Assembly: GCA_001917435.1 (NCBI GenBank)
Contig: MNEA01000031.1
Location: 1 to 64,000, forward strand
DNA length: 64,000 nt
Direction: 5' to 3'
Origin: Acidobacteria bacterium 13_2_20CM_2_57_6
GTDB taxonomy: Bacteria; Acidobacteriota; Terriglobia; Acidiferrales; UBA7541
Position numbers and translations under genes: made by a program. Below the pieces are notes generated by a model. That model did no database searches. It was not told the DNA's origin and saw only the letters and a list, made by a program, of their open reading frames with translations. Below, one piece after another: positions 1-64,000 of the stretch (its first letter is position 1; every line of letters begins with the position of its first letter).

Positions 1-2
1 AA

Positions 3-356
3 ATGGTCGCGAGCATGGCGCCGGGGTCGGTGATCGTCGATTTGGCCGGCGAGCGCGGCGGCAATTGCGAGCTCACTTGTCCGGGAGAGATCGTCGTTGA
101 GCATGGAGTGACCATCATCGGATGGTTCAATCTGGCCAGCACCGTTCCGTATCACGCCAGCCAGATGTACGCGCGCAACGTGAGCGCCTTCCTGTTGCAT
201 CTAGTGAAAGACGGAAAGCTGCAACTGGATGTGGAGGATGAAATCATCCGCGAGACGATGTTGACGCGGAGCGGGGAAGTGGTCAATGCGCGCGTCCGGG
301 AATTTTTTTCGCTTCCGCCCCTGCCCGCGCAATCGAAGGAGGTGGCGAAATCATGA
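3..356 (+). CDS. pntA: NAD(P) transhydrogenase subunit alpha part 1, C-terminal part (truncated by window start)
   Basis: Protein resembles PntA C-terminus (GSVIVDLAGERGGNCELT); overlaps the TM alpha-2 subunit by ATGA; followed by pntB. Confidence 0.9.
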   Translation: MVASMAPGSVIVDLAGERGGNCELTCPGEIVVEHGVTIIGWFNLASTVPYHASQMYARNVSAFLLHLVKDGKLQLDVEDEIIRETMLTRSGEVVNARVREFFSLPPLPAQSKEVAKS

Positions 357-658
357 AGCTGGATTTGCTTACGAGCCTCTACGTTTTCATGCTCGCCGCA
401 TTTATCGGATTTGAAGTTATCCGCCGCGTTTCGCCGCTTTTGCACACACCTTTGATGTCCTTGACCAACGCGCTTGACGCCATCGCCGTCGTCGGGGCCA
501 TTATTCTTGCCGGTGAATACCACGCGCACGGCGCGATGCTCGCGAAGATTCTGGGGACAATCGCGATCGTCGCGGCCACCAGCAACATCGTCGGCGGATT
601 TCTGATTACCGACCGCATGCTGAGAATGTTCAAAGCGAGCGCGCCGAAGAAACCATGA
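353..658 (+). CDS. NAD(P) transhydrogenase subunit alpha part 2 (transmembrane)
   Basis: 101 aa hydrophobic protein between pntA1 and pntB with start/stop overlaps. Confidence 0.88.
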   Translation: MKLDLLTSLYVFMLAAFIGFEVIRRVSPLLHTPLMSLTNALDAIAVVGAIILAGEYHAHGAMLAKILGTIAIVAATSNIVGGFLITDRMLRMFKASAPKKP

Positions 659-2049
659 CCAACTTCTCCGGCATGGAACAGATCATCGAAATCACCTACT
701 TGATTGCCACTGCGCTTTTCATTCTATCGCTCAAGTGGCTGAGCTCCCCGGCGACCGCGCGCCGCGGCGTCTTTGCCGGCGAACTCGGCATGCTGCTGGC
801 GATTGCCGGCACGCTACTGCATCACGGGATCGTGGAATACAAATGGATCGTGATGGCCCTTGTGCTGGGAACGATCATCGGCGTGCCGCTCGGCGAAGTG
901 GCCATGACCGCAGTCCCGCAACGGACCGCGCTGAGCCACGCGTTTGGCGCCTTGTGCGTGACGCTGGTCGGCACCGCCGAATTTTATTTGCGCACGCCCG
1001 ATGTGCCGCGCTTCATGATGGGCGTGCTTTCGCTGGAGGTCATCCTCGGCTCGCTGACGTTTACCGGCAGCTTGATGGCTGCGGGAAAATTGCAAGAAGT
1101 CCTGCCGCAGCGGCCTATCACGTATAAAGGACAGAACATCGTCAACCTCGGACTCCTTGGAGTTGCGATTGTCGTCGCCAGCATGTTGGTGGCGCATCCG
1201 GAGAAGACGCAGCTTTTTCCATTGATCGTCGGCATCCCGCTTCTGTTCGGCGTGATGATGATTATTCCCATCGGCGGCGCGGATATGCCGACGGTGATTT
1301 CTCTTTTGAATTCGTATGCGGGACTCTCCGCCGCGGCGATGGGCTTCGTTCTGGACAGCAAACTGCTGATCATTGCTGGCGCGCTGGACGGCGCATCTGG
1401 TTTCATCCTTTCCGTGAACATGTCCAAAGCGATGAATCGCTCGTTTTCGAACGTGCTCTTCGGGGCGTTCGGACAGGAGCAAACTGCGGCCGCAGCCAAG
1501 CAGGAGGCGCGCCCGGTGCGCAGCGCCACGCCGGAGGAGGCTGCAGCAATTCTTGCAGCAGCGAACAAAGTGGTCATCGTGCCCGGGTACGGAATGGCCG
1601 TGGCGCAGGCGCAACATAAAGTGCGCGAGCTATATGACGCGCTGACGAAGCGCGGCGTCGATGTAAAATTTGGAATTCATCCGGTCGCCGGACGCATGCC
1701 CGGGCACATGAATGTCCTGCTCGCCGAAGCGGACATCCCTTACGACAAGCTGCTGGACATGGACGAGATTAACGGAGATTTTCCGCAAACCGACGTGGCT
1801 CTGGTGATTGGTGCGAACGACGTCACCAATCCGGCCGCGCGCACGGACGCCTCCAGCCCGATTTACGGCATGCCCATTCTCGACGTGGATAAGGCGCGCA
1901 CCGTGATGGTGATCAAGCGTAGCATGGCCGCGGGCTTCGCCGGAATCGACAATCCGCTCTACTACCTCGACAAGACCCTCATGCTTTTCGGTGATGCAAA
2001 ATCTTTCGTAGGCTCCATCGTGCGCGAAGTCGGCGGCGGCCACGAGTAG
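655..2049 (+). CDS. pntB: NAD(P)(+) transhydrogenase subunit beta
   Basis: 464 aa; N-terminal TM helices and NADP-binding domain (VVIVPGYGMAVAQAQHKVRELYD, GFAGIDNPLYY). Confidence 0.95.
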   Translation: MTNFSGMEQIIEITYLIATALFILSLKWLSSPATARRGVFAGELGMLLAIAGTLLHHGIVEYKWIVMALVLGTIIGVPLGEVAMTAVPQRTALSHAFGALCVTLVGTAEFYLRTPDVPRFMMGVLSLEVILGSLTFTGSLMAAGKLQEVLPQRPITYKGQNIVNLGLLGVAIVVASMLVAHPEKTQLFPLIVGIPLLFGVMMIIPIGGADMPTVISLLNSYAGLSAAAMGFVLDSKLLIIAGALDGASGFILSVNMSKAMNRSFSNVLFGAFGQEQTAAAAKQEARPVRSATPEEAAAILAAANKVVIVPGYGMAVAQAQHKVRELYDALTKRGVDVKFGIHPVAGRMPGHMNVLLAEADIPYDKLLDMDEINGDFPQTDVALVIGANDVTNPAARTDASSPIYGMPILDVDKARTVMVIKRSMAAGFAGIDNPLYYLDKTLMLFGDAKSFVGSIVREVGGGHE

Positions 2050-2087
2050 TTCCGCATTCACGGAAGCTGGCGGCCTAGAATCGCACT

Positions 2088-2864
2088 TCACTTTGCATCA
2101 TGAAAAATGATGCCCAGCGTGTAGCGCGTGCCCCGGTGCACGCGGCTCACGCCGTGCCGCAGATTCACGCGATAGTAGCCACGCGAACCCTTCACAGGCC
2201 GATAGCGCGTCGTAAAAATAATCGCTTGGCCCTGCTCGGCAACCACCACTTGCGGCTTGGACTGCGCTCGGGGTTGCTGCTCGACGAGGATGAACTCTCC
2301 GCCATCCCAATCGCGGCCTTGGCGGCCGAGCAGAAAAACCATTTGCAGCGGAAAGCTGACCTCGCCGTAAAGATCCTGATGAAGGCAGTTGTACCCGCCT
2401 GCTTCGTAGTGCAGCATCAAGGGCGTGGGCTTGGTCTGCTCGGCTTGGTGGCAAATTTTCAGGAAAGCGGCATGTTCCGGAGGATAAGGAGAAGTCTTTT
2501 CACCAAGAGCTTCCGTCCAGCGATTCGCAACTGCGGCGAGGTGCGGATAAGCGTTGCTCCTGAGCTCGGCGACCAGTTCTGGGAGCGGATTGGCGAAATA
2601 TTTGTAATCGCCAATACCGAAGCGATAGCGCTCCATGATGATGTGGCTGCGAAAACGGCTTGCATCGCTATAAAGCGCGGTGAGCTCAGCGCATTCCGCA
2701 GGCGAGAGAACCGGAGCCGTAACCGCGTAGCCGCGCTCCGAAAGAGACTGCTCCGCGCCGCTCCAGTCCAGGGCGTCGATTCGTTCGGCGATGGAACGTC
2801 TCGCGAGACTATTTCTTGCTGCCTGGGCCATGCAACCTCTAAGTTTCTCTGTGTACGACGTCAA
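2088..2864 (-). CDS. 2-oxoglutarate/Fe(II)-dependent oxygenase (prolyl-hydroxylase-like)
   Basis: HQD...H double-stranded beta-helix signature (YNCLHQDLYGEVSFPLQMVFLL ... NLRHGVSRVHRGTRYTLGIIFHD). Confidence 0.8.
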   Translation of the reverse strand: MTSYTEKLRGCMAQAARNSLARRSIAERIDALDWSGAEQSLSERGYAVTAPVLSPAECAELTALYSDASRFRSHIIMERYRFGIGDYKYFANPLPELVAELRSNAYPHLAAVANRWTEALGEKTSPYPPEHAAFLKICHQAEQTKPTPLMLHYEAGGYNCLHQDLYGEVSFPLQMVFLLGRQGRDWDGGEFILVEQQPRAQSKPQVVVAEQGQAIIFTTRYRPVKGSRGYYRVNLRHGVSRVHRGTRYTLGIIFHDAK

Positions 2865-3111
2865 ACTAAGAGCCTAGAGCAGAACGCTTTAGAAAATCTA
2901 TCCGATCTTCGCTATCAAATTTTTCGTTGCCGGCCATCCAAAAATACAGGGCAACGCTCGCCGGCCCGTCCGTGTTGCAACTGGCTCTTAAATCCTCCTT
3001 CGATTCGGTGCTATAGTGAGGCGTAAGCCGGGTGAAATAATCCGGCCGCTCTTGTTGCGGCGGAGAGCAGCAAGATTAGCGGAAACGATTTGCGCGTTTG
3101 AGGAGGGCCGG

Positions 3112-4326
3112 ATGAAAGCCAACGAGATTCTTTCCAATGGTTCGCGAAGGGCGTTTCTCCAATTGTCGGCTGTCGCCACTGCGGCGGCGGCGTTTCGCAT
3201 CGCTACGGAGGCATCGCTTGCGGCGGAAGACCGCAAAGTTTTTCATCCGGGAGCGGTTGTGATCGATGCGAATGAAAACCCGCTCGGCCCATGCGACGCC
3301 GCGCGGAAGGCTATCGTGGACATGGCTCCGCAAGGCGGCCGGTATTCCTACTGGCTCGCGGAAGAATTCGTCAAGACCTTCACCGAAATGGAAGGTCTAA
3401 AACCAGAATACGTGCGCGTCTTTCCGGGGTCCAGCGAACCGCTGCATTTCTCGGTGCTCGCGTTCACTTCGCCGGCGAAAAGCTACGTCACCGCCGATCC
3501 TGGCTACGAGGCCGGTATGAAAGCGGCAAAAATCTCCGGAGCCCGCATTGTAAAAACTCCGCTGACGAAAACCTACGCGCACGATATCAAGGCCATGCTT
3601 GCGGCGGCGCCGGACGCCGGGCTCTTCTATGTGTGCACGCCGAACAATCCGACCGGAACATTAACGCCGCACTCCGACATCGAGCAGCTCTTGGCCGCGA
3701 AACCGAAGGGCTCCGTCGTGCTCGTGGACGAAGCCTACATCCATTTTTCCGACGGCGTCAGCGTGCTTGATCTCGTCAAAGCCGATCGCGACGTTGTCGT
3801 GTTGCGCACGTTCTCGAAGATTTATGGCATGGCCGGCATTCGCTGCGGAATGGCCATCGCGCGTCCCGACTTGCTCGCGAAGCTGGAGAACTTCAGCGGC
3901 TGGAGCGCCATGCCCATCACCGCGTTGGCCGCCGCAACCGCCAGCCTGAAGCACGAGCATCTCGTTTCCGACCGCAAAAAATTGAACGCTGAAATCCGCC
4001 AAAAAACGTTTGATTGGCTCGGAAGCCACGGCTATTCCTATGTTCCTTCCCAGTCCAACTGTTTCATGCTGGACACCAAGCGTCCCGCGAAGGAAGTCAT
4101 CGACGCGATGGCCGCGCGCAATGTATACATCGGCCGAATCTGGCCAGTGTGGCCGACGTATACGCGCATCACCATCGGCACGCAGCAGGAAATGGAAACC
4201 TTCCAAGAAGCCTTTGACGCCGTCATGAGCAATGCTAAGACTGTCAGCTTCGCGCGCCCGAGCAGCCCGGCGAGTTCACGTGGCAGTCGATTCTACGCCG
4301 ACGGCCAGAACTGGCCCAACGCATAA
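3112..4326 (+). CDS. Tat-signal aminotransferase class I/II, histidinol-phosphate aminotransferase-like
   Basis: PLP aminotransferase motifs (DANENPLGP, CTPNNPTGT, DEAYIHF, RTFSKIYGMAGIRCG); N-terminal SRRAFLQ plus hydrophobic stretch; ORF opens at 3016 but ATG 3112 is the likely start. Confidence 0.85.
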   Translation: MKANEILSNGSRRAFLQLSAVATAAAAFRIATEASLAAEDRKVFHPGAVVIDANENPLGPCDAARKAIVDMAPQGGRYSYWLAEEFVKTFTEMEGLKPEYVRVFPGSSEPLHFSVLAFTSPAKSYVTADPGYEAGMKAAKISGARIVKTPLTKTYAHDIKAMLAAAPDAGLFYVCTPNNPTGTLTPHSDIEQLLAAKPKGSVVLVDEAYIHFSDGVSVLDLVKADRDVVVLRTFSKIYGMAGIRCGMAIARPDLLAKLENFSGWSAMPITALAAATASLKHEHLVSDRKKLNAEIRQKTFDWLGSHGYSYVPSQSNCFMLDTKRPAKEVIDAMAARNVYIGRIWPVWPTYTRITIGTQQEMETFQEAFDAVMSNAKTVSFARPSSPASSRGSRFYADGQNWPNA

Positions 4327-4466
4327 GGGAAGCCATTTCGGTAGAAATGAGTTTGAAAGCATTCTAGGGACAGTCTTCCGAGGCGGGCCTCTATCTTGCT
4401 ACGACGGCTTGTTCATCACTGGGGTCGACATTTTGCAACTCCCATGTTTGCACGTCCCTTCTTTCG

Positions 4467-5828
4467 TCAGGCGTGCGCTTCCGGCGCATGTCCATTTGAC
4501 GGTGTGAGCGGCACGGTGCCGTGAAACTGCTCGGCTTCCGTCGAGCCTGCCAGCGCCGTGGTGGAAGAATTGCCGCTCGAAACCACCTGCGCGATTTCGT
4601 CGAAATAGCCCGTACCGACAAAGCGCTGGTGCGTCACCGCGCGATAGCCGAGTTCCTGCGAGGCAAATTCCTCCTGCTGCAGCTTTGAGTACGCCGTCAT
4701 CCCCGCTTGCGCATAGCCGCGCGCCAGATGGAACATGGACATGTTCAGCGCATGGAATCCCGCCAGCGTTACGAACTGGAATTTGTAGCCCATTTTCCCG
4801 AGTTCTTGCTGGAAGTTGGCGATTGTTATGTCGTCGAGCTTTTTCTTCCAGTTGAACGACGGCGAGCAATTGTAGGCCAGCAGTTTGCCCGGGAATTTCG
4901 CGTGGATAGCCTCTGCGAATTTTCGCGCTTCCGCGAGATCGGGCGTCGAAGTTTCACACCACAGCATGTCGGCGTAAGGTGCATACGCAAGACCACGCGC
5001 AATAGCTGCGTCGATGCCCCCGCGGTACTGATAAAAACCTTCCGGCGTGCGTTCGCCGTAAATGAATTCGTGGTCGCGTGGGTCCGCGTCGGAGAGCAAA
5101 AGCCCTGCGGAATTAGCATCCGTCCGCGCAATCAAAATCGTCGGCACTCCGCAAACGTCAGCTGCCAGCCGCGCTGCCACAAGCTTTTCGACGAACTCCC
5201 GCGTCGGCACCACGACTTTGCCGCCCAGATGCCCGCACTTCTTTGCCGACGACAATTGATCTTCGAAATGCACGCCCGCGGCGCCCGCTTCAATCATCGC
5301 TTTCATTAGCTCGTAAGCATTCAGCGACCCGCCAAAGCCGGCTTCCGCGTCCGCGACGATCGGCGCAAACCAATATGTCCCGGACTTCTTGCCTTCCGCG
5401 GATTCGATTTGGTCCGCGCGCATTAACGCGCGATTGATGCGTTTCACCAGGTTCGGCGCGGAGTCGCACGGATAGAGACTCTGGTCGGGATAAACGTCGC
5501 CGGCCGTATTGCCGTCGGCAGCCACTTGCCATCCGCTTCCATAAATCGCCTTCAACCCCGCCTGCACCATTTCAATGGCTTGATTGCCGGTGATGGCGCC
5601 GAGCGCAGGAACGTACGCCTCCGTGTGCATCAGACTACAGAGCCGCTCCGCTCCAAGCTTCGCCAGCGTGTACTCAATCTGAATCGAGCCGCGCAGCCGC
5701 AGCACATCCGAGTAAGGGTAAGGACGCGTGATGCCGGACCAGCGGGGATCGGTGCTCCAGCAGGAAAGTGCCTTACGCTTGCCGCCGTTGTCATTCCCGT
5801 TGGCCCCGTTCGTTCCGTTTGTCGACAT
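4467..5828 (-). CDS. aceA: isocitrate lyase
   Basis: ICL motifs ([36 protein letters not shown]); next to malate synthase; start chosen at MSTNGTNG. Confidence 0.95.
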
Positions 5829-5882
5829 TTTGCTATTCCTAACCTTTCTTCTGCGGCCCAACCGAAAACTAAAAACTCTTTC

Positions 5883-7493
5883 TCACGCCGGATTGAACTC
5901 CTCGCGCCGGATCATTTCCTCACTGATCCTCCGCGCTTCTCGAAGCGTCGTTTGCATCCGCGTATCGCTGCTCTTCTCTGTTTCACGCAACAGCCGTTCG
6001 AGCTCTTCGTCAAACAGATCGTGGACAAACTCCGGCGTGTGACGAACCGCTGCGTCATTCTCATCGACAACTTCGACCTGGTGCGAATGTTTCATGCGCT
6101 GCGCGATCATCAAGCGATAAATGCGGTCGGTGGCCAGATCTTCCATGTAGCCGTCGAGGAGACTTGCGCCCTTGCCGTTCAGAACTCCATTGCGATAGCG
6201 AATCACCGTGCGAACCGCGGCGCGGGTTCCCGCCAGCGTGCGCTTGCCGACTCCCTTCGGCAAAGGCCGTAGGTCGGGGTGAGTGTTGCCATCCGCGGGA
6301 CGCGCCGGCATCTGATTCGGGGCAGGGAACTGGCTGACGGCAATTTCGTTTTGATCGGGATGTCCCGTCCATGCGCCGTCCATCAGCGAGTTGGCTTCGT
6401 TCTTTTTATCTTCCGCAAGGACCTTCAGCGCCCGCGCGTTCAGCTCCGCATCTTCGCGGCTCGGGTAAAGAGCGGTCATGCCGCCGATGGCGAGCATTCC
6501 GTGTTTGTGACAAATGTCGGGCATCAGATTACGCAGATTCTGGAAGAACGCTACGTTGTGCGGAATCGTGTTTCGGTCCGGAAGAACCCATTCCGGATTT
6601 TCCAGATTGAAATGGATCAGGCTGGCCATGTAGTCCCAGCGTCCCAGGTTCAGTCCCAGGATATGGTCGCGAAGGTTCCAGGCGAACTCTTCCATCTGAA
6701 ACGCGAGCGGATGCGATTCCACCAGCGCCATGCACTTGATGGCGTTTGCCGGCAAGCCCTTCAGTCGCGCAATCATCTGGAAGAGATCGCGCCACCACAG
6801 CGCCTCATCGGCGGATTCGGACTTCGGAATGTAAATGCACAGGGGATGCTTCAGGGCGCTGAAGTCCACCTGGTAAGCCACCATGGCGACGTCGAACAGA
6901 GCGGCCGGAAGCAGTTCCCCTGGCAGAACACCGGCTTGATGCAGATGCAATCCGCGGGGACGCGTGAAAATGACCGTGGAACTGGGATTGATACCGACGG
7001 TTTTGTCGCGCTTGCGGTCAAAGTAAGTGAGCCGGCCCGGGAGCGCTTCGAGAATATTCTTGATGCCCCGGGAATTGTGCTCCCAGGCGTTCGCGGTGGA
7101 GTCTTCCAGGTCGAGCATCACGCCGGGAGCGCCGGAGTTGAGCATTTTCACTACAAGGTCGGCGTCATCGGCAGGCCCGGTCATCTGGTTCCGCTGGTCC
7201 GCACACCATGCGGGAAGCTCGATGCGCCAGGAATTCGTTGTGGCTACTGAAGGGGGCAGGTAATCGGGAACTTTGCCGGCGTGCGCCTCAGCCAAGGCAA
7301 AATCGCGGCGCGCCACTAGGGCGCGTTGCCGGAGGGTTAGGGCGGCGTGTAGCGGGGCAAGAAAATCGAGGAAACCCTCGGGCAGATCGCGCGCCGCATC
7401 GAAATCCGCCGGAGCCGAGTTGACCGGAACCATGCGATTCGCGAAAGGCAGCGGTTCCAATGACGGATTCGGTTTCGTCGTCGCAGATGCCAT
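5883..7493 (-). CDS. aceB: malate synthase (A type)
   Basis: 536 aa; motifs RPRGLHLHQAGVLPGE, LGLNLGRWDYMASLIHF, GGMTALYPSRED, DGAWTGHPDQ. Confidence 0.93.
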   Translation of the reverse strand: MASATTKPNPSLEPLPFANRMVPVNSAPADFDAARDLPEGFLDFLAPLHAALTLRQRALVARRDFALAEAHAGKVPDYLPPSVATTNSWRIELPAWCADQRNQMTGPADDADLVVKMLNSGAPGVMLDLEDSTANAWEHNSRGIKNILEALPGRLTYFDRKRDKTVGINPSSTVIFTRPRGLHLHQAGVLPGELLPAALFDVAMVAYQVDFSALKHPLCIYIPKSESADEALWWRDLFQMIARLKGLPANAIKCMALVESHPLAFQMEEFAWNLRDHILGLNLGRWDYMASLIHFNLENPEWVLPDRNTIPHNVAFFQNLRNLMPDICHKHGMLAIGGMTALYPSREDAELNARALKVLAEDKKNEANSLMDGAWTGHPDQNEIAVSQFPAPNQMPARPADGNTHPDLRPLPKGVGKRTLAGTRAAVRTVIRYRNGVLNGKGASLLDGYMEDLATDRIYRLMIAQRMKHSHQVEVVDENDAAVRHTPEFVHDLFDEELERLLRETEKSSDTRMQTTLREARRISEEMIRREEFNPA

Positions 7494-7718
7494 GATTTAC
7501 CTGATCCCTTTCCCCTCACGAAATTGAGTCAGAGTCGGCCGCCGAGAGAGTAGGGCAATTGGGAGGCCAATTGCTAGGCGACCGGCGCTTCTTAAGACCA
7601 ACCTGTGCAAGCACATAAGAGCAGCGACGTGCGGCCCCTGAACCGGCGCGGGAAAATCCCGTCACGATGTCGAGAAATTTGCACACCAATGGCGAGTATT
7701 TTCTCGATTGTGGCAGCG

Positions 7719-7736
7719 TGTTCAATGCGTTGAACA
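7719..7736. promoter_or_regulatory. Putative IclR-type operator 1: TGTTCA-N6-TGAACA
   Basis: Perfect 6-bp inverted repeat with 6-nt spacer in the aceB-iclR divergent intergenic region. Confidence 0.6.
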
Positions 7737-7793
7737 TCTGTTCAGCCTTCCTGTTCCTTTGATACCCAAGAACTGCGTAGGGTTGCAAGAATG

Positions 7794-7811
7794 TGTTCAG
7801 TATCCTGAACA
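7794..7811. promoter_or_regulatory. Putative IclR-type operator 2: TGTTCA-N6-TGAACA
   Basis: Same arms and spacing as the 7719-7736 site. Confidence 0.6.
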
Positions 7812-7857
7812 TGTATTCTATACTGTGGACATAACCGGAACTTATAGGAGTCCGATC

Positions 7858-8646
7858 GTGCCAGCCTCAGATGCCAGTCCCGCAGTTGCCGTCGAGCGCG
7901 CCCTGAATATTCTCGAAGCCGCGGCCAATCGCCGCGATGGAATGACCAATTCGGAAATCAGCCGCAAGCTGGCCATCCCCAAGAGTTCCGCCAGCTACAT
8001 TTTGCGCACCCTCGAACGGCGCGGCTACTTGCGGCGTGAAGCGGAAACGGGCCGCTACCGCCTCGGCCTCAAGATCCTGAGTCTAGGAGGAGACGCGCAA
8101 GCCAATCTGGACATCGCCGACGTCGCGCTGCCCTTCATGCGGATGCTCGGCGAGAAGATTCGAATGACCGTGCACCTGGCGGTGTTGGACCAGGGCGAAG
8201 CCGTCTACATCGAAAAAGTGGAAGCCCCCGGATTTTTTAAGGTGAACACCTGGGTGGGGCGGCGCATGTTTTTGCATTCCACCAGCGTCGGAAAATGTTT
8301 GCTGGCCTGGCTGCCGAAACAGGAAATCGAAACCATGGTGAAGCAGCAGGGGCTAAAAAAAAGAACTCCCAAAACCATCACTACGATGACCAAGCTGCTC
8401 GCGGACTTGGATCACGTGAAGCAGTCGGGCTACGCCGTGGATGACGAGGAAAACAGTTTGGGGGCGCGGTGTCTGGGCACCCCCATCTTCGACGCCACCG
8501 GGAATGTGACGGCGGCGCTCGGCGCCAGCGGGACGCTGACGCAAATGGACGAAGACAACATGCCGCGAATTATCGACGCGCTCAAGGAAACGGCGCGCCG
8601 CATTTCGCGCCAATTGCAAAGAAGCGGAACAGCAGGGGCCGCGTAG
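7858..8646 (+). CDS. IclR family transcriptional regulator
   Basis: wHTH (AVERALNILEAAANRRDGMTNSEISRKLAIPKSSASYILRTLERRGYL) plus effector domain; GTG start at 7858 after AGGAG; divergent from aceB. Confidence 0.9.
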   Translation: MPASDASPAVAVERALNILEAAANRRDGMTNSEISRKLAIPKSSASYILRTLERRGYLRREAETGRYRLGLKILSLGGDAQANLDIADVALPFMRMLGEKIRMTVHLAVLDQGEAVYIEKVEAPGFFKVNTWVGRRMFLHSTSVGKCLLAWLPKQEIETMVKQQGLKKRTPKTITTMTKLLADLDHVKQSGYAVDDEENSLGARCLGTPIFDATGNVTAALGASGTLTQMDEDNMPRIIDALKETARRISRQLQRSGTAGAA

Positions 8647-8670
8647 CAGGCGGCCCGCGCAGTCGAAAGG

Positions 8671-9246
8671 TTATTTGCCGTCGCTGGCAACCACCAAATT
8701 ATTCTTTACCGAAAAAACATTGGGAACCCCGCTGGCGCGCAGGTTCGCAAGGTTTTTATCTGTTTCGTTATCCACCACGCCTTCCAGCGTGACGTTGCCG
8801 TTCTTCACGATGATGTGGATAGACGGCACAGCCTGAACGGAGTAACGCGAAAGTCCGGCGTCTCCATAAATCGCGCGGTACACGGCGCGGCGGAGTTGAT
8901 CGTCCAACGGCGAGAGCGGAAGAACCTCGATGTTGTTCACCACCGAGGCCACGCCCTCGATGCTCTTCACGGCGCCTTCGGCATCGGATTTTAAAGTCGG
9001 CCGGGTGACTTGGCCGGAGAGAATGACCTTGTCGCCTTCCATCTTGTACGCAAGGTTGTCGAACACGGAATACCACGGCAGCATGACGAGCTGATGCCGC
9101 ACTTCTTTTGCAAGTTTTTCCCGATACTTTGCTTCACTGCGCTGCTTCTTCTCTTCCTGCGGCTGAGCCGCAGGAGAGTGTGCCAAGGCCACCATGGGAA
9201 TAGCGAGGAGCAGTATTACATACAGGGACCGGAGTTCCTTCCTCAT
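8671..9246 (-). CDS. BON-domain protein, secreted
   Basis: Signal peptide; two BON-like repeats (VILSGQVTRPTLKSDAEGAVKSIEGVASVVNNIEV; VTLEGVVDNETDKNLANLRASGVPNVFSVKNNL). Confidence 0.8.
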   Translation of the reverse strand: MRKELRSLYVILLLAIPMVALAHSPAAQPQEEKKQRSEAKYREKLAKEVRHQLVMLPWYSVFDNLAYKMEGDKVILSGQVTRPTLKSDAEGAVKSIEGVASVVNNIEVLPLSPLDDQLRRAVYRAIYGDAGLSRYSVQAVPSIHIIVKNGNVTLEGVVDNETDKNLANLRASGVPNVFSVKNNLVVASDGK

Positions 9247-9450
9247 GATTTCCTCCTGGACATGTGTCCTAATGTTCTTCGATCAGTTAGATTCAAGGTG
9301 CAGGGCACATGGCTGCCTGCATCCGTTGCGAGGAGAGGTGTTAGCATACTCCCGGCAGGGAGGGCCGGAAACATGGGATTGTTTCGGAGAGAAAAACTTT
9401 TTGAGAGAAGTGGTTCTAGTTAAATTTATGGCGACGCTGAGAGTGGTGTA

Positions 9451-10206
9451 GTGCTGGTGATTGCGCATCGTGGGGCCTCGGGGAACGCGCCGGAAAACAC
9501 GCTGGCGGCGTTCCGGAAAGCTGTTGCGCTCGGGGCGACGTTCATCGAGACGGACTTGCAGCTTTCTCGCGACGCCCGCTTCGTGGCTATCCATGATGGC
9601 ACCGTGAATCGCACCACCAACGGACAGGGCTCGGTGCACGACATGACGCTCGCCGATTTGCGGCGGTTGGACGCGGGGTCGTGGTTCGGGAGCGAGTTCG
9701 CCGGCGAACGCATTCCCACGCTGGAAGAAATTCTGGAGTTCTCCAAAAAAAACGACGTGGTGTTTTACCTGGAAATAAAACCCGGAAGCGCGTGGGGCGG
9801 AGAGCACGCCTTGATTGGCGCGCTGCGCGATTCCGGAGAAATACCGCGGGCCGTGGTGATTTCGTTTGATGCCGCCATCGTGCTGAATGTGCGGAAAATC
9901 GAGCCAACGCTAATGACCGGGCTTTTGTACAACGGGCAGATCGAAAATCCGCTGGACAAAGCGGTGGAAATCGGCGCGCGGCAACTGGTGGTGCGCGGCG
10001 ACCTGGTGACGCCGGCACTGATCGCGCAAGCCAAGAAAAAAGACTTGCACGTGGTGTGCTGGACCGTGAACAATCCCGCGCACATGCGCATGCTGATTGC
10101 CGCCGGAGTCGACGGGATCATGAGCGATTATCCGGACCGGCTGCTGGCTGCTACAAAAAGAGAGCCTCATGGCGCAGAATCCGGGCCTGCGAGTAAAAGA
10201 GAATGA
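9451..10206 (+). CDS. glycerophosphodiester phosphodiesterase
   Basis: GDPD motifs (IAHRGASGNAPENTLAAFRKAV, ETDLQLSRDARFVAIHDGTVNRTTNGQG); GTG start. Confidence 0.92.
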   Translation: MLVIAHRGASGNAPENTLAAFRKAVALGATFIETDLQLSRDARFVAIHDGTVNRTTNGQGSVHDMTLADLRRLDAGSWFGSEFAGERIPTLEEILEFSKKNDVVFYLEIKPGSAWGGEHALIGALRDSGEIPRAVVISFDAAIVLNVRKIEPTLMTGLLYNGQIENPLDKAVEIGARQLVVRGDLVTPALIAQAKKKDLHVVCWTVNNPAHMRMLIAAGVDGIMSDYPDRLLAATKREPHGAESGPASKRE

Positions 10207-11078
10207 AGGGCGGCGAGCTGGCCGACGGGGAGCTGCTCGGCGCGGGCATCAGGGCGGAGTTTTAACACAGCGAGGGCGTCGCGCGTACGATCAGGCTTAG
10301 CGAGAGACCGCAGATTGTTCACAAGCGTTTTGCGCTTCTGCGAGAAACACAATTTCACAAAATCCAGGAAGCGGGATTCGGCCTCGGGGGACGAGTGTGC
10401 CTTCGTGCCCGCGGCTAGCGGACCGCTGGAGCCAAGAGAAAGCTTCGCGCGTTCCCCCGGCAGACGGAGAGTCACGAGGGCGGAAGTGACTTCCGGCGGT
10501 GGATTGAACGCATCGCGAGGAATCTCGAAGACAAATTCGGGGCGCGTGTAGAACTGCGTGACAACGGAAAGATAGCCGTAGTCGCGCGTACCGGGCTGCG
10601 CGGCGAGGCGAAGAGCGACTTCGGTCTGAATGACGACGTGGATCTCGTCGATGAGATCGGCAAAGGCGAAAAGATGATGAAGAATCGGCGACGTGATGTA
10701 GTAAGGAAGATTGCCATAGATACGGACGCGCCGGCCCGAAGCGATCGCGGTGATGTCCGCTTTGAGAATGTCGCCGGGGACGACGTTGAGATTGGAGAAT
10801 TGCTTTGCGAGGTGACGCAGGCCCGGCAAGAACGCCGGATCGAGTTCGATGGCGTGGACGGGAGCGCCGCCGGCGAGAAGGTGCTGGGTCATTTCACCGT
10901 GTCCTGAACCGATTTCGATCCAACAATGCTGGTCGTTCCGGGGAAGCGGGGCTTGCTGACGTCGATCGTCGCCAGCGAGTGGCGCCAAGGAATGCGGTGA
11001 AACGCGAATGGCGCGCGCGATCTCTTCGCGCCAGTGAAGGTCGGCAAGGAAGTGTTGGCCGAGGCGTAGGCGTGCCAT
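10167..11078 (-). CDS. rsmA: 16S rRNA (adenine1518-N6/adenine1519-N6)-dimethyltransferase
   Basis: KsgA motifs (LGQHFLAD, EIGSGHGEMTQHLL, YGNLPYYITSPILHHL). Confidence 0.93.
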   Translation of the reverse strand: MARLRLGQHFLADLHWREEIARAIRVSPHSLAPLAGDDRRQQAPLPRNDQHCWIEIGSGHGEMTQHLLAGGAPVHAIELDPAFLPGLRHLAKQFSNLNVVPGDILKADITAIASGRRVRIYGNLPYYITSPILHHLFAFADLIDEIHVVIQTEVALRLAAQPGTRDYGYLSVVTQFYTRPEFVFEIPRDAFNPPPEVTSALVTLRLPGERAKLSLGSSGPLAAGTKAHSSPEAESRFLDFVKLCFSQKRKTLVNNLRSLAKPDRTRDALAVLKLRPDARAEQLPVGQLAALHSLLLAGPDSAP

Positions 11079-11506
11079 TGGTAGAACAGTGTAGCAAGAG
11101 GCACGGAGAACGCTGAGCGAGGGGACGAAGTAATCCCTCCCCCACCCGGCCAGTTTTTCATAAGTGTTGATTAAAGGGGCTTACATTGCACCAAAATTGT
11201 GCAAACTGTGGCCTTGCCAAGCCCGCGGTCATTCTAAAGGGGTTTAAAGTGTTTGGAATGAATACTTCCACAAGTGTTGATTCTGGAGGGGTTGCGGAAG
11301 GGAGGCACACGTCTGCTGCTGGGGGAGTCAGAAGGACCGCTTGGAGAGCGAGCCCCGGTACGAAAACCGGGCAGCTGCATCCGGGATGCAAAAGGCGCAC
11401 AGAAGACGCACATGGTTTGGAGGGCGCGCTCTTATGGCGGGTAAACTGCGAGAGCGTGCCAAATCAACAAAACTACTATATCTCAGTTGGTAACGTATGT
11501 CAAGGA

Positions 11507-12319
11507 TTACTTTAAGTGGTTTAGTTGCTGTGGGATAGCCAGTATGCGATTGACCTCACCGGAGACGAACTCCACGAACTGCTTCGCGTCCTGTTCCGAC
11601 TTGAGCGTCGTCGAGCCAGCGTTCTTCAATCGATTCTCTTTGGCAGCATGAATGACCGCCCGCCACATGGGCGGGACGGTTTCCATCGCCCAGGCGTAGG
11701 CTTGGTCTTTGGACGCCAGAGCCCTGTGACGGGCCGAGTAAAGGATGCGACAGGCAGTGAGGACAGCGTACGCGTTGTAGACGAACGCCTTGTCGGATCG
11801 ATCTCCGATTCTGGAGGCGAGGCCTTCTTTCAAGTAATTCAACTCCAACAGAAGCGCGTCGTTGAGGCATTGGTCGGACACATGGGGCGCGATGAGCTTG
11901 GCGTCCTTGCCCCACAGGGTGATGCCGCATTGGGCGACATTCATCCAGATGATGGGGTTTCCGTCCGATCCGTGGCGGGTGAGTTTTCCGGTGTGGTTGT
12001 AAAAGCCGCAACAACGCGACGCCTTGTCGAGAAGTTCGCGGTCGATGACGAAGCGCATGTCGATTCGCTTGACCCAGCGATTCTGCTCCGCTTTCGTTTT
12101 GAACCAGCCATCCAGTTCTGAAAATTCGCGGTCGCCGAGGTGTCGCCGGGTGACTTCCACAGAATCGAAATCGCTGCAAGTCTCGTCGAATGCATCGTAG
12201 GTCAACGAACCCCACACGTAGATGCCAACGAGATTGCCATGCAGAATCGCCGGGAAATCGGTGGCCATCGCTTCCAGAAGGCTGGACAGATCCTTGGGGA
12301 TATTCTTCGGTAGGTTCAT
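11507..12319 (-). CDS. Aminoglycoside-adenylyltransferase-like nucleotidyltransferase
   Basis: Pol-beta NTase core IYVWGSLTYDAFDETCSDFDSVEV (GS-x-DxD) with a C-terminal helical domain as in AadA/DUF4111 proteins. Confidence 0.65.
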   Translation of the reverse strand: MNLPKNIPKDLSSLLEAMATDFPAILHGNLVGIYVWGSLTYDAFDETCSDFDSVEVTRRHLGDREFSELDGWFKTKAEQNRWVKRIDMRFVIDRELLDKASRCCGFYNHTGKLTRHGSDGNPIIWMNVAQCGITLWGKDAKLIAPHVSDQCLNDALLLELNYLKEGLASRIGDRSDKAFVYNAYAVLTACRILYSARHRALASKDQAYAWAMETVPPMWRAVIHAAKENRLKNAGSTTLKSEQDAKQFVEFVSGEVNRILAIPQQLNHLK

Positions 12320-12412
12320 TTCTTGGGAAGGATATCAGCTATGGTTCGCGTAAAGAATCTCTCCGAGCGAACAGCACGAGGGGATGCGAGCAAGAAAAAG
12401 CAGAGTCAAGCC

Positions 12413-12439
12413 GCCCACATGCAAAATCAGCGTGTGGGC
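12413..12439. repeat. Inverted repeat / hairpin GCCCACATGC-AAAATCA-GCGTGTGGGC
   Basis: 10-bp stem (one G-T pair), 7-nt loop, in intergenic DNA. Confidence 0.6.
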
Positions 12440-12557
12440 GCCGGCGGCCGTACAAAGAAGCGGAAGAGGCGAAGATGCCGGGCTGAAGCCCACGCTACAT
12501 TGAATTCCAAAGATCAGCCAGGCGAGAAAGGTGGAAACGAAACGTCCCCTTGAACGT

Positions 12558-12584
12558 TTAGGGGAAAGTGGTACATTCCCCTAA
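12558..12584. promoter_or_regulatory. Putative PadR operator TTAGGGGAA-N9-TTCCCCTAA
   Basis: Perfect 9-bp inverted repeat about 20 bp upstream of the PadR start codon. Confidence 0.65.
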
Positions 12585-12603
12585 GGGAGTTATGGAGGCA
12601 AGA

Positions 12604-12933
12604 ATGGAGAAGCAGGGAGATTTGGTGCAGGGGACGCTGGACATGCTGGTGCTGAAAGCGCTGGTGCGGGGGGCGAAACACGGGTACGCCGTGGCCGAGT
12701 GGATCCATGAAAGCTCGAATGATGTCCTGCACGTGGAAGAGGGAGCGCTGTATCCGGCGCTACACCGATTGGAACTGCGCGGGCTCCTTTCGGCGGAGTG
12801 GGGCAGTTCGGAGAACAACCGGCGCGCGAAGTTCTATTCGTTGACGGCAGCGGGGCGGAAGAAGTTGACGGAAGAGGCGGAGTATTGGCGGAGGATGTCT
12901 GGGGCGATTGCGCGGGTGATGCAGACGGCGTGA
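12604..12933 (+). CDS. PadR family transcriptional regulator
   Basis: GDLVQGTLDMLVLKALVRGAKHGYAVAEWI...EEGALYPALHRLELRGLL; GGAGG upstream of ATG 12604. Confidence 0.93.
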   Translation: MEKQGDLVQGTLDMLVLKALVRGAKHGYAVAEWIHESSNDVLHVEEGALYPALHRLELRGLLSAEWGSSENNRRAKFYSLTAAGRKKLTEEAEYWRRMSGAIARVMQTA

Positions 12934-13017
12934 GGAAAGGCAGTTGTTAGTCTTAAGTTATTAGTCGTAAGTCAGAGATCAGAAGAGTCGAATTTCGGTG
13001 TGTTTGGAGGAATAGTT

Positions 13018-15681
13018 ATGAGAATTTGGGCGAGGGTGAGGGCGCTCTTCAGGCGGAGGCAGCTGGAAAAGGACTTGGATGAAGAGCTGGCGTTTCACCT
13101 GGCGATGCGCGAGGAAAAGAAGCGCGCTGCAGGGGTAGCGGCGGAAGAGGCGAAGTATGCGGCGCGGCGCCAATTCGGAAACGTCACGCGCATCAAGGAA
13201 GCCTGCCGCGAGGCGTGGAGCTTCGCGTCGCTGGAAACCACCTGGCGCGATCTTCGCTACGGGGCGCGGGCGCTGGCGAAGAATCCGGGATTCACGGCGG
13301 TGGTGGTGCTGGCAACGGCGCTCGGAATCGGAGTGAATACGGGGATTTTTTCCGTTCTGAACGGGGTCGCTCTGAAACTTCTGCCGGTTCCCAGTGCGGA
13401 ACAGATCGTGAGCGTCGACCAGATCGTTCATGGAAAAGTTCGGCGCGACGTTCACGGCGAGCCGGGTTTGTTTTCGTACGCCGAATACAAGAACTACCGA
13501 GCGAACAATCACGTTTTCTCCGGATTGCTGGCATATGCTCCCTTTTTGGAAGCGACGCTGGGAGGAGAAAACCCTAAACAACTGGCGGGAGCGGAGGCGT
13601 CCTGCAACTTCTTCCATGTTCTGAGGGAGCGGCCGGCGCTGGGTCGGACGTTTGTGGAGGAGGATTGCCGCGCGGCTGGAGCGAGGCCGGTGGTGGTGCT
13701 GAGCGACGCCCTGTGGAGGAGCCAGTTCGGCGCGGATCCGCAGATTGTGGGCAAGGACATTTCCCTGAACCGCGCCAAATTCACGGTGATTGGCGTGGCC
13801 GCGCCGGGATTTCGTGGGATCGACCCCTGGCCCAGCGAGTTTTGGGCGCCGGTGGCGATGCAAAAGGCACTGGAACCCGACGCTAATTTGCTTCTCGAGG
13901 ACTACACCGGTTGGCTGGCGCTGCTCGGACGGCTGCAGCCTGGCGTTTCGCTCAAAGAAGTGCGGGCAGACCTGGCAGTCATCGCCGGACGAATCGATCA
14001 GCAATATCCCGGTCGGACGACCACATTGGCGATTCATCGCGCGACATTTATGGTAAGGCCCGAAGAACGCAGGGTGGTGTTCGGCATTGGCGCGGTAGTT
14101 CTGGCTGCCGTGGGATTGGTGTTGCTGATTGCTTGTGCGAATGTGGCGAACCTGCTTTTGGCCCGGGCATCGGCAAGGCAGAAGGAGATTGCGATCCGGC
14201 TTTCGATTGGAGGAAGCCGGTGGCGCATTGTCCGGCAACTGCTCACGGAGAGCCTGCTGATTGCGTTTCTTGGCGGGACTTTGGGATCGATGGTGGCGCT
14301 CTGGTCGATCGAGGGCATTGCGCGATTTGTGCTGGCGCACTTGCCGCTCGTCGGACCGCCGCTGGTGTGGAACGTAAACCCAGACCTGCACGGTTGGGGA
14401 TATTCGCTGGCTCTGACCGCCATTACCGGAATTGTGGTTGGATTGGTGCCGGCTCTGCATGCGACGAGACAAGATTTGAGCACGGCTGTGAAAGGTGATG
14501 GCCTTGGCGTTATCGGCAGGGCCGCGAGCGGAGGAGCGTTGCGAAGCACGCTGGTCGGCGTCCAGATTGCGGTGTGCATGCTGTTGCTAATTGCCGCTGG
14601 ACTATTGATGCGCGGCCTGTTTTTGGCGCAAACAGTTGATCCGGGCTTCGAGATGAAAGAGATTACCCAGGCGCAATTTAATTTGCCCTCGCAAGGCTAT
14701 AACACAGAAAAGGCGCAAGCGTTTCAGCGCGAGTTGATGGCGAGCGTCGACGCATTGCCCGGTGTGGATGAAGTGGAGCAAGCACAAGTTACGCCGTTAA
14801 GCCATGCTTTTTTAGGCACGGGAATGACGCCTGCCGGAGAGGTGGAATCGCGGCAGTTTGAGTTCAATGCCGTCTCGCCGGGATTTTTCACCATGCTGGG
14901 AATGCCGATGGTGCGCGGGCGAACATTCACGGCTGCGGAAGCGCAGTCGGACGCTCCTGTTTTGGTTGTAACGGAGTCCACGGCGCGAAAGTTGTGGCCG
15001 GGACAGGATGCGATTGGAAAGACTCTACGAGGATGGGAGAAGAAAACGTATCAGGTGGTGGGCGTGGTGCGGGATTCGCAGGCCTCGCACTTGGGCCAGA
15101 CCGATGGGCTTTTCTTCTATATGCCTGCGGGCCCGAAAGAACAGGAAAGACAGCAACTACTGGTGCACAGCAAGGGCGGCGACTTGGCGACGATTAACGG
15201 GATTCGCGAGGCGGCGCGAGCGCTGGACGCAAATTTAGTCGTGCACGTGGCGAAGCTGGAAGACAACCTTGAAGCGTGGCGAGTACCGTCCCGGATTGTG
15301 GCCGCGCTCTCCGGTGTGCTCGGTGCACTGGCCCTGCTGCTTGCGGCGATCGGCGTGCATGGCGTCGTGTCCTACGGAGTGAGCCAACGCATTCGCGAAA
15401 TCGGTATTCGAATGACCCTGGGGGCCGACGGACGCGAAGTGATGAGTCTTTTGCTGCGGCAAGCGATGCGGCCGGTGGTCATCGGCGCGGCGATCGGAAT
15501 CGCAGGATGCGCAGCAGTTTCACAAGTCCTTTCGAAAGTGTTGTACGGCATCGGCTCGCATGACCCCATTGCTTTTGTTGGCGTGCCAGTGTTTCTGTTG
15601 GGGATTGCCTTGATGGCAAGCTACATTCCGGCGCGGCGGGCGACCAAAGTCGATCCGGTTGTGGCGTTGCGCTATGAATAA
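13018..15681 (+). CDS. ADOP-type ABC transporter permease (MacB/FtsX)
   Basis: N-terminal RRRQLEKDLDEELAFHLAMREE, MacB periplasmic core, two FtsX domains; preceded by PadR as is typical for acidobacterial ADOP genes. Confidence 0.92.
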   Translation: MRIWARVRALFRRRQLEKDLDEELAFHLAMREEKKRAAGVAAEEAKYAARRQFGNVTRIKEACREAWSFASLETTWRDLRYGARALAKNPGFTAVVVLATALGIGVNTGIFSVLNGVALKLLPVPSAEQIVSVDQIVHGKVRRDVHGEPGLFSYAEYKNYRANNHVFSGLLAYAPFLEATLGGENPKQLAGAEASCNFFHVLRERPALGRTFVEEDCRAAGARPVVVLSDALWRSQFGADPQIVGKDISLNRAKFTVIGVAAPGFRGIDPWPSEFWAPVAMQKALEPDANLLLEDYTGWLALLGRLQPGVSLKEVRADLAVIAGRIDQQYPGRTTTLAIHRATFMVRPEERRVVFGIGAVVLAAVGLVLLIACANVANLLLARASARQKEIAIRLSIGGSRWRIVRQLLTESLLIAFLGGTLGSMVALWSIEGIARFVLAHLPLVGPPLVWNVNPDLHGWGYSLALTAITGIVVGLVPALHATRQDLSTAVKGDGLGVIGRAASGGALRSTLVGVQIAVCMLLLIAAGLLMRGLFLAQTVDPGFEMKEITQAQFNLPSQGYNTEKAQAFQRELMASVDALPGVDEVEQAQVTPLSHAFLGTGMTPAGEVESRQFEFNAVSPGFFTMLGMPMVRGRTFTAAEAQSDAPVLVVTESTARKLWPGQDAIGKTLRGWEKKTYQVVGVVRDSQASHLGQTDGLFFYMPAGPKEQERQQLLVHSKGGDLATINGIREAARALDANLVVHVAKLEDNLEAWRVPSRIVAALSGVLGALALLLAAIGVHGVVSYGVSQRIREIGIRMTLGADGREVMSLLLRQAMRPVVIGAAIGIAGCAAVSQVLSKVLYGIGSHDPIAFVGVPVFLLGIALMASYIPARRATKVDPVVALRYE

Positions 15682-15883
15682 TTCGCGGCGCACTCGTTGA
15701 AAGTCTCGGGGACGAACTCCCACAGTTCAATTTCCTGAATCTTGACGCCAACATACCGCTCCGGTTGCGTAAACGGGCTACGGAGTCGACGCTCGGGAAA
15801 TTCATGAGAATTTTGTTTGTGGCATCGGAGGAAGAAGTTTTGCAAATCACCACTCCTTTTCCACAGCCCGTCTCTTTCCTTTT

Positions 15884-15901
15884 GTAGTACTTCCGTACTA
15901 C
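15884..15901. promoter_or_regulatory. Inverted repeat GTAGTAC-TTCC-GTACTAC upstream of a PilZ gene
   Basis: Perfect 7-bp arms in intergenic DNA about 120 bp upstream of the PilZ-like CDS. Confidence 0.45.
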
Positions 15902-16023
15902 GATTTTATGGGAGCGTCCTACTTCCTTCCAGGTACGTTTCCACTATAGGTTTGCGCGTCGCCCCGGGAATACACTCTTTTCGGTTACGGTTTCAGCAGT
16001 TTTCCGGAAAGATGGTTTACCCC

Positions 16024-16431
16024 ATGGCGACCCAGCACGAACTGATGACGAAAAATCACCCAACAGGAAGTTCCACCAAGCCGATTTCCAACACGGAGCG
16101 CCGCGGCAGCCGCCGCTGCAAGATTACTCAGCTGATGCGCATCCGTCCTTCGGACCCGAAGAAGGATCACTTTGAAGACCTGCGCGGCTCCGTTAGCGTT
16201 TCGCGCTCCGGCGTCTTTTTCCAGTCCAGCGAAGCCAGTTACGAAGTGGGCATGCGCCTCTTCGTCACCATGCCCTATTCGAAAGATCCCGCATCCATGG
16301 CTCGCGAGTACCTCGCCGAAGTCGTACGGAGGGACGTTCTCCCAACCGGCATGTTTGGCATCGGGATCAAGATCCTCATGGAAATGGGAATCCAGCACAC
16401 CTATCACTTTGGCCCCGGCCAGTCGCGGTAG
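16024..16431 (+). CDS. PilZ-like domain protein
   Basis: RRGSRRCKITQLMRIRPSD...GSVSVSRSGVFFQSSEASYEVGMRLFVTMPY resembles PilZ layout; start uncertain (ORF opens at 15817). Confidence 0.6.
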   Translation: MATQHELMTKNHPTGSSTKPISNTERRGSRRCKITQLMRIRPSDPKKDHFEDLRGSVSVSRSGVFFQSSEASYEVGMRLFVTMPYSKDPASMAREYLAEVVRRDVLPTGMFGIGIKILMEMGIQHTYHFGPGQSR

Positions 16432-16475
16432 TTACGGCAGGCCGCGAGGCCATTCGAACCATCGGATAAAAGCAA

Positions 16476-16509
16476 GAACGGGCGCCCCAGAAGATTGGGA
16501 CGCCCGTTC
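16476..16509. terminator. Bidirectional terminator-like hairpin between convergent genes
   Basis: GAACGGGCG-c-CCC-AGAAGATT-GGG-a-CGCCCGTTC; T-rich flank on the minus strand (TTGCTTTTAT). Confidence 0.7.
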
Positions 16510-16535
16510 CTGTGTTTGGGGGTGGAGAGAACTGT

Positions 16536-17003
16536 CTAAGACGACGCTTGCCCGAACAGTTGCATGGCGCGGTGTCTTAGGATGCCAAGTTGCCGGTTGA
16601 GCGGGTTCCTGCGGCCAAGGAAGGCCAGAACGGGAGACCGGCGAGGTGTCAATTTGTTCATCGCAATCGTTAGCCGGATATCGCGGCGCGCGTATTTCAG
16701 CCCCGTTTGCAGGGCATCAACAGCCTCTTCACGGCGCCCAGCGGCGGCGTAAACTTCGGCGAGATTCAGGTACAACTGGGCCTGATTCCGCTTCATGCGA
16801 ACGGCGGAGTCGCACAGCCGTTCCGCTTCGCCCCACTTGCGTTCCGAGCGCGCCAGCACCACTCCGAGGTAAGACATGTAATAGGGATTGTTCTTGTCCA
16901 GATCCACCGCGCGCCGCATGTGCGGCAACGCCTTCATCGCATAATTGTCCCGCAACAGAGTCAGTCCAGTTTTGAATTCACGGAAGGCTTCCGTATCCAT
17001 CAT
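16536..17003 (-). CDS. TPR-repeat protein
   Basis: KALPHMRRAVDLDKNNPYYMSYLGVVLARSERKWGEAERLCDSAVRMKRNQAQLYLNLAEVYAAAGRREEAVDALQTGLKY. Confidence 0.75.
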   Translation of the reverse strand: MMDTEAFREFKTGLTLLRDNYAMKALPHMRRAVDLDKNNPYYMSYLGVVLARSERKWGEAERLCDSAVRMKRNQAQLYLNLAEVYAAAGRREEAVDALQTGLKYARRDIRLTIAMNKLTPRRSPVLAFLGRRNPLNRQLGILRHRAMQLFGQASS

Positions 17004-17313
17004 CGCCTCACCTCGTCCACCCCGACCACTTCGGGGTTGCAGGAGAATTGAAATTCCGGGAGGTTGGGAAGAACTCGCGCAGCGCGTTAGAGGATCGCGC
17101 CAACTTCACTTGCCAGTCATCCTGAAGAATTGTCCTGCTCAGCCAGGCGGTGAGCGGAACAGCGAGCAGTACGGTCGCGAGTAAGCTTTCCATCCGAGTC
17201 CTTGTTGAAGCTACTCGCAGTTTTCTCAAGAATCTACTGACCGGGAGGACAGTCTTGGTTCAGCGGCACTGGAGTTGGAGGGCCAAGAATGAGGACAGGT
17301 GCTCTGCGAGCGG

Positions 17314-18408
17314 CTAACGCAGCGCGGAGCCTTTCCAATCGTCGCGCCAGTGTTCCCAATCCTTGAGGGTGGCTTTGTGCATCGATTTCGCGGCTTTGTG
17401 CAGCCAGCCGCCCTTGCGCGAGGCCAGGTCTTTTTTTACTTTAGCGATCGCGTTGGGGCTTCCGAAATGTATGTTCGCGGTTTCCCATCCCATGTCGTAG
17501 AGAAGCCGCGCTTCGTCCCTTTCTTTGGGCAAGGAAGCAAGTTCGATGCGCGAACAATCCGGCGCCAGCCGCCGAACGAGCCAGTGCCCGTGAAAACGCA
17601 CAAAGGGGTCCTTGACGCGGATGGCGCGCTCAACCAGTTTCGCGCCGTAAACCTCTTCGGATGAAATTCCACGGCACCAGGCCCAGGCGGAAGTGCGGAT
17701 GCCTTTGGCTTCGCGGGCAATAAATGCGCCTTGCCAGGAGGACAGGGCCAAAATTCGAGGATGCCCCAGGCTGCCAAGACCGGCGATGCGGCGCCTCAAT
17801 TGGTAGGGGCTTCGCGGCTGCGGAAAGGAGGCCTCGATCAATCTTATGGCCTCCTGCGGCGGCTTCGCGGTCAATGGCCGGCATTCCTGCATCTTCTCCC
17901 AGAAGCGCACTGGGTCCCGCAGTTTACCTAGCGCCAGCAATCGCAGCCATTGATGGTGTTCGGCGAGGACAAAGGCTTTGCCGCCTGCGGCCAGGGCATC
18001 GCGGTAGCCCTCTTCGAGGGCCTCGGCAGCTTCGCGACGCGTCACGCCGAGGTGCTCGACCGAAATTGCCAGATAGGCGCTGGTCGCCAGGCGTACAAGA
18101 TCCAGGGCGTAGGAAGCCGGCCAGGCTTCGTCGAGGTCATTCACGCCCCAAATCAGACGGCCCTCCTCGTCGCGCCATGTACCGAAGTTTTCGATGTGCA
18201 GGTCGCCGATAGCGAGCACGGCGGGAGCTTTCGCGAGGTCGGGGCAGACTTCCGGCCAAAGCTGAATCCAGCGGTAGAAAGTGGCGCGAAAGAAAGGGAA
18301 GGGCGCCTCCGCCATGTGGGTATGTTTCAGGGCGACGTCCTGGCGAACGATGGGGAGCCGCTTCGCAAGCCAGCGCTCGAAATCGGCCGTGGCTTTGAAG
18401 ATGTTCAT
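17314..18408 (-). CDS. DUF2252 family protein
   Basis: APAVLAIGDLHIENFGTWRDEEGRLIWGVNDLDEAWPASYALDLVRLATS pattern. Confidence 0.8.
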   Translation of the reverse strand: MNIFKATADFERWLAKRLPIVRQDVALKHTHMAEAPFPFFRATFYRWIQLWPEVCPDLAKAPAVLAIGDLHIENFGTWRDEEGRLIWGVNDLDEAWPASYALDLVRLATSAYLAISVEHLGVTRREAAEALEEGYRDALAAGGKAFVLAEHHQWLRLLALGKLRDPVRFWEKMQECRPLTAKPPQEAIRLIEASFPQPRSPYQLRRRIAGLGSLGHPRILALSSWQGAFIAREAKGIRTSAWAWCRGISSEEVYGAKLVERAIRVKDPFVRFHGHWLVRRLAPDCSRIELASLPKERDEARLLYDMGWETANIHFGSPNAIAKVKKDLASRKGGWLHKAAKSMHKATLKDWEHWRDDWKGSALR

Positions 18409-18435
18409 GCCAAGTGTGCCGAAGTTCGCGCTGGG

Positions 18436-19749
<1,314 letters not shown>

Positions 19750-19883
19750 GGAGTGGCCTCAACTTGCCCGGCGCGTTGGCACGCGGGCGGCGAGGCGATT
19801 TTATCGGATGGAGTGGAGGAAAGCCAATTCGCAGTAGCCGTCACACTTGACGTGAACACACTGGGCGTCTAAGTTAGTCAAGG

Positions 19884-20237
19884 ATGCGTTTGGCTAAGCC
19901 AATTTTTCTGGCGATACTGGCGGTCGCTCTCGCGGCGTACGCATTTGACTGCAGTGCCGCGACAACGCCGGAACAGGCGATGCAGTGCTGCAAATCGATG
20001 TCGTGCTCGTCGCACGGTCATCGCGCGCAGGATTGCTGCAAAACCATGCCATCGATGCACGCTCCTTTTGTACAGCCTTCCTCCGGGCATGGCGTTTCTC
20101 CCTCTCACGTTGTGTTCGCAGTGCTGCCAGGGACTGAGAAGGGTCACGCCGTAGATTCCTCTAACGGCGTGATTGCGGCGCATTGCCACGCTCCCCCGAT
20201 CCTTTACGCTCCGCCCCCCCTGCCACTTCGGATCTAA
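19884..20237 (+). CDS. Small secreted Cys/His/Met-rich protein (putative metal-binding)
   Basis: Signal peptide, then CCKSMSCSSHGHRAQDCCKTMPSMH; first gene of the cluster that carries the TGA-containing HMA gene. Confidence 0.55.
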   Translation: MRLAKPIFLAILAVALAAYAFDCSAATTPEQAMQCCKSMSCSSHGHRAQDCCKTMPSMHAPFVQPSSGHGVSPSHVVFAVLPGTEKGHAVDSSNGVIAAHCHAPPILYAPPPLPLRI

Positions 20238-20312
20238 TCAGTCCTCCAGTCGGCTCCCGGCTTGAAGCATTCGTGTGCCTTGGCATACGCGTTTCCACTG
20301 GAGGAAGCATTC

Positions 20313-21266
20313 GTGAGAACACGAAATCCATATTTCTTTGGACGATTTGCGAGTGTGGCCCTATTGTTCCTCTCGCTTCTGTTCGCTTCGGCAGTCAAAG
20401 CGCAGGGTCCCGCCCCAGAGACGGCTCCGCCTCTGTTCCCCGGTGGCGGACTCCTCTCCTACAATTCCATTTTCACCACTCGAAGCCCCATGCCGGGAGT
20501 TTCGAGCGGCATTCCTGCGACAGCCCGCCCTACTTTTTCGCATGAGGGCGATTTCAACTTCACTTGGGGGTTCTACCGCAATTTTGATTTGACCGTCCTC
20601 GTTCCCGTAATGACGAATCACTTTGACAGCGGGAACGTGCCATCCGTCGAGGGAACTGGTCTTGGCGATGCCCAGGTACTCGTGAAGTATCGCTTCTATC
20701 GGCGCGACTCAGAACGCGGGACCACGCAGGCATCGGTCGCCTTTGGCCCCAAGATCCCGACGGGGCGAACGGATTTGACCGACACAAGCGGAAAACGACT
20801 CCCTGCGGGTCTACAACCCGGGTCAGGTTCCACCGATCTGTTCGTCGCCGCAAATTGGACTTACACCGGATTGTTTAATTTGAGGCGTCTGGTCGCTGAC
20901 GAGGATTTCCATTCCCTTATCCGGTCACGGGGAACGCAGGCAACACGCCTCGGCAGCGACATCGAGTCACGTTTCTGGCTGTCGTACAGGCCCTATGAAT
21001 CGAAGAACGTGGCGCGTGAATGGTTCATTGGCCCGGTGCTGACTTGGTTGCACTCTCAAGATGATCGCATCGGAGGAGTCCGGCAGAACGGGAGCGGCGG
21101 CGATGTGCTACTGGCTGGAATCACGACTTACGCCGGGGTGCGTCCCGGAATGCATGTGTGGCTCGGGATGGATTGGGACGTGGCGCATTCCACGGGGACG
21201 ACGTTCATGCCCGTGCGCCGTCACATCAGTTTTGGAATTACACAGCAGTTTCGGATGCACCGTTAG
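20313..21266 (+). CDS. Outer-membrane beta-barrel transporter-like protein (Phenol_MetA_deg-like)
   Basis: GTG start after GGAGGAA; signal peptide ending VKAQ; alternating amphipathic strands; C-terminal aromatic strand. Confidence 0.6.
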   Translation: MRTRNPYFFGRFASVALLFLSLLFASAVKAQGPAPETAPPLFPGGGLLSYNSIFTTRSPMPGVSSGIPATARPTFSHEGDFNFTWGFYRNFDLTVLVPVMTNHFDSGNVPSVEGTGLGDAQVLVKYRFYRRDSERGTTQASVAFGPKIPTGRTDLTDTSGKRLPAGLQPGSGSTDLFVAANWTYTGLFNLRRLVADEDFHSLIRSRGTQATRLGSDIESRFWLSYRPYESKNVAREWFIGPVLTWLHSQDDRIGGVRQNGSGGDVLLAGITTYAGVRPGMHVWLGMDWDVAHSTGTTFMPVRRHISFGITQQFRMHR

Positions 21267-21280
21267 GGAAGGGAGGAATC

Positions 21281-21805
21281 ATGAACACGAAAAGAGTGGC
21301 CTTGCTTGCTCTGCTCATTTCGATTGTTAGCCCAGTGGCTCAAGCGCAAATCAAGCACATTGAAATGCGTGTCGAAGGCATGACTTGAAACTTTTGAGCC
21401 TACGGGGTGAAGCAACACCTCGGACGCCAGTCTGGCGTTCAAAACGTCGAAGTCAGCTTGCTCGATGGAAAGGTGGAGGTCACGCCCAAAGAGGACGGGC
21501 AGATTGATCCAGCCCGGCTTCTGAAGGCCACCTACGACAGCGGCGTGACCGCTGCAGAGATGAATATGACCGCACGCGGAAAAATCGTGAAGGACTCTGC
21601 CGGCAGCCTGGCCTTACAAATTGAACCGAATCGGTCTTTCGTGCTGACACCGAATGAGTTGTCGAAAGGACTTGAAGCTGTCGCCGATACCCAAACGATG
21701 GTCACAGTTCGTGGTCAGTTGTACAAAAAGCCGGCAGGGAAAAAGAAAGCAGATCCTTCGGTTCCGCTGAAGCTGCTGCTTCTGGAAGTTCAGAAGAAGG
21801 AATAG
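21281..21805 (+). CDS. Candidate selenoprotein: secreted HMA-domain protein with UxxU (two in-frame TGA codons, 21386-21388 and 21395-21397)
   Basis: ATG 21281 after GGGAGG; continuous frame MNTKRVALLALLISIVSPVAQAQIKHIEMRVEGMT-U-NF-U-AYGVKQHLGRQSGVQNVEVSLLDGKVEVTP...; HMA consensus GMTCxxC with both Cys replaced by TGA; frame continues to TAG at 21805. Confidence 0.85.
21403..21440 (+). promoter_or_regulatory. SECIS-like hairpins downstream of the in-frame TGA codons
   Basis: Hairpin B 21422-21440: GGACGCCA-GUC-UGGCGUUC (8 bp incl. one G-U, loop starts with G, 33 nt after TGA2). Hairpin A 21403-21422: CGGGGUG-AAGCAA-CACCUCG (7 bp incl. one G-U; loop starts 22 nt after TGA1). The two share G21422. 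Confidence 0.65.
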
Positions 21806-22339
21806 ATGCTGAGAAAACGTTTGTTAGCTCTGAGCCTCGCTGCGACAGGACTTGCCGGGTGCAATCAGCATTCGGCGAGTCCTCCTCAGCCAAAAGAAGA
21901 AGCCATAATCGCGGCAGGTGAGATAGGTTCACGGTTGCCTGATTTCTCCGTGAAAGATTTGCAAGGGCGCGAGATTTCCTCGGCTGACCTTCGCGGCAAG
22001 GTAGTGCTGATTGATTTTTGGGCGACATGGTGCCAACCGTGCAAAACGGAGATGCCGGGTTATCAGAAACTCTTGGATCGCTATGGCCCTCGCGGATTTG
22101 CCGTTATCGGGTTCAAATTTGACACCATGATGGATCTGGAAGAGCCGGTCACATTTGCGAAGAAAATCGGAGTCCGTTATCCGCTGGCGGTAGCTGCTGA
22201 TGACTTAAAGCAGAAGTTCGGCGGCGTTGAGGGTTTGCCAACCACCATGCTGTACGACCGCAAAGGAATACTGCGGGAAAAAGTCATCGGGTTTGAATAC
22301 ACGAATGTCATTGAATCGGAGCTAAAACCACTCCTCTAA
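21806..22339 (+). CDS. TlpA/ResA-like thioredoxin-fold lipoprotein
   Basis: Lipobox LAGC; DFWATWCQPCKTEMPGYQKLL; directly abuts the HMA gene. Confidence 0.9.
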   Translation: MLRKRLLALSLAATGLAGCNQHSASPPQPKEEAIIAAGEIGSRLPDFSVKDLQGREISSADLRGKVVLIDFWATWCQPCKTEMPGYQKLLDRYGPRGFAVIGFKFDTMMDLEEPVTFAKKIGVRYPLAVAADDLKQKFGGVEGLPTTMLYDRKGILREKVIGFEYTNVIESELKPLL

Positions 22340-22402
22340 ATGGTTTTGGCCGATGGAGTAATTGTCTCTTCGAGATTCGACCAGGGGCGCCGGGACGTAC
22401 TC

Positions 22403-22873
22403 CTACCTATGCGCATCGCGCTCGAGTTGCGTGATTTTGTCGACGCGACGCTGATGGCGGCCGCCGAGGTAGGCGGTGGTCAGGAAAGTTTGCACCATTT
22501 CGACGGCGGCTTCGGCGGTGACAATGCGGCCGCCGAGCGCCAAGACATTGGCGTCATTGTGTTCGCGGGCGAGCCGCGCGGTGGTCACGTCGTGAGCGAG
22601 GGCGGCGCGAATGCCGGGGACTTTGTTGGCGGCAATGGAAATGCCGATGCCTGAGCCGCAGACCGCGATGCCAAGATCGGCTTGTTTTGAAGCGACGCGT
22701 TCGCCAACGGTCTTGCCATAATCGGGATAATCGACGGATTCTTCGGACGACGTACCCTGGTCGTCGACGGCGTATCCCGCACCTTCCAGATATTTTCGAA
22801 TGGCTTCCTTGACCAAAAATCCGGCGTGGTCGGAACCAATGGCGATGCGCGGTTTTTTAGGGAGTTCGGCCAT
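22403..22873 (-). CDS. rpiB: ribose 5-phosphate isomerase B
   Basis: IAIGSDHAGFLVKEAI, CGSGIGISIAANKVPGIRAAL. Confidence 0.94.
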   Translation of the reverse strand: MAELPKKPRIAIGSDHAGFLVKEAIRKYLEGAGYAVDDQGTSSEESVDYPDYGKTVGERVASKQADLGIAVCGSGIGISIAANKVPGIRAALAHDVTTARLAREHNDANVLALGGRIVTAEAAVEMVQTFLTTAYLGGRHQRRVDKITQLERDAHR

Positions 22874-23043
22874 CGGCTTCCTCGCGGGGATTGTATATGA
22901 TGATGCTCGCCGATGCGACGGCGACGGGGATTCGTCGGTAGCAGCAGGTGGTATAGTTGCCGGAGTCCCCAGATTTTTGGCGTTGATGATCTGAAACTGC
23001 CGTGCGATGCGGAATTTCTAACGCAAGGAGCGTCACGGAGAAC

Positions 23044-23943
23044 ATGTTTGAATCGAGGCGCGATATTTTTTCGAAACTCCGGCGTAATCGGCAGAAGGCG
23101 CGGGCGATTGCTGCACGAATTATTGTGCTGGCGCTTCTCTGCGCCGGTGGATTGAGGCTGCCAGCGCAAGAGAAAAATCCGTACGCGGGGGACGCGAAGA
23201 TGGCGAAACTCGGCGAATACCAGTTTCGCTCCAACTGCGCTTTCTGCCACGGGCTGGGAGCGCGGGGCGGAGGACGTGGCCCGGACCTCACACGCGCGCA
23301 GAAACATCACGGAAATACTGACGCTGAACTTTTTCACAACGTCCACGACGGAATTGCGGGAACAGCCATGCCGGCGGCAACGAACGGAGGCATCGGGGTG
23401 GGTATGTCAGACGAAGAAATCTGGCAGGTGATTACTTATATCCGCAGCCTAGAAAAGAAAACCTCTGCCGCCGAAACGGGAAACTCCGCTCACGGAAAGG
23501 AACTTTTCTACGGCGTAGCGGGATGCGGGACCTGCCACATGGTGAATGGTAAAGGCGGGCGCCTGGGGCCGGATCTCAGCTCGACAGGAGCGTCCCGGTC
23601 CATCGAATACCTCACCGAGTCGCTGCGCAATCCGAGCAAGCGGCTGGCGGAAGGAATCTCCGAGCCGCTCAAGGATTTTTCGCAGGAATACGAGACGGTG
23701 ACCGTTGTGACTTCCGAAGGGACGAAGCTCCAGGGCGTGGTGCTCAACGAAGACAGTTTTACCGTGCAAATGCTGGACACGCGGGAACAGTTGCACGCCT
23801 TCGAGAAGGCCAAGCTGCGATCGTACGAGAAGACACGCGAATCGTTGATGCCGGCGTATGACACGAAAGCGCTTCCGGAGAAGGATCTGAAAGACCTCAT
23901 AGCGTTTTTGCTGGCGGCGAGCGAGAAGGGAGGCGGGCAATGA
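23044..23943 (+). CDS. Di-heme cytochrome c, membrane-anchored or secreted
   Basis: Two CXXCH motifs (CAFCHG, CGTCHM); overlaps the PQQ-dehydrogenase start by ATGA. Confidence 0.85.
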   Translation: MFESRRDIFSKLRRNRQKARAIAARIIVLALLCAGGLRLPAQEKNPYAGDAKMAKLGEYQFRSNCAFCHGLGARGGGRGPDLTRAQKHHGNTDAELFHNVHDGIAGTAMPAATNGGIGVGMSDEEIWQVITYIRSLEKKTSAAETGNSAHGKELFYGVAGCGTCHMVNGKGGRLGPDLSSTGASRSIEYLTESLRNPSKRLAEGISEPLKDFSQEYETVTVVTSEGTKLQGVVLNEDSFTVQMLDTREQLHAFEKAKLRSYEKTRESLMPAYDTKALPEKDLKDLIAFLLAASEKGGGQ

Positions 23944-25535
23944 AAATTGCGCGCGTTATTCGTTTCATTCCTTACTTTATCGTTTTCTGCGTGCTTCCTT
24001 CCTCGTCCCGCGCGCAGGTGACTTCCGAGCGGCTGCTCCATTCTTCCAAGGAGCCGCAGAACTGGCTGATGTATTCCGGAGACTATGCCGGGCATCGCTT
24101 CAGTGCGCTGGATCAAATCAACGTGTCGAATGCGGCGACTCTCGTTCCCAAGTGGGTTTATCAAACAATGGCGGGCGGCAAATTCGAAACGACGCCGCTG
24201 GTGGTGGACGGAATTCTGTACGGCACCGGACAGGACGACCGCGTCTACGCGCTGGATGCGCGCTCCGGTCGGCCGATTTGGCAATACCAGCAGACGCTGC
24301 CCGTGGACATTCGCCCGTGCTGTGGACGAGTCAACCGCGGCGTTGCGATTCTAGGCGATAAGATTTTTGTGGCGACTCTGGACGCGCACGTCGTCGCGCT
24401 GGACAGCAAGACGGGAAATGTTGTTTGGGACGCGACTGCGGCCGAACACGCCAAGGGCTACAGCTTCACGCTAGCTCCTCTGGTGATCAAGAACTTGGTG
24501 CTCGTGGGAGTATCCGGCGGCGAATACGGCATCCGCGGATTCATCGACGCCTATGACGCGGCAACGGGCGCGCGCAAATGGCGGTTCTATACGATTCCTG
24601 GGCCGGGAGAGCCCGGGCACGATAGCTGGGAAGGAGACTCTTGGAAAATCGGCGGTTCGCCCTCGTGGATCACGGGTACCTACGATCCTGCAACGAACAC
24701 GACGTTCTGGACGACGGGGAATCCTTCGCCTTCGAATCGCGGCGAAGGTCGCGCGGGTGACAATCTCTACAGTAATAGTCTGCTCGCTCTCGATCCGGAC
24801 ACGGGCAAACTGAAATGGTATTTCCAGTTCACGCAGCACGACGAACACGACTACGATGCGACGCAGGTTCCCGTGATGATCGATGACGGGGACCGCAAAT
24901 GGATGGCGCAAGCGAACCGCAACGGATTTTTTTACGTTGTGGATCGAACGAACGGAAAACTTATTTCGGCGACGAGTTACGCCAAGGTTTCCTGGAGCAC
25001 CTCAAAGGACGCGACGGGCCGGCCCGTGCCGGACAAAGCCGGCGCACCTACACCGGACGGAAACCGCGTTTGCCCGGGAGCCCTTGGAGCGACGAATTGG
25101 ATGTCGCCGACGTACGATCCGCAGACGAAACTTTTTTATGTGACCGCACGCGAGCAATGCGACATCTTTTCGACGGCACCGCAACCGTATGAAGCAGGGC
25201 ACGCCTACTATGGTTCCGCTTATTTTCCTAATGATGATACGCAGCCGTTTTGGGGGGCGCTGCGCGCACTCGATCCCGCCACAAGCAAGCTCAAGTGGGA
25301 ATGGAAACATACTTCGCCGACCTGGGCCGGCGTGCTTTCCACGGCGGGCGGGCTGGTGTTCACGGGTGACGCGGAGGGAAACTTCATCGCGCTCGAAGCG
25401 GCTTCGGGCAAAGTGCTGTGGCACTTCCAGTGCGGCGCTTCGGTTTTTTCTTCGCCGATGTCGTTTGCGATTGACGGCAAGCAATATGTGGCCGTTGCGG
25501 CGGGGTCGGCGCTGTTCGCGTTTGCTTTGCCATGA
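23940..25535 (+). CDS. PQQ-dependent (quinoprotein) dehydrogenase, alcohol-dehydrogenase family
   Basis: Beta-propeller repeats, vicinal Cys motif RPCCGRVNRG, GNPSPSNRGEGRAGDNLYSNSLLALDPDTGKLKWYFQ. Confidence 0.88.
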   Translation: MKIARVIRFIPYFIVFCVLPSSSRAQVTSERLLHSSKEPQNWLMYSGDYAGHRFSALDQINVSNAATLVPKWVYQTMAGGKFETTPLVVDGILYGTGQDDRVYALDARSGRPIWQYQQTLPVDIRPCCGRVNRGVAILGDKIFVATLDAHVVALDSKTGNVVWDATAAEHAKGYSFTLAPLVIKNLVLVGVSGGEYGIRGFIDAYDAATGARKWRFYTIPGPGEPGHDSWEGDSWKIGGSPSWITGTYDPATNTTFWTTGNPSPSNRGEGRAGDNLYSNSLLALDPDTGKLKWYFQFTQHDEHDYDATQVPVMIDDGDRKWMAQANRNGFFYVVDRTNGKLISATSYAKVSWSTSKDATGRPVPDKAGAPTPDGNRVCPGALGATNWMSPTYDPQTKLFYVTAREQCDIFSTAPQPYEAGHAYYGSAYFPNDDTQPFWGALRALDPATSKLKWEWKHTSPTWAGVLSTAGGLVFTGDAEGNFIALEAASGKVLWHFQCGASVFSSPMSFAIDGKQYVAVAAGSALFAFALP

Positions 25536-25687
25536 GACGCCCCCCGCAAGAACCCACAGATCGAACTCCTTTGACGTCATAATTACGGCCCCGGATGCGC
25601 GTTTCAAAATCATTTGAAAAATTAGACAACTGAGCCTCACATGGCGGTCGAGCGCGAACGCCCGTTTCACGCTATAATTGGAGGGTT

Positions 25688-27370
25688 ATGCTGGCCGTCA
25701 ACAACGTCACTATGCGGTTCGGACCGCGGGTCCTGTTTGAGAACGTGACCTGCACCTTTATGGCCGGGCGCCGCTATGCCATCACCGGGCCTAATGGCGC
25801 CGGTAAGTCTACGTTTATGAAGATTTTGACTGGGGAGCTCGACTCCACCAGCGGCTCGGTCACGCGGCCGAAAAAAATGGGCGTTTTGCGGCAGGATCAG
25901 TTCGCGTTCGACGACTACCGCGTGATTGACACGGTCATTATGGGGAACGCCGCGCTATGGAAAGCCCTCGAAGAGCGCGACGCACTGTACGCCAAGCCGC
26001 ACGAGCAATTGACGGACGCGGACGGGATGCGCCTTGGCGAACTCGAGGGCATCGTCGGAGAGGAGGGCGGTTATACGGCGGAAGCCGATGCGGCGGTGCT
26101 GCTCGATGGCTTGGGCGTGGAAGGCGAACTGCACGAACGCAAGATGGGCGAATTGCAGGGCGGACAGAAAGTTCGCGTGCTGTTGGCACAAGCGCTCTTT
26201 GGAAATCCGACCGCGCTGCTGTTGGACGAGCCGACGAACAACCTGGACCTCGATTCCGTACATTGGCTGCAGCGGTATCTTTGCGAATATGAAGGCGTGC
26301 TGATTGTCATTTCGCACGACCGGCACTTTTTGAATAGCGTCTGCACGCACACTGCGGACATCGACTACGAGACGATCATCATGTACGTCGGCGGGTATGA
26401 CGACATGGTGGTGGCCAAAACGCAGATTCGCGGGCGCATCGAAGCGGACAACGCCAATCGCGAGAAAAAAATTGCGCAATTGCAGGAGTTTATCGCGCGG
26501 TTCTCCGCGGGCACGCGTTCCGCGCAGGCGACTTCGCGGAAGAAGGAAGTCGAGCGACTGCAAACGACGGAGCTGGCGAGGAGCAACATCCAGCGGCCGT
26601 ACATTAAGTTTGACATGAAGCGGAATTCGGGGAAGCACCCGCTGGAGATTCGCAGCGTTGAGAAATCGTATGACGACTTAAAGGTGATCCCGCGATTCTC
26701 AGCGAGCGTGGTGCGCGGCGAAAAAATCGCGCTGATGGGACGCAACGGCGCCGGCAAAACCACCATGCTGAAGTCGCTCGTTCGGAACGCGCCGGGATTT
26801 ATTGAGGACAAGGACCAGCAATTTCCGATCGATGGCGGCGAGGTGAGATGGGGGCATGAAGTGGCGGTGGGCTACTTCGCGCAGGATCACGGCGAATCCA
26901 TCACTAAGGGCATGACGGCGATCGATTGGCTGTGGCAATTCGATCCTACTGCTTCGCAACAGGAGTTGCGCGGCTTAATGGGACAGATGCTGTTCAGCGG
27001 CGAAGATGCGCTGAAGCCCACGCGCGCGCTTTCCGGCGGCGAGTCCGCCCGGCTGATTTTTTGCCGGCTGATGCTGCAGAAACCAAACTTTCTTGTACTC
27101 GACGAACCGACAAACCACTTGGACCTGGAATCGATCAATGCGCTGAACATTGCGCTGCAAAGGTACGACGGCACTGTGCTGCTTGTGACGCACGACCACG
27201 ACGTCATCGACGAAGTGGCGACGCGCATTTGGCATTTCCACGGCGGCAAGACCGAGGACTTCAAGGGCACGTACGAAGAATTCGTCGCCTACGAAGAAGC
27301 AAAAGCAGCGCAAGCCCCGGCGGCTCCGGCACGCGCTGGTGGCGCACGCCGCGCCCCGGTTCCGTCATAA
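25688..27370 (+). CDS. ABC-F family ATP-binding protein (YbiT-like)
   Basis: Two Walker A (GPNGAGKST, GRNGAGKTT), two DEPTN motifs, no TM segments. Confidence 0.92.
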   Translation: MLAVNNVTMRFGPRVLFENVTCTFMAGRRYAITGPNGAGKSTFMKILTGELDSTSGSVTRPKKMGVLRQDQFAFDDYRVIDTVIMGNAALWKALEERDALYAKPHEQLTDADGMRLGELEGIVGEEGGYTAEADAAVLLDGLGVEGELHERKMGELQGGQKVRVLLAQALFGNPTALLLDEPTNNLDLDSVHWLQRYLCEYEGVLIVISHDRHFLNSVCTHTADIDYETIIMYVGGYDDMVVAKTQIRGRIEADNANREKKIAQLQEFIARFSAGTRSAQATSRKKEVERLQTTELARSNIQRPYIKFDMKRNSGKHPLEIRSVEKSYDDLKVIPRFSASVVRGEKIALMGRNGAGKTTMLKSLVRNAPGFIEDKDQQFPIDGGEVRWGHEVAVGYFAQDHGESITKGMTAIDWLWQFDPTASQQELRGLMGQMLFSGEDALKPTRALSGGESARLIFCRLMLQKPNFLVLDEPTNHLDLESINALNIALQRYDGTVLLVTHDHDVIDEVATRIWHFHGGKTEDFKGTYEEFVAYEEAKAAQAPAAPARAGGARRAPVPS

Positions 27371-28528
27371 AGCCTGGCCAGCTGCCGCGCCAGAAGCCCA
27401 CGCCCACTGAAAATTGAATCCCCCGAGATGACCGGTGACGTCGACGACTTCGCCGATGAAAAACAATCCTTTGACCTTTAGGCACTCCATCGTTTTGCTC
27501 GACAATTCGGCGGTATCCACGCCCCCTGCCGTGACTTCTGCCTTCTCGTAACCTTCCGTGCCCGCCGGCTTGATCACCCAGTCGTGCACGAGGTTCTGCC
27601 ATTTTGCGAGAGCGTCATTGTTCCAGGCGGCGGGTGGATTGTTTTCCAGCCAGCGTTCGGCGAATCGCTTTGGCAAGATTCCTTGAAATGCTTTCTGTGC
27701 GGCGGAGGCATTGCGGACTTTCGATTCACGAATTGACTGCGCCATATCGCGATCGGGAGCGAGATCGATATGAATGGGCTGGCCGTTTTTCCAGTACGAA
27801 GAGATTTGCAGGATGGCCGGACCACTCAATCCGCGATGGGTAATCAGCATTTTTTCGCGGAAGGCGTGATGATTGGCCTTCGCTATGACTTCCGCCGAAA
27901 CACCCGCCAAGCCACAATAGCGAGTGCGATCTTTGCCGGCCAGGACAAAAGGCACAAGCGCGGGCCTGGTCTCCACGATTTTCAAACCGAATTGCCGCGC
28001 CAGTTCGTAGCCCAACGGCGTTGCACCCATCTTGGGGATCGAGAGTCCGCCCGTGGCAACCACCAGCACCGGCGCACGAAATTCGCCGGATTCGTTGCGA
28101 ACAATGAATTCGGTAGTGCGTTGCACTTCCCGGATTCGACTCTGCAGAAAAATCTGTACTCCTGCGGACCGGCACTCTGATTCGAGCAAGTTGATGATGT
28201 CCTGCGCGGAGCGGTCGCAGAAAAGTTGCCCGGGCGTTTTTTCGTGGTACGGAATGCCATGCTTTTCGATCAGCGCGATGAAATCCGCGGGCGTGTAGCG
28301 AGCCAGCGCGGATTTCGCGAAGTGTTCGTTAGCGGAAATGAAATTCTTCGGCTGGCAATAGAGATTGGTGAAATTACAACGGCCGCCGCCGGAGATCAGG
28401 ATTTTCTTGCCGATGCGTTCGGCATGCTCCAGCACGGCGACACGCAGTCCGCGTTTGCCGGCTTCGATCGCGCAAAGCAGTCCCGCGGCGCCGGCGCCGA
28501 GAACCACAGCGTCGAATTTACACATCAA
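27365..28528 (-). CDS. BaiN/HI0933 family NAD(P)/FAD-dependent oxidoreductase
   Basis: VVLGAGAAGLLCAIEAGKRG, KILISGGGRCNFTN, VTGHLGGFNFQWAWASG. Confidence 0.92.
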   Translation of the reverse strand: MMCKFDAVVLGAGAAGLLCAIEAGKRGLRVAVLEHAERIGKKILISGGGRCNFTNLYCQPKNFISANEHFAKSALARYTPADFIALIEKHGIPYHEKTPGQLFCDRSAQDIINLLESECRSAGVQIFLQSRIREVQRTTEFIVRNESGEFRAPVLVVATGGLSIPKMGATPLGYELARQFGLKIVETRPALVPFVLAGKDRTRYCGLAGVSAEVIAKANHHAFREKMLITHRGLSGPAILQISSYWKNGQPIHIDLAPDRDMAQSIRESKVRNASAAQKAFQGILPKRFAERWLENNPPAAWNNDALAKWQNLVHDWVIKPAGTEGYEKAEVTAGGVDTAELSSKTMECLKVKGLFFIGEVVDVTGHLGGFNFQWAWASGAAAGQAL

Positions 28529-28598
28529 GAATGACTCTCACTTGAGCCGAAAACAGGAAGCTGCCGCATTTCCGCCGCCATGACCTCAAGGTTAAACT

Positions 28599-30443
28599 AT
28601 GTGCAGGAGAAGACCGAAGAATTTGCCTCCGATTATCAGCGCGCAAGGATTGTCGAAGAGATATGGCGTTGCGCCGCTCTTCCAGAACATTTCTTTCACC
28701 GTGTCGGAAGGGGACCGCATCGGAGTGATCGGCCCGAATGGTTCGGGCAAGTCGACGCTGCTGGAAATGCTCGTTGGCCGCGTCAGGCCGGACAGCGGGG
28801 ACGTGGCGATTCGCAAGGGGACGAGGCTCAGCACCGTGGCCCAAGTCTCTGAGTATGCCGCGGATGCGACGATTCGCGCGGTCATTGAACACGCTTTGGA
28901 GCGGTCCGCGGTTCCCGAGACGGAGCGCGCCTCGCGCTTTGCCGAAACGCTGGGCCGTGCTGGCTTCGTGGATCTCGATGCGCACGCCACGAGGCTGTCG
29001 GGCGGATGGCGCAAGCGTCTTGCCATCGCGGAGGCCTTGGTGCAGGCGCCGGACATTATCCTGCTGGACGAGCCCACGAACCATCTCGACCTTGCAGGAA
29101 TTCAGTGGCTCGAATCGGTTCTCCGGAACGCGCCGTTCGCCTGCGTGGTGGTCAGCCACGACCGCTACTTCCTGGAAAATATCGCGAATGAAATGGCGGA
29201 GCTCAACCGCGCCTACCCGGACGGCTCGTTGCGAGTCAGCGGAAACTACAGCGCGTTCCTCCAAGCGAAGGAAGAATATCTGCACGCACAGAAAAAGCGG
29301 CAGGAGTCGCTGGAGAATCGCGTTCATACCGAGCTGGAATGGCTGCGCCGCGGACCGAAAGCCCGCGCGACCAAGGCCAAAGCGCGCATCGATAAAGCTC
29401 ACGAGATGATCGACGAGCTCGCAGAGATGAATGCGCGCAGCCGCACTGCCAGCGCCGAAATCGATTTCTCCGCGACAAACCGGAAGACCAAACAACTCAT
29501 TACGCTTGAAAACGTTTCATTCGGGGTTGGCAGCCGCACGCTGTTCAAGAACATTCATTTCAGCGTTATGTCAGGAATGCGCATAGGCCTGGTCGGTCCA
29601 AACGGCAGCGGCAAGACGACTCTGCTTCGCCTGATGCGCGGAGATGTCAAACCGGAATCCGGCAAGGTGCGCCGCGCCGAAGGTTTGCGAGTCGTGTACT
29701 TTGACCAGAACCGCGAGCTTGATCCGGACATTACCTTGCGCCGGGCGCTCGCGCCGGACAGCGACGCGGTGATTTATCAGGATCGCGTTATTCACGTCGC
29801 TTCGTGGGCGGAAAGATTTCTGTTTTCGAGTGAAAACCTGAATCAGCGCGTTGGCCGGCTTTCCGGAGGAGAGCGCGCCCGCGTTTTGATCGCTCAGCTC
29901 ATGTTGCAGCCGGCTGACGTTTTGTTGTTGGACGAACCGACCAACGATCTGGATATTCCCACACTGGAAATCCTGGAGGAGAGTTTGCTCGAATATCCGG
30001 GAGCGCTGGTTCTGGTTACGCACGACCGTTTCATGCTGGATCGCGTTTCGACTGTCGTAGTGGGGCTGGATGGTCTTGCAGCCGCGGAACGATTTGCCGA
30101 TTACTCACAATGGGAAACCTGGCAGCGCGCGCAATTGGCAGCGGCCGCCTCCAAATCAACGGACGGAATCCGGCGTCCTCGCGCCAGTGTGGAAGAAACC
30201 TCGCGGACCGCCCCGCCGAGAAAGAAGCTCTCGTATAACGAAGCCCGGGAGTTCGCAGGCATCGAAGACCGCATCCATGAAGCGGAAGAACTCCTTCAAG
30301 CCAAGCGCGCTGCGCTCGAAGACCCTGTGGTTACCAGTGATCGCGTGAGCCTTCATGACGCGTGCAGCCAGTTGGAAGCAGCCGAGAAGTCAGTAGACGC
30401 GCTGTACGCGCGCTGGTCCGAACTCGAACAAAAGCAAACGTAG
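28599..30443 (+). CDS. ABC-F family ATP-binding protein (Uup-like)
   Basis: GPNGSGKSTLLEML, GPNGSGKTTLLRLM, LSGGWRKRLAIAEALVQAPDIILLDEPTNHLD; C-terminal coiled coil. Confidence 0.92.
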   Translation: MCRRRPKNLPPIISAQGLSKRYGVAPLFQNISFTVSEGDRIGVIGPNGSGKSTLLEMLVGRVRPDSGDVAIRKGTRLSTVAQVSEYAADATIRAVIEHALERSAVPETERASRFAETLGRAGFVDLDAHATRLSGGWRKRLAIAEALVQAPDIILLDEPTNHLDLAGIQWLESVLRNAPFACVVVSHDRYFLENIANEMAELNRAYPDGSLRVSGNYSAFLQAKEEYLHAQKKRQESLENRVHTELEWLRRGPKARATKAKARIDKAHEMIDELAEMNARSRTASAEIDFSATNRKTKQLITLENVSFGVGSRTLFKNIHFSVMSGMRIGLVGPNGSGKTTLLRLMRGDVKPESGKVRRAEGLRVVYFDQNRELDPDITLRRALAPDSDAVIYQDRVIHVASWAERFLFSSENLNQRVGRLSGGERARVLIAQLMLQPADVLLLDEPTNDLDIPTLEILEESLLEYPGALVLVTHDRFMLDRVSTVVVGLDGLAAAERFADYSQWETWQRAQLAAAASKSTDGIRRPRASVEETSRTAPPRKKLSYNEAREFAGIEDRIHEAEELLQAKRAALEDPVVTSDRVSLHDACSQLEAAEKSVDALYARWSELEQKQT

Positions 30444-30785
30444 TCTTCCCGCATACAAGTGGCTGCACCCCCTACTACTGCTACCCCCACTAATTTGTAT
30501 GGCTGTCAAAACAAAGGAGTTATGGAGTTTGCAAATCGTAAGTGATTGATTCTCAAGGATGCGTTTTTCGAGTGTTAAGGCATTCCCAGAAAACGAGCGC
30601 TACAGACGGAAAAGCAGGGCCAAGCTCCCCCAACTCCAGATACAGTTCTATACGAAGTTAATTATAGCAGAAGTTAGGAGAAAGTTAAGAGGAACTTCGG
30701 GGATTTTTTGGAGTCGAGTACCTGAGGTCCACGACCCAGGCCCATGATCAGACAGGCTTCACTCGACGCTACGCTGTCCTCTACA

Positions 30786-31577
30786 CTATTTGCCGAGCAA
30801 ACTCTTCCAACGCGCCCAAGCTTCAGTCCGCGCCTTCTTGTCTGGCTCTTTTGCATCAGGAGCTTCGCCGGAGCGCATGAAGCCGTGGCCAGCGCCATCA
30901 TAGCTCACGATGTCGTAGGTCTTGCCGGCGGCCTTCATTTGCGCGACGGTGTCGGGGATCATGGCGCCGATGCGCGCGTCGTTCCCTGCATAAAAGCCGT
31001 AGACCGGAGCTTTAATGCGCACCAAGGCATCCCTATCCGGCGACGGACCATAAAAAACAAAAGCGGCCGCCAAATCGGCGCGATTGGTGGCGAAGCGGAA
31101 GGTCTGTCCGCCGCCCCAGCAAAAGCCGCCAACGAAGAGTTTGCCATTCGAGGCCGGGATTTTCAGTGCATAGTCCGCCGTGGCATTCAAATCCGCCGTC
31201 ACCTGGTCTGGATTCAAGTGGCTTACTGCTTCCATCGTTTTGCCCTCCGCAAAATCGCTGCTACGGCCGCCGTTGGGGCCCATGCCGGAGAGAAGATCGG
31301 GCGCAACGGCAATGTAGCCTGCAGCAGCCACTTGATCCGCAAGATCCTGCACCCAATCCGTCATGCCAAAAATTTCGTGAATGATCAGCACGACGGGAGT
31401 TTTGCTCTTCGACTCGGGATAAACGACAAACGTTTCGACGGAGCGGCCATCGTGCTTCACGGTGACCCACTCGCGGTGCCTTGATGATTTCTCCAGTGTG
31501 GCCTTGGCCCAATCCTGCGCCGAAGCAAATGGCGCGGCGCAAAGAATCAGCAGGGAAATCAGAGCGATGCGTTTCAT
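30786..31577 (-). CDS. Dienelactone hydrolase family protein, secreted
   Basis: Signal peptide; nucleophile motif GGFCWGG; IHEIFGMTDWVQDLADQVAAAGYIAVAPDLL. Confidence 0.9.
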   Translation of the reverse strand: MKRIALISLLILCAAPFASAQDWAKATLEKSSRHREWVTVKHDGRSVETFVVYPESKSKTPVVLIIHEIFGMTDWVQDLADQVAAAGYIAVAPDLLSGMGPNGGRSSDFAEGKTMEAVSHLNPDQVTADLNATADYALKIPASNGKLFVGGFCWGGGQTFRFATNRADLAAAFVFYGPSPDRDALVRIKAPVYGFYAGNDARIGAMIPDTVAQMKAAGKTYDIVSYDGAGHGFMRSGEAPDAKEPDKKARTEAWARWKSLLGK

Positions 31578-31723
31578 AGAGCAATTTCTCCCATAAGAAT
31601 AGCCGGCAGGAAGCAGGTCAAATGCATCCATGCAAAGCGACTGTGATAGTAAAGCCCCGAGGGAAAGCCTGCAAGACCCTATACGCCGCACCGTTCGGGA
31701 GCGCCTGAGTTTATCGTCGGACT

Positions 31724-32350
31724 CTAGAAGTGGATGACGATGCCTGCGGAAACGCGAGGCTGATTCTGCGTGGCTCCGTGCAAGCGAGTCCGGAGGTAGT
31801 CAAGCTGAAACAGCCGGACCGACACGAAGGGGAAGATCTTCATGTCGACGCCTGCTCCTGCCGCCGCAGCGACCGAAGTGCCCGTCCCAAGGCTAAAGAA
31901 GGTGCCGCTGGTGGTTGCATCTTGCGACTCTTTGGCGGCTCCGACCAGAACATGAGCAAACGGAGAGATCTTGGCAGGAAAAGAGACTTGAGGACCGACC
32001 AGAAAGGTATGAACGCGCGTGCGCGCTCCATCCAGAGTGCCATACTGGCCGCTGAAGTCGCCGACAGCGCCGAGAAAGGGTATCGGCTTGTATTGGAGCG
32101 ACAAATCCCATCCGTTCAGGTTCACCTGTTGTGGAACCGTCGGCGGAGTGCCGCAATTGGGAGGACACGCTGTTCCTGGACCGAGAGGTCCGAACTGCCC
32201 GACCTGAACAGAGGCACGTAAGTACGAGTAACCGCCGAAGAGTTCAACTTTGTTTTGAGCCCTTGCTGAATTGGAAAGACTTACTACCAGCAACGGCAGA
32301 ACCGCCAGCTTCAGGAGCGCAGAGGCCCGCAGCGACAGGACGCGTAGCAT
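31724..32350 (-). CDS. Outer-membrane beta-barrel protein
   Basis: Signal peptide; VELFGGYSYLRAS opening; C-terminal QPRVSAGIVIHF. Confidence 0.75.
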   Translation of the reverse strand: MLRVLSLRASALLKLAVLPLLVVSLSNSARAQNKVELFGGYSYLRASVQVGQFGPLGPGTACPPNCGTPPTVPQQVNLNGWDLSLQYKPIPFLGAVGDFSGQYGTLDGARTRVHTFLVGPQVSFPAKISPFAHVLVGAAKESQDATTSGTFFSLGTGTSVAAAAGAGVDMKIFPFVSVRLFQLDYLRTRLHGATQNQPRVSAGIVIHF

Positions 32351-32525
32351 GAGTTCGTACCTCCCGTGAGCAGAGCAGACTGGACAGAATTATGCGATGC
32401 GGAGCGCGCCGCCGAAAGTTGCTCCGAAATGAATCGCGTTCGCTAATCACTCGGCAGGTTCGTTGACACTGAGGAGTGCGTCCGATACGCTTTTGAATTA
32501 CTCAAGTTGAGTTATTTGCCTCTGA

Positions 32526-33867
<1,342 letters not shown>

Positions 33868-34006
33868 AACTCGCGTTTCTTTTCAGGAACATGTTGCGCG
33901 CCTAATTCTCGACACGCGTCTGCGCGGGTGCTAGCTTTAATGAAGCCGATAAATCATATATCCCGTTCCCGTGCGTGGGCGTACCGCGGCGTGAACGGAC
34001 CGGGAG

Positions 34007-34417
34007 ATGAATCCAGTGCTTTTTGCCAGCCGAAAAGGTCGCGCATCAGCGAACCGCCATTCCGAACGGGGAGAGGGCAAGCTCAAGGGCATCCTTATGG
34101 TGGCGATCGTGGTGTTGGCGATCTACTCTGCTTGGAAGATCGTGCCGGTGTACGTGAACGAGTATCAGCTTTCCGACAAAATGCAGGAACAGGCGCGTTT
34201 TGCGGTCGTGAATCACTATACGGAAGACCAGATTCGGGACAATATTTTCAAGGTTGTCCAGGATTTGGAAATTCCGGCGAAGCGCGAATCCATCAAGGTA
34301 GTTGCAACCAATTCGATTGTGAAAATCAGTATGGAATACACGGTTCCTGTCGACTTGTTTTTCTACCACACGGACCTTCATTTTTCTCCGTCCAGCGAGA
34401 ATAAGGCCCTCATCTGA
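34007..34417 (+). CDS. Hypothetical membrane-anchored protein (DUF4845-like)
   Basis: Single N-terminal TM helix (LKGILMVAIVVLAIYSAWKIVPVYV) and a small C-terminal domain. Confidence 0.55.
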   Translation: MNPVLFASRKGRASANRHSERGEGKLKGILMVAIVVLAIYSAWKIVPVYVNEYQLSDKMQEQARFAVVNHYTEDQIRDNIFKVVQDLEIPAKRESIKVVATNSIVKISMEYTVPVDLFFYHTDLHFSPSSENKALI

Positions 34418-34539
34418 GGTATGGTTGCAGAAGCGGCTTGCTATTGCTGCTTGATTGGCAACCCGGCATCGGGCAACACCGTCTTTCCCAGAGTGCGGTC
34501 TTGCGAGAGAATAAAGGTTTAGCCTTCGGGAGCTAAGAG

Positions 34540-37137
34540 TTGCGCATTCGCATTCAACAGGGGTTCTTTACCTCAAAGATCGGCCTCGCGTTCCTAGGCA
34601 CAATCTTCGCTTTTTTCCTCGTCGCCGGCGGTGTTTTTACTTATTACTACATGAAGTACTCGCGCATGATCGATGCGCGGCTTTCCGGCAATGTCCTGCA
34701 GAACACCACGCAGATTTTCTCCGCGCCCGAACATATCTCGGCTGGTCAGGCCTGGGGGCCGGAGGATCTCGCCGGCTATCTCACCCGTGTGGGATACCGC
34801 CCTGTCCAGGATGAGAACGCCATCGGCCAATTCACCGTGAGGGAAAATACCGTCGATATCCGGCCTTCCAAACTTTCCTATTTCGGGGGCAATAATGCCC
34901 TGGCGGTTCAATTCCGCGGAAAGAGCATTCGGTCGATCAAGCCGCTGGCCGGCGGCACGGACCTTGATACCGCAGAAATCGAACCGGAACTCATTACCAA
35001 TCTTTTCGACAGCGCGCGCGAAAAGAGGCGGCCAGTACGCTATGAAGATTTACCGGTAATGCTGGTGGACGCGATTCTTTCCGCCGAGGACAAGCGTTTC
35101 TTCGAGCACGGCGGTTTTGACTTCATTCGCATCGTGGGGGCGGCGTGGGCGGACTTGCGGCATACCAGCCAACATTACCAGGGCGCAAGCACGATCACCA
35201 TGCAAGTGGCACGCACCTTCTTTCTCTCGACCGAGCGCAATTGGCGGCGGAAACTGGCCGAGGCCATGATTTCGGTCGAGCTCGAGCAGCGCTTCAACAA
35301 GCAGCAAATTTTCGAGCTGTACGCCAACGAAGTTTATCTAGGCAACCGCGGGAGCTTTGGCATTCGCGGCTTTTCCGAGGCCAGCGTCGCATATTTCGGA
35401 AAGGATCTGAGGCAACTGACGCTGGCGGAGTGCGCGTACCTTGCGGGAATCATTCGCGCCCCAAATTACTATTCGTCCGCCGACCGTCACCCGGAGCGCG
35501 GGGTGCAGGCGCGCGATCGCGTGCTGACGCAGATGCTCGACAACAAGTACATCAACGACGAAGACCTTAAGGACGCAAAGGGCGAGCTGCTGAAAATTAT
35601 CCGGACGTCGACGTCGGGGAGTGAGGCGCCCTATTTCGTCGACATGGTGAAAGACCACCTGCTCGACAAGTACTCTGAGACCGAGCTTCTGAGTGAGAAT
35701 TTTCGCGTGTATACCACGCTGGACCCCGCTTTGCAGCGCGCGGCCGCTGCCGCCGTCGATGCGGGGATGAAAAATGTGGACCTGCTCCTGGCGAAAAAAT
35801 ACGACAAGTGGAAGCGCGACCAAGCCAGGAAGGGAGGCAACGAGGCGATCCCCCAGGCGCAAGTCGCGCTCGTCGCCCTCGATCCGCGGACCGGCGAGAT
35901 CAAGGCGGTCATCGGCGGACGCGATTACGGACAGAGCCAGCTCAACCATGCGCTGGCGCGGCGGCAGCCAGGGTCAGTGTTCAAACCGTTTGTTTATGCA
36001 GCAGCTTTCGACAATGCCGTTGACAACGTCCAGCCCATCATAACGCCCGCAACAACAATCGACGATGAGCCGACGACGTTTGAATTCGATGGCAAGGAAT
36101 ACACTCCGAATAACTACGGCGAAAAGTTCATGGGCCGCGTCACGGTGCGAGATGCGCTGACGAATTCTCTCAACGTCGCAACCGTTAAAGTCGCGGAACT
36201 GATCGGCTACGGCCGGGTCGTGCAAGTCGCACGGAAAATGGGCCTGGGCACGAACATCCAGCCGACACCGGCCGTTGCTCTCGGCGCTTATGAAATGACT
36301 CCGATCGACGTGGCCGCGGCGTACACGACATTCGCCACCATGGGCACGCGCGCGGAGCCGCAGTTTCTGCACGTCGTCGTTAACGCGGACGGGACGCCAC
36401 TGGAGAAGTTCACGCCGCAGACCCATCTGGCGCTGGATCCGCGGGTCACCTTTCTCGTCGACAGCTTGCTGAAGGACGTTCTTAACCGTGGCACCGGCGC
36501 GGGAGTCCGCGCGCGCGGATTCACGTTGCCGGCAGCGGGGAAGACGGGAACTTCGCGCGATGGATGGTTCGCGGGCTTCACTTCGAATCTCCTTTGCGTG
36601 ATCTGGATCGGCTTCGATGACAACCGCGACCTGGGGTTTACCGGCAGCGTGGTGGCCGGGCCAATCTGGGCGGATTTCATGACGCGCGCGACATCACTCG
36701 CGCAGTATCGGGACGTCAAGGATTTTACGATGCCGGACGGTGTGCAATCCGTGCTGATCGATCCAGATACCCTGGAGCTTGCGACGCCCAATTGTCCTAC
36801 AACCCGTGAAGAGGTTTATGTCGCCGGTTCTGCGCCGACCGTATTCTGCGAGGTCCATGGAGGCCACAACCTCTTCACTTCCACGGGATCCATTCTCTCC
36901 CGCGTCTTTGGTGGTGGCGATCCCAAATCGCCGCAAAAAGACGCAAATGGCCAGCCAATTACAACCTACGATCCGAACCGGCCGCCCAATGCGACTGGCC
37001 AGGGCCCCGCGGACCCCTCAGCCGAACCCGGCGAAAAGAAAAAGAATCCTTTACAGAAGATTTTTGGTATCTTTGGAGGTAAGAAGAAGGAACCCGACAA
37101 GGTCAAGCCTAAGCCGGAGAAGGGAGATTCGCCATGA
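34540..37137 (+). CDS. Bifunctional class A penicillin-binding protein (PBP1-type)
   Basis: Glycosyltransferase motifs (SAEDKRFFEHGGFDF, GASTITMQVARTFFL) and transpeptidase motifs (RQPGSVFKPF, AGKTGTS); TTG start. Confidence 0.95.
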   Translation: MRIRIQQGFFTSKIGLAFLGTIFAFFLVAGGVFTYYYMKYSRMIDARLSGNVLQNTTQIFSAPEHISAGQAWGPEDLAGYLTRVGYRPVQDENAIGQFTVRENTVDIRPSKLSYFGGNNALAVQFRGKSIRSIKPLAGGTDLDTAEIEPELITNLFDSAREKRRPVRYEDLPVMLVDAILSAEDKRFFEHGGFDFIRIVGAAWADLRHTSQHYQGASTITMQVARTFFLSTERNWRRKLAEAMISVELEQRFNKQQIFELYANEVYLGNRGSFGIRGFSEASVAYFGKDLRQLTLAECAYLAGIIRAPNYYSSADRHPERGVQARDRVLTQMLDNKYINDEDLKDAKGELLKIIRTSTSGSEAPYFVDMVKDHLLDKYSETELLSENFRVYTTLDPALQRAAAAAVDAGMKNVDLLLAKKYDKWKRDQARKGGNEAIPQAQVALVALDPRTGEIKAVIGGRDYGQSQLNHALARRQPGSVFKPFVYAAAFDNAVDNVQPIITPATTIDDEPTTFEFDGKEYTPNNYGEKFMGRVTVRDALTNSLNVATVKVAELIGYGRVVQVARKMGLGTNIQPTPAVALGAYEMTPIDVAAAYTTFATMGTRAEPQFLHVVVNADGTPLEKFTPQTHLALDPRVTFLVDSLLKDVLNRGTGAGVRARGFTLPAAGKTGTSRDGWFAGFTSNLLCVIWIGFDDNRDLGFTGSVVAGPIWADFMTRATSLAQYRDVKDFTMPDGVQSVLIDPDTLELATPNCPTTREEVYVAGSAPTVFCEVHGGHNLFTSTGSILSRVFGGGDPKSPQKDANGQPITTYDPNRPPNATGQGPADPSAEPGEKKKNPLQKIFGIFGGKKKEPDKVKPKPEKGDSP

Positions 37138-37973
37138 TCCGAGTAAGATTGGCGTTTCCAGCAGTCGTTCTCCTCTTCAGTCTTTCGATTCCCTCCGCAG
37201 GTCAGTCGTTCGCTGAAACTCCGAGTGCTCCCGTTGCGCCGCGCATGCAGCAGGCGCAGCCCCAATCGCCGCCAGAATCATCGGTTATTGTCGTGAAGCC
37301 AGGCCTTACTGACGAGCAGCTTGCCGATCTGTATATGGCGCGGAAAGAATACCGAGAGGCCGCCATGTCCTATAAGCGGCTCGCCGACGGGAACCCTCAG
37401 AATCCTGTTTATTTGAATAAGCTGGGAATCGCCCTGCACCAGCAGGCGGCTTTGGGTGCGGCGTTGAAGTATTATGAGCGTGCGTCAAAGGTTGATCCGA
37501 CGTATGCCGATGCGCAGAACAACATCGGAACAATTTGGTATCAGCGAAAGAAGTACGGCAAGGCCATTAGGGCGTATCAAAAAGCGATCAATATTCGCAG
37601 CGACATGGCCGTTCTCTACAGCAATCTTGGTTATGCCTACTTTGGCGACAAGAAATATCAGGAGGCCATCTCCTCGTTCCGGCAAGCGCTGGCATTGGAT
37701 CCCCAACTCTTCGAGCACACTAGCTCGAGGAGCGGGTCGATTTTGCAAGACCGCTCCGTGGGCGACCGCGGGCGATTTTATTTCCTGCTCGCAAAGTCCT
37801 TCGCGGAAGCGGGCAACCTGGAGCGATGCCTGATTTACCTGCGAAAGGCCAAGGACGAAGGCTACAAGGAATTGTCCGCTGTGAAATCTGATCCCTCTTT
37901 TGCGGCGGTCTTGAAGGACCCCGCGATACAAGAGGTCCTTGCTCCACGGCCTCCCAACAGCACGCAGCCTTGA
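37134..37973 (+). CDS. TPR-repeat protein, secreted
   Basis: Signal peptide plus consecutive TPRs (PVYLNKLGIALHQQAALGAALKYYERASKVDPTYADAQNNIG). Confidence 0.85.
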   Translation: MIRVRLAFPAVVLLFSLSIPSAGQSFAETPSAPVAPRMQQAQPQSPPESSVIVVKPGLTDEQLADLYMARKEYREAAMSYKRLADGNPQNPVYLNKLGIALHQQAALGAALKYYERASKVDPTYADAQNNIGTIWYQRKKYGKAIRAYQKAINIRSDMAVLYSNLGYAYFGDKKYQEAISSFRQALALDPQLFEHTSSRSGSILQDRSVGDRGRFYFLLAKSFAEAGNLERCLIYLRKAKDEGYKELSAVKSDPSFAAVLKDPAIQEVLAPRPPNSTQP

Positions 37974-38054
37974 ACGCGTTTCGTTCGCCGATTTCGAGTC
38001 GATTCGCACATCCGGCGCGAATCGAGCGGCTGCGTCTGTTACAATGCAACAGAC

Positions 38055-39791
38055 ATGGAGCGCCATTTCTTCAGCGCGCGTTTTCTGCTCTTACTCTCCG
38101 TCGCATTCATTTTAGGAACAACTTCGGTTAGTCCGCGGCAATCTGCTCCGTCTTCTCGCAGTGGTTCCGCAGCCCACCAGCAAGGAATCTATTTGGTGTT
38201 TCCCTTTGAAAATGCGGGCGCGTCGCCACGATTGGAATGGCTCAGCGAGGGCCTCGAGGAACTAACTATCCAGCGGCTTTCCGCGGTCGGGGAGCAGGTG
38301 TATTCGCATGCCGGCCGGCTCGCCGAGCTGGAACGGAACGGCCTGCTGCGCTCGTCGAAACTCAGCCGCGCCACCATGCTCCACATTGGAGAAGATCTCG
38401 ACGCAGATTTTGTGGTCTTTGGCCGGTTCACGGCGAGCGGGAACTCGCTCACCATCGAGTCACGCATCCTGAAGGTCAATCCCGCGCGATTGCTCCCCGT
38501 ATTGCGGGAAGCTGGCACACTGGATTCGCTGATGGATTTGCATTCTCGTCTGGTGTGGCGAATGCTCTCCGGAAACGATCACAACTATTCCCAAAGCCTT
38601 GCGGAGTTCATAAAACGCCAGCGTCCACTGCGCCTCGATGCCTTTGAACATTTCATTCGGGGACTTTTGGCCAGCGAAGATGACGCTCGGCTGCGCGAGC
38701 TGCGGGAAGCGGCGCGCCTCGAACCGGAATGGCCGGAACCCGACTTCGCATTGGGCGAAGTTTACTTCGCGCGCCGCGACTGCGATTCCGCGCTTCCCTG
38801 GTATGCGCGGGTGCCAAAAACTCACAACCATTATGTAGAGGCTGTCTTCGCCACGGGCGTCTGCCAGCTTCTGCTGGGACAGCCGGATCGCGCGGAGGAA
38901 GTGTTCACTTCCTTGCAGGAGGCTCTGAAGAACAGCATGGTCTCCGGAGCTGACCTGCCGGAGATTCTGAATGATCTGGCGATTGCAAGGGCCAGGCAGG
39001 GCAAGACGCCCGCGGCCCTGACAGATCTTCGCCGCGCGGCCGAGCTGGATCCCGACGAAGACGACTATCCGTTTAATCTTGGCTTGCTTGCGCTGCAGAA
39101 CGATGATGCCGCCGCGGCGGCAGATTATTTCCGCGAAGCCGCGGAACGCGCTCCGGATAATCCCGAGGATCGTGCGCTGCTGATACTGTCCCTGGAAAAG
39201 GCGGAGAAGAAAACTGAGGCCGACCAGGAGCGGGAAACGGCGAATGAAACGTTTGGCCCAAACGGACTCCCGGCGATTCGCCTAGATGCGAAGAACGAAG
39301 CCCTGGCACGGCTCAATCGCATCAAGACCGAGCTTGACGTTACTGCCCTTCGCACGGAGATCGAATCGGCCGGGACTCGGTCGAGCGACGCTGCTTCCTC
39401 GATTGACGCGGCCGTCGCACACCTGCGGCGCGGCCGGCAGGAGCTCTCCACGGGAAATGCCGATGCCGCGGAGAAAGAATTTCGGGCTGTGCTTGCCGCT
39501 GACCCCACGAGCCCCGCCGCGCACCGCGGGCTCGCGGAAATTGACCGCCGCCAGGGCAAGATGGATGACGCGGTGAAGGAATTGCAGGAGTCGCTGCAGG
39601 CGCGGGATTCCGCGGTCGTTCGAACGACGCTGGCGAAAATATACCTGGAGCAGAAGAAGCCCGATCTTGCGCGGGCGGAAGTCGAGAAGGCTCTGAAGCT
39701 GGCGCCAAACTACGCGGAAGCGAAACAACTGCTCGATCATTTGCGAAATTTCAAGCCAGCCGGGAAAAAGCCAGGAGGAGGTGCGCCATGA
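38055..39791 (+). CDS. TPR-repeat protein
   Basis: Multiple TPRs; N-terminal TolB/FlgO-like segment (LVFPFENAGASPRLEWLSEGLEELTIQRL). Confidence 0.82.
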   Translation: MERHFFSARFLLLLSVAFILGTTSVSPRQSAPSSRSGSAAHQQGIYLVFPFENAGASPRLEWLSEGLEELTIQRLSAVGEQVYSHAGRLAELERNGLLRSSKLSRATMLHIGEDLDADFVVFGRFTASGNSLTIESRILKVNPARLLPVLREAGTLDSLMDLHSRLVWRMLSGNDHNYSQSLAEFIKRQRPLRLDAFEHFIRGLLASEDDARLRELREAARLEPEWPEPDFALGEVYFARRDCDSALPWYARVPKTHNHYVEAVFATGVCQLLLGQPDRAEEVFTSLQEALKNSMVSGADLPEILNDLAIARARQGKTPAALTDLRRAAELDPDEDDYPFNLGLLALQNDDAAAAADYFREAAERAPDNPEDRALLILSLEKAEKKTEADQERETANETFGPNGLPAIRLDAKNEALARLNRIKTELDVTALRTEIESAGTRSSDAASSIDAAVAHLRRGRQELSTGNADAAEKEFRAVLAADPTSPAAHRGLAEIDRRQGKMDDAVKELQESLQARDSAVVRTTLAKIYLEQKKPDLARAEVEKALKLAPNYAEAKQLLDHLRNFKPAGKKPGGGAP

Positions 39792-41185
39792 GCGATCGGT
39801 CCCGATCGATGCAGCGCTTCCCATCTTTCAGGAAATGGAAGTTTCTGCTGGCTTTCTCGCCCCTTTTTCTGATGCTCTCTGGCGCGCTTCTCCGGCAGCT
39901 GCCGTCGGTTCGCGCCGACGAGCACTCCACCGGGCCATTGGTCCTTGAATTGAGCCTGGATGGTGAAGTGGAACCCATCCTGGCCACGTATATAGATGAG
40001 GGGTTGGCGGACGCGGCGCGGCGTCACGCGGCGCTTGCTCTAATCACCATGGATACCCCCGGCGGCTTGAGCGACTCGATGAAGGACATGGTCCAGCATA
40101 TCCTCGTTTCCCCCGTGCCTGTGGCCGTGTACGTCTCGCCGACAGGCGCGCGCGGGGCTTCCGCGGGCTTCTACATTCTACTTTCAGCTGATATTGCTGC
40201 GATGGCTCCGGGCACGCATGCCGGCGCAGCTTCGCCCATCATCGCAATCGGCGGATTTCCGCAGCAAATCGACGAAGTATTTCGGAGAAAAATCAACCAG
40301 GATGCCATGGCCTTTCTGCGAAGTTTTTCGGAGAGGCGCAAACGCAACCCTGAGCTGGCAGAAAAGGCGATCACTGAATCCAGGGCGTTTACCGAAAAAG
40401 AGGCGCTGGATGCGAAGATGATCGATCTGGTCGTGAATTCCACAGAGGAGCTGCTTCGGCAGTTGGATGGCAGAACCATCACGCGTTTCGACGGCACGCA
40501 AGTGATGCTTGTGCTCAAGAATGCTTCGCGCGTGCCCTTCGAACTTTCCGCGCGGCAGAGATTTCTTGCGCGGATTGTTGAGCCGGACGTTTTCTTTGTG
40601 CTGTTGATTCTCGGCGTCCTGGGGCTCTACACGGAGTTTACGCACCCAGGAGTGATCGCTCCTGGAGTCATCGGAGGAATTTGCTTGATTCTTGCCCTGT
40701 ACGCAATGCATTTTCTGCCGGTGAATCTTGCGGGACTGTTTCTGATCGGTTTGTCACTCGCCTTTTTTATTTTGGAGGCGAAAGCTCCGAGTCACGGAGT
40801 GCTGGCCTTTGGTGGAGTGGTGTCGATGTTTTTAGGCGCCATCTTCCTGATACGTTCGCCGCTCACATCCGGCGGAGTAAGCATCGGCGTGGCGCTGGCG
40901 GGAACGATCCCTTTTGCCATGCTGGCCGTGGTTCTGATGCGTCTGGTATTGCGCTCGCGCCAATGGAAAACGGCAACGGGCAAGGAAGAGTTGATTGGAT
41001 CACAAGGCATCGCCATTGCGCCGCTACCTGCAGGCGCTGAAGGCATGGTTCGCGTGCATGGGGAGCTGTGGAGGGCTGAGTCTTCGCGACCTGTCCAGGA
41101 AGGTGAGACTGTCCTGGTTCTACGTGTCGAGGGACTGAAGCTGTACGTTGAGCCGGCCGATGTGGCTGTTTCAGGGTCGAAATAG
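39788..41185 (+). CDS. NfeD family membrane protein with ClpP-class serine protease domain
   Basis: ALITMDTPGGLSDSMKDMVQHILVSPVPVAVYVSPTGARGASAGFYILLSADIAAMAPGTHAGAASPI; C-terminal NfeD. Confidence 0.93.
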   Translation: MSDRSRSMQRFPSFRKWKFLLAFSPLFLMLSGALLRQLPSVRADEHSTGPLVLELSLDGEVEPILATYIDEGLADAARRHAALALITMDTPGGLSDSMKDMVQHILVSPVPVAVYVSPTGARGASAGFYILLSADIAAMAPGTHAGAASPIIAIGGFPQQIDEVFRRKINQDAMAFLRSFSERRKRNPELAEKAITESRAFTEKEALDAKMIDLVVNSTEELLRQLDGRTITRFDGTQVMLVLKNASRVPFELSARQRFLARIVEPDVFFVLLILGVLGLYTEFTHPGVIAPGVIGGICLILALYAMHFLPVNLAGLFLIGLSLAFFILEAKAPSHGVLAFGGVVSMFLGAIFLIRSPLTSGGVSIGVALAGTIPFAMLAVVLMRLVLRSRQWKTATGKEELIGSQGIAIAPLPAGAEGMVRVHGELWRAESSRPVQEGETVLVLRVEGLKLYVEPADVAVSGSK

Positions 41186-41210
41186 GGATTCTCACGTTCG
41201 GGAGGAAGAC

Positions 41211-41981
41211 ATGGAAATTGGTTTTGTAGGAATAGCGTTGATCGTCGGCCTCGGGCTCATCTGGTTTTGGAATTCGATTTACATCATCAAGGAATGGGAA
41301 CGCGGCGTGGTGCTTCGGCTCGGCCGCTTGATACCCGTGGCAAAGGGCGCCGGCATGAGGCTGGTTTTTTGGCCGATTGAAACGCTGTACCGGATACCGT
41401 TGCGGATTGAGACGCTCGACGTTCCGCCGCAGGACATCATCACGCGCGACAACGTCTCCGTGAAGGTGAACGCTGTATGCTATTTCCGTGTGGTTGACGC
41501 CAATCAGGCCCTCTCGCAGGTGCAGAACTACAGCTATGCGACGTCGCAACTTGCCCAGACAACCATTCGCAGTGTCGTCGGTCAATTCGAACTCGATGAG
41601 ATTCTCTCCCAGCGCGATAAGGTCAACGCCAAGCTGCAAATCATACTCGACACCGACACCGAACCTTGGGGCATTAAGGTCTCTAAAGTCGAGGTGAAGC
41701 AGGTCGACATCCCCGAGCAGATGCAGCGCGCCATCGCCAAGCAGGCGGAAGCCGAACGCGAACGCCGCGCAAAAATTATTCACGCTGAAGGTGAGTTCGA
41801 AGCCTCGCAAAAACTTGCCGACGCCGCGAAAGTTTTGGAGACGCAGCCTTCTGCAATCCAGCTGCGCTACTTGCAGACTTTGACGGAGATAGGTGTCGAG
41901 AAGAACACAACGATTGTGTTTCCGCTGCCCATCGATATCATTAATCAGTGGACTAGCAAATTAGGGGGAACGCAAAGGTAA
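41211..41981 (+). CDS. SPFH/stomatin-like (slipin) protein
   Basis: IIKEWERGVVLRLGRLIPVAKGAG...VPPQDIITRDNVSVKVNAVCYFRV; follows NfeD. Confidence 0.93.
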   Translation: MEIGFVGIALIVGLGLIWFWNSIYIIKEWERGVVLRLGRLIPVAKGAGMRLVFWPIETLYRIPLRIETLDVPPQDIITRDNVSVKVNAVCYFRVVDANQALSQVQNYSYATSQLAQTTIRSVVGQFELDEILSQRDKVNAKLQIILDTDTEPWGIKVSKVEVKQVDIPEQMQRAIAKQAEAERERRAKIIHAEGEFEASQKLADAAKVLETQPSAIQLRYLQTLTEIGVEKNTTIVFPLPIDIINQWTSKLGGTQR

Positions 41982-41983
41982 GA

Positions 41984-42655
41984 ATGGCTTCTGGTGGAAA
42001 ACGAGGGGGCGCCGGAGAGCGTGTACTCGAAAGCCGGCATGTCATTGGTTTATTCATGCTGATGCTGCTGTTTTCGGGAGTATTTTTCACGCTCGGTTAC
42101 GTCATGGGGCGCAACGAGTACGATGGATCGGTGCGCGCCGCGACCGACTTTTTCAAGAAGCCGTCGAATTCCGTTTCACCCAAGGCGGAAGTGAATCCGA
42201 AGCGTGCGAATAATCCCGCTCCTGCCACGGTGCCAACGGACACTCCCGCCCCGCCGAATTCGGACTGGGAATTTTACCACGCGGGCGACAACAAGAAGAC
42301 CGATGATCATCTGAAGCCCGTTGCTGTTGCCGCTGCGCCTGCAAAAAAGAACCTGACATCGCCTGCGAAATCCTCCGTTCCGCCGAGGAGCGCCAGCGGT
42401 TCGTCGAAAACTCAGAACCCGCCCCTCATTCCCGGAAGCGCACTCATCCTCCAAGTGGCTGCCTTGACGAGAGAATCAGATGCCTTGGATCTCGCGAGCC
42501 GCTTGCAGAAGAAAAAATTCCCCGCGTTCGTTCTTTCTCCGCAAGGCGACAAATACTACCGCGTGCAAGTCGGCCCTTACGCTGATCCGAAGGCCGCCGA
42601 AGCGGCCAGGAAAGGCCTCGAGGACGCAGGTTTTAAAGCCATTGTGAAACACTGA
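41984..42655 (+). CDS. SPOR-domain protein
   Basis: N-terminal TM helix; C-terminal SPOR (LILQVAALTRESDALDLASRLQKKKFPAFVLSPQGDKYYRVQVGPYADPKAAEAARKGLEDAGF). Confidence 0.9.
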   Translation: MASGGKRGGAGERVLESRHVIGLFMLMLLFSGVFFTLGYVMGRNEYDGSVRAATDFFKKPSNSVSPKAEVNPKRANNPAPATVPTDTPAPPNSDWEFYHAGDNKKTDDHLKPVAVAAAPAKKNLTSPAKSSVPPRSASGSSKTQNPPLIPGSALILQVAALTRESDALDLASRLQKKKFPAFVLSPQGDKYYRVQVGPYADPKAAEAARKGLEDAGFKAIVKH

Positions 42656-44247
42656 TGGCTCGGGGCGGTTGGCTCACGTATCTTCGCCCAGAAGCTGGCC
42701 AGGAAATCTCGGAGACCTTTCGTCTCATTGTCGCCGCCGTATCGGGAGCCGCCCTTTCGCTCTCCTACAGCGGCCTCTACCTCAGCATCTATTCCTGGGT
42801 TTGCGTTGGGATTCTCCTTCTTTCGTTGTTCGGCGTGCGCCCCCACGTGGCGTTCGGTTGCGGATTCCTTCATGGGTTACTCTTCGTTCTGACGGCGCTG
42901 CCTTGGATTGCGACGGTTCTCGCGGTCCATGGTGGCATCTCGCCGGCGGGCGGGTGGGGTCTCTTGCTGTTGATCGCCGCTGTCTGGGGAATTCTCACTG
43001 GCGCTTTTGCCTGGTCCGCCCACAGATTATCCCGCCAAAGCATCGACGTGGCCTGCATAGGCGCGCCGTTTCTCTGGGTGACATTCGAATTTGCGCGGGC
43101 ACATTTGCCCGAAATCGGTTTTCCGTGGAATTTGCTTGGTTACCCCGCGTCCGCAAATCTGGGTCTCGCTCAGCTTACGACCATCACGGGAATCTACGGA
43201 CTTTCTTTTCTTTCGGCGGGCTTCAATGCGTTGCTCACATGGACAGGCGTTTCGAATGCGCTGACGCCTCGCGCGCGCATGACATGCGCCGCTGCCGCAA
43301 CGGCAATGCTGTTGAGCGCCGTCCTGGTTGGCCCTCGCCTGGTGCCTCAGCCACAAGCCCATCATTTCGCGCGCGCCGTGCAGCTCAATTTTCCCGAGGT
43401 GGATTCGTACCCAACGGATTGGTTCCAAGTACACGCCGCGGACCTCGATGAAATCGTACGCCTCAGCCTGGCCCCCGCTGCGGAGAAGCCCGACCTTCTC
43501 GTATGGCCTGAAGCGCCAGCGCCATTCTCGTATCAACACGCGCAATTCGCAAAAATTGCCGCGACGCTGGCGATTCGCTTCGGCCACCCGTTCCTTGCAG
43601 GGGCTGTCGAGTGGAAACCGCCGATCGACACGTCGGACGCAGCGCCTCGCGGTGGTCTCTTGCCGTACAACAGTGCGCTGCTTTTTGATGCGCAAGGCCG
43701 GCGCGTTTTCGTGTACGACAAAATCCATCTCGTGCCGTTCGGCGAATACGAGCCCTTTCCTTTGATTCACCGCGTGGTCGCAAGCGTCTCCGGCCAAGTG
43801 GGCGGCTTCTACAAAGGAAACAAATACGTCGTGGGGCAGCTTCCGGGCGGGAACCGCTTCGGCGTTTTCATTTGCTATGAAGCCATCTTTCCCGGCGAAG
43901 TGCGCCGCTTTGCGGCAAATGGCGCCCAAGTTTTTATTAATATTTCGAATGACGGCTGGTTTGGGCGCTCCGCCGCCGCGGAACAGCATCTGCGCATGGC
44001 TCGCGTGCGAGCCGTGGAGAACCGCCGCTGGCTCGTTCGCTCGACCAACAACGGTTTTACCGTTTCCGTCGATCCCTACGGCCGGTTCTTCGAGCCAATT
44101 CCGCCGGACACTCGCACCGCCGCTGATCTTCCTTACGATTTTCGAACCGACGAGACGATTTACACTCGTTTTGGCGATTGGTTCGCTTGGCTCTGCGTGC
44201 TCGTTTCCGTTATTCTAGTTGCTGCTACTTTTCGAAAGGCAAAGTGA
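42655..44247 (+). CDS. lnt: apolipoprotein N-acyltransferase
   Basis: Multi-TM N-terminus and nitrilase domain (VWPEAPAPF, FGEYEPFP, FICYEAIFPGEVRRF, ISNDGWFG). Confidence 0.93.
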   Translation: MARGGWLTYLRPEAGQEISETFRLIVAAVSGAALSLSYSGLYLSIYSWVCVGILLLSLFGVRPHVAFGCGFLHGLLFVLTALPWIATVLAVHGGISPAGGWGLLLLIAAVWGILTGAFAWSAHRLSRQSIDVACIGAPFLWVTFEFARAHLPEIGFPWNLLGYPASANLGLAQLTTITGIYGLSFLSAGFNALLTWTGVSNALTPRARMTCAAAATAMLLSAVLVGPRLVPQPQAHHFARAVQLNFPEVDSYPTDWFQVHAADLDEIVRLSLAPAAEKPDLLVWPEAPAPFSYQHAQFAKIAATLAIRFGHPFLAGAVEWKPPIDTSDAAPRGGLLPYNSALLFDAQGRRVFVYDKIHLVPFGEYEPFPLIHRVVASVSGQVGGFYKGNKYVVGQLPGGNRFGVFICYEAIFPGEVRRFAANGAQVFINISNDGWFGRSAAAEQHLRMARVRAVENRRWLVRSTNNGFTVSVDPYGRFFEPIPPDTRTAADLPYDFRTDETIYTRFGDWFAWLCVLVSVILVAATFRKAK

Positions 44248-44283
44248 CGCCCGTTCCGTGACGGACGTCTTACCAGAACAAGC

Positions 44284-45442
44284 ATGATCCTCGAAGATCT
44301 TCAGCATCGCTACGAAGGGCTCAAGCAGCGCATCACGCTCGTGCGGAGCTATCTTTGACGCCCCACAGTACCGCGAGCGCCTGAAAGTTCTCGAAGCGCG
44401 CGTCGCCGACCCCAATTTCTGGAACAATCAGGAAGCGGCACAGGACGTTCTTCGCGAGCGCAAGCGCGCAGAAGAACAGATTGCCGCGGACGCGAAGCTC
44501 ACGTCCGTCTCCGGTGACATTGAGACGTACATCCATCTCGCTCAGGAAGAGACCAACGTCGAGCAAAAGAACGATCTCCTGAAAGAGCTCGACCACGAGC
44601 TCAACGCCGCCGACAGCTACATCTCCGAACTAGAAACCAGAACGCTGCTCTCCGGGGAAACCGATCACCTCAACGCCATCATGACCATCAAGCCGGGCGC
44701 TGGCGGCACGGAATCGCAGGACTGGGCTTCCATCCTTCTTCGTATGTACGTGCGCTGGGCGGAGCGCCGGGGAATAGATGCTTCGATCCTCGATGAGACT
44801 CCCGGAGAAGAAGCCGGCATCAAATCGGCGACGATTCAATTTTCCGGTGAAAATGCTTACGGCCTCCTCGCGGGTGAAACTGGCGTTCACCGCCTCGTGC
44901 GGATTTCTCCTTTCGATCAAGCCGCGCGGCGCCACACTTCGTTTGCATCGGTCTTTGTGATCCCCGAGATTGACGATCGCATCGAGATCAACATTCGGCC
45001 CGAGGACCTTCGCGTAGACACGTTCCGTTCCGGCGGCAAGGGCGGGCAGAACGTCAACAAAGTGGAAACCGCTGTCCGCATCACGCACATTCCTACCAAC
45101 ATCGTCGTGGCGTGCCAGGCACAGCGCAGCCAGGGCAAGAATCGTGAAATGGCTATGAAGATGCTCCGCTCGCGCCTTTATGATCTGGAACTTCAGAAGC
45201 GGCAGGCGCACACCGACAAACTCGACGAAAGCAAACTGGACATTTCCTTTGGCAGTCAAATCCGGTCCTACGTCATGCAGCCCTATCGCATGATCAAGGA
45301 CCACCGCACAAAGTTCGAAGTAGGCGATGTGGATCGCGTAATGGACGGTGACCTAGACCCTTTTATCCGTTCTTACTTAATGGCCAAGAAAACGAAGGGA
45401 CGGCTCGACATCCAGCCAGATGATGACGCGGACGCGGCTTAG
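44284..45442 (+). CDS. prfB: peptide chain release factor 2, expressed by +1 programmed frameshift at TATCTT-TGA-C
   Basis: Frame 1 MILEDLQHRYEGLKQRITLVRSYL-TGA (44356-44358); +1 frame gives FDAPQYRERLKVLEARVADPNFWNNQ...; GGQ motif in RSGGKGGQNVNKVET; SD-like GGAG before the slip site. Confidence 0.95.
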
Positions 45443-45637
45443 CCCTCACCATTAAATGCAGCAAATAGCCGTTCAGTGGCCAATTTCGACCGTTCAATGC
45501 GCCAATAAGCGGCATGGAATCAATGCGTTGATTCTTATCCGCGGCAATGGTAATTTTGTAAAGTTTAGCAAGGTGCTGAATAACGGCAAGCTGTATACAA
45601 CGGTGTGTCCCGCCGCGAACCACGAAGGAGAATTAGT

Positions 45638-48207
<2,570 letters not shown>

Positions 48208-48215
48208 TTTGGAGT

Positions 48216-48262
48216 GCGGCGGCTCTGCTTGCCCGGAGCCTCGAAGGACCGCCGCTTTCTTT
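48216..48262 (+). terminator. Rho-independent terminator-like element after ahcY
   Basis: GCGGCGG...CCGCCGC arms followed by TTTCTTT. Confidence 0.55.
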
Positions 48263-48348
48263 CCCCCGGTGCAGCATCCCGGCAGACCAGGAACAGTTAC
48301 TGCGCCCATTCGTTTTTCCTGATATCTTTTTCAGCTTGACGAACGCCC

Positions 48349-49809
48349 ATGTGGGACCTCTGCACCAACGCCCTTGATACCGCCCGACTGCGCGGTGCTG
48401 CTTATGGCGATGTGCGCGTCATGCATTTGCGCCAGCGTGATCTCACTACCAAGAACGGCCAGGTCGGCACTCTGTCGCAAAGCGAGTCGATCGGGCTCGG
48501 CATTCGAGTGCTGGCCAACGGCGCCTGGGGTTTCGCCTCCACGGATCGCTTGACTCGAGAAGGCGTCGCCGCTTGTGCGGCGCAGGCGGTTTCCATCGCG
48601 AAAGCATCGGCGCTGGCGAAACGCAGCGAAGTTGTTCTCGCTCCCGAAGAGGCCTACGTGGACAGTTGGCAGAGCCCGTTCCGCAAAGACCCGTTCGAAA
48701 TTCCCCTTGAAACGCAGCTCGCCCTGCTGCTCGCGGCCGACGCCGAAATGCGCCGCGTGAAGGGCGTCACGCTGACCGAAACGGACATGCAATTCCGCAA
48801 GATCGATTCCTGGTTTGCGTCCACGATCGGATCGCGCATTCACCAGCGCAAAGTGATTTCCGGCTGCGGCATTGCCGCCACTTCATTTCAGGGCGAGGAA
48901 ATTCAAAAGCGTTCTTATCCCAACAGTTTTGGCGGCCAGCATGCTCTCCAGGGCTACGAACTTGTCGATTCGCTCGATTTGATGAGAAACGCTCCAATCA
49001 TCGCTGAAGAAGCCGCCGCCCTCCATTCCGCGTCGCAATGCCCGGAGAAAATCGGCACGCTCATCCTTGGTGCCAGCCAGCTTGGCTTGCAGATTCACGA
49101 ATCGATTGGCCATCCGATTGAGCTGGACCGTGTTCTCGGCCAGGAAGCGAATTTCGCGGGCACAAGTTTCCTGACCCTCGATCAGCTGAACAAGCTGAAT
49201 TTCGCTTCGAGCATCGTGAACGTCGTGGCCGACGCGCGGCTCGACCACGGCCAGGGCCTCGGCACCTTTGCCTATGACGACGAAGGCGTTCCCGGACAGT
49301 GCACGGACATCATCAAGGCCGGCAAATTCCGAGGCTATCTTTCGAATCGCGAGACCGCCCACTTGGTTGGGCTGGACCGTTCATCGGGAACCATGCGCAC
49401 GGAAAGTTGGAATCGTTTGCCCATCATTCGAATGACGAACGTCAGCTTGCTCCCTGGTACTTGGGACTACGACGATCTCCTCGCCGACACAAACGACGGA
49501 ATCCTCATGGAGACAAATCGCTCCTGGTCCATCGACGACCGCCGCTACCAGTTTCAGTTTTCTACCGAAATCGGATGGGAAATCAAGGGCGGGAAGAAAG
49601 TCCGGATGCTGAAGAATCCCAGCTACAGCGGTATCACCACGGAGTTCTGGAATTCCTGCGACGCTATCTGCAAGCTCGGCCACTGGACGCTTTGGGGGAC
49701 GCCGAATTGCGGAAAAGGCCAGCCCATGCAGACCATGGGCACGGGCCACGGAGCCTCGCCGGCGCGTTTTCGCAACGTGCGCATCGGAACGGCCTTTTCG
49801 AACCAATGA
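48349..49809 (+). CDS. tldD: TldD/PmbA family protein (TldD-like)
   Basis: HESIGHPIELDRVLGQEANFAGTSF zinc-site motif; followed by a second family member. Confidence 0.88.
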   Translation: MWDLCTNALDTARLRGAAYGDVRVMHLRQRDLTTKNGQVGTLSQSESIGLGIRVLANGAWGFASTDRLTREGVAACAAQAVSIAKASALAKRSEVVLAPEEAYVDSWQSPFRKDPFEIPLETQLALLLAADAEMRRVKGVTLTETDMQFRKIDSWFASTIGSRIHQRKVISGCGIAATSFQGEEIQKRSYPNSFGGQHALQGYELVDSLDLMRNAPIIAEEAAALHSASQCPEKIGTLILGASQLGLQIHESIGHPIELDRVLGQEANFAGTSFLTLDQLNKLNFASSIVNVVADARLDHGQGLGTFAYDDEGVPGQCTDIIKAGKFRGYLSNRETAHLVGLDRSSGTMRTESWNRLPIIRMTNVSLLPGTWDYDDLLADTNDGILMETNRSWSIDDRRYQFQFSTEIGWEIKGGKKVRMLKNPSYSGITTEFWNSCDAICKLGHWTLWGTPNCGKGQPMQTMGTGHGASPARFRNVRIGTAFSNQ

Positions 49810-51197
49810 AATCCGCGCCCACGTCAAAGAAGGCAAGCGCACTGGCTTCCGAGCTTCTCCCCGAGCGCGAACTTCGCCGCATCGCCGACACCGTCCTTCA
49901 TCTGTTGAAATCCACGGCCGCCGAGGACACCGAAGTCCACGTCGACGAAGTTGCGAACGCGTTGACCCGTTTCGCCAACAACGCCATTCACCAGAACGTG
50001 GCTGAGCACGGGCTGACCGTTTCCATTCGCACTGTCGTCGACAGCCGAACCGCGCGCGCCACCACCAATCGCATCGACGAAGACTCGCTCCGCGCCACGA
50101 TCGAAGCTTCTCTCTCCCTCGCGCACAGCCAGCCGAAGGTCCCCAACCTGCTGCCAATGCCGGGAAAGCAGCGCTATCGCACCGTAAACCGCTTCGTCAA
50201 ACAGACCGCCGCTCTCTCGGCTGAAGATCGGGCACGCGCCGTTCGCCGCGCCTGCGATTTGGCCGTCAAGAAAGGCCAGGTCGCGGCTGGAATCTTTTCG
50301 AACGGCCAAAGCCAATCCGCTCTGGCGAATTCTCGCGGCCTATTTGCGGCTTACCGCGAGACGCACTCCGGGTTTTCCATCACCATGCAAGAAGGCTCCG
50401 CGGCGAGTTGGGCCAAAGCTAACTCTGCCGACGTTCGCACCTTTGACCCCCTGAAACTCGCCGCGCGAGTCGGTGAAAAAGCACATCTCGCCCTCAACGC
50501 CCACGAGCTTGCCCCCGGCCATTACACGGTCATCCTCGAACCCGCCGCCGTGCTCGATCTCGTCGGCTTTCTCTTCTACGATTTCGCAGCCACCGCGCTC
50601 GCGGACAAACGCTCCTGCCTCAACGAACGCATGGGCAAGCAACTCTTCGGCCAAAATATCAGCATCACCGACGACGTTTATCATCCGCTACAGCAGGGCG
50701 CCCCGTTCGATGGCGAAGGGCTGCCGCGCCAGCGTGTTGTGCTCGTCGATCGCGGCATCCCCAAGAATCTCGTTTATTCACGCGCCGCCGCCAAGGCCGC
50801 GCACAAGCAGCCCACCGGCCACGGCTTTGCTCTTCCCAATGAATACGGCGAAGCGCCCATGAATCTCGTCTTTGGCGGCGGAGACTCTTCGGTAGACCGA
50901 ATGGTCGCCTCCACCGAACGCGGCCTGCTCGTCACTCGCCTGTGGTATATCCGCGAAGTCGATCCCTACGAGAAAGTCATGACCGGCATGACCCGCGATG
51001 GCCTGTTTCTCGTTGAGAATGGGCGGGTTACCGGCGCCGTTCGAAACTTCCGCTTCAATCAGTCGCTCATCGAAATGCTCAAGAATGTGGAATTGCTTGG
51101 TCCTGCCATCCGCGCCACCGGCGAAGAGGCCTTCGAGATGGTCGTCCCGGCCATGAAAGTGCGCGACTTTCACTTCTCAGAAGTGACCAAATTTTAG
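49806..51197 (+). CDS. TldD/PmbA family protein (TldE/PmbA-like)
   Basis: Second member of the pair; overlaps tldD stop; C-terminal NGRVTGAVRNFRFNQSLIEMLKNVELLG. Confidence 0.85.
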   Translation: MKSAPTSKKASALASELLPERELRRIADTVLHLLKSTAAEDTEVHVDEVANALTRFANNAIHQNVAEHGLTVSIRTVVDSRTARATTNRIDEDSLRATIEASLSLAHSQPKVPNLLPMPGKQRYRTVNRFVKQTAALSAEDRARAVRRACDLAVKKGQVAAGIFSNGQSQSALANSRGLFAAYRETHSGFSITMQEGSAASWAKANSADVRTFDPLKLAARVGEKAHLALNAHELAPGHYTVILEPAAVLDLVGFLFYDFAATALADKRSCLNERMGKQLFGQNISITDDVYHPLQQGAPFDGEGLPRQRVVLVDRGIPKNLVYSRAAAKAAHKQPTGHGFALPNEYGEAPMNLVFGGGDSSVDRMVASTERGLLVTRLWYIREVDPYEKVMTGMTRDGLFLVENGRVTGAVRNFRFNQSLIEMLKNVELLGPAIRATGEEAFEMVVPAMKVRDFHFSEVTKF

Positions 51198-51294
51198 CGA
51201 TTCGATCCCGCTCAGCCTCTACTATCAAGAAATCAATTCACAGAATCAAAATTCTGCGTTGTACAACCACCCCCGTCCCGTTCGATAAACTGGT

Positions 51295-54200
51295 ATGTCC
51301 TATCCGCATGGTCGAGGCCAACGCGGTCAGCACGACGCGCGACCCCTTTCCGCTCGGGATCGTCACCCCAACTGGGGGCACCCGGACCATGATGCCTGCG
51401 GCACAGGATTCATCGCTCGCCTTGGCGGCGCTCCCAGCTACGAAATTATCCAGATTGCACTCACAGCATTAGAGCGCCTCACTCACCGCGGTGGAGTTGA
51501 TGCCGACGGAGCCAGCGGCGACGGGGCTGGCCTGCTGACTTCGCTCCCGCAAGCCTTCTTTCGCGCCCGCGCTCAAGAGCAGGGAATTGATCTGCCGGAA
51601 ATGTTCGGGGTTGGCTTTGCCTTTCTTCCTCCTTCCGTCGTTGAAGAGGCCCGCGCAGCCGTTGAAGTCGCCGCGGACACCGAGCGCCTGCGCGTCATCG
51701 GCTGGCGCCGCGTGCCCGTGAACACCAATTCTTTGGGTCGCCGCGCCCTGGAAACGATGCCCGAAATTTGGCAGTTCTTTGTCGAGCCATTTCATCCTGC
51801 GCGCGGAACGGCGCGCTTCGAGTGGCGGCTCTCTCTTTTAAGAAAACGCGCCGAATCGCTCTTGCCTCCTCGCTGTTACATCTGCTCGCTCTCTTCGCAG
51901 ACCATTGTGTACAAGGGGCTGCTCACTCCTTGGCAATTCCCCCAGTTTTATGAAGACCTGCGCGATCCCTCGTTCGCAACTACCTTCGCCGTTTTTCATC
52001 AGCGCTATTCCACGAATACGCAGCCTTCTTGGCATCTGGCGCAGCCGTTCCGCTACGTCGCTCACAACGGTGAAATCAATACCATCGTCTCGAACCGCCG
52101 CTGGCTCCGCGCCAAAGCCGCCGAATTCCGCGCGCGCCTCACCGTCGGCTCCTGGTTTCCGCTTCTCGAAGAGAACGTCAGCGATTCTGCGAGTTTCGAC
52201 AATGGTTTCGAGCTTCGCCTTCTCGAAGGCCTGTCCTCGGAAGAAGCCATGCTCGCCATGGTTCCTCCCGCCTTTGAGAAAGATCCTCTGCTTTCGCGTG
52301 ACGTGCGCAGCGCGCTGACCGCGCTTTCGCAGCAAAGCGAGCCCTGGGATGGCCCCGCAGCTTTGGTTTTCTCCGATGGCCAATTTGTCGGCGCGAAGCT
52401 GGATCGCAATGGCTTGCGCCCGCTGCGCTATACGCTGACGCACGACGGCCTGCTGATCGCCGGCTCTGAAACCGGCCTTGTTGATCTGGACGAGTCTCGC
52501 GTCGCTGAGCGCCAGCGGCTTGGCCCGGGAGAAATGATTCTTGCCAATCCCGTCACCGGGCTTTTCTTGCGCTGGCGTGACATTCTCAAGCGGCTCGCCA
52601 TTCAGCAGGCGCGCAACGCCATTCCGCAAAGGATGCTGGCCGCATCAGTTGCCGCTCCTTCCACTCCGGTTATGGAACCAAAGCGCGTCGCAGGCGCTGC
52701 CGGCTGGACCGAAGATCAATTCAAGATTCTCTTTTCCGCGCTTACCCGCGGCAAGGAAGCGGACTGGAGCATGGGAGATGACGCGCCGCCCGCGTTTCTC
52801 TCCGCGCTCCCCAGAACTTTGTGGGATTACTGCAAGCAACGCTTCGCGCAGGTCACCAACCCGCCGATCGACCCCTTGCGCGAAACCCATGTCATGTCTC
52901 TCGATGTCCATTTGAAAGACGGCCTCACGCTGCCGAGTCCCGTAATTTCAGAGGGCCAGCTCTCTCAACTTTCCGCCATTCTCGGCCCCGAGCAGCGCAT
53001 CGACATTACTTTTCCTGCCGCCACGGGAGTTCCGGGGGCGCGCTGCAGTTTTGCTCAGCTTTCTTCTACCCCTCTGAGCAGCGGCGGGCGCCCGGGGCTC
53101 CTCCTCATCTCTGACCGCGCGATTAGCGCCGATCGCGCGCCACTGCCTGCGCTGTTGGCTACCGCTGCTGTGTGGAAAGCAATGGTTCGCGAAGGATTGT
53201 CGGATGTTCCGCTAATTGTGGAATCGGCGCAGGTTTTTGACACGCACCATGTCGCCTTGCTTGTGGCCGCTGGTGCCAGTGCCGTGTTGCCTTATCTCGC
53301 GGATGAATTCGCGGAATCTCTCGAACCGGGCGGCGTGGAGAAAGCTCGCGCGGCCATCAACGCCGGCTTGCGAAAAGTTCTTGCCCGCATGGGCGTCTCC
53401 ACCGTGGCCAGCTATCGCAACAGCCACCTTTTTGAAATCGTGGGCCTCTCCGAGGATCTCTGCGCACAAGTCTTCGAAGATGCCGCCGATTATCCCGGCC
53501 AGAAATCGCTCGACGATCTCCTCTCCGATTATCTCCGTCTGCACAAAGCGGCCTTCTCTGCCGAATTCGATGAACTGCCCGATTCTGGCCTTTACCGCTT
53601 CCGCAAAGGTGCGGAACTTCACGCCAGCTCGCCCGAAGTTGTTCGTCGGCTGCACGCGCATGTCCGGGCTCCCAGCGCCAAGACTTACTCGGCGTTTGAA
53701 GAGCTCGCCGAACACCAGGGGCCCGTCTTTCTGCGGGATTTGCTCGATACGGTTCCGGACACGGCCGTTCCTCTCGACGAGGTCGAGCCGCTCGAATCTA
53801 TCGTCAAGCGTTTCAGCACTCAGGCAATGTCTCTCGGCTCGCTCAGCCCGGAAGCCCACCGCACGCTGGCGGTGGCCATGAATCAGCTCGGAGGCCGCAG
53901 CAATACGGGCGAAGGCGGCGAAGATCCCCATACCTATCGCTTCGAACCGGCCGAAGCCAACAAGATCAAGCAGGTCGCCTCCGGACGCTTTGGCGTCACC
54001 GCCGACTATCTCGTCCACGCCGAAGAACTCGAAATCAAAATGGCGCAGGGTTCGAAACCAGGCGAAGGCGGCCAACTGCCTGCGAAGAAAGTCAGCGAAT
54101 ACATCGCGCGCATCCGGCATGCCACGCCAGGCACGCCGCTGATTTCGCCTCCGCCGCATCACGACATTTACAGTATTGAGGACCTCGCGCAATTGATTCA

Positions 54201-55680
54201 CGACCTCCGTGCCGTCAATCCGCGCGCGCGCATTGGCGTAAAGCTCGTCTCCGGCGCCGGAGTCGGCATTATCGCCGCTGGCGTCGCTAAAGCGGGAGCC
54301 GACGTCATCACCATCAGCGGGCACAACGGCGGCACCGGCTCTTCGCCTTTGACCTCCATCAAGAACACTGGTCTCCCCTGGGAAATTGGCTTGCGCGAAG
54401 CTCATGACACGCTGGTTCGCGCGGGCCTCCGTTCGCGACTCTCTCTCCGCGTAGACGGAGGTCTGAAATTCGCCCGCGACATCGTTCTAGCCGCCATTCT
54501 TGGTGCGGATGAATTCGGATTTGGCACCGCGTCCCTGCTAGCCATTGGTTGCGTCATGGCGAGGCAATGTCATCTCAACACTTGCCCGGTGGGAATTGCT
54601 ACACAAGACGAAAAGCTGCGCGCTAGGTTTACAGGCAAGCCCGAGATGGTGATCACCTACTTCCGCTCGCTCGCCGAAGAAGTGCGCAATCGTCTCGCCC
54701 AGCTTGGCGTTCGCTCGCTCAGCGAACTCACCGGATGGTACGACCGGCTCAGCGCGCGTTCAGGAGTGGACCCGTTCCTGGTTGTGCCCATCTCTCCCTC
54801 GAATCGTGTCGCGCCCCAGCAGGAACCTGCCCTTCACGTCGGGGCGCTTGAAGAATCACTTCATTTTTATACGGCTCTCGCGCTTCAGAAAGAGTCTCAG
54901 CCGATTCAGAATTCGGATCGCAGTGTCGGCACGGGTCTGAGCGGGGAACTGATGCGCCGGCGCAAGAACTGTTTACCCAGTGACGAAGAGATCAGGCAGA
55001 ATTTTCAGGGCTCTGCAGGCCAAAGCTTCGGCGCATTCCTTGCCGAAGGTGTAACGCTCAAGCTCAAAGGCGAAGCCAACGACTATGTGGGTAAGGGTCT
55101 TTCCGGCGGCACCATCGCCATCGCCGCGGGCCTCGCTGCTTCCAGGCGCGGCGACGTTCTTGCCGGCAACACCGTGCTCTATGGCGCTACCTCGGGCCAG
55201 CTCTTCATTGCCGGCCGCGCCGGCGAACGCTTCGCTGTTCGGAACAGCGGCGCGCTTGCCGTAGTCGAGGGCGTCGGCCAGCACGGTTGCGAGTACATGA
55301 CCGGCGGCGTGGCTGTCATTCTCGGGCCGCTCGGCCTCAATTTCGGTTCGGGCATGACTGGCGGGCTCGCTTACGTCTTGCGCGCCGAAGCCGAGGATGT
55401 GCTTCACCGCGATTTCGTTACCCTCCTTGAAATTGATTCTGACGAAGAAAGCTGGTTGCGCCGTACCTTGGAAGAACATGTTTACTTCACGGCTAGTCCT
55501 CGTGCGGCTCGTTTGCTTTCGCGGCGCGGTTCTTTGCCGCTGATGCGCGTGCAGCCAGTGCATTTTCAGGGCACCGTGGAGGCCACTTGGAGCGCCATTC
55601 TCGCCCAGCTGAAGCGTCGTCAGACAATTTTACCGTCGCCCATTGCCGCGCCGCTTTCGCAAGCGGCGTTTCATGCCTGA
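51295..55680 (+). CDS. gltB: Glutamate synthase large subunit
   Basis: HDACGTGFIARL N-terminal nucleophile region, PHHDIYSIEDLAQLIHDLRAVNP, ISGHNGGTGSSPLTSIKNTGLPWEIGL, GXGXG C-terminal helix. Confidence 0.95.
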   Translation: MSYPHGRGQRGQHDARPLSARDRHPNWGHPDHDACGTGFIARLGGAPSYEIIQIALTALERLTHRGGVDADGASGDGAGLLTSLPQAFFRARAQEQGIDLPEMFGVGFAFLPPSVVEEARAAVEVAADTERLRVIGWRRVPVNTNSLGRRALETMPEIWQFFVEPFHPARGTARFEWRLSLLRKRAESLLPPRCYICSLSSQTIVYKGLLTPWQFPQFYEDLRDPSFATTFAVFHQRYSTNTQPSWHLAQPFRYVAHNGEINTIVSNRRWLRAKAAEFRARLTVGSWFPLLEENVSDSASFDNGFELRLLEGLSSEEAMLAMVPPAFEKDPLLSRDVRSALTALSQQSEPWDGPAALVFSDGQFVGAKLDRNGLRPLRYTLTHDGLLIAGSETGLVDLDESRVAERQRLGPGEMILANPVTGLFLRWRDILKRLAIQQARNAIPQRMLAASVAAPSTPVMEPKRVAGAAGWTEDQFKILFSALTRGKEADWSMGDDAPPAFLSALPRTLWDYCKQRFAQVTNPPIDPLRETHVMSLDVHLKDGLTLPSPVISEGQLSQLSAILGPEQRIDITFPAATGVPGARCSFAQLSSTPLSSGGRPGLLLISDRAISADRAPLPALLATAAVWKAMVREGLSDVPLIVESAQVFDTHHVALLVAAGASAVLPYLADEFAESLEPGGVEKARAAINAGLRKVLARMGVSTVASYRNSHLFEIVGLSEDLCAQVFEDAADYPGQKSLDDLLSDYLRLHKAAFSAEFDELPDSGLYRFRKGAELHASSPEVVRRLHAHVRAPSAKTYSAFEELAEHQGPVFLRDLLDTVPDTAVPLDEVEPLESIVKRFSTQAMSLGSLSPEAHRTLAVAMNQLGGRSNTGEGGEDPHTYRFEPAEANKIKQVASGRFGVTADYLVHAEELEIKMAQGSKPGEGGQLPAKKVSEYIARIRHATPGTPLISPPPHHDIYSIEDLAQLIHDLRAVNPRARIGVKLVSGAGVGIIAAGVAKAGADVITISGHNGGTGSSPLTSIKNTGLPWEIGLREAHDTLVRAGLRSRLSLRVDGGLKFARDIVLAAILGADEFGFGTASLLAIGCVMARQCHLNTCPVGIATQDEKLRARFTGKPEMVITYFRSLAEEVRNRLAQLGVRSLSELTGWYDRLSARSGVDPFLVVPISPSNRVAPQQEPALHVGALEESLHFYTALALQKESQPIQNSDRSVGTGLSGELMRRRKNCLPSDEEIRQNFQGSAGQSFGAFLAEGVTLKLKGEANDYVGKGLSGGTIAIAAGLAASRRGDVLAGNTVLYGATSGQLFIAGRAGERFAVRNSGALAVVEGVGQHGCEYMTGGVAVILGPLGLNFGSGMTGGLAYVLRAEAEDVLHRDFVTLLEIDSDEESWLRRTLEEHVYFTASPRAARLLSRRGSLPLMRVQPVHFQGTVEATWSAILAQLKRRQTILPSPIAAPLSQAAFHA

Positions 55681-55770
55681 AGGAGGCTCGGGAAGAGCCT
55701 GGAAAGGAAGGACAGGTACTCCGCATCCGGCATCAAGAATTCGCTATAATCCCTGCCGGGCGTTCTGACT

Positions 55771-56682
55771 ATGGACTTCGACCAGCTCACTACTTTTGTC
55801 TTTGTCGCTAAACTAAAAAGTTTCTCACGCGCGGGCCAGAAGGTTTTCCGCTCGCAATCCGCTGTCAGCGCCCAAATTCGCCAGCTCGAACAAGCCTATA
55901 AAGCCCGGCTTCTCGACCGCTCCGCCAAGTCCGTTGAGCTAACGCCCGCCGGCGAAGTTCTTTTCGAATACGCCGAAAAGTTGCTCCGCCTGCGCGACGA
56001 ATCCATTCAGGTCGTCGCCGACCGCGGCAACGTCGTCCAGGGCCCGGTCGTCTTTGGCGCCAATGAAGCGACCTGCCTTTATCTGCTCCCCGACATTTTT
56101 GCGGAATTTCAGCGCCGTTATCCGCTGGTGCACATCAGCATCTACCGCAACTTCAGCCACAAGATTCTGCAGCGCGTTGAGGACGGCTCCGTCGATGTGG
56201 GCATCGTCACGCTGCCCATCAAGTCCCCCAATTTGAAGATGCACCACATTTACAGGGACCGCCTCCGCTTCATGGTCAGCACCAAGAACCCCCTTGCTCA
56301 TCGCTCCAAAATCACTCTTGCTGAAGTCGCCGAACAGCCGCTCATTTTCCCGCGCACCGGCTTCACCCGTCAGGTGCTTGACAAACTTTTCCGGCCGTAT
56401 CGCGCTCGCATTCACGTCACTATGGAGTTGCCCAGTATCGGCATGATCAAGCGCTTCGTCGCCGCCGATGCCGGTGTCTCGTTTATTAGCGAGAGTTTTG
56501 CAAAGGACTACGTGAAGGCCGGAGAAGTGAAGCTGCTCACCGTCGAAGGTGTGGACCTCTGGCGCGAGCTCGGCCTCGTCTACCGCCGCGACCGCAGCCT
56601 TCCCCGTGCCGCTCAGGCGCTCATCGGCATCATTCGCGAGCACCGCAAAGCCGCCGAGCCCGCCGAAGCCGCCGCCAGCTAG
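55771..56682 (+). CDS. LysR family transcriptional regulator
   Basis: MDFDQLTTFVFVAKLKSFSRAGQKVFRSQSAVSAQIRQLEQAYKARLLDR. Confidence 0.94.
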   Translation: MDFDQLTTFVFVAKLKSFSRAGQKVFRSQSAVSAQIRQLEQAYKARLLDRSAKSVELTPAGEVLFEYAEKLLRLRDESIQVVADRGNVVQGPVVFGANEATCLYLLPDIFAEFQRRYPLVHISIYRNFSHKILQRVEDGSVDVGIVTLPIKSPNLKMHHIYRDRLRFMVSTKNPLAHRSKITLAEVAEQPLIFPRTGFTRQVLDKLFRPYRARIHVTMELPSIGMIKRFVAADAGVSFISESFAKDYVKAGEVKLLTVEGVDLWRELGLVYRRDRSLPRAAQALIGIIREHRKAAEPAEAAAS

Positions 56683-56704
56683 ACGGACGACAAAACAAAA
56701 ACAC

Positions 56705-59191
56705 TTACTCTTCCCGCAAAGCCATCGTTGGGTCGAGATTGGCAGCGCGTCGTGCCGGCAGCCAGCACGCTATTGCGGAGATCAGGAAGAAGACCACCGC
56801 CACGGTGGTGAAAGTCACGCGGTCCGTCGCTTTCACACCCACTAGCATTGTGGTCATGCCACGGGTAAGGGCGAACGCCGCGACCATGCCGGCGGCGACA
56901 CCGATAGCGGTGAGGCGCAGTCCTTGTCCTACGATTAGGTTGAAGATTTGGCCAGGTCCGGCGCCGAGAGTCATGCGAACGCCGATTTCGGCGGTGCGCT
57001 GCCGGACGACAGTGGCAAGAACGCCGTAGAGCCCCACGCTCGCCAGTACTGCGGCAATCACGGCAAAGACTCCGATCAGCAATAGCGAAAATCGCGTGCC
57101 GGCTTGCGCGCGCTCCATCAAAGTCTCCATGGGCTGCATCTCCGTGATCAACAGGTGCGAATCGACCGCCTTGATGGCCGCGCGAATGTCGCCTCCGTAT
57201 TTTGCCGCGTCGCTCCCAGTTCGTATGGCCCATTGGCGGACCGCGCCAGACCCCAGGAAAGCGTCGGAAAAATAAACCTGCTCGCGGCCGCGCTCGGCCA
57301 GAGACTCGTCGCGCTGGTGTGCGACGACGCCGATCACCTCCACCCATTCGGCCTCGGGAGTGCGGATGCGGATCAGGATTCGCTGGCCGATTGCTGATTG
57401 CTGAGGAAAAGCCTTATCGGCTAGGAGTTGGTCGATGACCACCAGGTTGCGGCCCGGCACGTTGTCGGCATCGGTAAACGTGCGGCCTGCGATCAGGGGC
57501 GTGCGCATTGTTTCAAAGTAGCCCGGAAGCACGATTTGAAAGTCCACGGCCTGAAATTTGCTGGCGTCGGACAGCGCTTCCTCGGTACCCCAGCGGATAG
57601 GACTGAAGTCCCCTGCCAGCGGAAAAGGAAACGAGGCGGCAACACCCTGCACGCCAGTGATGCCGCGCAAACGGTCCTGAATTTGGTGCATGAACGCAGC
57701 ACGTTCCTCCGGCTTCGTTCCTCCTCGATTGCCAAGAACTTGAAAGGTTAGAAGGCCGTGTGGGTCGAAGCCTGGATCGATGCGCTGAAGTTCGCGGAAA
57801 CTGCGCAGCATCAATCCGGATCCGATAAGCAGTACGAAGGAGAGGGCTACTTCCGCGATGACGACAAGCTTGCGTAAGGGGCCGCCGCTGGCGAGACCTT
57901 CGTTTCGGCTGGTTCCGCGAAGCACATTCATGACGTTCGGCCGCGAAGCGCGCCAGGCCGAGGCCAGCCCGAAAATGGTTGCGGCCAGCACGCCGGCGAG
58001 CGCCGTGAATGCGAGCACGACGGAATCGATTCGAATGGTATCCAGGCGGGGAAGGTTCGCGGGAGCGATGACCAGTAATTCATGAATTCCCAGCCACGCA
58101 AGGGCGAGACCGCCCAGTGCGCCAATGGCGCCGAGCAAAAACGCCTCGGTGAGCATCTGGCGGGCGAGATGCCACCAGCTTGCGCCGATGGCCGCGCGCA
58201 CGGCGAGTTCGCGTTCGCGCAGGGACGCCCGCACCAGCAGAAGGTTGGCCACGTTGGCGCAGGCGATGAGCAGGAGAAAAACTACTGCGCCCATAAGCGC
58301 CAGAATGGCGGGCCGGACCTCGGAAACAAGATGCTGCCGCATGAGCTCTACACGAATTGCGTAGCCGGCGGTGCGCTCGATCAGGAAGTTCTTGCGCGCT
58401 TCTGCTGCCACGTTATCGGCTGCTGCTTGCGCGCGTTCTAACGACACGCCATCTCTTAGCCTCCCTACGGCATGAATGGAAACGCCGTTCCGATTGGCGT
58501 TGTCATAGCCGAGGCGGTTCGCGAGCCATACTTCCGGGACAGGTTCTACGTTTGCAGAGGACGGGAAGTACAACTGAAACGCGGGCGCCAGCACACCGGC
58601 AATCTGCGGGCGAAATGGCCCGTTGGTAATCATCGCCTGTCCGATGACGCTAGGATTAAGGCCGTAGCGGCGCTGGAAGTATTCGTAACTGAGGATGGCC
58701 ATGATGGGAAGAGGGGGCGCCGTTGGGACTCCGGGCTGGGCGCCCGGCGGAGCGGGTGGTTGTGGCATTCCGTCGGCGTCCGTGAAATCGCGGCCGAGCA
58801 CGATTTTGGCTCCTACTAAACGAAAGAAATTCGTTGTGACTACGGCGGAGCGGACTTGCTCGGGTGTTCCATCGTCCTTGAGCAGGATGTTGCGGAAAGT
58901 GAAGACGCCGGCGAGGTCTTGGAATGCGTCTTTTGTCCCTTCGCGCATATCGATGAAATCCTCATTGGAGAAGGGGAAGTCGCGGACATTACGCTTGCGC
59001 AAGTCGCTGGCGGCGATGACCAGCCGGTCGGGATCTTTGTACGGAAGAGCACGCAATAGAACAGCATTGGTGACGCTGAAGATGGCCGTGCTCGCGCCAA
59101 CGCCCAGGGCAATCGTCAGTGCAGCAGTCAATGCAAAGATAGGACTTTTCCGCAGCGTTCGGCCTGCAAATGCGAGATCGCGTAAGGGCAT
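56705..59191 (-). CDS. ADOP-type ABC transporter permease (MacB/FtsX)
   Basis: RDLAFAGRTLRKSPIFALTAALTIALGVGASTAIFSVTNAVLLRALPY; C-terminal FtsX ending ARRAANLDPTMALREE. Confidence 0.93.
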   Translation of the reverse strand: MPLRDLAFAGRTLRKSPIFALTAALTIALGVGASTAIFSVTNAVLLRALPYKDPDRLVIAASDLRKRNVRDFPFSNEDFIDMREGTKDAFQDLAGVFTFRNILLKDDGTPEQVRSAVVTTNFFRLVGAKIVLGRDFTDADGMPQPPAPPGAQPGVPTAPPLPIMAILSYEYFQRRYGLNPSVIGQAMITNGPFRPQIAGVLAPAFQLYFPSSANVEPVPEVWLANRLGYDNANRNGVSIHAVGRLRDGVSLERAQAAADNVAAEARKNFLIERTAGYAIRVELMRQHLVSEVRPAILALMGAVVFLLLIACANVANLLLVRASLRERELAVRAAIGASWWHLARQMLTEAFLLGAIGALGGLALAWLGIHELLVIAPANLPRLDTIRIDSVVLAFTALAGVLAATIFGLASAWRASRPNVMNVLRGTSRNEGLASGGPLRKLVVIAEVALSFVLLIGSGLMLRSFRELQRIDPGFDPHGLLTFQVLGNRGGTKPEERAAFMHQIQDRLRGITGVQGVAASFPFPLAGDFSPIRWGTEEALSDASKFQAVDFQIVLPGYFETMRTPLIAGRTFTDADNVPGRNLVVIDQLLADKAFPQQSAIGQRILIRIRTPEAEWVEVIGVVAHQRDESLAERGREQVYFSDAFLGSGAVRQWAIRTGSDAAKYGGDIRAAIKAVDSHLLITEMQPMETLMERAQAGTRFSLLLIGVFAVIAAVLASVGLYGVLATVVRQRTAEIGVRMTLGAGPGQIFNLIVGQGLRLTAIGVAAGMVAAFALTRGMTTMLVGVKATDRVTFTTVAVVFFLISAIACWLPARRAANLDPTMALREE

Positions 59192-59338
59192 CGTTCCACC
59201 TCATCCATCAGCGGCCCCGCGCAAAGGATAGCACCTCCGTTGTCCCCAATCGACTTCGGTTTTCCGAGCCACCGAAGCCGCCGCCAGCTAGGCGCGTTCT
59301 CGGAACTCTAAGATATTTGCAAGTCTCTGTGTCGCGAG

Positions 59339-59363
59339 GTAGTGTCCTAATTTAGGACACTAC
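59339..59363. promoter_or_regulatory. Perfect palindrome GTAGTGTCCTAA-T-TTAGGACACTAC
   Basis: 12-bp arms with a 1-nt centre, about 150 bp upstream of the minus-strand ADOP permease. Confidence 0.55.
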
Positions 59364-59395
59364 GCAGTTAAAGAGACCCCAGTTATAGAAACCCC

Positions 59396-59485
59396 TTGAC
59401 CCTCTGTTGGTTCTCTGCTCCTATACTTAGCAGGTAAGAGTGCGATTCCTGTCCAGCGCGGCGGCTAGTCTGCCGCCTTTTTATT
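59396..59485 (+). ncRNA. Possible small RNA unit: TTGACC...TATACT promoter-like boxes and a rho-independent terminator
   Basis: TTGACC 59396-59401 and TATACT 59422-59427 (20-nt spacer, longer than ideal); GGCGGC-TAGTCT-GCCGCC-TTTTTATT at 59460-59485; no ORF in between. Confidence 0.4.
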
Positions 59486-59818
59486 CCCACCGTCCCACGA
59501 TTTCGGTCACTAGGATTAGGAGGGGTTGCGTTTTGCGGTCTTTTTGCTGGCTCGCGGCCTAGCGGAGTCCGCCGAATCGCGCTTGTTGACCGGGGGAGAA
59601 TTCTCTGCGGCCCGCGTTCGAGGTTAAGTGATTCGGAATCAACCCATACAAAGGCGTGCGCAACTGTTGATTCTAAAGGACTTTTGGAATTCCTAAGCCC
59701 TTTAGATGCAACATTTACAAAAAACACGGGGTGGGTAGGGGCGCAGAGGAAAAATATTCAACTCCATTTTTTCTTCCTGCGAACTTGTATCTGGAGACTT
59801 ACAACTGCCCTCGCACGG

Positions 59819-60871
59819 CTAGTGGACGCTAAAATCCAGGCTGGAGATCGCTCGCGAGATCACATTTTCCTGAATCTGAATCAGGTCGCTGTCGGCGTAG
59901 GTCATGGCCAGCACCGTGAACATGTCTTTGCCGCGCGCGATAACAACCAGCTTGCCCGACCAGTCGTGCTCGTCAGCCTTGCCCCGATATTGATACTCCA
60001 CGGCTGGTAATCCTCCGATCGCTGTTTTGCGCTGGGACAGCCGCTGATAATTTACATACACGTCTTGCAGCCGTTTTTCCACCGCTGCGGCCGCCGTGTC
60101 CAGGGGTTCTTTCGTTTTCTCCTCGCCGACAACCATCAGGGTGGATTCGTTCGACGTGCCCATCGCCACGATCGCGTTGGGAAGCGCCCCGCGCGCTTCT
60201 TCAATCAAGCTCCAGCTCGGCGCCTTGTACATGTGGAATCCGTGAGTGTAGTTTGTGTAGAGATTGCCCTGGATCTCTTCGCGGTTTGCCGGAACTTGCG
60301 GCTCTTTCGGAGGCGCGGGCGCTGTCGCAGGTGCCGTCGCAGCCGTTGTCACTCCATTTGTCGTCGCGGCTGGAGCCGCCTTGATTGCCGGAGCCGCGGC
60401 ATTGCTCGCTGTGGTATTCGCTGGAACTTCCGGCTTCGCAGCAGCACTCGTTATTTTCGGCGAAGCCTTGTCTGTTTTTCCTGCCGACCCCGAATTTATG
60501 GTTTTTGCGCTGGCATTCGACGCCGCGGTGCCTGCATCGGCAGAGGTTGCGACCGCCGGCTCGGCCTGCGGCTGCGAATCGCCTGCAGGCTTTGCGGGAT
60601 GCTGGGCTCCATCTTTTTTCGCAGTCGCGGACTCTGATTTTCCTGCCGGCGTCGACGGAATTATAGATTCGATTTTGTCTTTTTCGATCAGCTCATATCC
60701 GTACTCGGTCTTGACCTTGAACATGTTGTCTTCATAGGCCACGATCACGCCGTACAGCTTCCTGCCGCCTTTCAGGCGAATCTCATCCGCTCGCGCCGGG
60801 AGCGCCACGGCGCAGAACGCCACGGCAAGGGACGCCAGAAATAGGGGGCCGCGCTTATTGGGGACAGCCAT
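59819..60871 (-). CDS. Secreted hypothetical protein with Ala/Pro/Thr-rich low-complexity linker
   Basis: MAVPNKRGPLFLASLAVAFCAVALPARADEIRLKGGRKLYGVIVAYEDNMFKVKTEYGYELIEKDKIESI; ORF extends upstream to 61144 but M at 60871 precedes the signal peptide. Confidence 0.7.
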   Translation of the reverse strand: MAVPNKRGPLFLASLAVAFCAVALPARADEIRLKGGRKLYGVIVAYEDNMFKVKTEYGYELIEKDKIESIIPSTPAGKSESATAKKDGAQHPAKPAGDSQPQAEPAVATSADAGTAASNASAKTINSGSAGKTDKASPKITSAAAKPEVPANTTASNAAAPAIKAAPAATTNGVTTAATAPATAPAPPKEPQVPANREEIQGNLYTNYTHGFHMYKAPSWSLIEEARGALPNAIVAMGTSNESTLMVVGEEKTKEPLDTAAAAVEKRLQDVYVNYQRLSQRKTAIGGLPAVEYQYRGKADEHDWSGKLVVIARGKDMFTVLAMTYADSDLIQIQENVISRAISSLDFSVH

Positions 60872-60909
60872 AAAGAAAGTATCCCGCCGCGCAATGCAGG
60901 CCGCAACCT

Positions 60910-61230
60910 TCACGCGCGGGGTGGTGTCCGGCGTGCTACCTCCGCCAGGAGCGCCCTCGTCCGGGCTGCCAGCCGCTCGATTTCGCCGATGGCTGCACTG
61001 AGCCGCGCGCGCAGCGGTTCCGGCAGTTGCGCGTGAGTTTGCTGCAGTGCCAGCGCCTCTGCAATCATGCGAATCTGCCCGCGGCTGCGCGGATTCAATC
61101 GCTCCCAGAGCCGCCGCTTGCTGCTGCGGTTTCGCCCCAGCCACTCCTCGCCGGTCCCCGCCGGCCGTCCCGTCTCCGGTTCCGCCACCGGCGCCACATT
61201 TTTTGGTTTTGTTTTGATCATGAAATTCAT
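60910..61230 (-). CDS. Hypothetical protein
   Basis: 106 aa ORF between dnaE2 and the Ala-rich protein, same strand; coding status uncertain. Confidence 0.4.
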   Translation of the reverse strand: MNFMIKTKPKNVAPVAEPETGRPAGTGEEWLGRNRSSKRRLWERLNPRSRGQIRMIAEALALQQTHAQLPEPLRARLSAAIGEIERLAARTRALLAEVARRTPPRA

Positions 61231-61284
61231 ATTCAGATTCCAGTAGTCCTTGTTACCATGGGAAATCGTTCACCCGTCACGAAT

Positions 61285-64000
61285 TCACTTCTTCAACGCC
61301 TCCAGCATCTCGCCCTTGATCTGCCCGTCCTGCTCGACGCGCCCGGTCACGCGCATCGTGCGCGTTTCAAACACCAGACCGCCATAGCGATCGTACGCAT
61401 CGGGGAAAAGCACCACTTCATACACGCCGCGCTGGTCCTCCAGCGTGACGAACATCATGTTACGGTAATTTTTTGTTCCCACGTGCCGGTAAGTCACCAC
61501 CCAGCCGCACAGCGTCACGCGCTTTCCGCGCAAGCCAGGAAGTTCGTCGCTCCAGGCTTCGCCGTTGCGCGGCAAAAAATCGAGCGGATGGCCGCTCACA
61601 CACACTTCCAGAATTTCGCGTTCGTAGCGCAGTTTTTGTTCGAGCGTATATTCCGGGGTCTGCATTTCCACCAATGCCGCGCCAATCGCATCCGTAGCGT
61701 TTGCTTCTGCAAATAACGTTTCCGTTTTTTCCGACAGCCCGATTCCTTGTCCCGGGCGAATTCGCGAAGCATTCGGTTGCGCGCCTTTGCCGGCTGCTTG
61801 CAGCAGATTCCAGCGCCACAGCAGTTCCGGCCGCGTCATTCTGCGCGTTCCATCGTTCACTTCATCAAATGCCCCGCACTTGATCAGCGATTCGATCTCA
61901 TCGCGTTCCACCGGAACGCGCCGCAAAAAATCTTCGAGCGATTGAAACGCTCCGCCTTCTCCCCGCGCCCGCAAAATGGCCGTGATCGTTTCCACGCACA
62001 GTCCCCGCACTTGCATCAAGCCCACGCGCAGCGCGCGCTTCCCATCTTTACCATCTTCCGCCGTGTACTCCATCCGCGAATGATTCACCGACGGCAGCCG
62101 CACCGCGATGCCCCAGCGCTTGGCCTCCTCCACATACGCCGACACGTGATAAAACCCCGCCCCCGCGCTGCACATCGCCGCAAGAAATTCCGCCGGGTGA
62201 TGCGTTTTCAGATATGCCATGCGGTACGAAATATCCGCATATGTCGCGGCGTGTGCTTTGCAAAAACCAAAGCCCGCGAATTTTTCCACCATCATCCAGG
62301 TCTCTTCGCGTTGCTGGCTGGTCAGCCCCATCATTCCCGCGGCTTTCAGGAATTTTCCGCGCAACCGGTCGCGGTCGCTCCGGCCGGAGAATTTCGCGGA
62401 GGCTCGTCGCACAAGGTCGGCTTCCGCCAGCGACATGCTCCCGAGAGATTGCGAAATTTGCATCACCTGCTCCTGGAAAATACATACGCCCAGCGTGTCG
62501 CCAAGAATTTTCTGGAGTTCCGGGTGCGCAAATGTGATTTCTTCCTCTTTCCGCAGCCGCTTCACAAATAATTCTTTCGATCCATACTCCGCAGCGCCCG
62601 GCCGGATGATTGCCAGGGCGATGGCCATTTCCTCGAGCGTCCGCGCGTTCAGCATGCGAAGCATGCCGCGCATGGCCGGCGATTCGATCTGGAAAACTCC
62701 CATGGTCCGCCCGGCCGCAATCACCTCGCACGTCGCAGGATCGTTTTCCGGTATCGCGTCAAAATCAATTTCACGTGCGGTGGGACAGACATTCCTGTCT
62801 GTCCGCTTTCTGGGTTGTGGTTCGCGCACGCCAAGAAAGGCAGGAATGCCTGTCCTACTTTTTTCGATGTTGTCCAGTGCCAGCGACATTGTGGTGAATC
62901 CACGCTGGCCAAGCAGATCCATCTTAATCAGCCCGAGCGCTTCGATGGCGTTCATGTCGTACTGCGTAACGACAATTCCTTTCGTGGCGCGCTCCAGCGG
63001 CGTCAGCCACGTCAGCGGACGCGCGGAAATCACCGTGCCGCAAGGATGAATCCCGAGATGCCGCGGCGCGTCGTCGAGACGCAACGCCACTTGCAGGATC
63101 GTTTTCCAGGGCTCATCGTCGATCGGCAGGTCGCGGCATTCCGGGAGCGCGCGAATGGCCTGCAAAATTTCACGCACCGGCCGGTGCGGCAGCCGCTTCG
63201 TGAAACGGTCCACTTCGCCCGGCGGCACGCCAAACACTTTTGCCACTTCGCGCACGGCGAGCCGCGCGTGCATGGTGACAAAACTCGAGATCATTGCAAC
63301 GTGTTCCGAGCCCCAGTGCTCGTACACGTAATCGAGCAGCTCGTCACGGCGGGCGCCGCAAATATCGATATCGATGTCCGGGCAATCGCCACGCTGCTCA
63401 TTCAAAAACCGTTCGAAATACAGTCCCCAGCGCAGCGGGCAGACGCGCGAAATTCCCAGGCAGTACGTCACCATCGAACTCGCGGCTGATCCGCGCGCCA
63501 CCGCGGGAATTCCACGCCGCCGCGCTTCCTTCACGATGTCCAATACGAGCAGAAAATACGGCGCCAAGCTCCACTTCTTGATGACTCCCAATTCGCGCAT
63601 CAGCCGCTCATGCACTTCTGGTGTTACTGAGTGATAGCGTTTCCGCGCACCCTCGAGGCTTACTTTTTCCAAATAGGAATCCGGCGTCTCGCCTTCCGGA
63701 ACGGCAAACTCCGGAAAGATCCGTTTTCCCAGTTCGAGCTGCAAATTGCAGCGGTCCGCGATTTCCAGCGTTGCCTGCAGCCATTCCGGATGATCGGGGA
63801 AAAGTCTTTTCATTTCTGCAGCCGGCTTGAACCATGCCTCGCCGGTGGTGATTTCCGGTGGCGCCACCGTGGTCAACAATCCGCCGGTGCGGATGGCATT
63901 CACCGCGCGGTGATGCAGATGCTCTTCGGGCCGCAAAAAATGAACGTTGTTTGTTACTACCAGTCGCACGCGGAGTTCGCGGCCAAGGCGTTCCGCTTCG
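61285..64000 (-). CDS. dnaE2: Error-prone DNA polymerase III alpha subunit (DnaE2-like), N-terminus beyond window
   Basis: ARGSAASSMVTYCLGISRVCPLRWGLYFERFLNEQRGDCPDIDID; ends with OB-fold CGWVVTYRHVGTKNYRNMMFVTLEDQRGVYEVVLFP; frame open to the window end. Confidence 0.88.
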   Translation of the reverse strand, partial: EAERLGRELRVRLVVTNNVHFLRPEEHLHHRAVNAIRTGGLLTTVAPPEITTGEAWFKPAAEMKRLFPDHPEWLQATLEIADRCNLQLELGKRIFPEFAVPEGETPDSYLEKVSLEGARKRYHSVTPEVHERLMRELGVIKKWSLAPYFLLVLDIVKEARRRGIPAVARGSAASSMVTYCLGISRVCPLRWGLYFERFLNEQRGDCPDIDIDICGARRDELLDYVYEHWGSEHVAMISSFVTMHARLAVREVAKVFGVPPGEVDRFTKRLPHRPVREILQAIRALPECRDLPIDDEPWKTILQVALRLDDAPRHLGIHPCGTVISARPLTWLTPLERATKGIVVTQYDMNAIEALGLIKMDLLGQRGFTTMSLALDNIEKSRTGIPAFLGVREPQPRKRTDRNVCPTAREIDFDAIPENDPATCEVIAAGRTMGVFQIESPAMRGMLRMLNARTLEEMAIALAIIRPGAAEYGSKELFVKRLRKEEEITFAHPELQKILGDTLGVCIFQEQVMQISQSLGSMSLAEADLVRRASAKFSGRSDRDRLRGKFLKAAGMMGLTSQQREETWMMVEKFAGFGFCKAHAATYADISYRMAYLKTHHPAEFLAAMCSAGAGFYHVSAYVEEAKRWGIAVRLPSVNHSRMEYTAEDGKDGKRALRVGLMQVRGLCVETITAILRARGEGGAFQSLEDFLRRVPVERDEIESLIKCGAFDEVNDGTRRMTRPELLWRWNLLQAAGKGAQPNASRIRPGQGIGLSEKTETLFAEANATDAIGAALVEMQTPEYTLEQKLRYEREILEVCVSGHPLDFLPRNGEAWSDELPGLRGKRVTLCGWVVTYRHVGTKNYRNMMFVTLEDQRGVYEVVLFPDAYDRYGGLVFETRTMRVTGRVEQDGQIKGEMLEALKK
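62780..62858. repeat. Palindromic repeat element inserted in-frame within dnaE2
   Basis: Left arm GTGGGACAGACATTCCTGTCTGTCC and the reverse complement of the right arm GTAGGACAGGCATTCCTGCCTTTCT are near-identical; left arm itself folds (GGACAGACA-TTCC-TGTCTGTCC region). Confidence 0.75.

Follow-up and report, generated by a model that had tools for sequence, protein, structure and literature searches.

How a palindromic DNA element comes to lie within the coding sequence of a conserved DNA polymerase without breaking its frame is the question raised by this locus, which is part of a 64,000-nucleotide stretch (hereafter, the window) of contig MNEA01000031.1 from Acidobacteria bacterium 13_2_20CM_2_57_6, a soil organism. 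The first-pass annotation had described a 79-bp inverted repeat at 62780-62858 in a DnaE-type gene with an intact frame, and both the sequence and the open reading frame agree exactly with that description. The element is very probably a REPIN mobilised by a RAYT (REP-associated tyrosine transposase; HUH, Y1) and inserted in frame at a tolerant loop of the polymerase. A REPIN is a non-autonomous miniature mobile element composed of two inverted GTAG-type REP hairpins.

The element and its host gene

The features on which the argument builds are as follows.

61285..63999, minus strand: open reading frame of a DnaE-type DNA polymerase III alpha subunit, the second DnaE of the genome, running on to contig position 64656 (TIGR00594; Pfam PHP, alpha and finger domains)
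62780..62858, no strand assigned: REPIN of 79 bp, a head-to-head pair of GTRG-tagged REP hairpins (sequence and copy searches; the plus/minus architecture is the same in other copies)
62780..62804, plus strand: REP half 1, GTGG tag and perfect 9-bp hairpin GGACAGACA-TTCC-TGTCTGTCC (sequence; related copies)
62805..62833, no strand assigned: 29-bp spacer between the two REPs (sequence)
62834..62858, minus strand: REP half 2, GTAG tag and GGACAGGCATTCCTGCC, with partial decay of its 3' arm (TTTC in place of TGTC; sequence, with the arm intact in the sister species G028)
62776..62859, minus strand: extra in-frame peptide SRTGIPAFLGVREPQPRKRTDRNVCPTA, between NIEK and REIDFDAIPENDP (open reading frame and homologue comparisons; predicted disordered)

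The element is a dimer of two separate hairpins, not one simple palindrome, and carries the four-base tag GTAG or GTGG: half 1 reads GTGGGACAGACATTCCTGTCTGTCC (62780-62804, plus strand), and half 2 begins GTAGGACAGGCATTCCTGCC (62858-62834, minus strand). The terminal tag followed by a short imperfect palindrome, by which GTAG-type REPs are recognised, is found in both halves, and their inverted arrangement at conserved spacing is that of a REPIN, while many singlets exist too. The in-frame segment amounts to 28 residues or 84 nt (62776-62859, minus strand). As the REPIN can be read without a stop in five of its six frames, in-frame insertion is easy. On our reading of the sequences, the spacer diverges more than the REP arms when G024 is compared with the window's own genome (G000) and G028.

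On the extended contig the full polymerase gene encodes 1123 aa in an uninterrupted open reading frame. The name dnaE2 used in the first-pass annotation is acceptable in the sense of a second DnaE-type polymerase; among the models compared, only the superfamily model TIGR00594 is passed (760 bits, cut-off 434), and the protein stays below the NCBIfam cut-offs of both the curated error-prone model NF004225 that stands for DnaE2/ImuC (678.9 bits, cut-off 939) and the replicative model NF004226 (835 bits, cut-off 1002). The core dN/dS of 0.09-0.16 indicates that the polymerase is under purifying selection. For the insert, dN/dS is 0.4-0.6 and synonymous divergence is below that of the core, a weak estimate from 28 codons only; recent exchange or nucleotide-level constraint would be possible causes, and since a purely neutral old relic would not be expected to show such lowered divergence, this observation counts against our preferred explanation. 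AlphaFold assigns the insert a pLDDT below 50 at residues 374-400, and thus predicts it to be disordered. It begins about 22 residues after Asp351, which is invariant in the homologue alignment and which, from general knowledge of Pol III alpha, we take to be the third catalytic aspartate (KMDLLG). A gene for a Pol IV-like Y-family polymerase (contig C77, 64684-66258, minus strand; L048 6685-8259) lies upstream, its end about 27 bp from the DnaE gene, and given this short gap the two probably form a translesion operon.

Copies of the repeat and a candidate mobilising enzyme

Copies were counted by a pattern search with a 15-base core and at most one mismatch, the reversed pattern serving as control. 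The window's own metagenome-assembled genome (MAG; 4.46 Mb, 169 contigs, 81.6% complete) holds 16 core matches versus 0 for the reversed control, so that further copies of the repeat exist in this genome, and 13 matches once the GTRG tag is required; two core matches fall within the window (0.17 expected). The tagged pattern yielded 32-44 matches in five genomes of the same genus and 0-10 in the others, with almost none for the reversed control. A repeat search of the 251-bp stretch with default settings found none. Close pairs are arranged head-to-head in 11 of 12 cases in G024 and in all three in G000, and mostly span 73-79 bp in total. In G024, about 30 of 32 elements of this REP family lie outside coding DNA, as judged by a codon test together with its dnaE2 copy, and for a second REP family in G008, 35 of 41 sampled elements are located outside genes. 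The family is thereby multicopy in the richest genomes (13-44 tagged matches) and mostly extragenic in G024, as GTAG-REPs are, and the suspicion in the first-pass annotation that such repeats are common in acidobacterial intergenic DNA holds for the non-coding DNA of the host's genus.

A candidate mobilising enzyme is present in a relative. G023 carries a Y1 transposase gene of 218 aa (L119, 1444-2097, minus strand) with matching REPs of the window type on both flanks, the arrangement that defines a REPIN-RAYT pair. Its product matches Y1_Tnp (PF01797) and scores 78.1 bits against NF047646 (REP-associated tyrosine transposase), just below the cut-off of 80. Related RAYTs in G028, G013, and G009 have the variant GTGGCACAGGCATTCCTGCCTGTGC beside or around them. 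No intact RAYT was detected in the own MAG by a PF01797 search, which speaks against RAYT mobilisation, although this assembly is only 81.6% complete. It does contain a RAYT fragment (G000:C159:7369-7524, L174) with 61% identity to the G023 enzyme and one in-frame TAG stop, 45 bp from a REP copy. The broken fragment beside a REP copy looks like loss of the mobilising enzyme in this genome. As the own MAG holds a broken fragment and no PF01797 match, the RAYT association is proposed for the lineage, not for the window's genome today. The elements would probably move as single-stranded hairpin DNA through RAYT catalysis, and their distribution is what suggests that they are mobile at all.

This architecture was compared with that of known systems. 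The inverted REP doublets of Pseudomonas fluorescens, for which REPINs were described (Bertels and Rainey, 2011; PMC3116915), are likewise of conserved size (71 bp for GI there, mostly 73-79 bp here), and in both systems the same REP is found on either side of a RAYT gene, here in G023. The present family differs in its low copy number (SBW25 has 1,422 REP segments, the richer genomes here 13-44 tagged matches), in the lost or broken RAYT of the window's own assembly, and in that some of its copies lie within coding sequence. For several Acidobacteria, genes resembling RAYTs but with different flanks were reported (PMC3733652), and REP counts are given in PMC12306157.

The first-pass annotation had likened the repeat to the Rickettsia-type palindromic elements (RPEs), and small palindromes lying in frame within conserved housekeeping proteins indeed recall the RPE situation. 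The family likeness ends there: the GTRG tag, the head-to-head REPIN dimer, and the RAYT flanked by the same REP place the element among GTAG-REPs and REPINs, whereas RPE-4 and RPE-6 of Rickettsia conorii, from another lineage, were placed in the CGTC super-family, a group without an associated transposase (PMC3733652). RPE membership was rejected, as the element carries GTRG instead of the CGTC tag and is linked to a RAYT. An RPE, or another MITE unrelated to RAYTs, is therefore a highly improbable identity for it.

Alleles of the loop and insertions at other linkers

The gene is present in 27 of 36 same-genus genomes, and the loop was compared among them and in more distant relatives. The window-type REPIN occupies it in G000, G028, and G024, an unrelated GTAGGGGC-type REP is found there in six species (G011, G032, G008, G030, G012, and G025), and seven species carry simple repeats of the KEVKEIKEVKE type (e.g., L020, L026, and L037-L040), while G031 has a mixture of them with another insert. 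The loop is nearly empty, with 6 residues, in G009 and the order-level outgroup G037, and comprises 3-5 residues in alphaproteobacterial homologues, in line with the earlier statement that related polymerases have a short loop at this place; the segment is absent from these distant DnaE proteins and outgroup alleles, and it is precisely here that close homologues diverge. Conservation in distant DnaE2 proteins and absence from the rest of the genome, the two outcomes that the first-pass annotation named as refuting, are thus both contradicted. In L259, a homologue from a more distantly related acidobacterium, the loop holds a third REP dimer, GTAGCACAGGCTTACAGCCTGTGC...GCACAGGCTACAAGCCTGTGCTAC; a search of that genome with its pattern gave 60 matches and 0 for the reversed control, and the other two REP families at the loop are multi-copy as well. 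Since different REP families and simple repeats are found at one loop in relatives, the loop is a recurrent landing site for unrelated elements.

In the gene tree, G000 and G028 on the one hand and G024 on the other are not sisters, with inner nodes weakly supported at 43-67%. The partly shared spacer and the identical right junction would point to one REPIN origin in the three species. An ancestor of the window's species and its sister G028, probably also of G024, would have received the insertion in frame, a short way past the third catalytic aspartate (KMDLLG). All five gene-bearing genomes with at least 13 tagged matches have the window-type REP inside the polymerase gene.

An assembly artefact, or a decaying pseudogene in which any insertion is tolerated, might be suspected from a MAG in 169 contigs and from a polymerase that is the genome's second DnaE and can probably be dispensed with. 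Either is very hard to reconcile with a homologous insert that shares its junctions in two further species whose genomes were assembled separately, with a reading frame open in 27 of 27 homologues, with the low core dN/dS, or with the catalytic aspartates being present. Programmed bypass or splicing was likewise rejected, as every insert is in frame and stop-free in all 27 homologues, which skipping would not require.

The loop is not the only site in this polymerase. Tagged hairpins in the 27 DnaE2 genes number 34, compared with 2.9 expected from codon shuffling, and 5 versus 2.0 expected in 16 genes for the replicative DnaE1. In G028, a second copy of the window-type REPIN family is located near the C-terminus in a different frame, common to G014 and half-kept in G023. 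The PHP-domain linker carries GTAGGGGC...GCCCC hairpins in most species. This linker also includes further in-frame repeats in DnaE2 homologues, namely TCCTTCGCTTCGCTCAGGATGAC (SFASLRMT) and AGTCACC-type tandem repeats (TSHQSRVTSH). On a further reading, which we consider rather unlikely, the linkers would act as preferred targets in which REP families swap in place, the outer GTAGGGGC...GCCCC frame being kept and the inner stem exchanged. Mobile hairpins would then continuously reshape what is probably a translesion polymerase, and perhaps how active it is.

Other genes also contain in-frame copies. Coding status was assigned with a codon-usage score from 26 window ORFs and then, for most positives, family models, a procedure that can miss coding copies. 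The following REPs are in frame and have coding sequence to either side. Those of the own genome lie in a UbiD-type menaquinone decarboxylase and in a cysteine desulfurase; the desulfurase is also hit in G024 and the decarboxylase in G028, which has another in ArgS. G008 contributes PurL, Der, SMC, and the PdxS-PdxT junction, and a 1054-aa ORF (L307, C64) with two second-family REPs in frame. The Der and ArgS inserts lie between annotated domains. Besides its REPs, the 1054-aa ORF contains other repeat-like peptides. In G008 PurL (L301), one linker (residues ~625-680) contains the REP and, after it, another repeat-like peptide (CHSERSEES). At the PdxS/PdxT junction (L329, G008:C331, ~2084-2106) the REP lies with both genes in one open reading frame, and its insertion may have created the gene fusion.

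Probable tolerance of the insert, possible function, and meaning

It was conceivable that the hairpins have been recruited for a function in the mRNA or the protein, such as translation pausing between domains, transcript stabilisation, or altered polymerase fidelity. The REP stems of the PHP linker show strong covariation (score 0.499, against 0.20 or less in slid controls), with 96.1% of cells paired, and the REPIN stems change little among G000, G028, and G024 despite high core synonymous divergence; REPs in repair and replication genes were moreover speculated to alter mutation rates (PMC3733652). Nevertheless, the covariation does not prove selection on RNA, because it would equally arise if REPs had inserted independently or had exchanged sequence with copies elsewhere in the genome, or through template switching within the palindrome. 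Sister species have a wholly different insert or almost none at the loop, so the polymerase requires no specific hairpin or peptide there, and the minus-strand hairpin is decaying in the window's own species. We thus regard a recruited function as unlikely. Of the earlier term "domesticated", a mobile palindrome inserted in frame is retained, and a new function as the sense of the word is unsupported.

With most REPIN frames lacking stops, an in-frame copy would do no more than add about 28 disordered residues. Purifying selection on the gene persists, and the peptide would be tolerated, provided that the insert is neutral and the longer protein is expressed as we assume. Unrelated REP families and simple repeats have repeatedly come to occupy the loop and two or three other linkers of this protein. 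On the best reading, REPINs persist in coding DNA only when they are in frame at flexible linkers.

GTAG REPs inside genes, dnaE2 included, were published by Di Nocera, De Gregorio, and Rocco (2013), who suggested flexible linkers as their sites; the GTAG/GTGG-tagged hairpin dimers encode 20-30 residues in replication and repair genes, and recB of two Xanthomonas species has different REPs at about the same site (PMC3733652). The present case shares the tag, dimer form, peptide length, and gene class, including DnaE2. It differs in its host, an uncultured Gp2-type Acidobacteriota member, in that one loop hosts, across a genus and a more distant relative, simple repeats and no fewer than three unrelated REP families, and in the nearly empty alleles and the DnaE1 control. 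For Acidobacteriota, our literature searches turned up no earlier account of REPs inside genes. With intragenic REPs known since 2013, what is offered here is an unusually clear allele series and an unusual concentration in one gene.

The nearly empty and alternative sister alleles show a miniature mobile element joining conserved proteins in free-living bacteria, and unrelated elements occupying the same protein linkers again and again. What has been known chiefly from Rickettsia is thereby extended to Acidobacteriota, together with a plausible enzyme, and the allele series constitutes a natural set for testing whether such peptides matter.
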